Origin: a virus
DNA: 35,442 bases
Virus record (IMG/VR): IMGVR_UViG_3300034283_000164
Span: 1 to 35,442 of that record
Strand: one strand, 5' to 3'
Part shown: positions 1-35,442 of the stretch, in pieces
How the letters are laid out: each line of letters starts with the position of its first letter
Numbering within the stretch: the first letter of the stretch is position 1
Notes under the pieces: model-generated
The model's database searches: none
The model's input: the letters and a program-made list of their open reading frames with translations, nothing else
What the model was told of the DNA's origin: nothing
Position numbers and translations under genes: made by a program

Positions 1-49
1 TGGTCCAACTTACGGAATATCACAGGACCGATTAACTAAGGACCTATGA
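1..49 (+). CDS. 3' end of the PD-(D/E)XK-like nuclease gene (partial)
   Basis: These bases encode the last residues (ending LTKDL) of the protein whose complete copy lies at 34695-35159; the DNA is identical there. The gene is cut by the window start, not broken. Its TGA overlaps the next ATG as ATGA, the usual coupling in this genome. In a circularised genome this fragment and the full copy are the same gene. Confidence 0.85.
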   Translation, partial: GPTYGISQDRLTKDL

Positions 50-150
50 GATTAGTTAAAATCATTTACTTTTTTCTCATTTCACTTCCATTGGCGGTAT
101 GCTTTTATTTGGGTGCAACCATAATTTTATTTATAAAACCAAAGTTTTGA
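46..150 (+). CDS. 34-aa single-pass membrane microprotein
   Basis: The gene encodes 34 residues starting MRLVKIIYFF. About 25 consecutive hydrophobic residues (6-30) form one transmembrane helix flanked by basic residues (R2, K5; K31, K34), so an inner-membrane location is likely. The start is set by a 4-base ATGA overlap with the nuclease stop, and the stop overlaps the likely TTG start of the next gene. The variant copy at 35156-35260 keeps the frame open and changes one residue (L28 to S). No family is recognised. It is not a clear holin, because it is far from the lysis genes. Confidence 0.6.
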   Translation: MRLVKIIYFFLISLPLAVCFYLGATIILFIKPKF

Positions 151-395
151 GGGATATAACCTATCATTTAGAGAACGCAGTTGAGTACCTTGTTTATGAC
201 TTATCCATTGAGGACATTAAAGAACGAAGGTTAAAAGCGGTCACATATCGGTCCGGGAAGTGCGTTTGTAACTTTATGGGATATCCCCCCAACAAGATTA
301 GCGAATTACGGCAGGTTGGTCGCAAGGTTATTAGCAGACTTGATGGGAAAACATATGCGGTCCGAGTGAAGAAAAAAGTTGAAGATGTTAAGTAA
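147..395 (+). CDS. Small basic conserved hypothetical protein
   Basis: The protein is about 82 residues, rich in Lys/Arg, with a CVC motif in the middle; no family is recognised. The frame is open from an ATG at 99, but TTG at 147 overlaps the previous stop as TTGA and matches the coupling seen elsewhere. That start is therefore preferred, with uncertainty. Coding status is well supported by comparison with the variant copy at 35257-35442: most substitutions (13 of the 16 downstream of 147) fall on third codon positions, and only three residues change (K to E, L to A, E to D). That is purifying selection on this frame. A promoter for the next genes begins inside its 3' end. Confidence 0.75.
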   Translation: MRDITYHLENAVEYLVYDLSIEDIKERRLKAVTYRSGKCVCNFMGYPPNKISELRQVGRKVISRLDGKTYAVRVKKKVEDVK

Positions 396-408
396 AATGT
401 TATATTTG
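379..408 (+). promoter_or_regulatory. Bacteroidota-type promoter (TTG-N19-TATATTTG)
   Basis: TTG at 379-381 and TATATTTG at 401-408 are separated by 19 bases, matching the Bacteroidota housekeeping consensus (TTG or TTTG near -33, TAnnTTTG near -7). The spacing equals that of the promoter at 31643-31672. Transcription would start near 413-415 and read the replication genes. It overlaps the end of the preceding coding region. Confidence 0.6.
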
Positions 409-412
409 GAGT

Positions 413-433
413 ACTTGGTTGGGAAACCCAAGT
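413..433 (+). other. Short hairpin at the predicted transcript start
   Basis: ACTTGG at 413-418 can pair with CCAAGT at 428-433. Alternatively TTGGG at 419-423 can pair with CCCAA at 427-431 with an AAA loop. It sits where the transcript from 379-408 should begin and has no T-tract, so it is a 5' leader hairpin (stability or regulation) and not a terminator. About 90 untranslated bases follow before the ATG at 525. Confidence 0.35.
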
Positions 434-524
434 GCAAGATAAACTTATTAATGCCTTAGAAAGGTTTGGAAGTTCTGCGAAAGCAAACTTGTTTCCCCCG
501 AACCTTTTTAAGGTATTTTTTTTT

Positions 525-1217
525 ATGGCAAAAGACCCAGCAGTGTTATTTTATACTTCTGATTTTCTAACTGGAGTACGCAGAATGACCTATGAGCAAG
601 TAGGTAAATACATTACGCTTCTTTGTATGCAGCACCAATATGGTTTATTAACTGAAAAAGATATGATGCACATATGTGGAACATATGATGAAGATATATG
701 GTGTAAGTTTGATAAAACTGATGCAGGATTTATCAATAACAGAATGCATGAGGAAGCAGAAAAGCGTAAGAGATATTCAGAATCAAGAAGGAATAATAAG
801 ATAAAAGGTACAGAATCTAAACATATGACTAACATATGTGAATCATATGATAAACATATGGAAAATGAAAATGAAAATGTAAATGAAGTTATAATTAGAA
901 ATAAAATACAAAAAGGTAGAGGATTTTTAAAACCTGAGTTATTTGAAGTACAGAACTATTTTGAAGAACTTGGAAACCTAAATGAAGCAGAGGGATTTTT
1001 TAACTACTATGAGAGCAATGGTTGGAAGGTAGGAAAGAACCCTATGAAAGATTGGAAAGCATCATCAAGAAACTGGATTAAAAACTCTAAAAATTATACT
1101 AAAAATGGAACAAGCACTAAGTCAAACTTTGACATCTATAATGAAAAACGAAACGAGTACCATGACTACTTCTCCGAGATTGACAGACTCCGAGCAACTG
1201 GACCTGGAACGCTTTAA
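525..1217 (+). CDS. Replication protein with DUF1376-type N-terminal domain
   Basis: The protein is 230 residues. The N-terminal part (MAKDPAVLFYTSDFLTG..., about 1-85) matches the DUF1376 domain found at the N terminus of phage and prophage replication proteins. The middle is a low-complexity Asn/Glu-rich linker. The C-terminal part ends in the segment GKNPMKDWKASSRNWIKN, common in phage replication initiator or DnaD-like proteins. It probably helps initiate replication at the phage origin with the host helicase. The ATG at 525 is chosen because homology begins there; an in-frame GTG at 432 would add 31 unlikely residues. The 3' end overlaps the next gene. Confidence 0.75.
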   Translation: MAKDPAVLFYTSDFLTGVRRMTYEQVGKYITLLCMQHQYGLLTEKDMMHICGTYDEDIWCKFDKTDAGFINNRMHEEAEKRKRYSESRRNNKIKGTESKHMTNICESYDKHMENENENVNEVIIRNKIQKGRGFLKPELFEVQNYFEELGNLNEAEGFFNYYESNGWKVGKNPMKDWKASSRNWIKNSKNYTKNGTSTKSNFDIYNEKRNEYHDYFSEIDRLRATGPGTL

Positions 1218-1866
1218 ACTTGCAAAATCATCGGAAAAGTTAAACACTATCAGCATTGCTCTTGTAGTTGATGAACTTATAAGGGGAATGCATAAACTTG
1301 GAATTAAGGGAGATAAGATACCCAACAAAGAGGAACTATCTGTCATGTATAAGTCAATAGTTGAGGAATACCCTAACATCAAGTTTGGTGAGTTATCCCT
1401 TGCTTTTGATTTAGCAAGTAAAGGTAAGTTAGATATGGAAGCAGAAACCTATCAGAACTTTTCAGTCTTGTATCTGCATAGATTACTCAGGTCATTCGCA
1501 AGGTATGGGATGCAAAAACTCAATGAGATTAAACCAGTTGAAGAACCTAAATGGAAACCAAGGTACATATCTGATGATGAAAAGATAGAAACTGCGTTTG
1601 ATTGTTATAAAAAGTTTCGCATTTGGGATAGTATCGTGTTCGGGGTTGATGTGTTCCATATTCTGCACAAACAAGGGAAAATCATTGTGGAAGTTGAGGA
1701 CACCTACGACAAGGTCCTAAAGGCAATGAATGATAAAATGTTTGAAGGTTCAAGGCAGGAAAAGATAGACATAAAGAACAAGATGAAGGATGATGACTAC
1801 ATGGAACACCAATGTTATCGGATGGCGGTTGCTGATTATTTTACTAAACTCATAAACAAAGGGTAA
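1141..1866 (+). CDS. Hypothetical protein, possible replication partner or helicase loader
   Basis: The protein is 241 residues, mostly helical and charged, with no Walker motifs or recognised domain. In-frame ATGs at 1105, 1141 and 1162 are all possible; 1141 has an AT-rich upstream region and keeps the overlap with the previous gene moderate (77 bases), but the choice is uncertain. It follows a replication initiator-type gene, the usual place for a helicase loader or replication accessory factor in phages, so that role is inferred from position only. It ends by a 1-base overlap (TAATG) with the methyltransferase. Confidence 0.7.
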   Translation: MKNETSTMTTSPRLTDSEQLDLERFKLAKSSEKLNTISIALVVDELIRGMHKLGIKGDKIPNKEELSVMYKSIVEEYPNIKFGELSLAFDLASKGKLDMEAETYQNFSVLYLHRLLRSFARYGMQKLNEIKPVEEPKWKPRYISDDEKIETAFDCYKKFRIWDSIVFGVDVFHILHKQGKIIVEVEDTYDKVLKAMNDKMFEGSRQEKIDIKNKMKDDDYMEHQCYRMAVADYFTKLINKG

Positions 1867-3101
1867 TGGAATTTAATAAGATATACAACGAACCATGTCT
1901 TGATACACTTAAAAAGATGCAAGATAAAAGCATAGATTGTGTTATATCATCACCACCTTATTGGCAACTGCGTGACTATGGTTATGATGGTCAATGGGGA
2001 TTAGAACCTACCTTTCAAGAATACCTTGAGCATCTTTGGCAAATGATGGATGAGATATATAGAGTGCTAAAAGATGAAGGTACTTGTTGGATAAATTTAG
2101 GGGATAGTTTCTCAACTCAAAGTGGAACAAATGCAGCACTTGCAAGAGGGAAAGATTACCAATCAGATTCAACCTATATTGTAAATAGAGGGGAAAGCGG
2201 AAAGTTAATTAAACCTAAAAATCTACCCAACAAATGCCTTTTGTTAATTCCTCACAGGTTTGCTATTGGTTGCATTGACAGAGGATGGATAGTTAGAAAT
2301 GATATAATATGGGCAAAGAGAAATGGTATGCCAGAATCTGTAACAGATAGGTTTACCAAGAAGCATGAGTACATATTTTTTATGACTAAATCTGAGAAAT
2401 ATTACTTTGATTTGGATGCAATAAGAGATAAAATAAAAACAAATCCTATAAATAGTAAAAATATTAATAGTAAATATCAAACTATATCTATTGAAAAAGA
2501 ACATAGACAAGGTATGCATAATGAAAGAGGCAACAATATTGTTCAAAAAAGATATAATCTACCATCTCAAGAAGAATTGATTAAATACTTAAGAAGTAGA
2601 ACAAATGCCAAAAAGTTAAGTGATGATACTGCTATACCATTAACTAAAATTGAGCATTGGTTTAGAAAAGATGATGTAGGGTTTTCATATCCAAGCGTAG
2701 AAGATTGGAATATTTGCAAAGACTACATAGATGATTGGAGTGATGATTTTCATAAACTTGATACTATGATTTGTGATGTAACTTTAGAAACAGATGATAT
2801 CTCTAAAAATATACATAAAGGCAAGAATCCTGGTTCAGTGTCAGACTTTTGGGATGTAACAACAAAAGGAAGCACAGACCAACATTTTGCATCTTACAAC
2901 ACAGATTTGATAAAAAAACCAATACTTGCAGGATGCCCTGAAGGTGGTATAATCTATGACCCATTTATGGGAACAGGAACAACTGCAATGGCATCTTTAA
3001 GGGCAAATAGAAACTTCATAGGAAGTGAGATGAGTTCTGAATATATTAAAATATGTGAAGAAAATATAAATCCATATCTAATGCAAACTAAACTTTTTTA
3101 A
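1866..3101 (+). CDS. DNA methyltransferase, beta class (N4-cytosine or N6-adenine)
   Basis: The protein is 411 residues. Catalytic motif IV is SPPY (residues 29-32), and the SAM-binding motif I, DPFMGTGTT, lies near the C terminus (about 365-373). This order, IV before I, defines beta-class amino-methyltransferases. SPPY is most often seen in N4-cytosine enzymes, although adenine enzymes also occur. Residues about 200-325 form a target-recognition insert containing a helix-turn-helix-like stretch (TKIEHWFRKDD). That insert is visibly more AT-rich than neighbouring genes, which may mean separate acquisition. No cognate restriction enzyme is obvious, so it likely protects phage DNA from host restriction. 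Confidence 0.9.
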   Translation: MEFNKIYNEPCLDTLKKMQDKSIDCVISSPPYWQLRDYGYDGQWGLEPTFQEYLEHLWQMMDEIYRVLKDEGTCWINLGDSFSTQSGTNAALARGKDYQSDSTYIVNRGESGKLIKPKNLPNKCLLLIPHRFAIGCIDRGWIVRNDIIWAKRNGMPESVTDRFTKKHEYIFFMTKSEKYYFDLDAIRDKIKTNPINSKNINSKYQTISIEKEHRQGMHNERGNNIVQKRYNLPSQEELIKYLRSRTNAKKLSDDTAIPLTKIEHWFRKDDVGFSYPSVEDWNICKDYIDDWSDDFHKLDTMICDVTLETDDISKNIHKGKNPGSVSDFWDVTTKGSTDQHFASYNTDLIKKPILAGCPEGGIIYDPFMGTGTTAMASLRANRNFIGSEMSSEYIKICEENINPYLMQTKLF

Positions 3102-3102
3102 T

Positions 3103-3408
3103 ATGGACCTTACCGCAGGAATGATAACAAAGTTCGCATTAATCAAGTTGGAAGCAAAAGGATACTATGTTTGGCGAAATAATAACTTATCTGTACCTGG
3201 AAGGAAGTTCATTGGTGAGAGAGGTGTGGCAGATATAACCGGATTTTGCAAGTCAACGGGCAAGGCAGTCTATTGCGAGGTTAAAACTATTAAGGATAAA
3301 ATTAGCGATTATCAAATAGTTTTTCTCAATAGAGCAAAGAATGCAGGTGCATTGTGTTACCTTGCAACTGACAATAAAGGCATACCGGAACTTAACGAAT
3401 GGGTCTGA
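3103..3408 (+). CDS. VRR-NUC family nuclease
   Basis: The protein is 101 residues, the full length of a stand-alone VRR-NUC domain. It shows GVAD (D44), the CEVK core (E59, K61) and a downstream DYQ (Q71), consistent with the PD-(D/E)XK-type metal-binding site of this family. Phage VRR-NUC proteins are thought to cleave branched or flapped DNA, as Holliday-junction resolvase-like enzymes, in replication, recombination or packaging. It starts 1 base after the methyltransferase stop and overlaps the next gene by 10 bases. It could also act as the restriction partner of the methyltransferase, but there is no direct evidence for that. Confidence 0.85.
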   Translation: MDLTAGMITKFALIKLEAKGYYVWRNNNLSVPGRKFIGERGVADITGFCKSTGKAVYCEVKTIKDKISDYQIVFLNRAKNAGALCYLATDNKGIPELNEWV

Positions 3409-3914
3409 CAAAAAACGATATCATCGCAGGTCTGTACACCGATAAGGATATAGACAATGCCATCAAGAAGATGCAACCTTTTGAGTTGCAGGATGATTTG
3501 AGGCAAGAGATGTTTATGGTACTTTGTGAGATGGATGAGGCAAAGTTTATGTCAATGCATAACGGGGGATTCTTAAAGTTCTACTTGGTCCGCACAATGC
3601 TCTCAATGATAAAGTCGGATAGGTCAACCTTCTTTAATAAGTTCCGCAGAGTATTTACTGAATGGACCGAGAAATACGATGCACCCGATGTAAGCGATAC
3701 CATCCAAACTGATGAGATAACTGTTAAACTGAATAATTCTTTAAAGATTCTGCATTGGTACGAACTTGAGATACTTCGCTTATATTCCGAGAACGGGCAA
3801 AACATAATGTCCCTTTCACGAGACACTGGCATCCCTTATAGGTCGCTAATGAAAACCATTAAAAAAACTAAAACACTTTTAAAATATAAAATCAAAAACC
3901 ATGCTATCACTTAA
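3399..3914 (+). CDS. Sigma-70-like (ECF-type) transcription factor
   Basis: The protein is 171 residues. Residues about 28-70 (DDLRQEMFMVLCEM..., then FLKFYLVRTMLSMIKSDR) resemble sigma region 2. Residues about 118-160 (LHWYELEILRLYSENGQNIMSLSRDTGIP...) resemble the region 4 helix-turn-helix that reads the -35 element. The order and spacing fit a small ECF-like sigma factor or sigma-derived regulator. It lies at the end of the replication block and upstream of structural genes, so it may redirect host RNA polymerase to late genes; this is inference. No second promoter class was identified for it. Confidence 0.7.
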   Translation: MGLTKNDIIAGLYTDKDIDNAIKKMQPFELQDDLRQEMFMVLCEMDEAKFMSMHNGGFLKFYLVRTMLSMIKSDRSTFFNKFRRVFTEWTEKYDAPDVSDTIQTDEITVKLNNSLKILHWYELEILRLYSENGQNIMSLSRDTGIPYRSLMKTIKKTKTLLKYKIKNHAIT

Positions 3915-4152
3915 AATTGTTATCGCAACGCTTTTCTCTGTTTTTTACATAATTGATATGGCAAGGCTTCCGGAACGCTTCAAAGTCAATTTTAAACCTT
4001 TTAACTGCAATATGTGCCTATCCGTATATATTGCCATTGCTTTGTACTTCCTGCCCGTAATGGTCCTTAATTGCGTTTTAGTGGCATTTGTTGCAGGTGT
4101 ATCTGCTCCGCTATTTAGAAATCTTATGAATAACATATTCTTTAAAAAATAA
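3901..4152 (+). CDS. Small membrane protein with CNMC motif
   Basis: The protein is 83 residues with two or three hydrophobic segments: 4-20, then about 39-71 containing a likely hairpin. Between them sits FKPFNCNMCLS, a CxxC pair beside the membrane that resembles the Cys-rich loop of small DUF1360-like membrane proteins. The start overlaps the sigma-like gene by 14 bases. Function is unknown: membrane insertion is clear, metal binding or disulphide formation is possible, and a holin role is unlikely this far from the lysis module. Confidence 0.7.
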   Translation: MLSLKIVIATLFSVFYIIDMARLPERFKVNFKPFNCNMCLSVYIAIALYFLPVMVLNCVLVAFVAGVSAPLFRNLMNNIFFKK

Positions 4153-4156
4153 CACA

Positions 4157-4264
4157 ATGACACAAGAAGATGTAGCATTTTGTATTTTCTATGGTGCAAT
4201 ATGCATTGCAGGACTTGTAGTTGCATTTAGTTATTGGTATAATGAAATATTTAAAAACAAATAA
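4157..4264 (+). CDS. 35-aa single-pass membrane microprotein
   Basis: The gene encodes MTQEDVAFCIFYGAICIAGL... of 35 residues, with one transmembrane helix (about 7-28) and a basic end (KNK). It lies 4 bases after the previous stop and 3 bases before the next ATG, filling an otherwise empty gap in a dense operon. The upstream sequence AACACA is typical of starts in this genome. No family is recognised. Confidence 0.6.
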   Translation: MTQEDVAFCIFYGAICIAGLVVAFSYWYNEIFKNK

Positions 4265-4267
4265 ACT

Positions 4268-4483
4268 ATGGCACAACAAACAGCAGTAGAATGGTTGGTT
4301 GAACAACTGATACCAAAAGCAATGGTTACTTATGACACTACAACATATAATGCCATTCAAAAAGCAAAAGCAATGGAAAAAGAGCAGATAGTAAATGCAC
4401 ATTTATTTGGATTGTTACGACCTCTTGAAATGGAAGCAACTAAACAAGCAGAACAATACTACAACGAAACCTATAACAAATGA
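4268..4483 (+). CDS. Conserved small Bacteroidetes phage protein
   Basis: The protein is 71 residues, acidic-to-neutral and helical. It has the pattern AVEWLVEQL near the start, a central KAKAMEKEQI helix and a final EQYYNETY. I know this pattern from many Flavobacteria and Bacteroidetes phages, where it has no assigned function. The stop overlaps the next ATG by four bases (ATGA). No catalytic or metal-binding residues are evident. Confidence 0.75.
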   Translation: MAQQTAVEWLVEQLIPKAMVTYDTTTYNAIQKAKAMEKEQIVNAHLFGLLRPLEMEATKQAEQYYNETYNK

Positions 4484-4776
4484 CACAGGAAGACGAGCAG
4501 TTTATTCAAGACAATATTTACAATTTTGAATGCGTAAAGATTGGGTTTATGAAGAACCTACCCTTGCATATCTTGGTGGGGTATGAGCAGATTTATAGAA
4601 GGTATCTTGACCCTGGTTTTATCCTTACAAGTTGGTGTGCTAACTGTGTGGCAGATATGATGAAGCGGTTGAGTAACTATTGGGATTCATACCAAGCATC
4701 CAAGTTGCTTGATGCCGAAATTGTAGAGCAACCGATACCCAAGAAGAAAGGTAGACCATTTAAAAATAAACAATGA
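4480..4776 (+). CDS. Hypothetical phage protein with basic AT-hook-like tail
   Basis: The protein is 98 residues. Its centre has the helical stretch YEQIYRRYLDPG and the Cys pair CANC (about 53-56). The last residues, PKKKGRPFKNKQ, contain a KGRP core that resembles an AT-hook, so minor-groove DNA binding is possible. It is coupled by ATGA overlaps to genes on both sides. Function is unknown. Its position before the glycan cassette is probably positional only. Confidence 0.7.
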   Translation: MTQEDEQFIQDNIYNFECVKIGFMKNLPLHILVGYEQIYRRYLDPGFILTSWCANCVADMMKRLSNYWDSYQASKLLDAEIVEQPIPKKKGRPFKNKQ

Positions 4777-5780
4777 GAATAATCACAGTCGGTCAACGTA
4801 ATTCGGGGGTTTCATTTCATAGGTTGTTTAATCCGTTAATCTACTTGCCAAAGGATTATGCAATGATGACTGATGTACTTACCGAGGAAGAACTTGAAAA
4901 AGGGTATGACATACTTTTTATCAATCGTTACATATCAGGAATGGAGGTTGATGAGGTTGTAAGGTTAAGGGAGAAGTACGGATTCAAGTTGGTGGTTGAT
5001 GTTGACGATTATTGGAATCTTGATGCTTGGCATATTCTTTATGGCAAATATCCAACGCAGAAGGTCATTGACCATATCAAGGTCGCAGATATTGTTACTT
5101 GCTCAAACAATGATTTAGCGGTTCAGATTGATGAACTCAATCAGAATTGGATAGTAATTCCAAACGCTTTGCCTTATGGTGAGGACCAGTTCACGGATGT
5201 AAAGACTGAATCGGATAAGGTCCGCTTTGTTTATGCAGGTTCGGTAACACACGAAAAGGATATCGCAATACTAAAGAATCCGATGAAAAGGGTGGCAGGA
5301 GATGCAATGGTAAAGAATAACTCAACCTTTATACTTTGCGGATATAGCGAGGACAAGAACGTGGCAAATGTATGGGGCAGAATGATTAACGACTATTTAT
5401 GCGGATTCAATGTTGATGGATACATACGGGCAGCGTTACCAGTTGATGAGTACATGAACTTTTATAATGAGACAGATGCTTGTCTTGTTCCTTTGGTTGC
5501 ATCCAAGTTCAATGCTATGAAATCAAATCTAAAAGTATTGGAGGCAGCAACTAAGAATGCACCTGTAATTTGTTCCAATGTCAAACCTTATGCAGATTGT
5601 AAGTATATCATTCCTGTAAACAATCAATCCGATTGGTTTACAAATATTAAAAAAGTTGTCAAAGATGCTATTTATAGACAAGAGATGGGGATTGCGAATG
5701 GCGAGTGGTGTAGAGAAAACTTTAACTTGGTCAAGGTAAATGAATTACGTTCACAAATATTTAAATCTTTATGCCAGTAA
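4773..5780 (+). CDS. Glycosyltransferase, GT-B fold (GT4-like)
   Basis: The protein is 335 residues. The N-terminal Rossmann half (1-150) has KLVVDVDDYW and VADIVTCSN. The C-terminal half (about 165-320) has FVYAGSVTHEKDI, TFILCGYSED and the donor-binding helix MKSNLKVLEAA, with a conserved Lys/Glu pair typical of GT4 retaining enzymes. It would transfer a nucleotide-activated sugar. It begins a four-enzyme cassette and is ATGA-coupled to the gene before it. The substrate cannot be read from sequence; virion glycosylation or host surface glycan modification are the main options. Modified-base DNA glucosylation is less likely, since no base-modifying enzymes are seen. Confidence 0.8.
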   Translation: MRIITVGQRNSGVSFHRLFNPLIYLPKDYAMMTDVLTEEELEKGYDILFINRYISGMEVDEVVRLREKYGFKLVVDVDDYWNLDAWHILYGKYPTQKVIDHIKVADIVTCSNNDLAVQIDELNQNWIVIPNALPYGEDQFTDVKTESDKVRFVYAGSVTHEKDIAILKNPMKRVAGDAMVKNNSTFILCGYSEDKNVANVWGRMINDYLCGFNVDGYIRAALPVDEYMNFYNETDACLVPLVASKFNAMKSNLKVLEAATKNAPVICSNVKPYADCKYIIPVNNQSDWFTNIKKVVKDAIYRQEMGIANGEWCRENFNLVKVNELRSQIFKSLCQ

Positions 5781-5938
5781 TCAAATGTAGCAACGGAAAG
5801 TATCGCATCGGTTCGGGTCAATGCATCTACGATACAAAAGAGAAGGCGACTGAGGTATGGACCGCAATACTTGCAGGGGGTAAATATTCTTACAAGAAAC
5901 CAAAGGAAAAAAACACAAAAACCAAACGCAATGGATAA
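5771..5938 (+). CDS. 55-aa conserved small phage protein (MPVIKCSNGKYRIG type)
   Basis: The protein is 55 residues, starts MPVIKCSNGKYRIGSGQCIY and ends in a Lys-rich tail. This signature recurs in many phages of different hosts, usually near structural or glycan genes, and has no assigned function. Two cysteines (6 and 18) may form a bond or bind metal. It overlaps the preceding stop by 10 bases and the following start (ATG 5931) by 8. A longer reading frame in another phase over the same bases is judged a shadow because this motif is conserved. Confidence 0.7.
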   Translation: MPVIKCSNGKYRIGSGQCIYDTKEKATEVWTAILAGGKYSYKKPKEKNTKTKRNG

Positions 5939-6704
5939 AGTCCTTATCGCAATGGCGGTGCATGACACCGAAGAAAACAAAAGGTCAGAACTAACCGAAA
6001 AGGTCTTAAATGAATTACATTTTCAGCATATCTTTTATGACCATGAGTTTTGGATTATAGATAATAACTCTTGTCAAGCAACAAAGGAAATCATCAAGCA
6101 ATATCCATTTGTAAATATCATAACTAATGATGAGAACATTGGAACGGCAGAGGCGGTTAACCTTGCTTGGAAGCATCGCAAACCAGGTCAGCATTGTATC
6201 AAGATGGACAACGATGTAATTATAGACAATGTTGATTGGGTTAAAGAAATGGTGGAAGCAATAGAACGTGAGGCAAGGATTGGCATAGTAGGTCTAAAGA
6301 GAAAAGATTGTTGGGAAGAACCGAATCACGCATTACCTGATTGGAGAAGCGAGTTGATTATGCTACCACACCTTGCAGGTCAGCGTTGGATTATAGTTGA
6401 GAAGTGCCATCACATTATCGGTACTTGCCAAATGTACTCATCCGCTTTGCTTGACAAAATAGGGTATCTTTGCCAACCTAATCTATATGGTTATGATGAT
6501 GTTCTTGCATCTCATAGGTCAACAGTTGCAGGGATGTGGAACGTATTTCTTCCGCATATTGAAATTGAACACATAGACAAAGGGGAAACGGAATACCAAA
6601 CGTGGAAAGAGAAACACAGTTCAGAGGTAACGCAACAGGTTATTAAAATGACCCATGAATACTATCACGGCACAAGACCAATATACTACAATCCTTTTCA
6701 ATGA
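5931..6704 (+). CDS. Glycosyltransferase family 2-like (GT-A fold)
   Basis: The protein is 257 residues. It shows the GT-A hallmarks in order: VLIAMAVHD, WIIDNNS (43-47), DENIGTAEAVNLAW (67-80) and the DxD-type metal/nucleotide site KMDNDVI (D93, D95). The C terminus contains IEIEHIDKGE. It would transfer a sugar from a nucleotide donor. The ATG at 5931 is chosen because the fold begins directly; an in-frame GTG at 5871 would only add Lys-rich sequence from the overlapping gene. It is followed by ATGA coupling to a second GT-A type gene. Confidence 0.8.
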   Translation: MDKVLIAMAVHDTEENKRSELTEKVLNELHFQHIFYDHEFWIIDNNSCQATKEIIKQYPFVNIITNDENIGTAEAVNLAWKHRKPGQHCIKMDNDVIIDNVDWVKEMVEAIEREARIGIVGLKRKDCWEEPNHALPDWRSELIMLPHLAGQRWIIVEKCHHIIGTCQMYSSALLDKIGYLCQPNLYGYDDVLASHRSTVAGMWNVFLPHIEIEHIDKGETEYQTWKEKHSSEVTQQVIKMTHEYYHGTRPIYYNPFQ

Positions 6705-7324
6705 AAGTAATAGTATCACTTGATAATATAAATCACCCAGGTTGGTTAAAGTTGGAGGAATCCCTAAAGCAACATGGTTGGTCCTATCATCCAATAGTAA
6801 AAGAGTGGCAAGGGTTTGGCACTAAGATAATAGGACTTTATGAGTACCTATGCTCAACCGATACGGATGAATTCATCTACCTTGATGCTTACGATAACTA
6901 TTGCATATCCAATCCAGATGAGTTTAACTATAAGCATAGAGGACAAAGCGGTCTTATCATAAGTTCGGAGAAAGGATGCTATCCCGATGTACATAATATG
7001 GGCAAGTTTCCAGTGGTTAATCACGAATGGAAATTCCTAAATAGTGGGCAGATTTACGGAAACAAAAAGGACTTCCTTGATATCTACCATAGCAATCCTC
7101 CGAGGTTTGAAGATGATGACCAAAGGTGGTACACGGACCGATTCCTTGCAATGCCTGACAAGATAGGACTTGATTATTGCAATATTTTTCAATCCGTTGC
7201 GTTTGAGGTTGAAGGCGACTTTACCCTAACGTACAATAGACTATACAACAATAAGACCCACACCTTCCCTATGTTCATTCACGGGAACGGCAAAACCGAT
7301 ATGACTAAATTTTACCAACTATGA
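6701..7324 (+). CDS. PLOD/collagen-type glycosyltransferase
   Basis: The protein is 207 residues. The motifs LDAYD (61-65), LNSGQIYG (113-120), DDDQRW (138-143) and IHGNG (193-197) occur in the order found in the glycosyltransferase domain of procollagen lysyl hydroxylases (PLOD) and related viral proteins. LDAYD would bind Mn2+ and the UDP-sugar. In animals and giant viruses these enzymes glycosylate hydroxylysine in collagen-like repeats. Here the tail fibre has a short collagen-like GATGPQGPAGAG stretch, but no lysyl hydroxylase is seen, so that link is speculative. It is ATGA-coupled on both sides. Confidence 0.75.
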   Translation: MKVIVSLDNINHPGWLKLEESLKQHGWSYHPIVKEWQGFGTKIIGLYEYLCSTDTDEFIYLDAYDNYCISNPDEFNYKHRGQSGLIISSEKGCYPDVHNMGKFPVVNHEWKFLNSGQIYGNKKDFLDIYHSNPPRFEDDDQRWYTDRFLAMPDKIGLDYCNIFQSVAFEVEGDFTLTYNRLYNNKTHTFPMFIHGNGKTDMTKFYQL

Positions 7325-7992
7325 TGGAATGGATAGTTAAGGAGTACACCGATAAGGTAAACGCTGACCAAGAACTCAAAGCATACCGAGACTGGATAGA
7401 GGCAAACGCATTCGGATTCGGTGAAAGGTGCTTCCTTTGGATGTGGAATGAGATTGTAGCAAAGATGCCACAAGAATTTACCTTTATGGAAATCGGGGTC
7501 TTTAGAGGTCAGATACTTGGATTACTAAAGTTACTGGCAGACAGACACGGAAAGAATGTTAGGCGAATCGGAATAACTCCACTTGATATGTCCGATGGGC
7601 ATTGGGAATCAGATTACGAAGCAGATATACTTAAACTGCACAAAACATTCAAGATTGAGGAAGACTATGAATTAATCCGATTAGATTCTACCAATCCAAA
7701 CGCAGTCAAACTTGCCTCACAAAATCCTCCCGATGTACTTTACATTGATGGAGGGCATACCTATGAGGTGGTAATGGCAGACCTAAAGAACTATCTCCCA
7801 ATCCTAAAGGTAGGCGGTACACTGGTCATTGATGACTGTAACAATGCTATCCCAATGCCGTGGGGTTACTTCGCAGGGATTCAATCCGTATCAAACGCAG
7901 TAGACCAATTCCTACCAAAGGAAGGACAAACAGAACAATGGAAGCATGAACTTAACTTGGTACACAATAGGGTACTTACAAAATTAAAGTAA
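7321..7992 (+). CDS. SAM-dependent methyltransferase (Methyltransf_24-like)
   Basis: The protein is 223 residues with a class I methyltransferase fold. Motif I is FMEIGVFRGQ (55-64), an acidic strand end is LDMSDGHW, and the hallmark YIDGGHTYE (141-149) is followed by LKVGGTLVIDD (162-172). This family is typical of O-methyltransferases in surface-glycan and lipopolysaccharide cassettes, which use YIDGxHxYE acid residues for metal binding. It closes the glycan cassette and probably caps or decorates the sugar added by the three glycosyltransferases. The next gene starts at its stop. Confidence 0.8.
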   Translation: MMEWIVKEYTDKVNADQELKAYRDWIEANAFGFGERCFLWMWNEIVAKMPQEFTFMEIGVFRGQILGLLKLLADRHGKNVRRIGITPLDMSDGHWESDYEADILKLHKTFKIEEDYELIRLDSTNPNAVKLASQNPPDVLYIDGGHTYEVVMADLKNYLPILKVGGTLVIDDCNNAIPMPWGYFAGIQSVSNAVDQFLPKEGQTEQWKHELNLVHNRVLTKLK

Positions 7993-8420
7993 TGGAAAAG
8001 AAGAAAGGTAAAGGAAGACCTAAAGCAATAGAATCACCTGAAGTGATGTATGAACTCTTTCAAGAGTATTGTCAGCATACCAAAGCAAATCCAATCAAGG
8101 TTAAAGATTGGGTCGGAGGTATGGCAAAACCAGTAATAAGGGAAAAGGAAATTCCATACACCCTTGAAGGGTTTGAGATTTATTGCTTCAAGCAAGGGAT
8201 TATATCGGATTTGGGTAAGTATTTTGCCAATTCGGATGGAGCATACGAGGATTTTCGCACTATCTGCTCTAATATAAGGCGAATCATTAGAGAGGACCAA
8301 ATAAATGGCGGAATGGCAGGTATCTTTAATGCCTCAATCACCCAACGTTTAAACAACTTGGTTGAGAAGACCGAGAACAAGCATGAGGTTTCTGAAATAA
8401 AAATCACCCGTGACCGTTAA
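7992..8420 (+). CDS. terS: Terminase small subunit
   Basis: The protein is 142 residues. The basic start KKKGKGRPK is followed by a helical DNA-binding region. The segments YTLEGFEIYCF, LGKYF, YEDFRTICSNIRR and DQINGGMAGIFNASITQRLN match the gp3-type DNA-packaging proteins of Gram-negative phages. It recognises phage DNA and loads the large terminase for packaging. It lies directly before the large subunit and overlaps it by 11 bases, suggesting translational coupling. Confidence 0.9.
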   Translation: MEKKKGKGRPKAIESPEVMYELFQEYCQHTKANPIKVKDWVGGMAKPVIREKEIPYTLEGFEIYCFKQGIISDLGKYFANSDGAYEDFRTICSNIRRIIREDQINGGMAGIFNASITQRLNNLVEKTENKHEVSEIKITRDR

Positions 8421-9582
8421 TGTAAAACTACATAACCCACACGATGCCCAAAGGAAGGTCATAGATTGCGATAAAAGGTTTATTGTGATGATGGCAGGGC
8501 GAAGGTTTGGTAAGTCCTTAATCAGTCAGACAATTGCCTTAGAAAGCGGTATAGAAGGTAAAAAGGTTGCATACATTACACCGACCTATCAACTTGGAAA
8601 AATATTCTTTCAAGAGTTGTTAGAAATGCTACCTCTTGAAATCTACAAAAAAAACGAAGCAGACTTGGTGATTACCTTTATCACTGGGGGTACAATCCGA
8701 TTCTTTACGGGTGAAAGGTTGGACAATCTCCGAGGTCTGAAGTTTCACCTTTGTATCATAGATGAGGCATCTTTCATCCCTGACCTTGAAGGAGGTTGGT
8801 TAAACTCAATCAGACCTACCCTAACAGATTACAAGGGTAAAGCATTGTTCTTGTCTACTCCAAAGGGTAAAAACTACTTTTACTCATTGTTTATGAAAGG
8901 GAACGGAGGTGAGGAAGATTGGCAAAGTTTCAAGTTTAGTACCTATGATAATCCGTACATAGACAAGTCAGAGGTTGATAGTGCAAGGATGCAACTGCCT
9001 GAGGTAGTCTTTGAGCAAGAGTACATGGCAAACCCTGCCGAGAATGCTGCCAATCCTTTCGGGTCTGCTTACATAAGGCAATGCATCTTTCCGATGTCTA
9101 ATGGTCCTGTTGCTTGTTATGGCATTGACCTTGCCAAAGCGGTAGACTGGACTGTGGTGATAGGTTTGGACAAGAACGGGTCTGTATGCCATTATGAACG
9201 CTTCCAAAGGGATTGGAGGCAAACTAAGGAGTACATTGTTAATCTACCTAAAGCACCAATCCTGATGGATTCTACGGGGGTAGGAGACCCAATCTTTGAG
9301 GATATGCAACGTGAGGGATTAGATGTGCAAGGGTATAAGTTTAGCAGTACAAGCAAACAGATGCTAATGGAGGGTCTTGCCTCTGCCATTCACCAAAGGA
9401 AAATAACATTCCCACCAGGTCCTATCGTTGATGAACTTGAAATCTTTGAGTACCAATATACCTCATTCGGGGTAAAGTATTCTGCACCTCAGGGATTCCA
9501 TGATGACTGCGTTGTCAGTCTTTCCCTTGCTTGGCAGCACCTCCAAAAGAATGTGGGGAGTGGGAGGTATTCATTCGCATAG
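8410..9582 (+). CDS. terL: Terminase large subunit
   Basis: The protein is 390 residues, a compact large terminase. The ATPase half has Walker A AGRRFGKS (29-36), Walker B CIIDEA (115-120) and coupling motif STPKG (149-153). The RNase H-like nuclease half has acidic residues at GIDLA (D240), MDSTGVGD (D287) and HDD (375-376). It cuts concatemers and pumps DNA into proheads. The start is GTG at 8410; no ATG lies close in frame and the overlap with terS supports it. The TAG stop sits at the start of a G-rich iteron array, and a gene-free region follows. Confidence 0.95.
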   Translation: MTVNVKLHNPHDAQRKVIDCDKRFIVMMAGRRFGKSLISQTIALESGIEGKKVAYITPTYQLGKIFFQELLEMLPLEIYKKNEADLVITFITGGTIRFFTGERLDNLRGLKFHLCIIDEASFIPDLEGGWLNSIRPTLTDYKGKALFLSTPKGKNYFYSLFMKGNGGEEDWQSFKFSTYDNPYIDKSEVDSARMQLPEVVFEQEYMANPAENAANPFGSAYIRQCIFPMSNGPVACYGIDLAKAVDWTVVIGLDKNGSVCHYERFQRDWRQTKEYIVNLPKAPILMDSTGVGDPIFEDMQREGLDVQGYKFSSTSKQMLMEGLASAIHQRKITFPPGPIVDELEIFEYQYTSFGVKYSAPQGFHDDCVVSLSLAWQHLQKNVGSGRYSFA

Positions 9583-9620
9583 GGGGAATTAGGGGGAAAC
9601 GGGGGGAAGTCGGGGGGAAA
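9581..9620. repeat. Four tandem 10-bp G-rich iterons with G-quadruplex potential
   Basis: The units at 9581-9590, 9591-9600, 9601-9610 and 9611-9620 each read N-GGGGG followed by A/G-rich bases (mostly AA plus two variable bases). The G-runs are 9582-9586, 9592-9596, 9601-9606 and 9612-9617, with loops of 5, 4 and 5 bases, an ideal single-strand quadruplex on the + strand and in terminase mRNA. The 10-bp period puts each unit on the same face of the helix. Candidate roles are a protein-binding iteron in an origin, a packaging site, or an RNA quadruplex at the end of the terminase message. Confidence 0.8.
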
Positions 9621-9630
9621 CTACTTTTTT

Positions 9631-9674
9631 TAAAATATTTTACTAAAAAAGTTAGTTATCTAAAATATTTAGTA
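9631..9674. repeat. AT-rich direct repeats beside the iterons
   Basis: TAAAATATTT occurs at 9631-9640 and 9661-9670, exactly 30 bp apart, each followed by a similar A/T run ending in TA (to 9645 and 9674). The stretch 9621-9680 is nearly pure A/T. Next to G-rich iterons it resembles an easily melted element or paired operator half-sites; it also overlaps the promoter at 9652-9680. Confidence 0.5.
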
Positions 9675-9680
9675 TTTTTG
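9652..9680 (+). promoter_or_regulatory. Promoter candidate for the small RNA
   Basis: TATTTTTG at 9673-9680 is a perfect TAnnTTTG -7 element. The -33 element is weaker: TTAG at 9652-9655, 17 bases upstream. Transcription would begin near 9686, immediately before the first hairpin of the candidate RNA. Confidence 0.45.
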
Positions 9681-9686
9681 CTATGT

Positions 9687-9781
9687 CAATCCGAAAGATA
9701 GTAGAGTATGTTTCGGGTTTGATTCATGCAAACCTGCATCAATTAGACCCACCTGCTCTACCAGTGTGGGTTCTTTTTTTT
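9687..9781 (+). ncRNA. Candidate ~95-nt phage small RNA with three hairpins
   Basis: Three helices lie back to back. Hairpin 1 pairs 9688-9696 with 9711-9719 (9 bp, one G-U, 14-base loop). Hairpin 2 pairs 9720-9730 with 9735-9745 (11 positions, one C-C mismatch, loop AACC). Hairpin 3 is the intrinsic terminator at 9747-9781. Spacers between helices are 0 and 1 base, so almost every base from the predicted start to the terminator is structured. No reading frame of useful length exists, and a promoter lies directly upstream. It does not look like a tRNA. It resembles an independent regulatory or structural RNA; its adjacency to terL recalls packaging or priming RNAs, but no known family is recognised. 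Confidence 0.5.
9747..9781 (+). terminator. Intrinsic terminator of the small RNA
   Basis: ACCCACCTG (9747-9755) pairs with CAG-T-GTGGGT (9762-9771, one bulged T). The loop is CTCTAC, followed by TTC and eight T (9774-9781). The tail GGGTTCTTTTTT is shared with the terminator at 31566-31598. Confidence 0.75.
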
Positions 9782-10093
9782 ACCTACCTTTGGATGATTG
9801 GGTCTTAACACGGGTTCACCCCAACTTTAGCACAAAAAGTAAATGAATGAACGTGTCATCTATGCTTAACAGTTCGCCTCGGTAACGGACTGGAGATGAT
9901 AAGAACGGAATAAAGTGGTAGTAATTACAATGATAACTACCGACAAGGATAACCAAAAAAACCCGTTCTCCCTTCTTGGATAGGGGTGCATAGTTTGGCA
10001 ATGATTGGGAGTGCATAAAGAATCCCAAGACATCAAGGGTATCCTTGGATAGACATTGTATTACACTTAACTAAGAATAAACTATTTAAAGGT
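9782..10093 (+). other. Gene-free, hairpin-rich leader before the structural operon
   Basis: No credible gene lies here. Hairpins can be drawn at 9798-9824 (TTGGG/CCCAA), 9870-9892 (CAGTTCG/CGGACTG, one G-U), 9917-9941 (GGTAGT/ACTACC), 10005-10028 (TTGGGA/TCCCAA) and 10034-10047 (CAAGG/CCTTG). A longer-range helix, AGAACGG (9902-9908) with CCGTTCT (9963-9969), encloses the third. CTTGGATAG is repeated at 9975-9983 and 10044-10052. A lone TACCTTTG at 9785-9792 could be a -7 element, giving a ~295-base structured 5' leader to the tail chaperone gene. It could instead be part of an origin or packaging locus. Confidence 0.4.
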
Positions 10094-10771
10094 ATGAATT
10101 GGTCCAACGTAACAGTATTCCAATACCAGCAGATTAATGACATCTATGCGAATAGCAAGGACTTGACTGACCTTGATTTAAGCATCAAGGTAACATCTAT
10201 TCTAAAGAACATGACCGAGCATCAGATAGATAGTTTACCGGTTAAGGAACTTGGACCATTGCTTGAATCTATCGCATTCGTGCATCAAGAGATACAACCC
10301 CAAGCGGTAGACCGAATAAAGATAAATGGTAGAGTTTACAAGTGCATTTACGATGTTAGGAATATACCTGCTGCAAGGTACATTGAATCAAAGCATTTTA
10401 GTTCTGATGTGATGGGAAACCTGCATAAGATATTCGCTTGTATGGTTATACCTCAAAAGAAAACCTGGTTCGGTTGGAAGGATGATAAGTACGATGCAGG
10501 TAAGCATAGCGATTATGCCCAGGATATGCTTGAAGCACCTATTCAATCCGTTCTTGGTTCGGTGGTTTTTTTTTATCAAGTTTACAGGCTTTGGATAAAG
10601 AATTCTCGGCATTATATGGTCCAACAGATGATGGAGCAGGGAGTGGAGAGGAAGAAAGCGGAAGAAGTCCATCAGGTTTTATGCACCATTATGGATGGAT
10701 ATACCAAACCAAATTGGTTGCCGAGTTTGAAGGAATCACACTTGACCAAGCATTTAACTTACCTGTCATAA
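10094..10771 (+). CDS. Tail assembly chaperone, upstream (gpG-like) frame
   Basis: The unshifted product is 225 residues. It sits where tail chaperones are found, is followed by an overlapping second frame, and contains the poly-T slip site at 10566-10574, the classic gpG/gpGT arrangement. Residues 1-157 (MNWSNVTVFQYQQINDIYAN...) are probably shared by both products. The last ~65 residues (YQVYRLWIKNS..., helix-rich) would be unique to the short form. Chaperones of this type coat the tape measure protein and recruit tail tube subunits. The upstream leader is long and structured. Sequence similarity is weak; the call rests on the frame arrangement. Confidence 0.7.
   Translation: MNWSNVTVFQYQQINDIYANSKDLTDLDLSIKVTSILKNMTEHQIDSLPVKELGPLLESIAFVHQEIQPQAVDRIKINGRVYKCIYDVRNIPAARYIESKHFSSDVMGNLHKIFACMVIPQKKTWFGWKDDKYDAGKHSDYAQDMLEAPIQSVLGSVVFFYQVYRLWIKNSRHYMVQQMMEQGVERKKAEEVHQVLCTIMDGYTKPNWLPSLKESHLTKHLTYLS
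10567..10573 (+). promoter_or_regulatory. -1 ribosomal frameshift slippery site (T TTT TTT)
   Basis: Nine T at 10566-10574 give the heptamer T-TTT-TTT in the upstream reading phase (codons GTT TTT TTT TAT). Slipping back one base makes the next codon TTA at 10573 and enters the frame that stays open to 10854. No strong downstream stem is evident. Confidence 0.6.
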
Positions 10772-10854
10772 ACTTTCTCAATGACCTTGCCTACCTCAAA
10801 GCGAAGATGGAACACGATAACGAATTAATACGGAAGAGTTATGGCAAAAGTTGA
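10573..10854 (+). CDS. Tail assembly chaperone, frameshift extension (gpT-like)
   Basis: This frame encodes about 93 residues after a -1 shift, giving a fusion of ~253 residues with the first 160 codons upstream. It continues LSSLQALDKEF, a Gly/Ser/Glu-rich linker, then a compact domain with YGWIYQTKLVAEFEGI and NFLNDLAYLKAKMEHDNELI. That kind of domain terminates Bacteroidetes phage chaperones. There is no ATG before this domain other than an internal ATG in the linker (about 10681), so independent translation is unlikely but possible. It overlaps the next gene by 14 bases. Confidence 0.65.
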   Translation, partial: LSSLQALDKEFSALYGPTDDGAGSGEEESGRSPSGFMHHYGWIYQTKLVAEFEGITLDQAFNLPVINFLNDLAYLKAKMEHDNELIRKSYGKS

Positions 10855-11533
10855 TGTAGAGTTATTGATTGATGATGTTGCGATAGCAGACAAAGCATTA
10901 GAAAAAAAGGACTATGCTGCGTTAGGTCAATTGCCATTTATTGAGCAGACCATCATTGGATATGCAGCAAAGTTCATAATACAAGTACAAGACAATCTAC
11001 AAAAGGCAAACAAGGTAGACACTGGAACGCTTGAAAGGGATATTCAGGAGGGTTCACTTATTAAGCAAGGCGGAAGTTACTCAATTGACATCGGTTATCC
11101 TGCATCTTCGGAAGGTGCAAAGTATTACGATTTTGTTAATAAAGGTGTTAAGGGTTTTAAGTCAGGCACACCGAATAGTCCATATCGGTTTAGGTCAGCA
11201 TTTCCTTCTATGAACGGACCGATGGTAAATGCCATTCAGAAATGGGTAAAGAGGAACGGACTTGCACAAAGGAATGAAACACAGAGATTTAACCTATCAG
11301 GTCTGCAAAGGAAACGGAAATCAGTTGCACAACTAAACACTGGTAGGACCACTGCCTACCTCATAGCAAGGAAGATAAAGCAAAGGGGATTACCAAGAAC
11401 GGGATTCTTTGACAATGCGATTGACCAAGTCTTTAATGAGCAATTTTATAACAAAATGGCAGAAGCATTAGGCGGAGATGTTAGGTTGTACATAAAACAA
11501 GCGGTTACGCTAATTAATGAAGAGAATAAGTAA
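10841..11533 (+). CDS. HK97 gp10-like tail completion/neck protein
   Basis: The protein is 230 residues. The N-terminal half has VDTGTLERDIQEGSL, and the middle has YYDFVNKGVKGFKSGTPNSP. The C-terminal half has TTAYLIARKIKQRGLPRTGFF followed by a helix. This T-G-x-L, Y-x-x-F-V-x-x-G pattern and the final RTGFF-type segment are characteristic of gp10-like head-tail joining or tail completion proteins, here in the longer Bacteroidetes version. It probably caps the tail tube at the neck. The start ATG lies inside the end of the chaperone extension. Confidence 0.65.
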   Translation: MAKVDVELLIDDVAIADKALEKKDYAALGQLPFIEQTIIGYAAKFIIQVQDNLQKANKVDTGTLERDIQEGSLIKQGGSYSIDIGYPASSEGAKYYDFVNKGVKGFKSGTPNSPYRFRSAFPSMNGPMVNAIQKWVKRNGLAQRNETQRFNLSGLQRKRKSVAQLNTGRTTAYLIARKIKQRGLPRTGFFDNAIDQVFNEQFYNKMAEALGGDVRLYIKQAVTLINEENK

Positions 11534-11535
11534 TT

Positions 11536-12723
11536 ATGGCAATAACAGTAAATTCAATACCTGAACAATACGCATCCCTTCACGATGACCTTTGGTTTGT
11601 CGTGGATAGCACAAATAAGGCATCAACCAATTTTAAGTATGTCTTTGATGTCTATGTAGATGCAACCTTGATAGCAAGAATAAAGCAGTTTCCTGATGTT
11701 ACAAGCACGAAGGGGATATTCAACGCAGGGAACATAATGAGGAATTATGCATCTTCATACTTTGAACCTAATACTGCGACTACTCTATTTAGCAATTCAA
11801 CTTACGATATTTATAAGCAGTACACCATTAAATACGGGGAAGAGTACGGAGGAACTACCTACACCAATCTGCTTGAACAGACTTATGTAGCATTCAACTT
11901 TTACTATCCCGACTTTTATAATCCTGCTCAATCTCCAACTTACTTTAGGTCATACGTTAACAAATGGTTGACCAATAGAGATATCAGCAATGTGGAATGT
12001 GCGTTTACTGATAAGTTGCATATCGGTTGGATGTCTGCAAGTGGGGTAACTACAAATATTTACCCATCGGTTCAGTTGTATAACGAAAACGGAACACCAA
12101 GCGGAAGTGCGGTAACAACGGCAACAGACCCACAGGAATCATTCAGTTTGCTTGATATCTCACCAACTGCGATTAATGAATGGTACGATGCAACTGTCAT
12201 CCCACAATCTGCTTACTCATACGGCATAAAATTGCACAATGGTACAGGATTCGGAGATGAGGTACGGGTTAAACTTGTTTGCAATCCTAACTACTCACCA
12301 ATCGCATTGCACTTCCTAAATCAATTAGGCGGTTACGATACCATGCACTTTAGGTTGGTCAATAAGGAATCAAGGAACGTGGAGTCTAAGCAGTACGAGG
12401 GGAATAAATGGAGGTACAATTCATCTGCAACCGCAATGCGGACCTATGATGATTATAAGCGAATCAACCCAGGTGCAACTAAATACGTTGTTGAGCATAG
12501 CACAATGTATAAACTGCGAAGTAATTACTTAAATGTAACCGATTACAACTGGTTGGCAGAGTTAATCCAATCACCCGAGGTTTACTTTGAGCAAGGAGGG
12601 TACTATTATCCCGTGGTAACTATGACAAGTAATTGGGAAGAGAAGAAGAGGATAGCAGATAAGATGTTCAACCTTGAACTTGATGTGCAGATAGCGAACA
12701 AAAAATATAGTCAATTCCGATGA
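11536..12723 (+). CDS. Baseplate/distal tail-like structural protein
   Basis: The protein is 395 residues, rich in beta-strands, Tyr and Asn. The most telling part is the C-terminal region: LHFLNQLGGYDTMHFRLV, then SPEVYFEQGGYYYPVV and a closing SNWEEKKRIADKMFNLELDVQ. I associate this arrangement with distal-tail-type proteins upstream of the tail hub in Bacteroidetes phages. It is probably a ring at the tail tip joining tube and baseplate. It is ATGA-coupled to the next gene. No enzymatic motifs are seen, and the exact position in the virion is inferred from gene order. Confidence 0.55.
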   Translation: MAITVNSIPEQYASLHDDLWFVVDSTNKASTNFKYVFDVYVDATLIARIKQFPDVTSTKGIFNAGNIMRNYASSYFEPNTATTLFSNSTYDIYKQYTIKYGEEYGGTTYTNLLEQTYVAFNFYYPDFYNPAQSPTYFRSYVNKWLTNRDISNVECAFTDKLHIGWMSASGVTTNIYPSVQLYNENGTPSGSAVTTATDPQESFSLLDISPTAINEWYDATVIPQSAYSYGIKLHNGTGFGDEVRVKLVCNPNYSPIALHFLNQLGGYDTMHFRLVNKESRNVESKQYEGNKWRYNSSATAMRTYDDYKRINPGATKYVVEHSTMYKLRSNYLNVTDYNWLAELIQSPEVYFEQGGYYYPVVTMTSNWEEKKRIADKMFNLELDVQIANKKYSQFR

Positions 12724-14750
12724 GGACTGAGATATACATAGACAATTACAGACTTGATTTAACAAAGGAAATCTCCGCAGAGTTTACTTATGCGATTGAT
12801 GAAGTTCAAGACTTTGCAACAAGAAACACCTCATTTAGTAAAACCATAATCCTCCCTGGCAATGAAACAAATAATAAGTTATTCGGTAATATATTTGAGT
12901 TCGGAAATTCCAATCTATACAATTCAGCAGAACCAAATGTGGGTTACAACTTCAATGCAACCAAGTCAGTTCCTTGCATTATCTTGGTAGATAAGATTCA
13001 GATATTTAAGGGTGTTCTTAGGATGCTTGAAATCATCATTGATGATAGGAGCATAGAATATGAGGTTTGTGTGTTCGGTGAGTTAGGTGGTTTTATCAAC
13101 GCACTTGGAAACAATAAACTTGAGGACATAGACTTTGGCATAGCGGACCAAACTTGGAATGTAACCAACATTGCGAATAGTTGGGATAACATTAGCGGAA
13201 CAGGTGTTTACTATCCTCTCATTGATAATGGCAACGTATCAACAAATAAAGTAGACTTTTCATTTGATGCCTTTAGACCTGCATTGTTTGTCAAGCAATA
13301 CCTTACCAAGATACTTGATGGGTCAGGTTACACCTATGATTTCCCTTTGCTTAGTACGGCATTGATGAATAGGTTAGTAATACCTAACAATCAGAAGACT
13401 TTAACTAAAAACGCTACTACTCAATTCATAGCAACTCCAAACAATGCAAACTATCCAATAGCATCAAAGGTTGCTTTCACTGCATCTCAACTTGGTCCAT
13501 TTATTGTAAACTTTGCAAATAATACTTTCACTTATAATAGTGCAACCAATACCACAATTAACTTTCAAGTAGTTGTTAGCGGTGCAATCATTGACCCGAA
13601 TACCACTTTCTTTGATATTGCATTGAGAAAAAACGGGGTAAACATTGCATCTCAAGGTTATGTTCCAAACACGTTTGATTACATATTTACTGCCGATTTG
13701 TCCGTAAACAATATTTCTGTAACCAATACAGATGTCTTTGATATTTTTGTTATATCAGATGCAGGTAGTGGATTCGGTTATGACATAACTGGAGATACTA
13801 TTTTAGTAGGTACAGATGTAATCTCTCAAGTTGACATCAGTTACGGAGATACTATTGTAATCAATGATACAATACCAAAGGGAATCTTTCAGAAGGATTT
13901 CTTTGCCTCTATTGTCAAGATGTTTAACCTTTATGTCTACGAGGACAAGTTGGTAGAGAAGAAACTAATTATAAAACCATTTATTGATTTCTACGATGGT
14001 AGTCAGATTGATTGGACTGGCAAGGTGGACCGAGGTAGTGTTATAAAGTTAAAACCTATGTCAGAGTTTACTGCACGTTATTACGATTACAAGTACAAGC
14101 AAGACAATGACTTTTATGCAGAGAACTATCTAAAAAAGTATAATGAAGGATATGGTGACTTTATTTATGATAGTGAGAATGACTTTGTTAAGGAAGTAGA
14201 TGCAACGGAAATAATCTTTGCAGGTACAGTCTTAACTCAATTTACGGGAACGGATAAGATTTATTCCTCAATATATAAAAAGTCCAATGCCAATGCCTCG
14301 GAGGATAAGATGGATTCGGTTATACGCATTCTACAAGCAAAGAAGGTAACTGGTAGGTCAACATGGGCAATCAAGAACGGGGCAACTACTTTGGCATCTT
14401 ATACCGCATACGGGTATGCAGGACACGTTAATGACCCAATAAATCCAACGGATGATATTAATTGGGGAGCACCAAAGGAGTTATTTTTTACTACCTCATC
14501 CTACACGGCAGCAAACTTATTTAATGGGTATTGGTCCGAGTACATTGCAGAGATAACGGACAAGGATAGCAAGTTACTTACCTGCTCATTAAAGTTGAAT
14601 GAGGTGGACATTTATAACCTTGATTTTAGTAAACTAATTTACATTGATGGTTCACTTTGGAGATTGAATAAAGTCTTGGATTATAACCCAATGGACTTTA
14701 ACGTGACAAAGGTGGAACTTCTTAAAGTAATTGAATTAACATACGTTTAA
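12720..14750 (+). CDS. Baseplate hub / tail-associated protein
   Basis: The protein is 676 residues. The N-terminal module (ISAEFTYAIDEVQDFATRNTSFSKTIILPG, then NNKLFG and FKGVLRMLEI) is common at the start of large Bacteroidetes phage tail-tip proteins. The C-terminal half contains TARYYDYKYKQDNDFYAENYLKKYNE..., similar in composition to hub proteins that carry host-binding fibres. It likely forms the tail tip, placing the fibre near the host surface. No lytic transglycosylase or peptidase motif is visible. It lies between the distal-tail-like gene and the tape measure gene, 1 base from the latter. Confidence 0.65.
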   Translation: MRTEIYIDNYRLDLTKEISAEFTYAIDEVQDFATRNTSFSKTIILPGNETNNKLFGNIFEFGNSNLYNSAEPNVGYNFNATKSVPCIILVDKIQIFKGVLRMLEIIIDDRSIEYEVCVFGELGGFINALGNNKLEDIDFGIADQTWNVTNIANSWDNISGTGVYYPLIDNGNVSTNKVDFSFDAFRPALFVKQYLTKILDGSGYTYDFPLLSTALMNRLVIPNNQKTLTKNATTQFIATPNNANYPIASKVAFTASQLGPFIVNFANNTFTYNSATNTTINFQVVVSGAIIDPNTTFFDIALRKNGVNIASQGYVPNTFDYIFTADLSVNNISVTNTDVFDIFVISDAGSGFGYDITGDTILVGTDVISQVDISYGDTIVINDTIPKGIFQKDFFASIVKMFNLYVYEDKLVEKKLIIKPFIDFYDGSQIDWTGKVDRGSVIKLKPMSEFTARYYDYKYKQDNDFYAENYLKKYNEGYGDFIYDSENDFVKEVDATEIIFAGTVLTQFTGTDKIYSSIYKKSNANASEDKMDSVIRILQAKKVTGRSTWAIKNGATTLASYTAYGYAGHVNDPINPTDDINWGAPKELFFTTSSYTAANLFNGYWSEYIAEITDKDSKLLTCSLKLNEVDIYNLDFSKLIYIDGSLWRLNKVLDYNPMDFNVTKVELLKVIELTYV

Positions 14751-14751
14751 T

Positions 14752-16464
14752 ATGGCAGAAGAAATTGTAGGTGTCAAGATACAAGTGGATGCTACCGATA
14801 TGAATAAGTCGGTAGGTGACTTGCGTAAAAAGATTATAGAAACAGAGGCAGAGGTTAAGCGTTTGCAACAAGCATACGGAGAACAAAGTAAGGAGGCGAT
14901 TGAAGGGCAGAAACGATTAGCACAACTGCAAGACATTACGAACAAAAAGATTGACCAACAGAATCAAAGAATTGATGATGCTGCAAAGACTGTTAGTGCT
15001 TTGTCTGCTGCTTATGGTGGTGTGCAAGGTGCATTGGAATTGACAGGTCTTGCTGGGGAAGATACAATCAAACAACTTGCAAAGATTCAGTCAGCACTTG
15101 CCATTGGTGATGCGGTTCAGAATCTTGCAGAGTTTAGAGGTGCAATTACAAACACTTTTAAGTCTTTTGGAACATCAATAAAGACAACGTTTAGCACTTT
15201 GAGGAGTGGATTGATTGCAACTGGTATAGGTGCTTTTGTAGTTGCTCTTGGTCTTGTTGCTGCTAACTTTGAAACAGTTAAAAAAGTTGTTTTAAATCTA
15301 ATACCTGGACTTGGAAGTGTTGCAAACTATATCGGAAATCTTGTAAATAAAGTAACAGACTTTATTGGAATTACAAGTGAAGCAGGTAGAGCAACTGAAA
15401 AACTGATTAAAGATAATGAGAAAGCAATTAAGGAAGGAGAAAGAAACCTTGAACTTAATGGAGATAAATATGATGAGTTTACTCAGCGTAAAATAAAAGC
15501 GAATATTGAATTCTTAAAGAAGCAAAATGAGTTCAAAAATGATGAGCAATTAAGCGAAGAGCAGAAGAACATATTTATAAGACAAGCAAGGGAGAAAGCG
15601 AATAGAGAAATTGCAAAATCTGATGAGGACAGGAATAATGCAGCAATAGAGTCAGCAAAAAAATTAAGTGAGCAGCAAAAAGCATTAAGAGATAAGGAAA
15701 CAGAAGAAAGGAGAAAAGATGCAGAAGAAAGAAAAAAAATACAAGATGATGCATTAGCAGCAGAATCTAAAGCGTTCCAATTACAATTACAGGCAGCAGA
15801 CAATAGGACAAAGGCAGCAGAAGAACAAGCAAAACTTGATGAGGAGTATTTAGAGAAGCAGTTTGAGATAGAAAATGCAGTACAAGAAAAGCAACAACAA
15901 ACATCTAATAAAAAAATACTTTTAGATAAAAAGACTGCTGCCGATGAACAAGCAATCCTTGATGCAAGACTTTCTGCCCAACTTCAATTTTTAAATCAAA
16001 TAGGTAGCGTTTTTGGTACTTTATCAGGATTATTTGAGCAAGGTACTGCTGCCAGTAAAATTGCTGCTATTGCAGAGATTGGTCTTGGTACTGCAACGGG
16101 ATTTATTAATGGTTTAGATATTGCACAAAAGTCTGCAAAAGGAACTGGTCCTGCTGCTGCTTTTGCATTCCCTATATTCTATGCTTCACAAATTGCTGCG
16201 GTTTTAGGTGCTGCTGGTAGAGCAAAGCAAGTTCTATCTCAAGTTAAAGGTGCTGGAGGTGGTGTAAATATTCCAAGAGGGGGAAGTCTTGCAACTGCTC
16301 CTGTTAGTCCTCAATTGTCAACAGTAAACACAGTTACACAATTAAACCAAGCATCTATAAACGAGATGGGGTCAGCAGCAGGTAGGGCATACGTTGTTGA
16401 ATCTGACATAACTAACCAACAAGAAAAGATTATAAGAATAAACCGAGCAGCAAGACTTGGATAA
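14752..16464 (+). CDS. Tape measure protein
   Basis: The protein is 570 residues, long, alpha-helical and low in aromatics outside the hydrophobic parts. It has an N-terminal coiled coil (about 15-80), a strong hydrophobic segment (LIATGIGAFVVALGLVAANF, 154-173), a long charged coiled coil (about 215-400) and a second hydrophobic, Ala/Gly-rich region (about 410-500). This is the architecture of tape measure proteins, which set tail length and enter the host membrane during DNA injection. At about 1.5 angstrom per residue it predicts a short tail, roughly 85 nm. The usual tail chaperone is five genes upstream and not adjacent. Confidence 0.85.
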   Translation: MAEEIVGVKIQVDATDMNKSVGDLRKKIIETEAEVKRLQQAYGEQSKEAIEGQKRLAQLQDITNKKIDQQNQRIDDAAKTVSALSAAYGGVQGALELTGLAGEDTIKQLAKIQSALAIGDAVQNLAEFRGAITNTFKSFGTSIKTTFSTLRSGLIATGIGAFVVALGLVAANFETVKKVVLNLIPGLGSVANYIGNLVNKVTDFIGITSEAGRATEKLIKDNEKAIKEGERNLELNGDKYDEFTQRKIKANIEFLKKQNEFKNDEQLSEEQKNIFIRQAREKANREIAKSDEDRNNAAIESAKKLSEQQKALRDKETEERRKDAEERKKIQDDALAAESKAFQLQLQAADNRTKAAEEQAKLDEEYLEKQFEIENAVQEKQQQTSNKKILLDKKTAADEQAILDARLSAQLQFLNQIGSVFGTLSGLFEQGTAASKIAAIAEIGLGTATGFINGLDIAQKSAKGTGPAAAFAFPIFYASQIAAVLGAAGRAKQVLSQVKGAGGGVNIPRGGSLATAPVSPQLSTVNTVTQLNQASINEMGSAAGRAYVVESDITNQQEKIIRINRAARLG

Positions 16465-16488
16465 CAATAGTTTATAAAAAATACAAAA

Positions 16489-17385
16489 ATGGAAAAGAAT
16501 ATACCGATTTTTAACTTAGAAATAACCAATGACCTTGAAGATGATGTTGAGGTGGATGTGATTAGTTTGGTAGACCGACCTGCTATTGAAAGGTCATTCC
16601 TTGCCTTTAATGAAGATGAGTTTGCGGAATCCTATACCGACTATCCCGAATCTGCAAAGAACAACGCACAACGGGCATTGGATTGGGCAGAGAAAAATGG
16701 ATGGGGAGAATGTGGCACGGAGGTTGGAAAGATAAGGGCAAACCAAATCGCAAAGGGAGAACCGATTTCACGTGAAACAATCGCAAGGATTAGCGGATTT
16801 AAGAGGCATCAACAGAATAAAGATGTACCATATTCGGAAGGCTGCGGAGGTTTAATGTGGGATGCTTGGGGAGGTACTTCAATGATTGAATGGGCAAGTA
16901 ATAAACTCAAAAAACTTGACAAACAGACCTTTGTTATTCAAGATGAGGACCAACAAATCATCAGCGGTCCATTAATGTTGGCAGATACTCCTATCTATCG
17001 CAATGACCACAACGGGGAATATTATGTGGTATTTACCAAAGAAACGATAAAAAAGATTGCACAGAGGTACTTTAAAAAAGGATATCAAGCAAACGTAAAC
17101 CTTATGCACGATTCGGGGCAATCCGTTGAAGGTGTTACAATGTTTGAATCATTTATTAGCGACAAGGTTAGGGGAATCCAACCGATGAAAGGATTTGAGG
17201 ATGTACCCGATGGGTCTTGGTTTGGTTCTTTCAAGGTAGATAATCCGGAAGTATGGGCAGAGATTAAGGCAGGGAATGTACGGGGATTCTCGGTTGAAGG
17301 GCAGTTTAATTACCGAAAGACTGGCGACAAAAAGATAGAGCAACTTTGGGAAAATGTCTTAGAAGTGCTATCTAAAGTTAAGTAG
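16489..17385 (+). CDS. Prohead protease, XkdF/S78-like, with N-terminal fused module
   Basis: The protein is 298 residues. The protease domain spans about 155-275: GPLMLADTPIYR, VNLMHD with H207 as the likely catalytic histidine, an FxxSFISD strand, and GFSVEG with S268 as the likely nucleophile. That is the XkdF-like (S78) herpesvirus-protease fold used to mature phage heads. Residues about 50-140 (SAKNNAQRALDWAEKNGWG, then RANQIAKGEPISRETIARISGF and DAWGG) form a separate module often fused to phage head proteins. It sits next to scaffold and capsid, its substrates. An intrinsic terminator follows. Confidence 0.8.
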   Translation: MEKNIPIFNLEITNDLEDDVEVDVISLVDRPAIERSFLAFNEDEFAESYTDYPESAKNNAQRALDWAEKNGWGECGTEVGKIRANQIAKGEPISRETIARISGFKRHQQNKDVPYSEGCGGLMWDAWGGTSMIEWASNKLKKLDKQTFVIQDEDQQIISGPLMLADTPIYRNDHNGEYYVVFTKETIKKIAQRYFKKGYQANVNLMHDSGQSVEGVTMFESFISDKVRGIQPMKGFEDVPDGSWFGSFKVDNPEVWAEIKAGNVRGFSVEGQFNYRKTGDKKIEQLWENVLEVLSKVK

Positions 17386-17407
17386 CATTTTTTCATAGCG
17401 TTTGGTA

Positions 17408-17437
17408 GGCAGGGTATTTCTATACCTTGCCTTTTTT
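17408..17437 (+). terminator. Intrinsic terminator between protease and scaffold genes
   Basis: GGCAGGGTAT (17408-17417) pairs with ATACCTTGCC (17422-17431), 10 bp with one G-U and a four-base loop TTCT, followed by six T (17432-17437). It would stop or attenuate transcription before the scaffold gene. Confidence 0.75.
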
Positions 17438-17485
17438 GTATATGGTACATTGGTAAATGCCTCCTATTTATTACCAAAAGTTATT

Positions 17486-18079
17486 ATGACAACTTTGGAA
17501 GCAATTAACAAGATTAAACAAATGTTCGCTGAGGCGGGTGAAATGCCTATTCCTTCTGCCGAACCTCTCCAATCTTTTGCGGAATATACGCTTAAGAGTG
17601 GTGCTAAAGTAATGATTGACAAGTTAGAAGTCGGTGGTAAGGTTACACTGGTAGATGAGGGTGGCAACGAAGTTCCTGCTCCTGCTGGTGAACATGAACT
17701 CATTGATGGTTCTGTTATTCTTCTTGATGAAGCATCTGCTATTGTAGAAATCAAAGTACCTAATGTAGAACTTCCTGAAGTTCCTGAGGTTGAGATTGAC
17801 ACAAACAAGCATTATGAGGACAAGGACATGATGAAGAAGAAGATTGAAGAAATGCAGAAGCAACTTGATGAGATTAAGATGGCATACGATGCCAAACTTG
17901 CCTCTCAAGAAGCAAAGTTCAGCAAGGGTATGAGTGACATTTCTGATGTTTTGGTTCAACTTTTGAACACACCATCTGCAAATGCAACTGAAGCACCAAA
18001 GGAAAAGTTTAATCAGCACGTTGAAAAAAAGGAAGATAAGATTAGCAGATTCCTTGATTTCGCAAAATCAATTAAGTAA
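17486..18079 (+). CDS. Capsid scaffold protein
   Basis: The protein is 197 residues and acidic. The N-terminal part is a small beta domain (YTLKSGAKVMIDKLEVGG, PAGEHELIDGSVILLDE) that I know from scaffolds of Bacteroidetes phages. The middle is a helical coiled coil (MMKKKIEEMQKQLDEIK), and the Lys-rich C terminus (KEDKISRFLDFAKSIK) is the usual capsid-binding tail. It would guide capsid assembly and be removed by the upstream protease. ATG 17486 is used because the frame upstream runs through the terminator. It is placed directly before the major capsid gene. Confidence 0.75.
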   Translation: MTTLEAINKIKQMFAEAGEMPIPSAEPLQSFAEYTLKSGAKVMIDKLEVGGKVTLVDEGGNEVPAPAGEHELIDGSVILLDEASAIVEIKVPNVELPEVPEVEIDTNKHYEDKDMMKKKIEEMQKQLDEIKMAYDAKLASQEAKFSKGMSDISDVLVQLLNTPSANATEAPKEKFNQHVEKKEDKISRFLDFAKSIK

Positions 18080-18109
18080 AAATTTCTCAAACAATAAAAA
18101 TTAAATAAA

Positions 18110-19060
18110 ATGAGTTTTTCAGTAGGAACATTGGCAGCCTATACAAAAGAGAACGAAGCACTACTTGTTGCATCTTCTGTACTTGGCAGCAAAACTGCAT
18201 CTTTGATTAAGGATGCTGGAAACGTGATGGTAGGTGTTAAGTCTGCCGAAACCATCAACATTATGGATACAGATGCAATCTTCCAAGATGGTTCATCTTG
18301 CGGATTCAACGCATCAGGTCTGACTTCTTTCACACAAAGGACTGTAACAGTTGGAAAAATTAAGGTTAACGAAGCACTTTGCTTGAAAGACCTTGAATCA
18401 AAGTACTTGCAGAAAGCACTCCCTGCTGGTTCTTCTTACGATTCAATGATTTACTCTGAAGAGTATTCTAAGCGTAAAGCAGAGAAAATTGCTCAACAAC
18501 TTGAGAAAACTTTGTGGGTTGGTGCAACTGGTAGCGTTGATGTAAACTTGAATAAGTTTAGCGGTATCACTACCTTGATTACTGCCGATGGTGCAGCAGT
18601 TGTAAATGCTAATAGCGTTGCTCTTCACGGAGTTGTAGAAACTGCAATCACTGATGCAAACGTAATCAGCATCTTTGATGACATCTACAAAGCAATCCCT
18701 GCCCAAGTAGTTGACAAGGATGATATCACTATCTTCTGTGGTATGGATGTTTTCCGTACTTACACTGTAAAATTGAAGTCTTCTAACTTGTTCCATTACA
18801 AGTATGATGAGGCTGCCAATGGTCAGTTCTTCCTCCCAGGTACTAACGTAAAAGTTATGGCAGTACAAGGTCTGAACGGAAGCGGTAAGATTGTAGCAAT
18901 GAGGGTATCTAACCTTTTCTTGGGTACTGACCTTTTGAATGAAGAAGAAAGATTTGAAATCTTCTACGCAAAGGAAGCAGACCAAGTTCGCTATGTAGCA
19001 GAATTCAAGATGGGAGTTAACTATGCATTCCCAGATGAGATTGTTAAGTTCTTCGTTTAA
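18110..19060 (+). CDS. Major capsid protein
   Basis: The protein is 316 residues, within the usual HK97-fold range. It begins MSFSVGTLAAYTKENEALLV, contains IKVNEALCLKDLESKYLQKAL and a mid-protein DDITIFCGMDVF, and ends VNYAFPDEIVKFFV. These features match the capsid family of Bacteroidetes siphoviruses. Codons use more GGT and GCT than neighbouring genes, consistent with high expression. It follows the scaffold gene after an A-rich leader (AAATTAAATAAA) and is followed by a strong hairpin. It has no obvious decoration domain. Confidence 0.85.
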   Translation: MSFSVGTLAAYTKENEALLVASSVLGSKTASLIKDAGNVMVGVKSAETINIMDTDAIFQDGSSCGFNASGLTSFTQRTVTVGKIKVNEALCLKDLESKYLQKALPAGSSYDSMIYSEEYSKRKAEKIAQQLEKTLWVGATGSVDVNLNKFSGITTLITADGAAVVNANSVALHGVVETAITDANVISIFDDIYKAIPAQVVDKDDITIFCGMDVFRTYTVKLKSSNLFHYKYDEAANGQFFLPGTNVKVMAVQGLNGSGKIVAMRVSNLFLGTDLLNEEERFEIFYAKEADQVRYVAEFKMGVNYAFPDEIVKFFV

Positions 19061-19070
19061 ATAACATTGT

Positions 19071-19099
19071 AGGTGAGGGGTGGTTTCCATCCCTTGCCT
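19071..19099 (+). other. 13-bp hairpin after the capsid gene
   Basis: Bases 19071-19083 pair with 19087-19099 (13 positions including three G-U), with a loop of TTT. No T-tract follows, so it may stabilise the capsid mRNA 3' end or weakly attenuate readthrough, not terminate fully. It precedes the tail tube start at 19119. Confidence 0.55.
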
Positions 19100-19118
19100 T
19101 CATTATAAATTTTATATT

Positions 19119-19631
19119 ATGCCGTGTGCTTTAACTCAAGGATATGTATTGGACTGTAAAGAGTCCATTGGTGGCATCAAAGCGGTTTGGTTCATTCCAT
19201 TCGCTGATGTTACTGCAATAACTGAAGCATCAGGTGTTGTTACTACTATCACAAAATCAGCAGGAAAGGTTTTTTATAAGTATCAACTTGTAAAGCAAAC
19301 CTCTTCACTTACCGAAAACATTACTGCTTCTGTTGAGAACGGTACTGTATTCTATGCTCAAGAATTATCAATCATCTTGAATAAACTTCAAGCATCTACA
19401 AGGAACGAAATTTTGCTTCTTGCAAAAAACAATCTCCTTGCAGTAGTTCAGGATGGTAATGATAAATATTGGTTGCTTGGAAAGGTAAATGGTGCTGATT
19501 TGACTGGTGGTAATGGTGCGACTGGTGCTGCTTTCGGAGATAGGAATGGTTACACATTGACCTTTACAGGCAATGAACCTGCACTTGCTCCTGAAGTTTC
19601 AAGTTCTATAATTGCAGGTCTTACTGCGTAA
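19119..19631 (+). CDS. Major tail tube protein
   Basis: The protein is 170 residues and beta-rich, starting MPCALTQGYVLDCKESIGGI. It contains TKSAGKVFYKYQLVKQTSSLTE, a typical tube strand pattern, AQELSIILNKLQASTRNEI (a helix conserved in Bacteroidetes phage tubes) and NGYTLTFTGNEPALAPEV near the end. It would polymerise into the non-contractile tail tube. ATG 19119 is preferred over an upstream ATG at 19080 that lies inside a hairpin. Like the capsid gene it has high-expression codon use and is flanked by hairpins. Confidence 0.75.
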   Translation: MPCALTQGYVLDCKESIGGIKAVWFIPFADVTAITEASGVVTTITKSAGKVFYKYQLVKQTSSLTENITASVENGTVFYAQELSIILNKLQASTRNEILLLAKNNLLAVVQDGNDKYWLLGKVNGADLTGGNGATGAAFGDRNGYTLTFTGNEPALAPEVSSSIIAGLTA

Positions 19632-19653
19632 ATAGGAAGGTTTAGAATTGAGT

Positions 19654-19683
19654 AGGGCATCCATATCGGATGCCTTTCTTTTT
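19654..19683 (+). terminator. Intrinsic terminator after the tail tube gene
   Basis: AGGGCATCC (19654-19662) pairs with GGATGCCTT (19668-19676), 9 positions with one G-U and the loop ATATC, followed by a T-rich run to 19683 interrupted by one C. An in-frame ATG at 19670 for the next gene lies within the stem, so the later ATG is preferred. Confidence 0.65.
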
Positions 19684-19717
19684 GGGTAAAAGTCAAGGCA
19701 TTGCCTATTTAGATACA

Positions 19718-20095
19718 ATGATACAACTAACGCAAGGGGCGACTGAGTTCATTTACCTAACATTGACGGAGAAGCAGACACTTGCTACTCCTAATTATCT
19801 ATTCCGTTTCGTGAATAGGACTACACGGGATGAGGTTGCTTTTGTTTTGCTTAATGCTCTTGATGTATCACCTTTCAAGGATAGGTATAACAAGTTTAGC
19901 ATTAAAGTACCTAAATACTTTAGTTTGGGTCATATTGGCGAGTATTTATACTACGTTTATGAGCAAACAAGTGCCTACAATGTAGACTATACTAAAGCGA
20001 CTGGATTGCTTGAAGAAGGCATTATGAAACTGTCACCATCAACCACATTTGAATATACGCAGCACGAGGTTGACAATACATATATAACAAGATGA
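19718..20095 (+). CDS. Conserved Bacteroidetes phage virion-type protein
   Basis: The protein is 125 residues and beta-rich. The pattern LTEKQTLATPNYLFRFVNRTTRDEV, then SPFKDRYNKFSI, GEYLYYVYEQTSA and GLLEEGIMKL is one I know from many Bacteroidetes phages near capsid or portal genes, without assigned function. It may be a small decoration or tail accessory beta-sandwich. The start at 19718 avoids the terminator stem. Its stop is ATGA-coupled to the portal gene. Confidence 0.65.
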   Translation: MIQLTQGATEFIYLTLTEKQTLATPNYLFRFVNRTTRDEVAFVLLNALDVSPFKDRYNKFSIKVPKYFSLGHIGEYLYYVYEQTSAYNVDYTKATGLLEEGIMKLSPSTTFEYTQHEVDNTYITR

Positions 20096-22077
20096 ATGAT
20101 TTAGTAATACTTAATTTCCAAGAGGCAAGGCAACCCGAATATAGAGAAAAAAGGGGCAAGGGGTATATTGAGTTCGGTGAAAAGAATGATTACCCAAACT
20201 ACCTTTTGGCATTGTACAACAAGAGTGCCAAACATAACGCTATCGTTAAGGGTAAGGTTAATTACATTATCGGAAACGGATGGAAGGCAGATGAGGCAGA
20301 CCCGATTGCGGAGCAATTCATTGCTCAACCTAACCAGTTTGAATCTTTAGCGGATTTAACAAGAAAAGTCTCAATAGACATTGAAATCTTTGGCGGTGCT
20401 TACCTTGAGGTTATTTGGTCTGTTACAGGTGGGCAGTTAACTGATGTCTTGCATATTGATTATACTAAGATTAGGTCTAACACGGATAATACGCAGTTTT
20501 GGTACAAGAAAGATTGGAACGAGAGGAAGGATGAGTTAATACCTTTAATGGCATTCAATACGAAGGTCAGACAAGGTAAGCAGATACTTTACATAAAGGA
20601 GTATAGACCAGGTTTGGATACCTATGCTCTCCCAGGATATATGGGTGCATTGAACTATATTGAATCTGATATAGAAGTCAGCAGACACGTTTTGGGGAAT
20701 GCTCAAACGGGATTCAGTGCATCCAAACTTATTACCCTACCCAATGGCGAACCTTCTCCTGATGAGAAACGTAACATTGAAAGAAGGTTTACAGATAGGT
20801 TTAGCGGAAGTGATGGTAAGAAGTTTATTCTTTCCTTTACCACTGACCCTGCGAGAAAACCAATCATTGAGGACCTTGGTGCAAGTGATATCACAAAGGA
20901 GGACTTCACAAGGGTTGACTTGATTATTCAGAATAACCTTTTTGCAGGTCATCAAATAACCTCACCAAGTCTTTTTGGAATTGCCGAACCTGGTCAATTG
21001 GGAAGCAGAACACAGATGAGGGATTCTTATGAGATTTTCAAGTCTACATATTGCAACGACAAGCAGCAGTTCCTTGAATCTATATTTACTCAACTTGCTA
21101 AGTTAAAGGGTGCGACTTCAGAGATTAGCATTATACCAGTAGAACCTATTGGGTTTGAGTTAAGCGAACAAGCACTTTTGCAGATTGCACCAAAAGAGTG
21201 GTTATTGGAGAAGGCAGGAATAGATGTTGCAAAATATGCACCAACTGAAGCAACTCAACCAAGTTTGAATCAAGAACAGATTGAGGTAAACGATAACTTG
21301 AAGAACCTAAGCGGTAGACAGTATCAACATTTGATGCGAGTTATTAGGCAGTTTTCACAGGGTAAGATATCCAAAGAGATTGCAACTACAATGCTCAAAT
21401 CAGGTCTTGGAATGACCGACAATGAGGTTAATGCTATGCTTGGCATAGATGATGACCCTACTACTGATGATTTTCAATTTTCGGCACTTGATGAGGACAC
21501 TGTGATTGGAATGTTTAGAGAGGTAGGCGAACCGAAAGAGAATTATAACATCATTCAATCAAAGGCGGTTTTTAGTGCGAGAGAAGCATTTGCAGACGAT
21601 TCCTTGATAGATAAAGCATTGGACAAGCAAATCCTTGCCTTGATTGATAAAGACCCTAAAATAAGCATTGATGACATTGCAGGGGCAACCAAGAAAAGCA
21701 GAGATGTTGTACAAGGTCGGTTAAGTTACTTGGTTGAATCGGGTGCTATTAATTATGACCCAAAGATAGAGGAAAGGAAACTTACCAAACCATTAAGCAA
21801 GTTGGTTGATGATATGGAGGTGACAACTTTTGAGGTTAGATATTCTTACGAGTGGAAGCCTATTGTACCATCTTATCAAAGAGATAGTAAAGAAAAACCT
21901 TCAAGACCATTCTGTAAAAAGTTGATGGAAGTTGATAAACTTTGGACAAGGAAAGGAATTGAGATGTTAAGTGCAAGACTTGGTTACTCGGTGTTTGACC
22001 GAGGCGGTGGTTGGTGGGGAGATTCACCAAGTTGCAGACACGAATGGAGAAGGAATGTAGTAGTAAAAAAGAAATAA
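20092..22077 (+). CDS. Portal protein with C-terminal extension
   Basis: The protein is 661 residues, longer than most portals. The N-terminal ~370 residues have the portal pattern: YPNYLLALYNKSAKHNAIV, GKVNYIIGNGW, FGGAYLEVIW (clip region), then a helical stem and QITSPSLFGIAEPGQLG. The C-terminal ~300 residues contain an acidic, helical segment and a Cys-rich end (SRPFCKKLMEV, LSARLGYSVFDRGGGWWG, SCRHEW) that recalls the tail of SPP1 gp7-type minor head proteins. It is therefore probably a portal fused to a minor-head domain. It forms the DNA channel of the capsid. Confidence 0.75.
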   Translation: MNDLVILNFQEARQPEYREKRGKGYIEFGEKNDYPNYLLALYNKSAKHNAIVKGKVNYIIGNGWKADEADPIAEQFIAQPNQFESLADLTRKVSIDIEIFGGAYLEVIWSVTGGQLTDVLHIDYTKIRSNTDNTQFWYKKDWNERKDELIPLMAFNTKVRQGKQILYIKEYRPGLDTYALPGYMGALNYIESDIEVSRHVLGNAQTGFSASKLITLPNGEPSPDEKRNIERRFTDRFSGSDGKKFILSFTTDPARKPIIEDLGASDITKEDFTRVDLIIQNNLFAGHQITSPSLFGIAEPGQLGSRTQMRDSYEIFKSTYCNDKQQFLESIFTQLAKLKGATSEISIIPVEPIGFELSEQALLQIAPKEWLLEKAGIDVAKYAPTEATQPSLNQEQIEVNDNLKNLSGRQYQHLMRVIRQFSQGKISKEIATTMLKSGLGMTDNEVNAMLGIDDDPTTDDFQFSALDEDTVIGMFREVGEPKENYNIIQSKAVFSAREAFADDSLIDKALDKQILALIDKDPKISIDDIAGATKKSRDVVQGRLSYLVESGAINYDPKIEERKLTKPLSKLVDDMEVTTFEVRYSYEWKPIVPSYQRDSKEKPSRPFCKKLMEVDKLWTRKGIEMLSARLGYSVFDRGGGWWGDSPSCRHEWRRNVVVKKK

Positions 22078-22078
22078 G

Positions 22079-22672
22079 ATGAGCAGAAATATATTGTTTA
22101 TTTCAGTAGATACGATAAAGGATAGAACTGGTTTGCACGTTAACGTAGACCCTAAACTGGTATTCCCTGACATATTGTATGCCCAAGATGCGTACATCCT
22201 CCCTGCACTTGGAACGGCACTTTACGAGAAGTTGCAAAATGGGATTGAGTGCGGAGATTTGAACTGTGATGAGGAAACCTTGTTAAACACCTACATTACA
22301 CCTTGCCTTGTTTACTACGTTATGAGTGAGTTGCCAATGGCATTGTCATATCAGTTCTACAACAAGGGAGTGATTAGGAAAACCGGTGATAACCAAACCG
22401 AACCGAGTGCATCGGATTTGGCAGATGTTGCCAATAGGTACGGAGCAAGAGCAGAGTTTTACAAGCAAAGGTTAATTAAATACCTAAAGCAAGAATCCCA
22501 AGCAAGTGCTAAGTTCCCCGAATACATCAATCCTGGTACTGGAGTTGATACCATTGTACCGGATAATGATGCCTACACAACCACAATATGGTTAGGGGAT
22601 TACGATTGTTGCAGGGGTAAAACCTTTGAAGAAATGTATCAAGGAAACGTAAATCGTTGTTGTGGCGAATAA
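22079..22672 (+). CDS. Head-tail connector/adaptor protein
   Basis: The protein is 197 residues and mostly helical. The stretch DPKLVFPDILYAQDAYILPALGTALYEKL, then TYITPCLVYYVMSELP and NRYGARAEFYKQRLIKYL, is typical of head completion (adaptor) proteins of Bacteroidetes phages, the gp6-like class. A CC pair occurs near the C terminus (DCCRG and NRCCGE), which could bind metal or be structural. It starts one base after the portal stop, the standard place for a connector that attaches below the portal. Confidence 0.65.
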   Translation: MSRNILFISVDTIKDRTGLHVNVDPKLVFPDILYAQDAYILPALGTALYEKLQNGIECGDLNCDEETLLNTYITPCLVYYVMSELPMALSYQFYNKGVIRKTGDNQTEPSASDLADVANRYGARAEFYKQRLIKYLKQESQASAKFPEYINPGTGVDTIVPDNDAYTTTIWLGDYDCCRGKTFEEMYQGNVNRCCGE

Positions 22673-22820
22673 GACATATTCAAAAAAGAACCAAGAGAAA
22701 CTGAAAGTCTATCTTGAAAAAATAAAAAAGGATGACCCTAAACCAAATCATAAAGACAATAGAGGACTTGGGAAATGCACACCAACAAATCAAGACAACG
22801 TATTACGGCAACGCTTTTGA
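22662..22820 (+). CDS. Possible 52-aa overlapping Lys-rich protein
   Basis: A frame starting GTG at 22662 (VVANKTYSKKNQEKLKVYLE...) fills the 59-base gap between the connector and the next gene and runs 89 bases into the latter. It is Lys-rich and helical. It has no family and a long overlap, so it may be noise; the alternative is an intergenic spacer of 59 bases. Confidence 0.25.
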   Translation: MANKTYSKKNQEKLKVYLEKIKKDDPKPNHKDNRGLGKCTPTNQDNVLRQRF

Positions 22821-23178
22821 TTTCTTGAGCAAGGGTACTGACAATGTCTACCCTGCTTTATTCTTTGACCTAACGGGGGCATCTATCAATGGCAAGAGTT
22901 CAACTGTCAACTTCACATTGTTTTTTTGCGATAGGGTACTTCCCGAGCAATCAAATGAGCAAGAGGTCTTGTCTGACCAATTGCTAACGGCACAGGATAT
23001 TATCGCACAGTTGCACTTCAATGAGTTTGACTTTGTTCTTCAAGATGCGGTAACGCTTGACTTCTTTACTGAGGACACACCAGAATATCTTGCAGGGGTT
23101 AGTGCAACTATTGCTCTTGATTTACCATACTTACAAAATAGGTGCGTAGTTCCAACAGACTACACATACCCATCATAA
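22732..23178 (+). CDS. Tail terminator/neck-like protein
   Basis: The protein is 148 residues. It has an N-terminal helix (LNQIIKTIEDLGNAH), then a beta strand region (NVYPALFFDLTG, VNFTLFFCDRVLPEQSNEQEV), a helix (LSDQLLTAQDIIAQL) and closing strands. This alpha-beta order is typical of tail terminator or neck proteins (Gp13/GpU class), which stop tube growth. The evidence is fold-like pattern and position between connector and fibre genes. No catalytic residues are seen. Confidence 0.5.
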   Translation: MTLNQIIKTIEDLGNAHQQIKTTYYGNAFDFLSKGTDNVYPALFFDLTGASINGKSSTVNFTLFFCDRVLPEQSNEQEVLSDQLLTAQDIIAQLHFNEFDFVLQDAVTLDFFTEDTPEYLAGVSATIALDLPYLQNRCVVPTDYTYPS

Positions 23179-23198
23179 ATCTATTTAAAAGAAAAGAA

Positions 23199-23546
23199 AT
23201 GGCATCAGATTTTAGACCAGGAACGCTTGATATCCAAATGTGGAGAAATGACACTTGGGGTCAGGCATTTACTATAACATCCAATTCATCACCCGTAAAT
23301 CTATCGGGTAGCACAATAACTATCCAAATCCGTAAAGGATGTGGAGGTACTCTTGCATTGACTTTGACTAATGGAAGTGGGATAACTATTGGCGGTGCGG
23401 GTAATAACCAAGTTACAATTAGCAAGTTGATTGATATTGCTAAGGGAAATTATGTGTGGGATATGAATGTCGCATTTAGCGGTGGAGTTGTCAAGACTTA
23501 TTTGACTGGTGATTTTATTGTATATGATGATGTAACAAAACCTTAA
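23199..23546 (+). CDS. BppU N-terminal-like adaptor protein
   Basis: The protein is 115 residues and beta-rich. The pattern is a WGQAFTITSNSSPVNLSGSTITIQIRK start and GNYVWDMN, then a closing GDFIVYDDVTKP. This resembles the N-terminal domain of BppU/DUF2479 baseplate proteins, which attach receptor-binding proteins to the tail. ATG 23199 is preferred; an in-frame ATG at 23142 would overlap the previous gene. It directly precedes the large tail fibre gene, so it likely forms the joint between baseplate and fibre. Confidence 0.6.
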   Translation: MASDFRPGTLDIQMWRNDTWGQAFTITSNSSPVNLSGSTITIQIRKGCGGTLALTLTNGSGITIGGAGNNQVTISKLIDIAKGNYVWDMNVAFSGGVVKTYLTGDFIVYDDVTKP

Positions 23547-23549
23547 AAG

Positions 23550-26500
23550 ATGGGAATTGATGTTAACGCTATTGAGCAGACTGTCGTTGTTACGGCAGTA
23601 GGGGATGAGGTAAATGTAAACATCATTGACCAACCCGTATTGGTCTCCGTTACCGACCAAATAATAGAAGTTGAGGCATCGGGTGCAACTGGTCCGCAAG
23701 GTCCTGCTGGTGCTGGTGTGGCAGTTGGTGGAACAACGGGTCAAGTATTAAGCAAGGCATCCAATACTAATTATGACACAGTTTGGGTAGATGCAGGGGC
23801 AGGAACAGTATATTCCGTAAATGCAAGTGGTAGCACGGGCATAAGCGTAACGGGTGGACCAATTACGAGTACAGGAACTTTGACAATCACCAACACATTA
23901 CCTGACCAAATTGTAGGTCTTACTGGTGCTGGTACTGCGGTCATCACGGGTACTTATCCAAACTTTACCATCACTACAAATGATGAGTTTGATGGAACAG
24001 TTACCTCAATAAATTTAACGGCAGGAACGGGCATCTCTGTAAGCGGTGGACCGGTTACGGGGAGTGGTAGCATAAATGTTGTAAATACTGCACCTGACCA
24101 AGTGGTAAGTTTGACTGGTAGTGGAACTACAACGATAACGGGAACTTATCCCAATTTCACGATAACAAGCAACGATTCAAAGGTAGGAACAGTTACTTCG
24201 GTAGATATGACTGTGCCTACGGGGTTGACTATTTCGGGTAATCCTATAACATCGGCAGGTACTTTGGCACTTGCATTGGCGAGTGGATATTCAATACCTA
24301 CAACGGCAAACCAAGCGAATTGGACTACTGCTTACAATGATTCAATCACATCTGCATCAGTTAGCGGAACAAGCACAAAAACATTAACACTTAACCAACA
24401 AGATGGTGGTACTATTCAAGCATCTTGGTCAGATATAGACACCGGATTAACTTCGGTTGGTCTTTCTATGCCGAGTGCATTTGCGGTCAGCAATTCGCCT
24501 TTAACGAGCAATGGAACACTTGCGGTAACGGGTGCAGGTACATCGGCACAATATGTTCGTGGTGATGGTCAACTTGCCAACTTCCCTACAAATGGAGGAG
24601 GTGGTTCATCGGTTAATTACTACCTAAATGGTAGTGTTTCACAAGGAACATTTGGTGGAGATACTTATTACGAAATGAGTAAAACACCTATCCTTGGTGC
24701 AGGAACTAACTTTACAAGAACAAACGCACAAGGAAATGGATATATCGCATCATTTATAACTGATGCAGGAGACCCATCACTTTTGAACATACCTGGTGGC
24801 AATTGGAACTTAGAGTTCTATTTTCAATCAAGTGCATCGGGTGGTAGTCCTCAGTTTTATGCAGAATTATATAAAGTTGACGCATCAAATGTTTTTACAC
24901 TTGTTGCAAGTGGTTCAACAAACCCTGAAGGGATTACGAATGGCACAACAGTTGATGAATACTACACAAGTATCCCTGTTCCACAAACATTATTGCTTAT
25001 TACTGATAGGTTAGCAATTAGGATTTATGTAATTACAAGTGGTAGAACAATAACACTACACACGGAGAATGGCAACCTTTGCGAGGTTCTTACAACATTC
25101 TCAACCGGATTAAATGCTCTCAATGGTCTAACTGCCCAGGTGCAATACTTTGCAACCGGTACAAGTGGAACTGACTTTGCGATTAGTTCAGCAACCGATA
25201 CGCACACCTTTAACCTACCAATAGCATCTGCGACCAATACCGGTAAGTTAAGCAATAGTGATTGGAATACGTTTACAAATAAGCAAAGTGCGATAACACT
25301 AACAACATTTAACGCAAGTGGTTCTGCTACTTTTGTAAGTTCGGTTCTTAATATACCGACATACACATTGGTTGGTCTTGGTGGCGAACCTGCGATTACT
25401 GCCGGTGCAACTACACAATATTTCAGAGGTGATAAAACTTTTCAAACTTTAGATACCTCGGTTGTACCGGAGAATAGCAATCTTTACTACACCGATACAA
25501 GAGCAAGGAATGCCATCACATTAACCACAACTGGTTCAAGTGGTGCATCCACATATAGCGGAGGATTTTTAAACATTCCGATTTATAGTTTAAGCGGTTT
25601 AGGTGGTGTTCCTACAACAAGGACAATTACCATCAATGGCACTACGCAAGACCTTAGTGCAGATAGGACTTTTACAATACCCGTACACGATGCAGTTACA
25701 ATCGGAACGGCAAACGGGTTAAGTTTAAGTACGCAAGTTCTTTCTCTCGGATTGGCGAGTTCCTCTGCAAATGGTGCATTAAGTTCAACTGATTGGTCAA
25801 CATTTAATGGCAAACAAAACACCATTACCTTAACAACTACGGGAACAAGCGGTGCTGCAACTTTGGTTGGTGCGACTTTGAATATTCCGCAGTATGCTGA
25901 CCAATTTGTAGGAACAGTAACAAGCGTTGCTGCGTTAACTTTAGGAACAACGGGAACTGATTTGAGTTCAACTGTTGCAAACGGAACAACAACACCCGTT
26001 ATAACTTTGAACGTACCAACGGCAAATGCAACCAATAGGGGTGCATTGTCAAGTACGGATTGGACTACCTTTAACAATAAACAAGCAGCACTTAACGGAA
26101 CGGGTTTTGTAAAGATTAGCGGAACTACAATTTCGTATGATAACTCAACCTACTACCTCGCATCAAACCCAAGTGCATATATTGCACTAACTGCCTTAAC
26201 TGCATCATCGCCTTTGTCTTATAATAACACAACGGGTGCGTTCACAATAGCACAAGCGAGTGGTAGTTTGAACGGTTTCCTTTCATCAACTGACTGGACA
26301 ACATTTAACAATAAGCAGAACACAATCACCAACCCAGTCACAGGTACAGGAACAACGAACTACTTGCCTAAGTGGACAAGTGGAACTGCGTTGGGAGATA
26401 GTGCGGTTACTGATGATGGAACAACTGTTACATTGCTTAGTAGAGCATTAAGTGGAAGTAATGCAACTTTTAAAGGAGGTAATGCTGGTAATATAAAAAT

Positions 26501-27770
26501 AGACAATGATGGCAGTAGATATGTTCAATTATTATTTGAAAGAAATACTGCATCAAATAGTGGTGCTGATTTTCTTTTAGATGGAACAAATGGAACTTTT
26601 GGAATTAGAACATTAGCAGCATATCCTCTTACATTTAGCATTTCAGGAGTTGCAGGTACTCCTGTTGAACAAATGCGTCTAACCTCCACAGGGTTGGGCA
26701 TCGGCACGACATCAATTAGTGAAAAGTTGGTTGTTGCTGGTAACATAGCAACAGATGGAAATGCAAATAGATATATAAAATCTACTGGATTTATTTCTAA
26801 TCAGTTGGGGCAACTATCTGATTTTGGTGCAAGTGATGCTGGTTTTTATGTATTAGCAACTGGTGGTTTGCAATTTGTTGGTGGTGGTGCAGATAGATTA
26901 AGATTGACAAGTAATGGCAACCTCGGTCTCGGAGTAGTGCCGAGTGCGTGGAATGATGGTTTTGTAGGATTTGAAATAAAAAATAGTGCTAACAACCTTT
27001 CTGCAAATGGAGGAAGTTATTTTGAAATAAGTCAAAACGCAACTTGGAATAGCGGTTGGAAATATGTAAATACTGCAAAAGCATCAAGGTATGAGCAGGG
27101 ATTGGGTGAGCATTTCTGGTTTACCGCCCCCTCCGGAACTGCAGGTAACGCAATCTCCTTCACCCAAGCGATGACGCTTGATGCGAGTGGGAATTTAATG
27201 GTTGGTGGCACAAGCGTATATGGTGCTACAATAACATCTTATGCAAGTGCAACGAGAAGTGGTGGTATAGGTATAAGAAATAGTGCTGGTACTTTTGCTG
27301 GTTTCTTTGGTACATATGCAGCTGGTAGTGGTAGTGGTTCTACTGATATTTTAGCTGAATCAGCAGGGTTTATGGCATTCACATCTGGTGGTTCCGAACG
27401 CCTCCGCATCACAAGTGGGGGGAATGTATTGGTGAATACTACAAGTAGTGGAGATGCAAAACTTGATATTTATAATGATTCTTCAAATTATGCTGCATTT
27501 TTTAGAGCAAATACACTATACTCAGGTGCTTATAGAATAGTCCGAATGTATGCGAATGGTAATCCTATAATGGACATACAATCAACAAACGGAACAGATT
27601 TAATTTTTGCAAATAATCAAAATGGATTTTTAGCATTTAACACAAATGGTAGCGAAAAAATGCGAATCAAAGCAGATGGTAAAATTAACTTCTCCAGTCT
27701 CCCAACCTCCGCAACAGGACTTTCCGCAGGTGATATTTGGAATGATGGAGGAACTTTAAAAATAGTTTAA
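23550..27770 (+). CDS. Large tail fibre / receptor-binding protein
   Basis: The protein is 1406 residues, the largest in the genome. After a short N-terminal domain comes a collagen-like stretch (GATGPQGPAGAG, 45-56). Three tandem repeats of about 64 residues start GTV and hold a TGISVxGGPxT-type core and GTYPNFTIT (85-245). Four LSxxDWxTFxxKQ repeats follow (about 567-923). The C-terminal third has repeated short motifs: RLTSTG, RLTSNGNLGLG, MTLDASGN, RITSGGNVLV, MRIKADGK. The end is SAGDIWNDGGTLKIV. These are common in Bacteroidetes long fibres; trimeric assembly and host-surface binding are expected. There is no endosialidase-type autoprotease motif. Confidence 0.85.
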   Translation: MGIDVNAIEQTVVVTAVGDEVNVNIIDQPVLVSVTDQIIEVEASGATGPQGPAGAGVAVGGTTGQVLSKASNTNYDTVWVDAGAGTVYSVNASGSTGISVTGGPITSTGTLTITNTLPDQIVGLTGAGTAVITGTYPNFTITTNDEFDGTVTSINLTAGTGISVSGGPVTGSGSINVVNTAPDQVVSLTGSGTTTITGTYPNFTITSNDSKVGTVTSVDMTVPTGLTISGNPITSAGTLALALASGYSIPTTANQANWTTAYNDSITSASVSGTSTKTLTLNQQDGGTIQASWSDIDTGLTSVGLSMPSAFAVSNSPLTSNGTLAVTGAGTSAQYVRGDGQLANFPTNGGGGSSVNYYLNGSVSQGTFGGDTYYEMSKTPILGAGTNFTRTNAQGNGYIASFITDAGDPSLLNIPGGNWNLEFYFQSSASGGSPQFYAELYKVDASNVFTLVASGSTNPEGITNGTTVDEYYTSIPVPQTLLLITDRLAIRIYVITSGRTITLHTENGNLCEVLTTFSTGLNALNGLTAQVQYFATGTSGTDFAISSATDTHTFNLPIASATNTGKLSNSDWNTFTNKQSAITLTTFNASGSATFVSSVLNIPTYTLVGLGGEPAITAGATTQYFRGDKTFQTLDTSVVPENSNLYYTDTRARNAITLTTTGSSGASTYSGGFLNIPIYSLSGLGGVPTTRTITINGTTQDLSADRTFTIPVHDAVTIGTANGLSLSTQVLSLGLASSSANGALSSTDWSTFNGKQNTITLTTTGTSGAATLVGATLNIPQYADQFVGTVTSVAALTLGTTGTDLSSTVANGTTTPVITLNVPTANATNRGALSSTDWTTFNNKQAALNGTGFVKISGTTISYDNSTYYLASNPSAYIALTALTASSPLSYNNTTGAFTIAQASGSLNGFLSSTDWTTFNNKQNTITNPVTGTGTTNYLPKWTSGTALGDSAVTDDGTTVTLLSRALSGSNATFKGGNAGNIKIDNDGSRYVQLLFERNTASNSGADFLLDGTNGTFGIRTLAAYPLTFSISGVAGTPVEQMRLTSTGLGIGTTSISEKLVVAGNIATDGNANRYIKSTGFISNQLGQLSDFGASDAGFYVLATGGLQFVGGGADRLRLTSNGNLGLGVVPSAWNDGFVGFEIKNSANNLSANGGSYFEISQNATWNSGWKYVNTAKASRYEQGLGEHFWFTAPSGTAGNAISFTQAMTLDASGNLMVGGTSVYGATITSYASATRSGGIGIRNSAGTFAGFFGTYAAGSGSGSTDILAESAGFMAFTSGGSERLRITSGGNVLVNTTSSGDAKLDIYNDSSNYAAFFRANTLYSGAYRIVRMYANGNPIMDIQSTNGTDLIFANNQNGFLAFNTNGSEKMRIKADGKINFSSLPTSATGLSAGDIWNDGGTLKIV
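23802..24284 (+). repeat. Three protein repeats of 64 residues in the fibre
   Basis: The units begin at 23802 (fibre residue 85), 23994 (residue 149) and 24186 (residue 213), a period of 192 bases. Each runs GTV...S.., GI/L-S-V/I-x-G-G/N-P-I/V-T, ending in GTYPNFTIT in the first two. The third is truncated or diverged. Protein repeats are clearer than DNA repeats, so they are old or have been recoded. Confidence 0.8.
25248..26318 (+). repeat. Four LSxxDW...NKQ repeats in the fibre
   Basis: Matches to LS(S/N)(T/S)DW(T/S/N)TF(N/T)(N/G)KQ lie at 25248-25286, 25779-25817, 26046-26084 and 26280-26318. They are separated by 531, 267 and 234 bases, so they mark boundaries of larger, unequal shaft segments. 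Copies three and four are identical in protein but differ in DNA. Confidence 0.8.
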
Positions 27771-27783
27771 AACAAAATATAAT

Positions 27784-28125
27784 ATGACAACGTACAAATG
27801 GATTATTTCGCAAATGAATGAGTACCCAACTACTGCTGACAACCTTACCGATGTTGTGTTCACCGTACATTGGAGGAGACAAGCAGAGCAAGTTGATGGT
27901 GATAAGACTTGGTTCGCTGAAACCTATGGTGCTCAGAGCGTACCTCCTCCTGCTCCCGACAATTTCACCCCATATGCTGACCTAACTCAAGCAATCGTTG
28001 AGGGATGGTTGGAAAGTGGACTTGATGTGGCGGTAATTGATGCATCACTTGACGTGCAAATTGAGAACCAAAAGAACCCAAAAGAAGTAACCCTTCCTTT
28101 GCCTTGGTTGACAAATAATATATAA
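27784..28125 (+). CDS. Small phage protein after the fibre (DUF7936-like)
   Basis: The protein is 113 residues. The start TYKWIISQMNEYPTTADNLTDVVFTVHWRRQA and the C-terminal YADLTQAIVEGWLESGL and ending PLPW match a small conserved family I recall downstream of fibre genes in marine and Bacteroidetes phages. That recall is not checked. Function is unknown; it may be a virion accessory or fibre-associated protein. The promoter for the lysis genes overlaps its 3' end. Confidence 0.6.
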   Translation: MTTYKWIISQMNEYPTTADNLTDVVFTVHWRRQAEQVDGDKTWFAETYGAQSVPPPAPDNFTPYADLTQAIVEGWLESGLDVAVIDASLDVQIENQKNPKEVTLPLPWLTNNI

Positions 28126-28130
28126 ATTTG
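28098..28130 (+). promoter_or_regulatory. Promoter candidate for the lysis module
   Basis: TAAATTTG at 28123-28130 is a perfect TAnnTTTG -7 element, identical to that of the early promoter at 31665-31672. A TTTG lies at 28098-28101, 21 bases upstream; another TTG lies at 28104-28106. Transcription would start near 28136, ten bases before the first lysis-region ATG. Confidence 0.5.
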
Positions 28131-28145
28131 TAAAAATTAAATACT

Positions 28146-28277
28146 ATGACACTAATTGAACTGAAAGCAGCAGCTTACGATTTATTGGCAAATTTGGAAC
28201 ACTTGCAAAAGCAACTTCAAGAGGTTAACCAAAAGATTGCAGAAGAACTCCAAAAAGAGAAAGCAGAAAATGGATAG
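28146..28277 (+). CDS. 43-aa coiled-coil microprotein
   Basis: The gene encodes 43 residues that are almost entirely one amphipathic helix (LKAAAYDLLANLEHLQKQ..., then NQKIAEELQKEKAEN). Leu/Ile spacing suggests a coiled coil. It is first after the lysis promoter and overlaps the next ATG by 8 bases. Similar tiny helical proteins precede holins in Bacteroidetes phages. A regulatory or chaperone role in lysis timing is possible, but nothing shows it. Confidence 0.6.
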   Translation: MTLIELKAAAYDLLANLEHLQKQLQEVNQKIAEELQKEKAENG

Positions 28278-28431
28278 CAAATCTATTGGAATGTGTGTAG
28301 CAACCATACTGATTAAGGTTTGGGCAGATATTGCCCTCTCCGAGGTCGGTGTGGTTGTTGCTATTTTAGCAGGACTTACGACAATAGTCTACAACGTGGT
28401 TAGGCTTTACAAGGAGTTAAAGACCAAATGA
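28270..28431 (+). CDS. Small holin-like membrane protein
   Basis: The protein is 53 residues. Two hydrophobic segments (about 5-22 and 27-44) are followed by a short basic tail (RLYKELKTK), the layout of a class II small holin. It is ATG-overlapped by the preceding microprotein and is ATGA-coupled to the PAS-domain gene. A holin would form inner-membrane lesions that release the endolysin. The alternative is that the neighbouring 72-residue protein or the PAS-fused protein is the true holin. Confidence 0.55.
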   Translation: MDSKSIGMCVATILIKVWADIALSEVGVVVAILAGLTTIVYNVVRLYKELKTK

Positions 28432-29168
28432 AAAACCTATCCAAAGAAGAACTATTAAGTAGGCTTGAAGCAATTAATCGTTCTAATGCCATTATCTACT
28501 TTGACTTGGAAGGCTACATCTTGGGGATGAACTCCATGTTTTTATTGGCAATGGGATACCAAGAGGAGGACCATAAGCAACTAATTGGAAAGCATCATAG
28601 TATTTTTGTAAGTTACGAGTATTCCAAATCTGATGAGTATAAAAAGTTTTGGGAAACGCTAAGAAGCGGAAAGTTCTTTGAGGGTGAGTTTGAAAGGAAA
28701 AAAATGGATGGTGCACCTATATTTTTACAGGCAACCTACAATCCTATCTTTGATGAAAACAATGTCATCACTAAGGTGATGAAGATAGCGACTGACATAA
28801 CAGAAACAGTCAATTATAAGAACAAGATAGATGCTCTTTCTAAAGACCTGCAACTTGAGTTAGATAAGTCGCAACAACTAAAAAACGCCATTGAGATAGA
28901 GAAGAACGCTGCATTGAATGACTTGGACATACTGATGAAGAAGTCACAATCCGAATTGATTAAAACAATCGTTGTGGTTGCATTGGTGGTAATTGTAGGT
29001 GTTGGTTTGGTTACGACTGTGATGTATTGGATGGCAATGGTAACGGGTAAGGATACGCAAATAATTGGTTCTACCTGGTCAAATATGTTTAGTGTATTAT
29101 TGACAAATGCATTCTCAATAGTAGGTACAATCATGGGTATTAAATATGCAACACAAGACAAAAAATAA
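28428..29168 (+). CDS. PAS-domain protein with coiled coil and two C-terminal membrane helices
   Basis: The protein is 246 residues. Residues about 15-125 form a PAS domain very like those of Aer/BdlA-type chemoreceptors: LEGYILGMNSMFLLAMGY, GKHHSIFV, SDEYKKFWETLRSGKFFEGEF, FLQATYNPIFDENN, MKIATDIT. A coiled coil follows (128-175). Two membrane helices come next (177-205 and about 216-236), joined by a short polar loop, with a basic end. There is no kinase, output or methyl-accepting domain. It lies between two small membrane proteins in the lysis module. The fusion suggests a sensor-controlled membrane protein, possibly a holin or antiholin. PAS cofactor (heme, flavin or none) cannot be judged from sequence. 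Confidence 0.8.
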   Translation: MKNLSKEELLSRLEAINRSNAIIYFDLEGYILGMNSMFLLAMGYQEEDHKQLIGKHHSIFVSYEYSKSDEYKKFWETLRSGKFFEGEFERKKMDGAPIFLQATYNPIFDENNVITKVMKIATDITETVNYKNKIDALSKDLQLELDKSQQLKNAIEIEKNAALNDLDILMKKSQSELIKTIVVVALVVIVGVGLVTTVMYWMAMVTGKDTQIIGSTWSNMFSVLLTNAFSIVGTIMGIKYATQDKK

Positions 29169-29171
29169 AAT

Positions 29172-29390
29172 ATGAAACAATTTTTTTGTGAGGAAAATGG
29201 CAGGTTATCAATGAAAAGGTTATGCGGATTTATCTGTGTGATTATCATTTGCGTAACTATGTACCACAATTCATTTCATGAAACGGAACCAAGCGAGGCA
29301 TTGGTTTACTCTGTTTCTGCTCTTGCCTTTGGTTGCCTTGGTTTGACTTCAGCAGAGAAAATATTTAAGAAAGATGAAAATAAAGATTGA
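29172..29390 (+). CDS. Holin-like two-helix membrane protein
   Basis: The protein is 72 residues. After a polar N terminus come two hydrophobic segments: LCGFICVIIICVTMY (17-31) and ALVYSVSALAFGCLGL (43-58), then a Lys-rich end. I know similar proteins from Bacteroidetes phages, usually between tail genes and endolysin. It is a candidate holin or antiholin together with the 53-residue protein. It starts 3 bases after the PAS gene and overlaps the spanin candidate by 17 bases. Confidence 0.6.
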   Translation: MKQFFCEENGRLSMKRLCGFICVIIICVTMYHNSFHETEPSEALVYSVSALAFGCLGLTSAEKIFKKDENKD

Positions 29391-29865
29391 CCCACTTAAT
29401 GTCTTGCTAATTGCATTGATATTGGTATTTACTATTTTTTGGTTGCTATCTTGTAATCCAGTAAAGCAGGTTTTGCGTGACCAAGAGAAGTTAGAAGAAG
29501 TCGCAAAGGTTGTAGTAAAGGGAGGGTGGTGTGCGAATGATACTACCTTCATCACCACATCAGATACACTTGTTGAGGTTGATACATTGGTGAGGATTGA
29601 TACGCTTACTGATACCTATGTGCTAAATGATACAACCTACATCACCAAGTGGAAAACAAGAGATATTACAAAGTCAATCACCATTCACGATACCATTAAG
29701 TCATTCATTGTTGACAATGCTCGTGTGAGGTTATTACAGGCAGATTCAGCACGTTTAGGAGGTGAGGTAATAGAATGGAAGGCAAAGGCAAAGAAAAGGC
29801 AAATATGGTTGTTTGCAATCGTTGCAATGATATTCGGTGCATTGTACATTAAATCTAAAATATGA
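29374..29865 (+). CDS. One-piece (u-)spanin candidate
   Basis: The protein is 163 residues. The N terminus is a hydrophobic signal (8-22) ending in WLLSC, a lipobox with lipidation cysteine C27, which would anchor it in the outer membrane. The C terminus has a second hydrophobic helix (about 144-159, IWLFAIVAMIFGALYI) with a basic end for the inner membrane. The middle (about 28-140) is Thr/Asp-rich with repeated DTL/DTT and predicted strands. This lipoprotein-plus-C-terminal-helix topology is that of u-spanins such as T1 gp11, which fuse the two membranes in the last step of lysis. It fits a Gram-negative host. Confidence 0.65.
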   Translation: MKIKIDPLNVLLIALILVFTIFWLLSCNPVKQVLRDQEKLEEVAKVVVKGGWCANDTTFITTSDTLVEVDTLVRIDTLTDTYVLNDTTYITKWKTRDITKSITIHDTIKSFIVDNARVRLLQADSARLGGEVIEWKAKAKKRQIWLFAIVAMIFGALYIKSKI

Positions 29866-30329
29866 AACTTAGCGAACACCTTGACCTTTCAGAAGTAACC
29901 CGTAGCGAATCAGCAAAACGTAAAGGAATAAGCAATATGCCAACGGAGGCACACATTGCCAACATTAAGTTATTAGCGGAGAAGATATTTGAACCAATAA
30001 GGAATCATTTTAGATGCCCAATAATTATCTCTTCGGGATATAGAAGCAAGGAGTTAAACGCTGCCATAGGTGGTTCTTTGACATCACAACATTGCCAGGG
30101 CGAAGCGATTGATATTGACATGGATGGTACACCAAATGGAGTAACCAATAGGATGGTTTTTGATTACATTAAAGATAACTTAGAATTTGACCAACTTATC
30201 TACGAGTTCGGAGATTCCAACAATCCTGATTGGGTACACGTTTCTTATGAATCAACTGGTAAACAAAGAAAGCAAATATTGAAGGCAATAAGGGTAAATG
30301 GGAAAACCTCTTATACTAATTATAAATGA
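29862..30329 (+). CDS. Endolysin, M15 zinc peptidase
   Basis: The protein is 155 residues, a single peptidase M15A domain. Likely zinc ligands are H77 and D84 in QHCQGEAIDID (76-86) and H126 in WVHVS. SGYRS (58-62) and LNAAIGGSLTS are conserved around the site. M15 peptidases cut the peptide stems or D-Ala cross-links of peptidoglycan. No signal peptide or binding domain is seen, so release needs a holin. It is ATGA-coupled to the spanin candidate and the next gene. Confidence 0.9.
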   Translation: MKLSEHLDLSEVTRSESAKRKGISNMPTEAHIANIKLLAEKIFEPIRNHFRCPIIISSGYRSKELNAAIGGSLTSQHCQGEAIDIDMDGTPNGVTNRMVFDYIKDNLEFDQLIYEFGDSNNPDWVHVSYESTGKQRKQILKAIRVNGKTSYTNYK

Positions 30330-31291
30330 CAAAAGTTCAAACTTGCGTAGATTATAGGGAAAGGTTCGGATGGGATATGCCGACCTTAAAACTTGCCAGG
30401 ATTATCTACAATGATAATCCTTTGCTTTTTAACTCGGTTGATACAATTCGTGCTACACTAAGAAGCATTGAAGGAAAAGGAGGTAAACGAGTAATTGTTA
30501 GGAAAGTGGTTGATAATAGACCAAAAAATCCTTATAATTTACCACAATCAGATGAGGCGATATACCAACCTTATGAGTTAAAAGCAAAGCGTTTGTTGGT
30601 TCTTTCCGACATACATATCCCTTACCATTCTATTGATGCGTTAACCTGTGCTTTTGATTATGCTAAAGATGAGAAACCCGATGCAATACTTTTGAATGGT
30701 GATACTTTAGATTTCTTTGGATTGAGTAGGTTTGCCAAAGACCCAAAGGCGAGGTCATTTGCACATGAACTAAAGACATTTAAGGAGTTTATGGATGTGC
30801 TGAAAAGTACATTTGATGCCAAGATTTATTTCAAGATTGGCAACCATGAGGAAAGATACTTTCACTTTCTTTGGATGAAGGCACACGAGATTGTCGGAGT
30901 TGAAGAGTTTGAACTTGAAAATATCATCAAGTCAAGGGCAGAAGGGATTGAGATAATCAAGGACAAGAGGATAATGAAAGCAGGTGACTTAAATATAATT
31001 CATGGTCACGAGTTCGGAGGTTCGGTATTCTCACCCGTAAACATTGCCAGGGGATTGTTTTTAAAGGGTAAGGTAAGTGCAATGCAAGGACACAACCATT
31101 CTACCAGTGAACATACGGAATCAAACATGAACGGGGAAATAACAACTACCTGGTCGCTTGGTTGCCTATGTGAATTGCACCCGGCATACCTGCCCATAAA
31201 CAAATGGAATTGGGGTATGGCATTAATTGACATTGATGGTCAGAATTTTGAGGTCAGAAACAAAAGGATATTTAAAGGCAAAGTTCTTTAA
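30326..31291 (+). CDS. Calcineurin-like metallophosphoesterase
   Basis: The protein is 321 residues. The metal-site motifs appear in order: D95-x-H97 in LSDIHIPYH, GD (125-126) in LLNGDTLDFFG, GNHE (172-175), GH (227-228) in IIHGHEFGG and GHNH (255-258). The N-terminal ~85 residues (DYRERFGWDMPTLKLARIIYN) look helical and DNA-binding-like. Phage members act as phosphodiesterases or nucleases, but the substrate here is unknown. It follows the endolysin directly by ATGA overlap, an unusual late position. Confidence 0.85.
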   Translation: MTKVQTCVDYRERFGWDMPTLKLARIIYNDNPLLFNSVDTIRATLRSIEGKGGKRVIVRKVVDNRPKNPYNLPQSDEAIYQPYELKAKRLLVLSDIHIPYHSIDALTCAFDYAKDEKPDAILLNGDTLDFFGLSRFAKDPKARSFAHELKTFKEFMDVLKSTFDAKIYFKIGNHEERYFHFLWMKAHEIVGVEEFELENIIKSRAEGIEIIKDKRIMKAGDLNIIHGHEFGGSVFSPVNIARGLFLKGKVSAMQGHNHSTSEHTESNMNGEITTTWSLGCLCELHPAYLPINKWNWGMALIDIDGQNFEVRNKRIFKGKVL

Positions 31292-31293
31292 CT

Positions 31294-31533
31294 ATGGAAG
31301 AGGACCTCATTTTAGGCGAAGAAGAAGAGGTTGAAGAAGTTGAGGAAGAGATAGGGTATTCCTATCCCGAGTATATATCTTGCTCGGTTGAGGTCCTAAC
31401 TATCCTTGAAACTGCCAATCCAATGACCCGTGAAGAGGTAGAAAAGATGCAGGAATTAAAAAGATTATGTTTTGAAATGCTTGAATTTTCCGTAAAATCC
31501 ATGCACGGAATGCTATTTACTAATGAGATTTGA
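31294..31533 (+). CDS. Small acidic hypothetical protein
   Basis: The protein is 79 residues with an extremely acidic N terminus (about 16 Glu/Asp in the first 21 residues) and a helical C-terminal half with MQELKRLCFEMLEF. It lies 3 bases after the phosphoesterase and ends the late transcript just before a terminator. Such acidic tails can mimic DNA or bind basic partners, but no function can be assigned. Confidence 0.6.
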   Translation: MEEDLILGEEEEVEEVEEEIGYSYPEYISCSVEVLTILETANPMTREEVEKMQELKRLCFEMLEFSVKSMHGMLFTNEI

Positions 31534-31565
31534 CTGTGTTCATTGTGTTTTTTTAATGTGATTCT

Positions 31566-31598
31566 CCCCTGATATTTCTATATCGGGGGTTCTTTTTT
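31566..31598 (+). terminator. Intrinsic terminator at the end of the late operon
   Basis: CCCCTGATAT (31566-31575) pairs with ATATCGGGGG (31580-31589): 10 bp with one T-G, a TTCT loop, then TTC and six T (31590-31598). It is the strongest terminator seen and separates late genes from the early promoter. Confidence 0.85.
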
Positions 31599-31642
31599 AT
31601 GGGTAAACGACAAAAAATATTTTAAAAAAGATTAAAAAAGTA

Positions 31643-31672
31643 TTGTTTATATGAAATAAAGAATTAAATTTG
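31643..31672 (+). promoter_or_regulatory. Early-region promoter (TTG-N19-TAAATTTG)
   Basis: TTG at 31643-31645 and TAAATTTG at 31665-31672 are 19 bases apart, a full match to the Bacteroidota consensus with the same spacing as at 379-408. It follows a terminator and an A/T-rich stretch, and the first ATG is at 31697. It would drive the early region through the end of the window and into its start. Confidence 0.7.
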
Positions 31673-31696
31673 CTAAACAATTAAAACATAAACACA

Positions 31697-31945
31697 ATGA
31701 AAAAATTAAACATCTATGATTGGTACGGCAAAAAATTCACATCAAGAGCAGAATTGTTTGAGGCTGGTGTCAATAATTTATTAGAAATGCAAAAGGATAT
31801 AAAAGAGTTTGGAACTTACTACTCTTTTTATAATTCAGGTAAATTAATGGCAAAGTTTTATCAAGACCATTCTTTTGGTTTTTGCACTCAACCTTACGGA
31901 ATTGAAATAAATAATACTTACGGAATTCCAGCAAATAATATTTAA
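31697..31945 (+). CDS. Early hypothetical protein
   Basis: The protein is 82 residues, starts MKKLNIYDWYGKKFTSRAEL and is rich in Tyr and Phe. No family is recognised. It is first after the early promoter, the usual place for host-takeover or anti-defence proteins in phages; this is inference from position. The start is preceded by AAACACA, as for other genes here. About 57 non-coding bases follow before the next small gene. Confidence 0.65.
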   Translation: MKKLNIYDWYGKKFTSRAELFEAGVNNLLEMQKDIKEFGTYYSFYNSGKLMAKFYQDHSFGFCTQPYGIEINNTYGIPANNI

Positions 31946-32002
31946 TTAACCACGGGGCGAGGCATCCTACACCTCACATTAAATCACACAAAACCAAAAA
32001 CA

Positions 32003-32089
32003 ATGAAACCAAAAACAATCATCACTTGGGCAACAATCATCGCAATGCTTTGGGTAGTCGGTCAGATACAAGACCAATTTTGTAGGTAA
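32003..32089 (+). CDS. 28-aa single-pass membrane microprotein
   Basis: The gene encodes 28 residues: a basic start (MKPK), a hydrophobic helix (TIITWATIIAMLWVVG) and a polar end with one Cys. The ATG is preceded by the A-rich leader AAAACCAAAAACA typical of this genome, and the stop overlaps the next ATG by one base (TAATG), which supports translation. No family is recognised. Confidence 0.5.
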   Translation: MKPKTIITWATIIAMLWVVGQIQDQFCR

Positions 32090-32214
32090 TGAACACCAAG
32101 AAACTACTGCAACCTATATGGGTAAAATGCAGATTATGCAAATCACTTTACACAATCACAATTAAAACTCAATCACTATGTCCGAAATGCCACTGCCTAA
32201 ATGGGGCGACCTAA
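32089..32214 (+). CDS. 41-aa zinc-ribbon microprotein
   Basis: The protein is 41 residues. It has C14 and C17 (CRLC) and, after 13 residues, C31, C34 and C36 (CPKCHC). This two-knuckle CxxC...CxxC pattern is a zinc ribbon (rubredoxin-like). It probably binds DNA, RNA or a host protein. The start overlaps the previous stop by one base; its end overlaps the next gene by 37 bases. It is short but the Cys spacing is convincing. Confidence 0.6.
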   Translation: MNTKKLLQPIWVKCRLCKSLYTITIKTQSLCPKCHCLNGAT

Positions 32215-32384
32215 ACACTATTGAACGTCATAAGTTACTTGGCGAGTTAATTGATTCCATGATTTATAGCGGAGAAGCGGTGCAGAATCTTCAAGCAACT
32301 GTTGAGCAGTTTAGATTAATGGGTTACGTTAAGTCAATTATTTTACCTCAAAATGAAGATAATGAAACAATGCACGAAATGTAA
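32178..32384 (+). CDS. Small helical hypothetical protein
   Basis: The protein is 68 residues, mostly helical (ERHKLLGELIDSMIYSGEAV, then LQATVEQFRLMGYVKSI). It overlaps the zinc-ribbon gene at its start (37 bases) and the next zinc-cysteine gene at its end (32 bases). No family is recognised. Both overlaps are in different phases and long for this genome, so one boundary may be misplaced. Confidence 0.55.
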   Translation: MSEMPLPKWGDLNTIERHKLLGELIDSMIYSGEAVQNLQATVEQFRLMGYVKSIILPQNEDNETMHEM

Positions 32385-32520
32385 AGAACACAAACCAAAG
32401 GACCAATTTAACAAGAATGCATCCTCAAAGGATAGGTTAGCAAGTAGGTGTAGAGAATGCGAAAAGGGTATTAAGAAAAACAAAATAGATATCTACTCGG
32501 ATTTGTACCGAATATTTTAA
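32353..32520 (+). CDS. 55-aa zinc-finger microprotein
   Basis: The protein is 55 residues. The segment KQCTKCKEHKPKDQFNKNAS (5-24) followed by RCRECEKG (32-39) has two CxxC pairs, C7/C10 and C33/C36. This is the cysteine module found at the N terminus of recombination endonuclease VII and related phage HNH proteins, but here it stands alone without the catalytic part. ATG 32353 or 32362 could be the start. It may bind branched DNA or act as a regulator. Confidence 0.6.
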   Translation: MKIMKQCTKCKEHKPKDQFNKNASSKDRLASRCRECEKGIKKNKIDIYSDLYRIF

Positions 32521-32537
32521 ACAATCAAAACAATAAA

Positions 32538-32708
32538 ATGACAAAAGAAGAACTTAGAAGAACAAGAAGAGCAAAAGAAGTAACGCAGGAAAAGTTGGCA
32601 GAATTGTCAGGTATCTCACTTGCCACAGTCAACAGAGCAGAAAAGACTGGCAAGGTTAGACTTAGTACGATGCAAAAATTATTTCAAGTTTTAGAAGAAA
32701 TTAATTAA
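32538..32708 (+). CDS. XRE-family helix-turn-helix regulator
   Basis: The protein is 56 residues, a minimal XRE (Cro/CI-like) domain. EELRRTRRAKEVTQEKLAEL is followed by SGISLATVNRAEKTGKVRLS, the HTH, and MQKLFQVLEEIN. It has only the DNA-binding domain, with no cleavage or dimer domain. Cro-like proteins of this size repress early promoters. Despite the lack of an integrase it may reflect a temperate past or timing control. It lies about 17 bases after the previous stop with an A-rich leader. Confidence 0.75.
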   Translation: MTKEELRRTRRAKEVTQEKLAELSGISLATVNRAEKTGKVRLSTMQKLFQVLEEIN

Positions 32709-32736
32709 CTTTAACACAAATTAAATCACAAACGCA

Positions 32737-33018
32737 ATGAAAAAACAAGTTACAACAAATGTCCGCATACCTGCGGAATGGTTAAAGGTTAGCATCGCAG
32801 ACATTATGATAATGGTTACCGCTACCATTAACGATGCCGAGGATTACGTTGATGTAAATGTTAGGGAGATTCTCATGCCAGGGTATCACTGCCTTAACAT
32901 TATGCCTCAGTTTCATTCTGCTTTTTATGAATTGGTAGAACAGAAGTGCATGGATGCTTTTACCTTTAAGATGGATTCAGAGTATGACCACGAATATTAT
33001 GCCGACTATGTACTATGA
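32737..33018 (+). CDS. Early hypothetical protein
   Basis: The protein is 93 residues, acidic at the C terminus (MDSEYDHEYYADYVL). No family is recognised. The start is preceded by ATTAAATCACA and AACGCA. It overlaps the next gene by 11 bases. Gene order places it between a regulator and the recombination genes, with no further clue to its role. Confidence 0.65.
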   Translation: MKKQVTTNVRIPAEWLKVSIADIMIMVTATINDAEDYVDVNVREILMPGYHCLNIMPQFHSAFYELVEQKCMDAFTFKMDSEYDHEYYADYVL

Positions 33019-33337
33019 CCGAATTGAAATGACCTTAATGGTACGTGATGAAGTCCGAGCAACGGCATTCCCTTTGAGATGTTATGAATCAATAGAACGC
33101 CAACGGCATCAATGGTATTACTTCTATGGTTTAAAAAGCATAAGAGATTGGGAAATCTTCATCACCCATAAGTCAACGATGGAGAACTCATCACCATTCA
33201 GAATAGAAAAATCATTTCCATATCACATCAAATCAAAACAAAATGAAAGAACAGAATCAGAATCAACAGACCAGCATTGCGAATCAGTTAATCCTTCAGG
33301 GGGATTTGTCCAAACTGTCGGCAGGAGACAAGGTTAG
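33008..33337 (+). CDS. Hypothetical protein overlapping the annealing-protein gene
   Basis: The protein is 109 residues if started at ATG 33008. The first ~75 residues (VRDEVRATAFPLRCYESIERQRHQWYYFYG...) look protein-like, with aromatic and charged residues typical of folded domains. The last ~30 residues read over the start of the recombination gene and look like shadow sequence, so the functional end may be short. The true gene may use another start or be partly decayed. No family is known. Confidence 0.45.
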   Translation: MYYDRIEMTLMVRDEVRATAFPLRCYESIERQRHQWYYFYGLKSIRDWEIFITHKSTMENSSPFRIEKSFPYHIKSKQNERTESESTDQHCESVNPSGGFVQTVGRRQG

Positions 33338-33956
33338 GTATTACAACGGGTATTGTGAAAGGATGGGACTTGACCCATTCACAAAACCATTTGACATCCT
33401 CAGACTTAATGGCAAAGAGGTATTGTACTGCACAAGGTCAGGAACTCAACAACTTAACAAACTTCACAAAGTTTCTCACTTAATTACCAGCAGAGATACC
33501 AACGCAGAAGCAGGTGTTTACATTGTAACAAGTAAGGCATCGCTACCCGATGGAAGGTGTACCGAATCAATCGGGGCGGTTAACATTGCAGGACTTAAAG
33601 GTGAGGCTTATGCTAATGCCATTATGAAGGCAGAAACCAAGGCAAAACGGAGGGCAACACTTGATTTGTTAGGATTGGGTGTTTTGGATGAATCAGAGGC
33701 AGAATCAATCCCTAATGCATCCACAGTAGCAATCTCTGCAATGGTAGAAGCATTGCCTCAAATGGAGGTGGAAGCGGTTGAGGTTATTGAGGAAGATACC
33801 GAGTTAAGCATTGGCAGACTTGCAATAGCAATCAAGAAGGCGAGTAACATTGTAGAACTTAAAAAGGTTTACGATGATAACAAGCATAAAATTGAAACCA
33901 ACAAATTTATCAAGGACCAACTAAAAGAAAGAAAAAATGAGTTACTTAAAGGTTAA
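33243..33956 (+). CDS. RecT-like single-strand annealing protein
   Basis: The protein is 237 residues. The N-terminal half has YYNGYCERMGLDPFTKPFDI and VLYCTRSGTQQLNKLHKV, and then ANAIMKAETKAKRRATLDLL with GLGVLDESEAE. Those features resemble the core of RecT/Redbeta-type annealing proteins of Bacteroidetes phages. The C-terminal part is acidic then helical (ELKKVYDDNKHKIE) and may bind partners. It would anneal DNA for recombination-dependent replication with the SSB-like and nuclease genes that follow. It overlaps the next gene by 20 bases. Confidence 0.65.
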   Translation: MKEQNQNQQTSIANQLILQGDLSKLSAGDKVRYYNGYCERMGLDPFTKPFDILRLNGKEVLYCTRSGTQQLNKLHKVSHLITSRDTNAEAGVYIVTSKASLPDGRCTESIGAVNIAGLKGEAYANAIMKAETKAKRRATLDLLGLGVLDESEAESIPNASTVAISAMVEALPQMEVEAVEVIEEDTELSIGRLAIAIKKASNIVELKKVYDDNKHKIETNKFIKDQLKERKNELLKG

Positions 33957-34368
33957 TGAAATAAAGGTGGGGGATATCGCCCCCACTAAGTTTGGTATAG
34001 AACTTATGGCAGATGCTATCCAAGAACAAGTCAACGATGGACTGCTTGACCCTTTGGAATTGGCGATTAAGTTCAATGGTTTAGAACAACTCGTTAAGTC
34101 GGTAAAATCTCGAATCACTGAGAATGTTCTTGCAGAACTTATGAAGCATCCAAAGGGTAAGGCAGAGGTACTTGGTGCATCAGTTTCGCAGATGGATTCT
34201 ATTAAGTATGACTTTTCAGACCTCCCAGGGTGGTACGAACTTGAAGAACAAATCACATTACTTAAGGAAAAGCAAAAGGAGATTGAGGACAAAGAAAAGA
34301 CCTACCATAAAGGCGACCTACCCATTAAGTCAGTAACTTCAACCTTCAAAATTCAACTTAGTAAATAA
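33937..34368 (+). CDS. Hypothetical protein in the recombination block
   Basis: The protein is 143 residues and helical. VNEIKVGDIAPTKFGIELMADAI is followed by LEQLVKSVKSRITENVLAEL and a long charged helix (LEEQITLLKEKQKEIEDKEK) that may be a coiled coil. The Bacteroidetes versions I recall sit between annealing and SSB-like genes and have no assigned function. A Gam-like or nuclease-inhibitor role is possible because of the coiled coil, but nothing shows it directly. Confidence 0.6.
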   Translation: MSYLKVNEIKVGDIAPTKFGIELMADAIQEQVNDGLLDPLELAIKFNGLEQLVKSVKSRITENVLAELMKHPKGKAEVLGASVSQMDSIKYDFSDLPGWYELEEQITLLKEKQKEIEDKEKTYHKGDLPIKSVTSTFKIQLSK

Positions 34369-34376
34369 AAACAAAT

Positions 34377-34640
34377 ATGCAAAAGTTAATTAGTTTAAAC
34401 ATTGATGTAAGTAAAATTGACCAACGTAGATTGTACAAGGGTAAAAAAGGACAATATTTGTCCGCAACGTTATTCCTTAAAGAAGAGGTGGACCAGTACG
34501 GAAACAATGGTTTTATCGTTGAATCCATTACCAAGGAAGAAAGGGAATCGGGTAAGAAAGGTACAATCATCGGGAATGCCAAGTTTATGGCAGCAGGTGG
34601 ACCTCAAAAGCAAGAGGAGATACAAGATTTACCATTTTGA
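34377..34640 (+). CDS. SSB-like single-stranded DNA-binding protein
   Basis: The protein is 87 residues. It has LNIDVSKIDQRRLYKGKKGQ, then LFLKEEVDQYGNNGF and KKGTIIGNAKFM, a small beta-rich pattern of Bacteroidetes phages. It ends EEIQDLPF; the last acidic-DLPF segment resembles the C-terminal tip of SSB (DDDIPF) that recruits replication and repair proteins. It is smaller than bacterial SSB, about half an OB domain plus tail, so a minimal SSB or SSB-tip mimic is also possible. Together with the annealing protein and nuclease it forms a recombination block. Confidence 0.65.
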   Translation: MQKLISLNIDVSKIDQRRLYKGKKGQYLSATLFLKEEVDQYGNNGFIVESITKEERESGKKGTIIGNAKFMAAGGPQKQEEIQDLPF

Positions 34641-34651
34641 TTAAAAACCAA

Positions 34652-34676
34652 GGGTGGGGTTATAATGACCTCACCC
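34652..34676 (+). other. Hairpin before the nuclease start
   Basis: GGGTGGGG (34652-34659) pairs with CCTCACCC (34669-34676), 8 bp with one G-T and a nine-base loop that holds an ATG (34665). No T-tract follows. Either that ATG is exposed in the loop for translation control, or the real start is ATG 34695 and the hairpin is an intergenic mRNA element. Confidence 0.5.
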
Positions 34677-34694
34677 ATACTTAAACCAATCGTT

Positions 34695-35159
34695 ATGCAT
34701 ATCACATTAGACTTACACGAGCAGGAAATTGTCAGAAACATCGCATTAGCAAGGCATAAGATTAACATTGATAGAGGGAGCAGGTCTTACAAGATGGGTG
34801 GAGGTGATGACCTACTTATTAACCTTGAAGGTACGGGAGGAGAGTTTGCGTTTTGCAAATTAAAAAATATCTACCCCGACATGACCATTGACCATCCTAT
34901 CCCATTTGATTGCTACATTAATGGTCACGGATTTGTAGATGTAAAGACCACAAAGAAACCAAACGGAATGCTTTTAATTGGAACTTGGAAATATAGGTCA
35001 GTACCTTCCTACTATGCTCTTATGGTAGGCGAGTTCCCTGATTACGAGTTTAAAGGATACTTCCCAGGTGCAGAGGTATTCAAAGATGAAAACCTTGTGG
35101 ACCTTGGGCATGGTCCAACTTACGGAATATCACAGGACCGATTAACTAAGGACCTATGA
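34695..35159 (+). CDS. PD-(D/E)XK-like nuclease
   Basis: The protein is 154 residues from ATG 34695 (164 from ATG 34665). It has a helix with GGEFAF (E50), a strand with D72, and FVDVKTTKK (D82, K84), matching the alpha-beta core of PD-(D/E)XK nucleases such as lambda exonuclease relatives and Holliday resolvases. It would process DNA in recombination with the neighbouring annealing and SSB-like proteins. It overlaps the membrane microprotein gene by ATGA and is the gene whose end opens the window. Confidence 0.7.
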   Translation: MHITLDLHEQEIVRNIALARHKINIDRGSRSYKMGGGDDLLINLEGTGGEFAFCKLKNIYPDMTIDHPIPFDCYINGHGFVDVKTTKKPNGMLLIGTWKYRSVPSYYALMVGEFPDYEFKGYFPGAEVFKDENLVDLGHGPTYGISQDRLTKDL

Positions 35160-35260
35160 GATTAGTTAAAATCATTTACTTTTTTCTCATTTCACTTCCA
35201 TTGGCGGTATGCTTTTATTTGGGTGCAACCATAATTTCATTTATAAAACCAAAGTTTTGA
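35156..35260 (+). CDS. Membrane microprotein, variant copy
   Basis: This is the second copy of the 34-residue membrane protein at 46-150, in the terminal repeat. Only one base differs (position 128 versus 35238), changing residue 28 from Leu to Ser while the frame stays open. In a circular genome this would be a strain allele and not a second gene. Confidence 0.55.
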   Translation: MRLVKIIYFFLISLPLAVCFYLGATIISFIKPKF

Positions 35261-35442
35261 GGGATATAACCTATCATTTAGAGAACGCAGTTGAGTACCT
35301 TGTCTATGATTTATCCATTGAAGATATTGAAGAACGCAGGGCGAAAGCGGTCACATATCGGTCTGGGAAGTGCGTTTGTAACTTTATGGGATATCCTCCT
35401 AACAAAATCAGCGACTTACGGCAGGTTGGTCGTAAGGTTATT
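35257..35442 (+). CDS. Partial variant copy of the small basic protein
   Basis: This is the 5' part of the gene at 147-395, cut by the window end. Sixteen differences from the other copy are mostly synonymous, with three residue changes; a difference this high over 186 bases suggests a strain allele or a diverging paralogue. It supplies the evidence that the frame is a real gene. Confidence 0.6.
   Translation, partial: MRDITYHLENAVEYLVYDLSIEDIEERRAKAVTYRSGKCVCNFMGYPPNKISDLRQVGRKVI

Follow-up and report, generated by a model that had tools for sequence, protein, structure and literature searches.

Phages of the Bacteroidota type carry a genuine small RNA, not described before, as comparison of related phages shows; the apical loops of two of its three hairpins are perfect complements of each other. 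This match between loop 1 and loop 3 is the main feature of the RNA and was overlooked by the first-pass annotation, a reading of the same DNA that had proposed a new small RNA at this place. The proposal itself is borne out by the fixed position of the promoter, a conserved structure with compensatory changes and the lack of an Rfam match. The window (the whole stretch of DNA analysed) is IMG/VR virus record IMGVR_UViG_3300034283_000164, 35,442 bp, whose plus strand carries its main open reading frames (Table 1).

Table 1. Features in and around the small RNA, in positions of the window.
Feature	Position	Strand	Basis or remark
TerS	7992-8420	+	phrog_606
TerL	8410-9582	+	phrog_2
Putative -33-like element TTAG	9652-9655	+	placed by position
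-7 promoter box TAnnTTTG (TATTTTTG)	9673-9680	+	Bacteroidota sigma-ABfr type
Likely RNA 5' end	G9685	+	near GUCAAUCC; set from the promoter
Small RNA unit	9685-9781	+	covariance model, 47-sequence alignment; start set from the promoter
Hairpin 1 (H1)	9688-9719	+	fold; 96.9% of alignment cells paired, three pairs with double-sided changes
Loop 1 (GUAGAG), 5' kissing partner	9701-9706	+	complementary to loop 3; covariation
Hairpin 2 (H2)	9721-9744	+	inner stem covaries; outer stem weakly conserved; loop usually AACC-like
Hairpin 3 (H3), terminator stem	9746-9772	+	99.2% of alignment cells paired, three pairs with double-sided changes
Loop 3 (CUCUAC), 3' kissing partner	9756-9761	+	complementary to loop 1; covariation
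U-tract of the intrinsic terminator	9773-9781	+	U-rich after GGGUU in aligned relatives
Possible second -7 box (TACCTTTG), before the module	9785-9792	+	position behind the terminator stem
Downstream module, type beta	9796-10052	+	RNAalifold structure; no Rfam match
P0 remnant GAUUGG, potential pairing partner of the RNA 5' end (UCAAUC)	9796-9801	+	weak in the window
Direct repeat CTTGGATAG, internal copy in beta module	9975-9983	+	repeat family D4
Direct repeat CTTGGATAG, 3'-end copy in beta module	10044-10052	+	repeat family D4

Promoter, extent and terminator

The -7 box of the window, which fits the Bacteroidota consensus TAnnTTTG (PMC7366714), stands 12 nt before the likely start G9685. 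This spacing places the start of the RNA probably 2 nt upstream of the 9687 given by the first-pass annotation, whose discrete unit of ~95 nt (9687-9781) is otherwise kept. The motif TAnnTTYG occurs exactly at -12 in 57 of 59 relatives, the upstream and flanking sequence being otherwise different (chance about 0.2% per site), so the -7 element proposed earlier holds at a constant distance. Motifs of the TTTG/TTGG/TTAG type cluster at -33 to -36 in relatives. The TAnnTTTG promoter type suggests a Bacteroidota host, which we infer from it.

Directly 3' of hairpin 3 the window has a U-tract (9774-9781), and a hairpin followed by a U-rich tract recurs at the end of the unit in relatives. The intrinsic terminator that had been claimed is upheld by this pattern, though a simple terminator scan of the window did not list 9774-9781. 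No conserved open reading frame was found over the small RNA, in agreement with the lack of coding capacity noted before.

Relatives and database searches

About 50 distinct relatives of the small RNA occur in other phages from metagenomes, some of them on fragmentary contigs, with a single copy per genome. Among relatives in terL and g2 the unit is present in about 30 loci at 76-99% identity, with flanks that are otherwise variable. Pattern scans of viral contigs yielded 47 distinct sequences with strictly defined ends. A covariance model made from these matched the window at 9685-9776 with an E-value of 4.5e-16, the window sequence itself being among the 47. A search with such a model, proposed by the first-pass annotation, scored strongly once per genome in 15 phage records; neither the more distant terL clade nor relatives with a short terL-g2 gap had a copy. 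As pattern scans reach only close relatives, the family is probably wider than found here.

No true match was present in a collection with one genome each for 84,980 bacterial and archaeal species, and 17 pattern matches in bacterial and archaeal genome contigs, considered as possible prophage or bacterial copies, were all judged by their sequence to be chance. The stretch in L113 was also searched without a real match. No GenBank phage matched the small-RNA stretch, the relatives of terL among annotated phages are less than 60% identical, and blastn matches to Polaribacter phage P12002L and Bacteroides phage BF486P2 were set aside as chance. Rfam 15 gave zero matches at gathering score for the window and 15 related loci, and Rfam searches by E-value returned only weak, implausible matches plus one tRNA, which fits the earlier remark that the fold belongs to no known family. 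A tRNA or tRNA fragment was rejected, as ARAGORN found none in the window.

Three-hairpin fold

The stretch 9687-9781 folds as three consecutive hairpins at -32.7 kcal/mol (z -5.3), with 0 of 200 shuffles equally good. In the alignment the stems of H1, H2 and H3 covary independently of one another. The first-pass annotation had proposed a search for compensatory changes in the two upstream hairpins, and these were found in H1 and in the inner stem of H2, the outer stem of H2 being weak in this respect. Here the outermost pair is broken in 26 of the 47 sequences, while the other three outer pairs are mostly kept and the diverged L205 has the outermost pair restored with swapped letters. Uncompensated changes that break helices, named beforehand as evidence against an RNA, were also looked for in the alignment; its changes are compensatory and favour an RNA. 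The stems contain 202 G-U cells, each of which would be an A-C mismatch on the opposite strand, so the RNA is the plus strand.

Complementarity of loops 1 and 3

The loops of H1 and H3 are 7 nt long (6 nt in the window), and are perfect Watson-Crick complements over 6-8 nt in all 47 distinct sequences. Between them these sequences have 21 different loop pairs, and when loops of different classes were paired with each other only 6.7% matched over at least 6 nt. All seven loop-loop pairs of the alignment have double-sided changes, with 98.8% of cells paired, a covariation that no shuffle reached. In a blind covariation scan of all 5356 column pairs, with no structure supplied, all seven ranked among the first 11. 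The kissing helix contains one G-U cell, compared to the 202 of the stems, and in most sequences complementarity ends at the loop edges. In the 6-nt variant the deletions co-occur in both loops. The strongly diverged L205 and L206, found only via their downstream module, keep the loop-loop match and P0 (the pairing of the RNA 5' end with the first module bases) in other letters. Taken together, the complementarity, the double-sided changes and the ranks in the blind scan identify the small RNA as a kissing-loop RNA. The three back-to-back hairpins of the first-pass annotation thus stand as a fold, but not as independent elements, since loop 1 is the complement of loop 3 and covaries with it.

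Loops aimed at neighbouring sequence were rejected, as loop 7-mers were not above chance in the 300-350 nt flanks.

Could the match of the loops persist even if no RNA contact were under selection? H1 is roughly an inverted copy of H3, and template switching between inverted repeats at the DNA level (quasi-palindrome correction) could produce paired mutations and would account for paired changes without G-U intermediates. The homology ends at the loops, however, though the flanks could be corrected by the same process, and the three stems covary independently and contain G-U pairs that indicate a strand-specific RNA. We consider this origin of the loop match very improbable, though template switching may have supplied the paired mutations.

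A structured module behind the terminator

A second structured RNA lies behind the terminator in all 52 distinct loci that could be tested, that is, those with at least 250 nt of downstream sequence. Structures were predicted for each of five module types, unrelated in sequence: alpha (27 loci), beta (11, including the window), delta (6), gamma (4) and epsilon (4); beta and epsilon have their first ~20 bases in common and differ beyond. Scans with alpha and beta/epsilon patterns found a small RNA upstream of every module except one at a contig end. The delta scan gave coding matches in addition to the known loci. In three close relatives, L008, L009 and L020, the gap between terL and g2 is 38-39 bp and holds neither small RNA nor module. 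Since such relatives exist, the small RNA is evidently not essential.

A second -7 box within 45 nt of the terminator stem is found in 22 of 58 relatives, compared to 3.4 expected, all of them of the window's phage type. It may start the module separately in these 22 loci, which include the window.

The P0 pairing has a mean score of 14.4, compared to 8.2 for shuffled sequences. It is individually below 0.05 in 26 of 58 cases and reaches up to 9 bp in phages of 49-64 kb. It occurs in compensatory forms (GUCAAU/AUUGAC, GUCAGU/ACUGAC, GUCCA/UGGAC and GUAAAU/AUUUGC), L154, L205 and L206 being among the loci concerned. Pairing with such matching changes suggests that, at least in the 49-64 kb phages, the small RNA and its module are one longer RNA.

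Modules, including alpha and delta modules of related loci, carry a short direct repeat in an internal and a 3'-end copy about 70-90 nt apart. In alpha modules both copies change together between phages (for example GGAGTAG, GGAATAG, GGTATAG and GGACTG, compared by eye). L115, L090 and L012 have insertions beside the module, behind the small RNA or between the two, that resemble tRNA and contain a T-arm motif (CAGGTTCGAATCCTG); ARAGORN did not recognise those of L115 and L090, the two loci it was run on, as tRNA genes.

A nested alternative fold

With downstream sequence included, the lowest-energy fold of the window becomes a nested one (-43.6 kcal/mol). The case for three hairpins therefore comes from covariation, not from energy alone. 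The nested fold, fold B, has a duplex of L1 and L3 (GGGUUUGAUU/AAUUAGACCC), the same loop pairing as in the kiss, and then P0. At terminator length fold B and the three-hairpin fold A are nearly equal (on average -31.1 and -31.7 kcal/mol), and fold B is lower in energy in 38 of 50 read-through sequences; the folding model used omits the energy of the kissing contact.

These energies would suit a transcription attenuator for the module, in which fold A would end transcription and fold B would allow or stabilise read-through. The complete coupling of the small RNA to a module would also fit, as would P0, whose compensatory changes preserve a link between the 5' end and the first bases of the module. 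However, no pair of the helix that only fold B contains has changed on both sides, and one of its pairs is broken in 4 sequences, whereas the H1 and H3 stems of fold A covary. The end of the loop match at the loop edges also argues against attenuation, P0 can form only once the terminator has been passed, and in the 22 loci with a second -7 box the module may be transcribed from a separate promoter. An attenuator is, in our estimate, unlikely. Because the H1 and H3 stems covary and the helix specific to fold B lacks compensatory change, we favour the three-hairpin fold with kissing loops over the nested one.

Genome position

In the window and its relatives the small RNA lies between terL and the tail genes, and its place behind terL had been read as a hint of a role in packaging. 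A packaging RNA like the phi29 pRNA, working with the neighbouring terminase, would fit that place, and pRNA likewise has two complementary loops on one RNA (PMC7357161). In the 49-64 kb phages, however, the small RNA lies among early genes (dNMP kinase, ERF annealing protein, methylases and a primase-helicase-like protein), and in G003, the only one of these phages mapped fully, terL is 15 kb away on the opposite strand. The terL of the 49-64 kb phages belongs to another family and was missed by a search with phrog_2. In addition, the close relatives L008, L009 and L020 have a nearly identical terL but no small RNA, and the window has a TerS and a TerL of its own. The packaging hint does not survive these comparisons; a packaging RNA is largely refuted by position, and we regard it as extremely improbable.

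The 49-64 kb phages have almost no protein in common with the window. The shared proteins are the family of the window's 4268-4483 open reading frame, a 72-aa open reading frame and segments of tail proteins, and there are two protein matches to single phages (window 99-395 and window 27784-28125). A shared protein partner across phages was rejected, since nothing beyond these was held in common. What the phages share is therefore the RNA cassette itself, which appears to spread on its own.

The short open reading frame family at 4268-4483 (MAQQTAVEWLVEQL...KEQI...YYNETYN) is present in otherwise unrelated 49-64 kb phages and in several copies in some terL relatives.

The interval between terL and g2 is a hotspot of extra genes (for example in L003, L004, L084, L101 and L092), among them HNH-type endonucleases, DNA methyltransferases and many small open reading frames, named from reading their translations; within the window's clade its size runs from 38 bp to more than 1.8 kb. 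Open reading frames resembling HNH homing endonucleases lie directly 3' of terL in L031, L027, L004, L101 and L103, of which L031 and L103 are without the small RNA. Directly after the terL stop, window positions 9582-9620 hold four runs of 5-6 G (GGGGGAATTAGGGGGAAACGGGGGGAAGTCGGGGGG), a possible G-quadruplex, and comparable G-runs follow terL in L007, L010, L024, L092 and L093.

A replication origin or primer was rejected, as the cumulative GC skew does not turn near 9.7 kb, a weak test where the main genes all run in one direction.

Comparison with known RNAs

The phi29 pRNA is a phage RNA of ~120 nt in which two different hairpin loops are mutually complementary, as loops 1 and 3 are here, and its end pairing resembles P0. 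Its loop pairing is 4 nt (AACC/GGUU; PMC7357161), whereas the small RNA pairs over 6-8 nt and has an intrinsic terminator inside hairpin 3. The pRNA has been described as unique to phi29-like phages (PMC11476376). The small RNA does not show this restriction to phi29-like phages and their packaging ATPase: it is unlinked to a packaging gene in other phages, and the window has a classical TerS/TerL pair.

Among the structured RNAs of bacteria and phages, GOLLD, ROOL and OLE (the first two in phages) need no protein to assemble; kissing loops are among their contacts, and their intermolecular contacts covary (PMC12286853). As with these RNAs, tRNA-like sequences are found near some copies of the small RNA. 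They are several hundred nt long, in contrast to the constant 95-nt unit here, which has its own terminator and different 3' modules, and their covariance models gave no Rfam match at gathering score. The loop complementarity that a homo-oligomer built by kissing loops would use is present in the small RNA.

RNA I and RNA II of ColE1 offer another three-hairpin small RNA with kissing loops, of 6-7 nt. As these two RNAs come from opposite strands of the same DNA, their match is automatic, whereas both loops of the small RNA lie in one RNA and each must change separately. An antisense target on the opposite strand, as in ColE1, does not fit the small RNA, as both loops are on one strand and the stems pair better on the plus strand.

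With attenuators and riboswitch platforms the small RNA has in common a terminator hairpin before a downstream element and a nested alternative fold. It differs in that what follows the hairpin is noncoding RNA, of five types, in that the terminator loop is itself paired and in that the helix particular to the alternative fold shows no covariation.

Proposed mechanism and significance

What the sequence comparisons themselves establish is the RNA unit with its fold, the complementarity of the two loops and the tie to a downstream structured RNA. We propose that this phage noncoding RNA of ~95 nt would form three hairpins whose H1 and H3 apical loops would pair by strict Watson-Crick contacts. 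Pairing would be more likely between copies of the RNA, giving a head-to-tail dimer, chain or ring: a closed H2 joins H1 and H3 at one junction, and a 7-bp kiss needs their stems end to end, a geometric argument for contact between molecules. As the loops vary between phages yet always match themselves, assembly would be specific to a phage's own RNA, and the unit would act as a domain for self-recognition and assembly. It would be made in two forms: as a small RNA that ends at the terminator, and, by read-through, as the P0-closed 5' domain of a longer RNA whose 3' module would be of one of five interchangeable types. Loop-loop assembly has a precedent in the phi29 pRNA (PMC7357161), and in GOLLD and ROOL covarying contacts proved intermolecular (PMC12286853).

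Covariation looks alike for pairing within one molecule and between molecules, and the same loop covariation would fit a kiss within one molecule. The RNA would then be a compact pseudoknotted particle, with H1 and H3 kissing and the outer H2 open, that protects the RNA or presents a protein-binding surface. Many kissing loops of known RNAs are intramolecular. The inner stem of H2 covaries and its outer stem is weak, so linkers could just span the distance if it opened, and the near-equal stability of the nested fold also counts against the reading between molecules. However, the three outer H2 pairs that are largely kept, and the outermost pair restored in L205, would tie H1 to H3 at the base, an obstacle to a coaxial kiss of 7 bp. 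We consider an intramolecular kiss unlikely, while giving it serious weight. The reading we favour, tentatively and at a little less than an even chance, is that the RNA assembles with itself by way of the loops of H1 and H3, more probably between molecules than within one, as a unit joined to five interchangeable modules.

A broader proposal, of a horizontally spread, protein-independent phage RNA cassette with a self-assembling 5' unit, diversifying loops and at least five interchangeable large RNAs, is more doubtful. If true, the cassette would be a modular self-assembling RNA system without known counterpart.

To our knowledge few natural self-assembling RNAs are known, and the phage examples pRNA, GOLLD and ROOL have been informative on RNA quaternary structure. 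The present family is small in size, with about 50 natural variants and 21 loop pairs that match themselves, and its members can easily be transcribed and mixed. It therefore permits a direct test of whether nature diversifies RNA loops for self-specific assembly; the five linked module types add other structured RNAs not yet described.

Follow-up and report, generated by a model that had tools for sequence, protein, structure and literature searches.

The stretch of viral DNA analysed here (the window; IMG/VR record IMGVR_UViG_3300034283_000164, 35,442 nucleotides) carries on its plus strand a run of genes that overlap or abut one another, the second of which encodes a PAS-containing membrane protein, referred to here as PAS-TM. 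The run begins with the gene for a 53-aa hydrophobic protein (TM53, also c22; 28270-28431), the stop codon of which overlaps the PAS-TM start codon as ATGA. The PAS-TM open reading frame (28428-29168) is real and uninterrupted and encodes 246 aa. It is followed by genes for a 72-aa protein with two transmembrane (TM) helices that is a holin candidate (TM72, also c1; 29172-29390), a putative unimolecular spanin (29374-29865), and an M15 peptidase endolysin (29862-30329; Peptidase_M15_3, 2.1e-19; phrog_894 endolysin, 5e-38), and then by a metallophosphoesterase gene. The spanin-like product has no Pfam match and is assigned by its N-terminal lipobox (LLSC) and C-terminal TM helix. This tight run of genes, with its spanin-like lipoprotein and M15 endolysin, marks the region as a lysis operon, in which PAS-TM lies upstream of the spanin and endolysin genes, as an earlier note on this DNA had stated. 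That note also placed PAS-TM between two holin-like genes; both neighbors are indeed small hydrophobic or TM proteins, but neither matches a holin family, the best match being TM53 to phrog_20 'holin' (E=0.042).

The metallophosphoesterase (30326-31291) is calcineurin-like, and such genes lie directly 3' of or near the endolysin gene in many such operons, including L008, L010, L015, and L038, and fall into at least two distinct sequence clusters. Between a tail-fibre-like gene and the lysis operon lies a gene for a DUF7936 protein (27784-28125; Pfam, 1.1e-25), which is kept in many sister phages. The M15 endolysin has 51% identity to a protein of a Flavobacterium phage, and the portal of the window is 24% identical to that of Nonlabens phage P12024S; these matches weakly support the Bacteroidota host implied by the earlier note.

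Pfam, AlphaFold2, and comparison with relatives together establish the architecture of PAS-TM at the sequence level: a PAS sensor domain, a coiled helix, and a two-helix membrane hairpin. In Pfam, PAS_9 matches residues 22-126 (E=1.2e-11), and PAS_3, PAS, and PAS_4 also exceed their cut-offs; no domain other than PAS is found above cut-off, and there is no kinase, MCP, HAMP, or nucleotide-cyclase domain. The AlphaFold2 model, which was built from 41 family members and has a moderate mean pLDDT of 69, consists of a PAS fold (residues 21-123; 28488-28796), a continuous helix (residues 125-206; 28800-29045) that forms a coiled coil and then TM1 (about 180-206), and a final helix (residues 211-242). 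By hydropathy, TM1 (about 181-199) is strongly hydrophobic (KD 2.9), and TM2 (about 221-239) is weaker (KD 1.45) and amphipathic; the TM2 module as a whole (residues 210-242, TQIIGSTWSNMFSVLLTNAFSIVGTIMGIKYAT; 29055-29153) has a stripe of polar and small residues on one face. The PAS domain matches MmoS and Aer in the PDB by sequence, and LOV, MmoS, NifL, and Aer PAS domains in Foldseek. The predicted topology is N-in/C-in, which would place the PAS domain in the cytoplasm. The description in the earlier note of a PAS domain, a coiled coil, and two C-terminal membrane helices that lack a kinase or other known output domain is thus borne out.

The PAS domain and its probable cofactor

The main determinant of FAD binding by PAS domains is a tryptophan in helix F-alpha, and a histidine occurs in the Aer and AerC clusters (PMC10468136). 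AerC (PAS_FAD2) is described as a redox sensor (PMC13401364), and both PAS domains of BdlA have been assigned to FAD (PMC8694187). In PAS-TM, W75 lies within the predicted F-alpha helix (residues 69-79); the corresponding Trp and His of Aer and MmoS align with W75 and H57, both of which are invariant across 41 aligned family members. The Asn of two FAD clusters, its position placed from Aer, is replaced in PAS-TM by Arg90, and Arg is likewise found in the MCP relatives. Since W75 and H57 are present and Arg90 is as in the chemoreceptor relatives, the domain matches the AerC type, and its sequence assigns it to the AerC/BdlA class (PAS_FAD2). A LOV (FMN) photoreceptor was considered and rejected: the photoactive E-alpha Cys is absent, His57 stands in its place, and the PAS domain of the window has no Cys at all.

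Among the plasmid matches listed, the closest cellular PAS domains are 42-52% identical over the domain and, where annotated, belong mostly to MCPs; the PAS domain of PAS-TM resembles those of proteobacterial cytoplasmic chemoreceptors, in agreement with the earlier note. PAS-TM is nevertheless not an MCP, as Pfam finds in it no C-terminal signalling domain, which the cellular relatives do have. The domain may bind FAD, and redox may be its signal; the flavin redox or energy state is a likelier signal than oxygen itself, direct sensing of which is less likely. PAS domains frequently lose their cofactors, which counts against the flavin reading, as does Arg90 in place of the Asn.

Like PAS-TM, the PAS_FAD2 chemoreceptors AerC and BdlA have the F-alpha Trp and E-alpha His; each has two PAS domains, and members of the PAS-TM family have single or tandem PAS domains (PMC8694187, PMC10468136, PMC13401364). 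They differ in having an MCP signalling domain, whereas PAS-TM is phage-encoded and has a membrane hairpin after the PAS domain. E. coli Aer, which PAS-TM matches in both sequence and fold, is likewise a membrane-anchored energy sensor with an FAD-type PAS domain, but it has HAMP and kinase-control domains; PAS-TM lacks these, and its C-terminal hairpin is the only output.

Distribution, mobility, and association with lysis genes

A first scan of viral_contigs with the whole protein gave 148 full-length relatives of PAS-TM, and scanning with the C-terminal module gave 552, so that the family has hundreds of members in IMG/VR, on contigs of up to 272 kb. Two architectures occur, with one PAS domain (about 247 aa) or two (about 370 aa), and these are separated by two changes on the PAS-TM tree. 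No PAS-less members were found; apparent cases are truncated or frame-broken, or fall outside the counting pattern (L100). Two UniProt proteins from uncultured Caudovirales phages are likely relatives: A0A6J5L941, which carries the name 'histidine kinase' and is 48% identical over 136 columns, and A0A6J5PRT3, which is 51% identical over 119 columns. A search of 84,980 prokaryote species genomes with C-terminal and PAS patterns gave no cellular copy; it relied on exact short peptide matches, which more distant relatives could escape. The database 'phage' matches examined are MCP genes on unverified records and were rejected as phage homologues of PAS-TM; a fourth such match is an annotated aerotaxis receptor on a Salmonella record. 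Two of these unverified GenBank 'phage' records, L082 (MT836939.1) and L083 (OR848229.1), contain bacterial chemoreceptor genes and resemble contigs of bacterial origin.

Comparison of DNA between loci indicates that PAS-TM moves between phages as a single gene. The window and L087, a 10-kb locus of an 88.5-kb phage, are 88.3% identical over 28427-29176 and have no other detectable match. Among the 713 context pairs open to comparison, 382 have only the PAS-TM gene in common at the DNA level; the shared stretch begins at the ATG start codon (a median of 1 bp upstream of it) and ends at the stop codon (median 0). The gene is present in 8 of the 80 loci that have the spanin gene of the window, L008 included, although some of these loci end before the site; in many complete cassettes (L246, L258, L272) the 53-aa gene is joined directly to a TM72-like gene. 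Because most sister cassettes are without PAS-TM, the lysis cassette evidently does not need it. The TM72 of L221, a sister phage that lacks PAS-TM, is 100% identical to that of the window, and since TM72 can be this similar with or without PAS-TM, which also accompanies unrelated lysis sets, no cassette-specific partner is apparent. Single-gene sharing and absence from sister phages characterize PAS-TM as an autonomous mobile add-on rather than an essential holin.

The site of PAS-TM is occupied by other genes in some sister phages. A pair of genes for a 1-TM protein and a lipoprotein is found in 34 sister cassettes; in L221 (3144-3799), L228 (3111-3766), and about 30 further sister loci the 1-TM protein is a coiled-coil protein, and the two form a spanin-like pair between a 43-aa coiled-coil gene and TM72, which corresponds to the TM53/PAS-TM place in the window. 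Sister loci with this pair also keep the downstream spanin-like gene. In L262 (3467-3763), a 3-TM holin-like protein, c43, is encoded at the exact PAS-TM site of the window. c43, which ends in LFDLIKTL.LMIFSYYFGTK, also occurs in several PAS-TM modules (L009, 2247-2549; L104, 3137-3454). Homology of the PAS-TM hairpin to c43 or to TM72 was considered and dropped, the hhalign probabilities being 16% and 1%, respectively.

The lysis setting of PAS-TM that the earlier note described in the window recurs among its homologues. Among 98 non-redundant contexts, 81 have three genes on both sides, and in 67 of these (83%) an endolysin of the M15, GH19, or phrog_33083 type lies within three genes of PAS-TM; for the other genes at these loci, which serve as a conservative control, the figure is 27%. 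TM72 lies within three genes in 57 of the 81 contexts, and an endolysin or TM72-like gene is nearby in 76. The nearby endolysins come from unrelated enzyme classes, and a GH19 member matches the phrog_181 endolysin at 1e-67; in L003 and L019 a GH24 lysozyme occupies the endolysin place. The L019 copy is split into two frames of 92 and 52 aa (3608-3883 and the following bases), compared with 147 aa in L020. In 11 contexts a separate 4-TM family is encoded near PAS-TM, a tested member of which passes the cut-off of Pfam Phage_holin_4_1. At least 15 switches of endolysin class fall on the PAS-TM tree, which implies that the link to lysis arose, or was rebuilt, repeatedly. Homologues consistently outside lysis modules, which would have spoken against the earlier note, are not seen, and there are only a few exceptions. 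In L054 and its kin, PAS-TM adjoins an exonuclease and a RecA-like gene, and the whole 134-kb record of L054 has no M15, GH19, or PF00959 match; in L125 and L090 the endolysin lies about 18 kb and about 10 kb away. A tie between PAS-TM and lysis modules is, from gene neighborhoods, well supported.

The invariant second membrane helix

Residues 210-242 are identical at all 33 positions in each of 71 full-length non-redundant contexts. Synonymous differences in TM2 are as frequent as elsewhere (pS 0.69), which excludes a DNA-level cause such as an overlapping gene or RNA element; pN/pS is 0.044, compared with 0.24 in the PAS strands, 0.20 in the coil, and 0.32 in TM1. Search bias was also rejected as a cause: a scan with a PAS-only peptide pattern, limited to the best 80 matches and so liable to miss distant relatives, gave 53 untruncated proteins starting with MKNLSKE, all 53 with identical TM2. 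On a helical wheel, Q211, S215, S218, N219, S222, T226, S230, G233, and G237 fall on one face of TM2.

An invariant helix of 33 residues points to a strict constraint from self-assembly or from a target. Between contexts, the identity of TM72 drops to about 18-21%. As TM2 is fixed while TM72 diverges, and TM72 is identical where PAS-TM is missing (L221), TM2 is probably constrained by itself or by a conserved component of the host, and not by TM72.

A possible role in lysis timing

Several roles could account for a membrane-bound PAS sensor in this position. PAS-TM could be an antiholin or holin partner that binds the phage's own holin and releases or blocks it in response to the PAS signal, in the manner of T4 RI and holin T, where the signal is a different one. 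Its place in the operon beside small TM proteins suits this role, and environment-sensing antiholins are known, as in T4 RI (PMC8385771) and lysis inhibition in ICP1 (PMC7182436). In a dedicated contact, however, the two partners should change together, and no co-variation of TM2 with the candidate holin TM72 is seen across the contexts compared; the unchanged TM72 of L221 argues in the same direction, and a role of this kind is quite unlikely. The main holin of the phage, gated by its PAS domain, is a far less probable identity still: a two-helix hairpin with a basic C-terminus is reminiscent of class II holins in its topology, and TM2 has its polar stripe, but the same cassette is found without PAS-TM, and other holin candidates, such as the 4-TM family, co-occur with it. 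PAS-TM has no match to a curated holin family in Pfam or PHROG, and all its Foldseek matches to viral holins have E > 0.05.

Rather unlikely, too, is a late host-modulating or superinfection-exclusion membrane protein for which the lysis region is merely a convenient site of insertion or expression. Movement as one gene with sharp ends, the lack of PAS-TM in most sister phages, and contexts outside lysis modules would all be expected of such cargo, and an invariant TM2 would suit a conserved host membrane target. Yet unrelated kinds of lysis modules are chosen again and again, and the same site in sister phages holds genes of envelope-lysis type (the 1-TM and lipoprotein pair, or the 3-TM protein) rather than unrelated cargo.

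We tentatively favor, with somewhat less than even confidence, a self-contained flavin/redox regulator in the inner membrane that would affect lysis timing through TM2 and membrane potential. The cytoplasmic PAS_FAD2-type domain would sense the flavin-redox (energy) state of the host cell during infection, and the coiled coil would transmit this state to the hairpin. The invariant amphipathic TM2 would then act in the membrane, most likely by a self-assembly that changes ion leak, and the altered membrane potential would affect whatever holin the phage has; the gene, placed beside the lysis genes, would be expressed along with them. Many holins fire when membrane potential collapses, and a redox-gated ion leak would therefore work with any holin. 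An autonomous device that joins a redox-type PAS domain to a fixed amphipathic helix and lies beside any lysis set is thus suggestive of an accessory timer with the membrane itself as its medium. The successive links between the PAS domain, the ion leak, and the holin, like the coupling to membrane potential, are putative; the effect may be to advance or to delay lysis, and a conserved target in the host membrane would explain the constraint on TM2 just as well. The broader proposal, a portable single-gene flavin-PAS redox gate that triggers or restrains lysis through membrane potential, serves any holin and endolysin, and has for this reason spread between unrelated phages, is possible but doubtful. 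The sensor-holin or sensor-antiholin of the earlier note keeps its link to lysis but not a basic holin role, with which sister cassettes that mostly lack PAS-TM disagree; PAS-TM is probably an accessory autonomous modulator instead.

To our knowledge, few examples are known of virulent phages that adjust lysis to host physiology, T4-type lysis inhibition being one. As proposed for PAS-TM, phage-encoded environmental sensing sets lysis time in T4 RI and in T4/ICP1 lysis inhibition (PMC8385771, PMC7182436), but T4 RI is a periplasmic sensor with a single holin partner (T), whereas PAS-TM has a predicted cytoplasmic PAS domain and accompanies unrelated lysis sets. Vibriophage VP882 also encodes a PAS sensor, VqmA, with an output that leads to lysis (PMC8284805); VqmA is a soluble transcription factor in the lysis-lysogeny choice, and PAS-TM is a predicted membrane protein that has no DNA-binding domain. 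The parts are thus known from PAS_FAD2 sensors, T4 RI, and VqmA; no description of a PAS or PAS-membrane protein in a lysis cassette was found in the literature covered, which included few subscription papers, and such proteins are apparently undescribed. The repeated insertion of PAS-TM beside the lysis genes of unrelated phages suggests that the moment of burst is tied to the energy state of the cell. If the proposed role is true, PAS-TM would be a widespread modular sensor in lysis cassettes, a portable gated membrane module, and would provide a direct link between host redox/energy state and burst timing in environmental phages.
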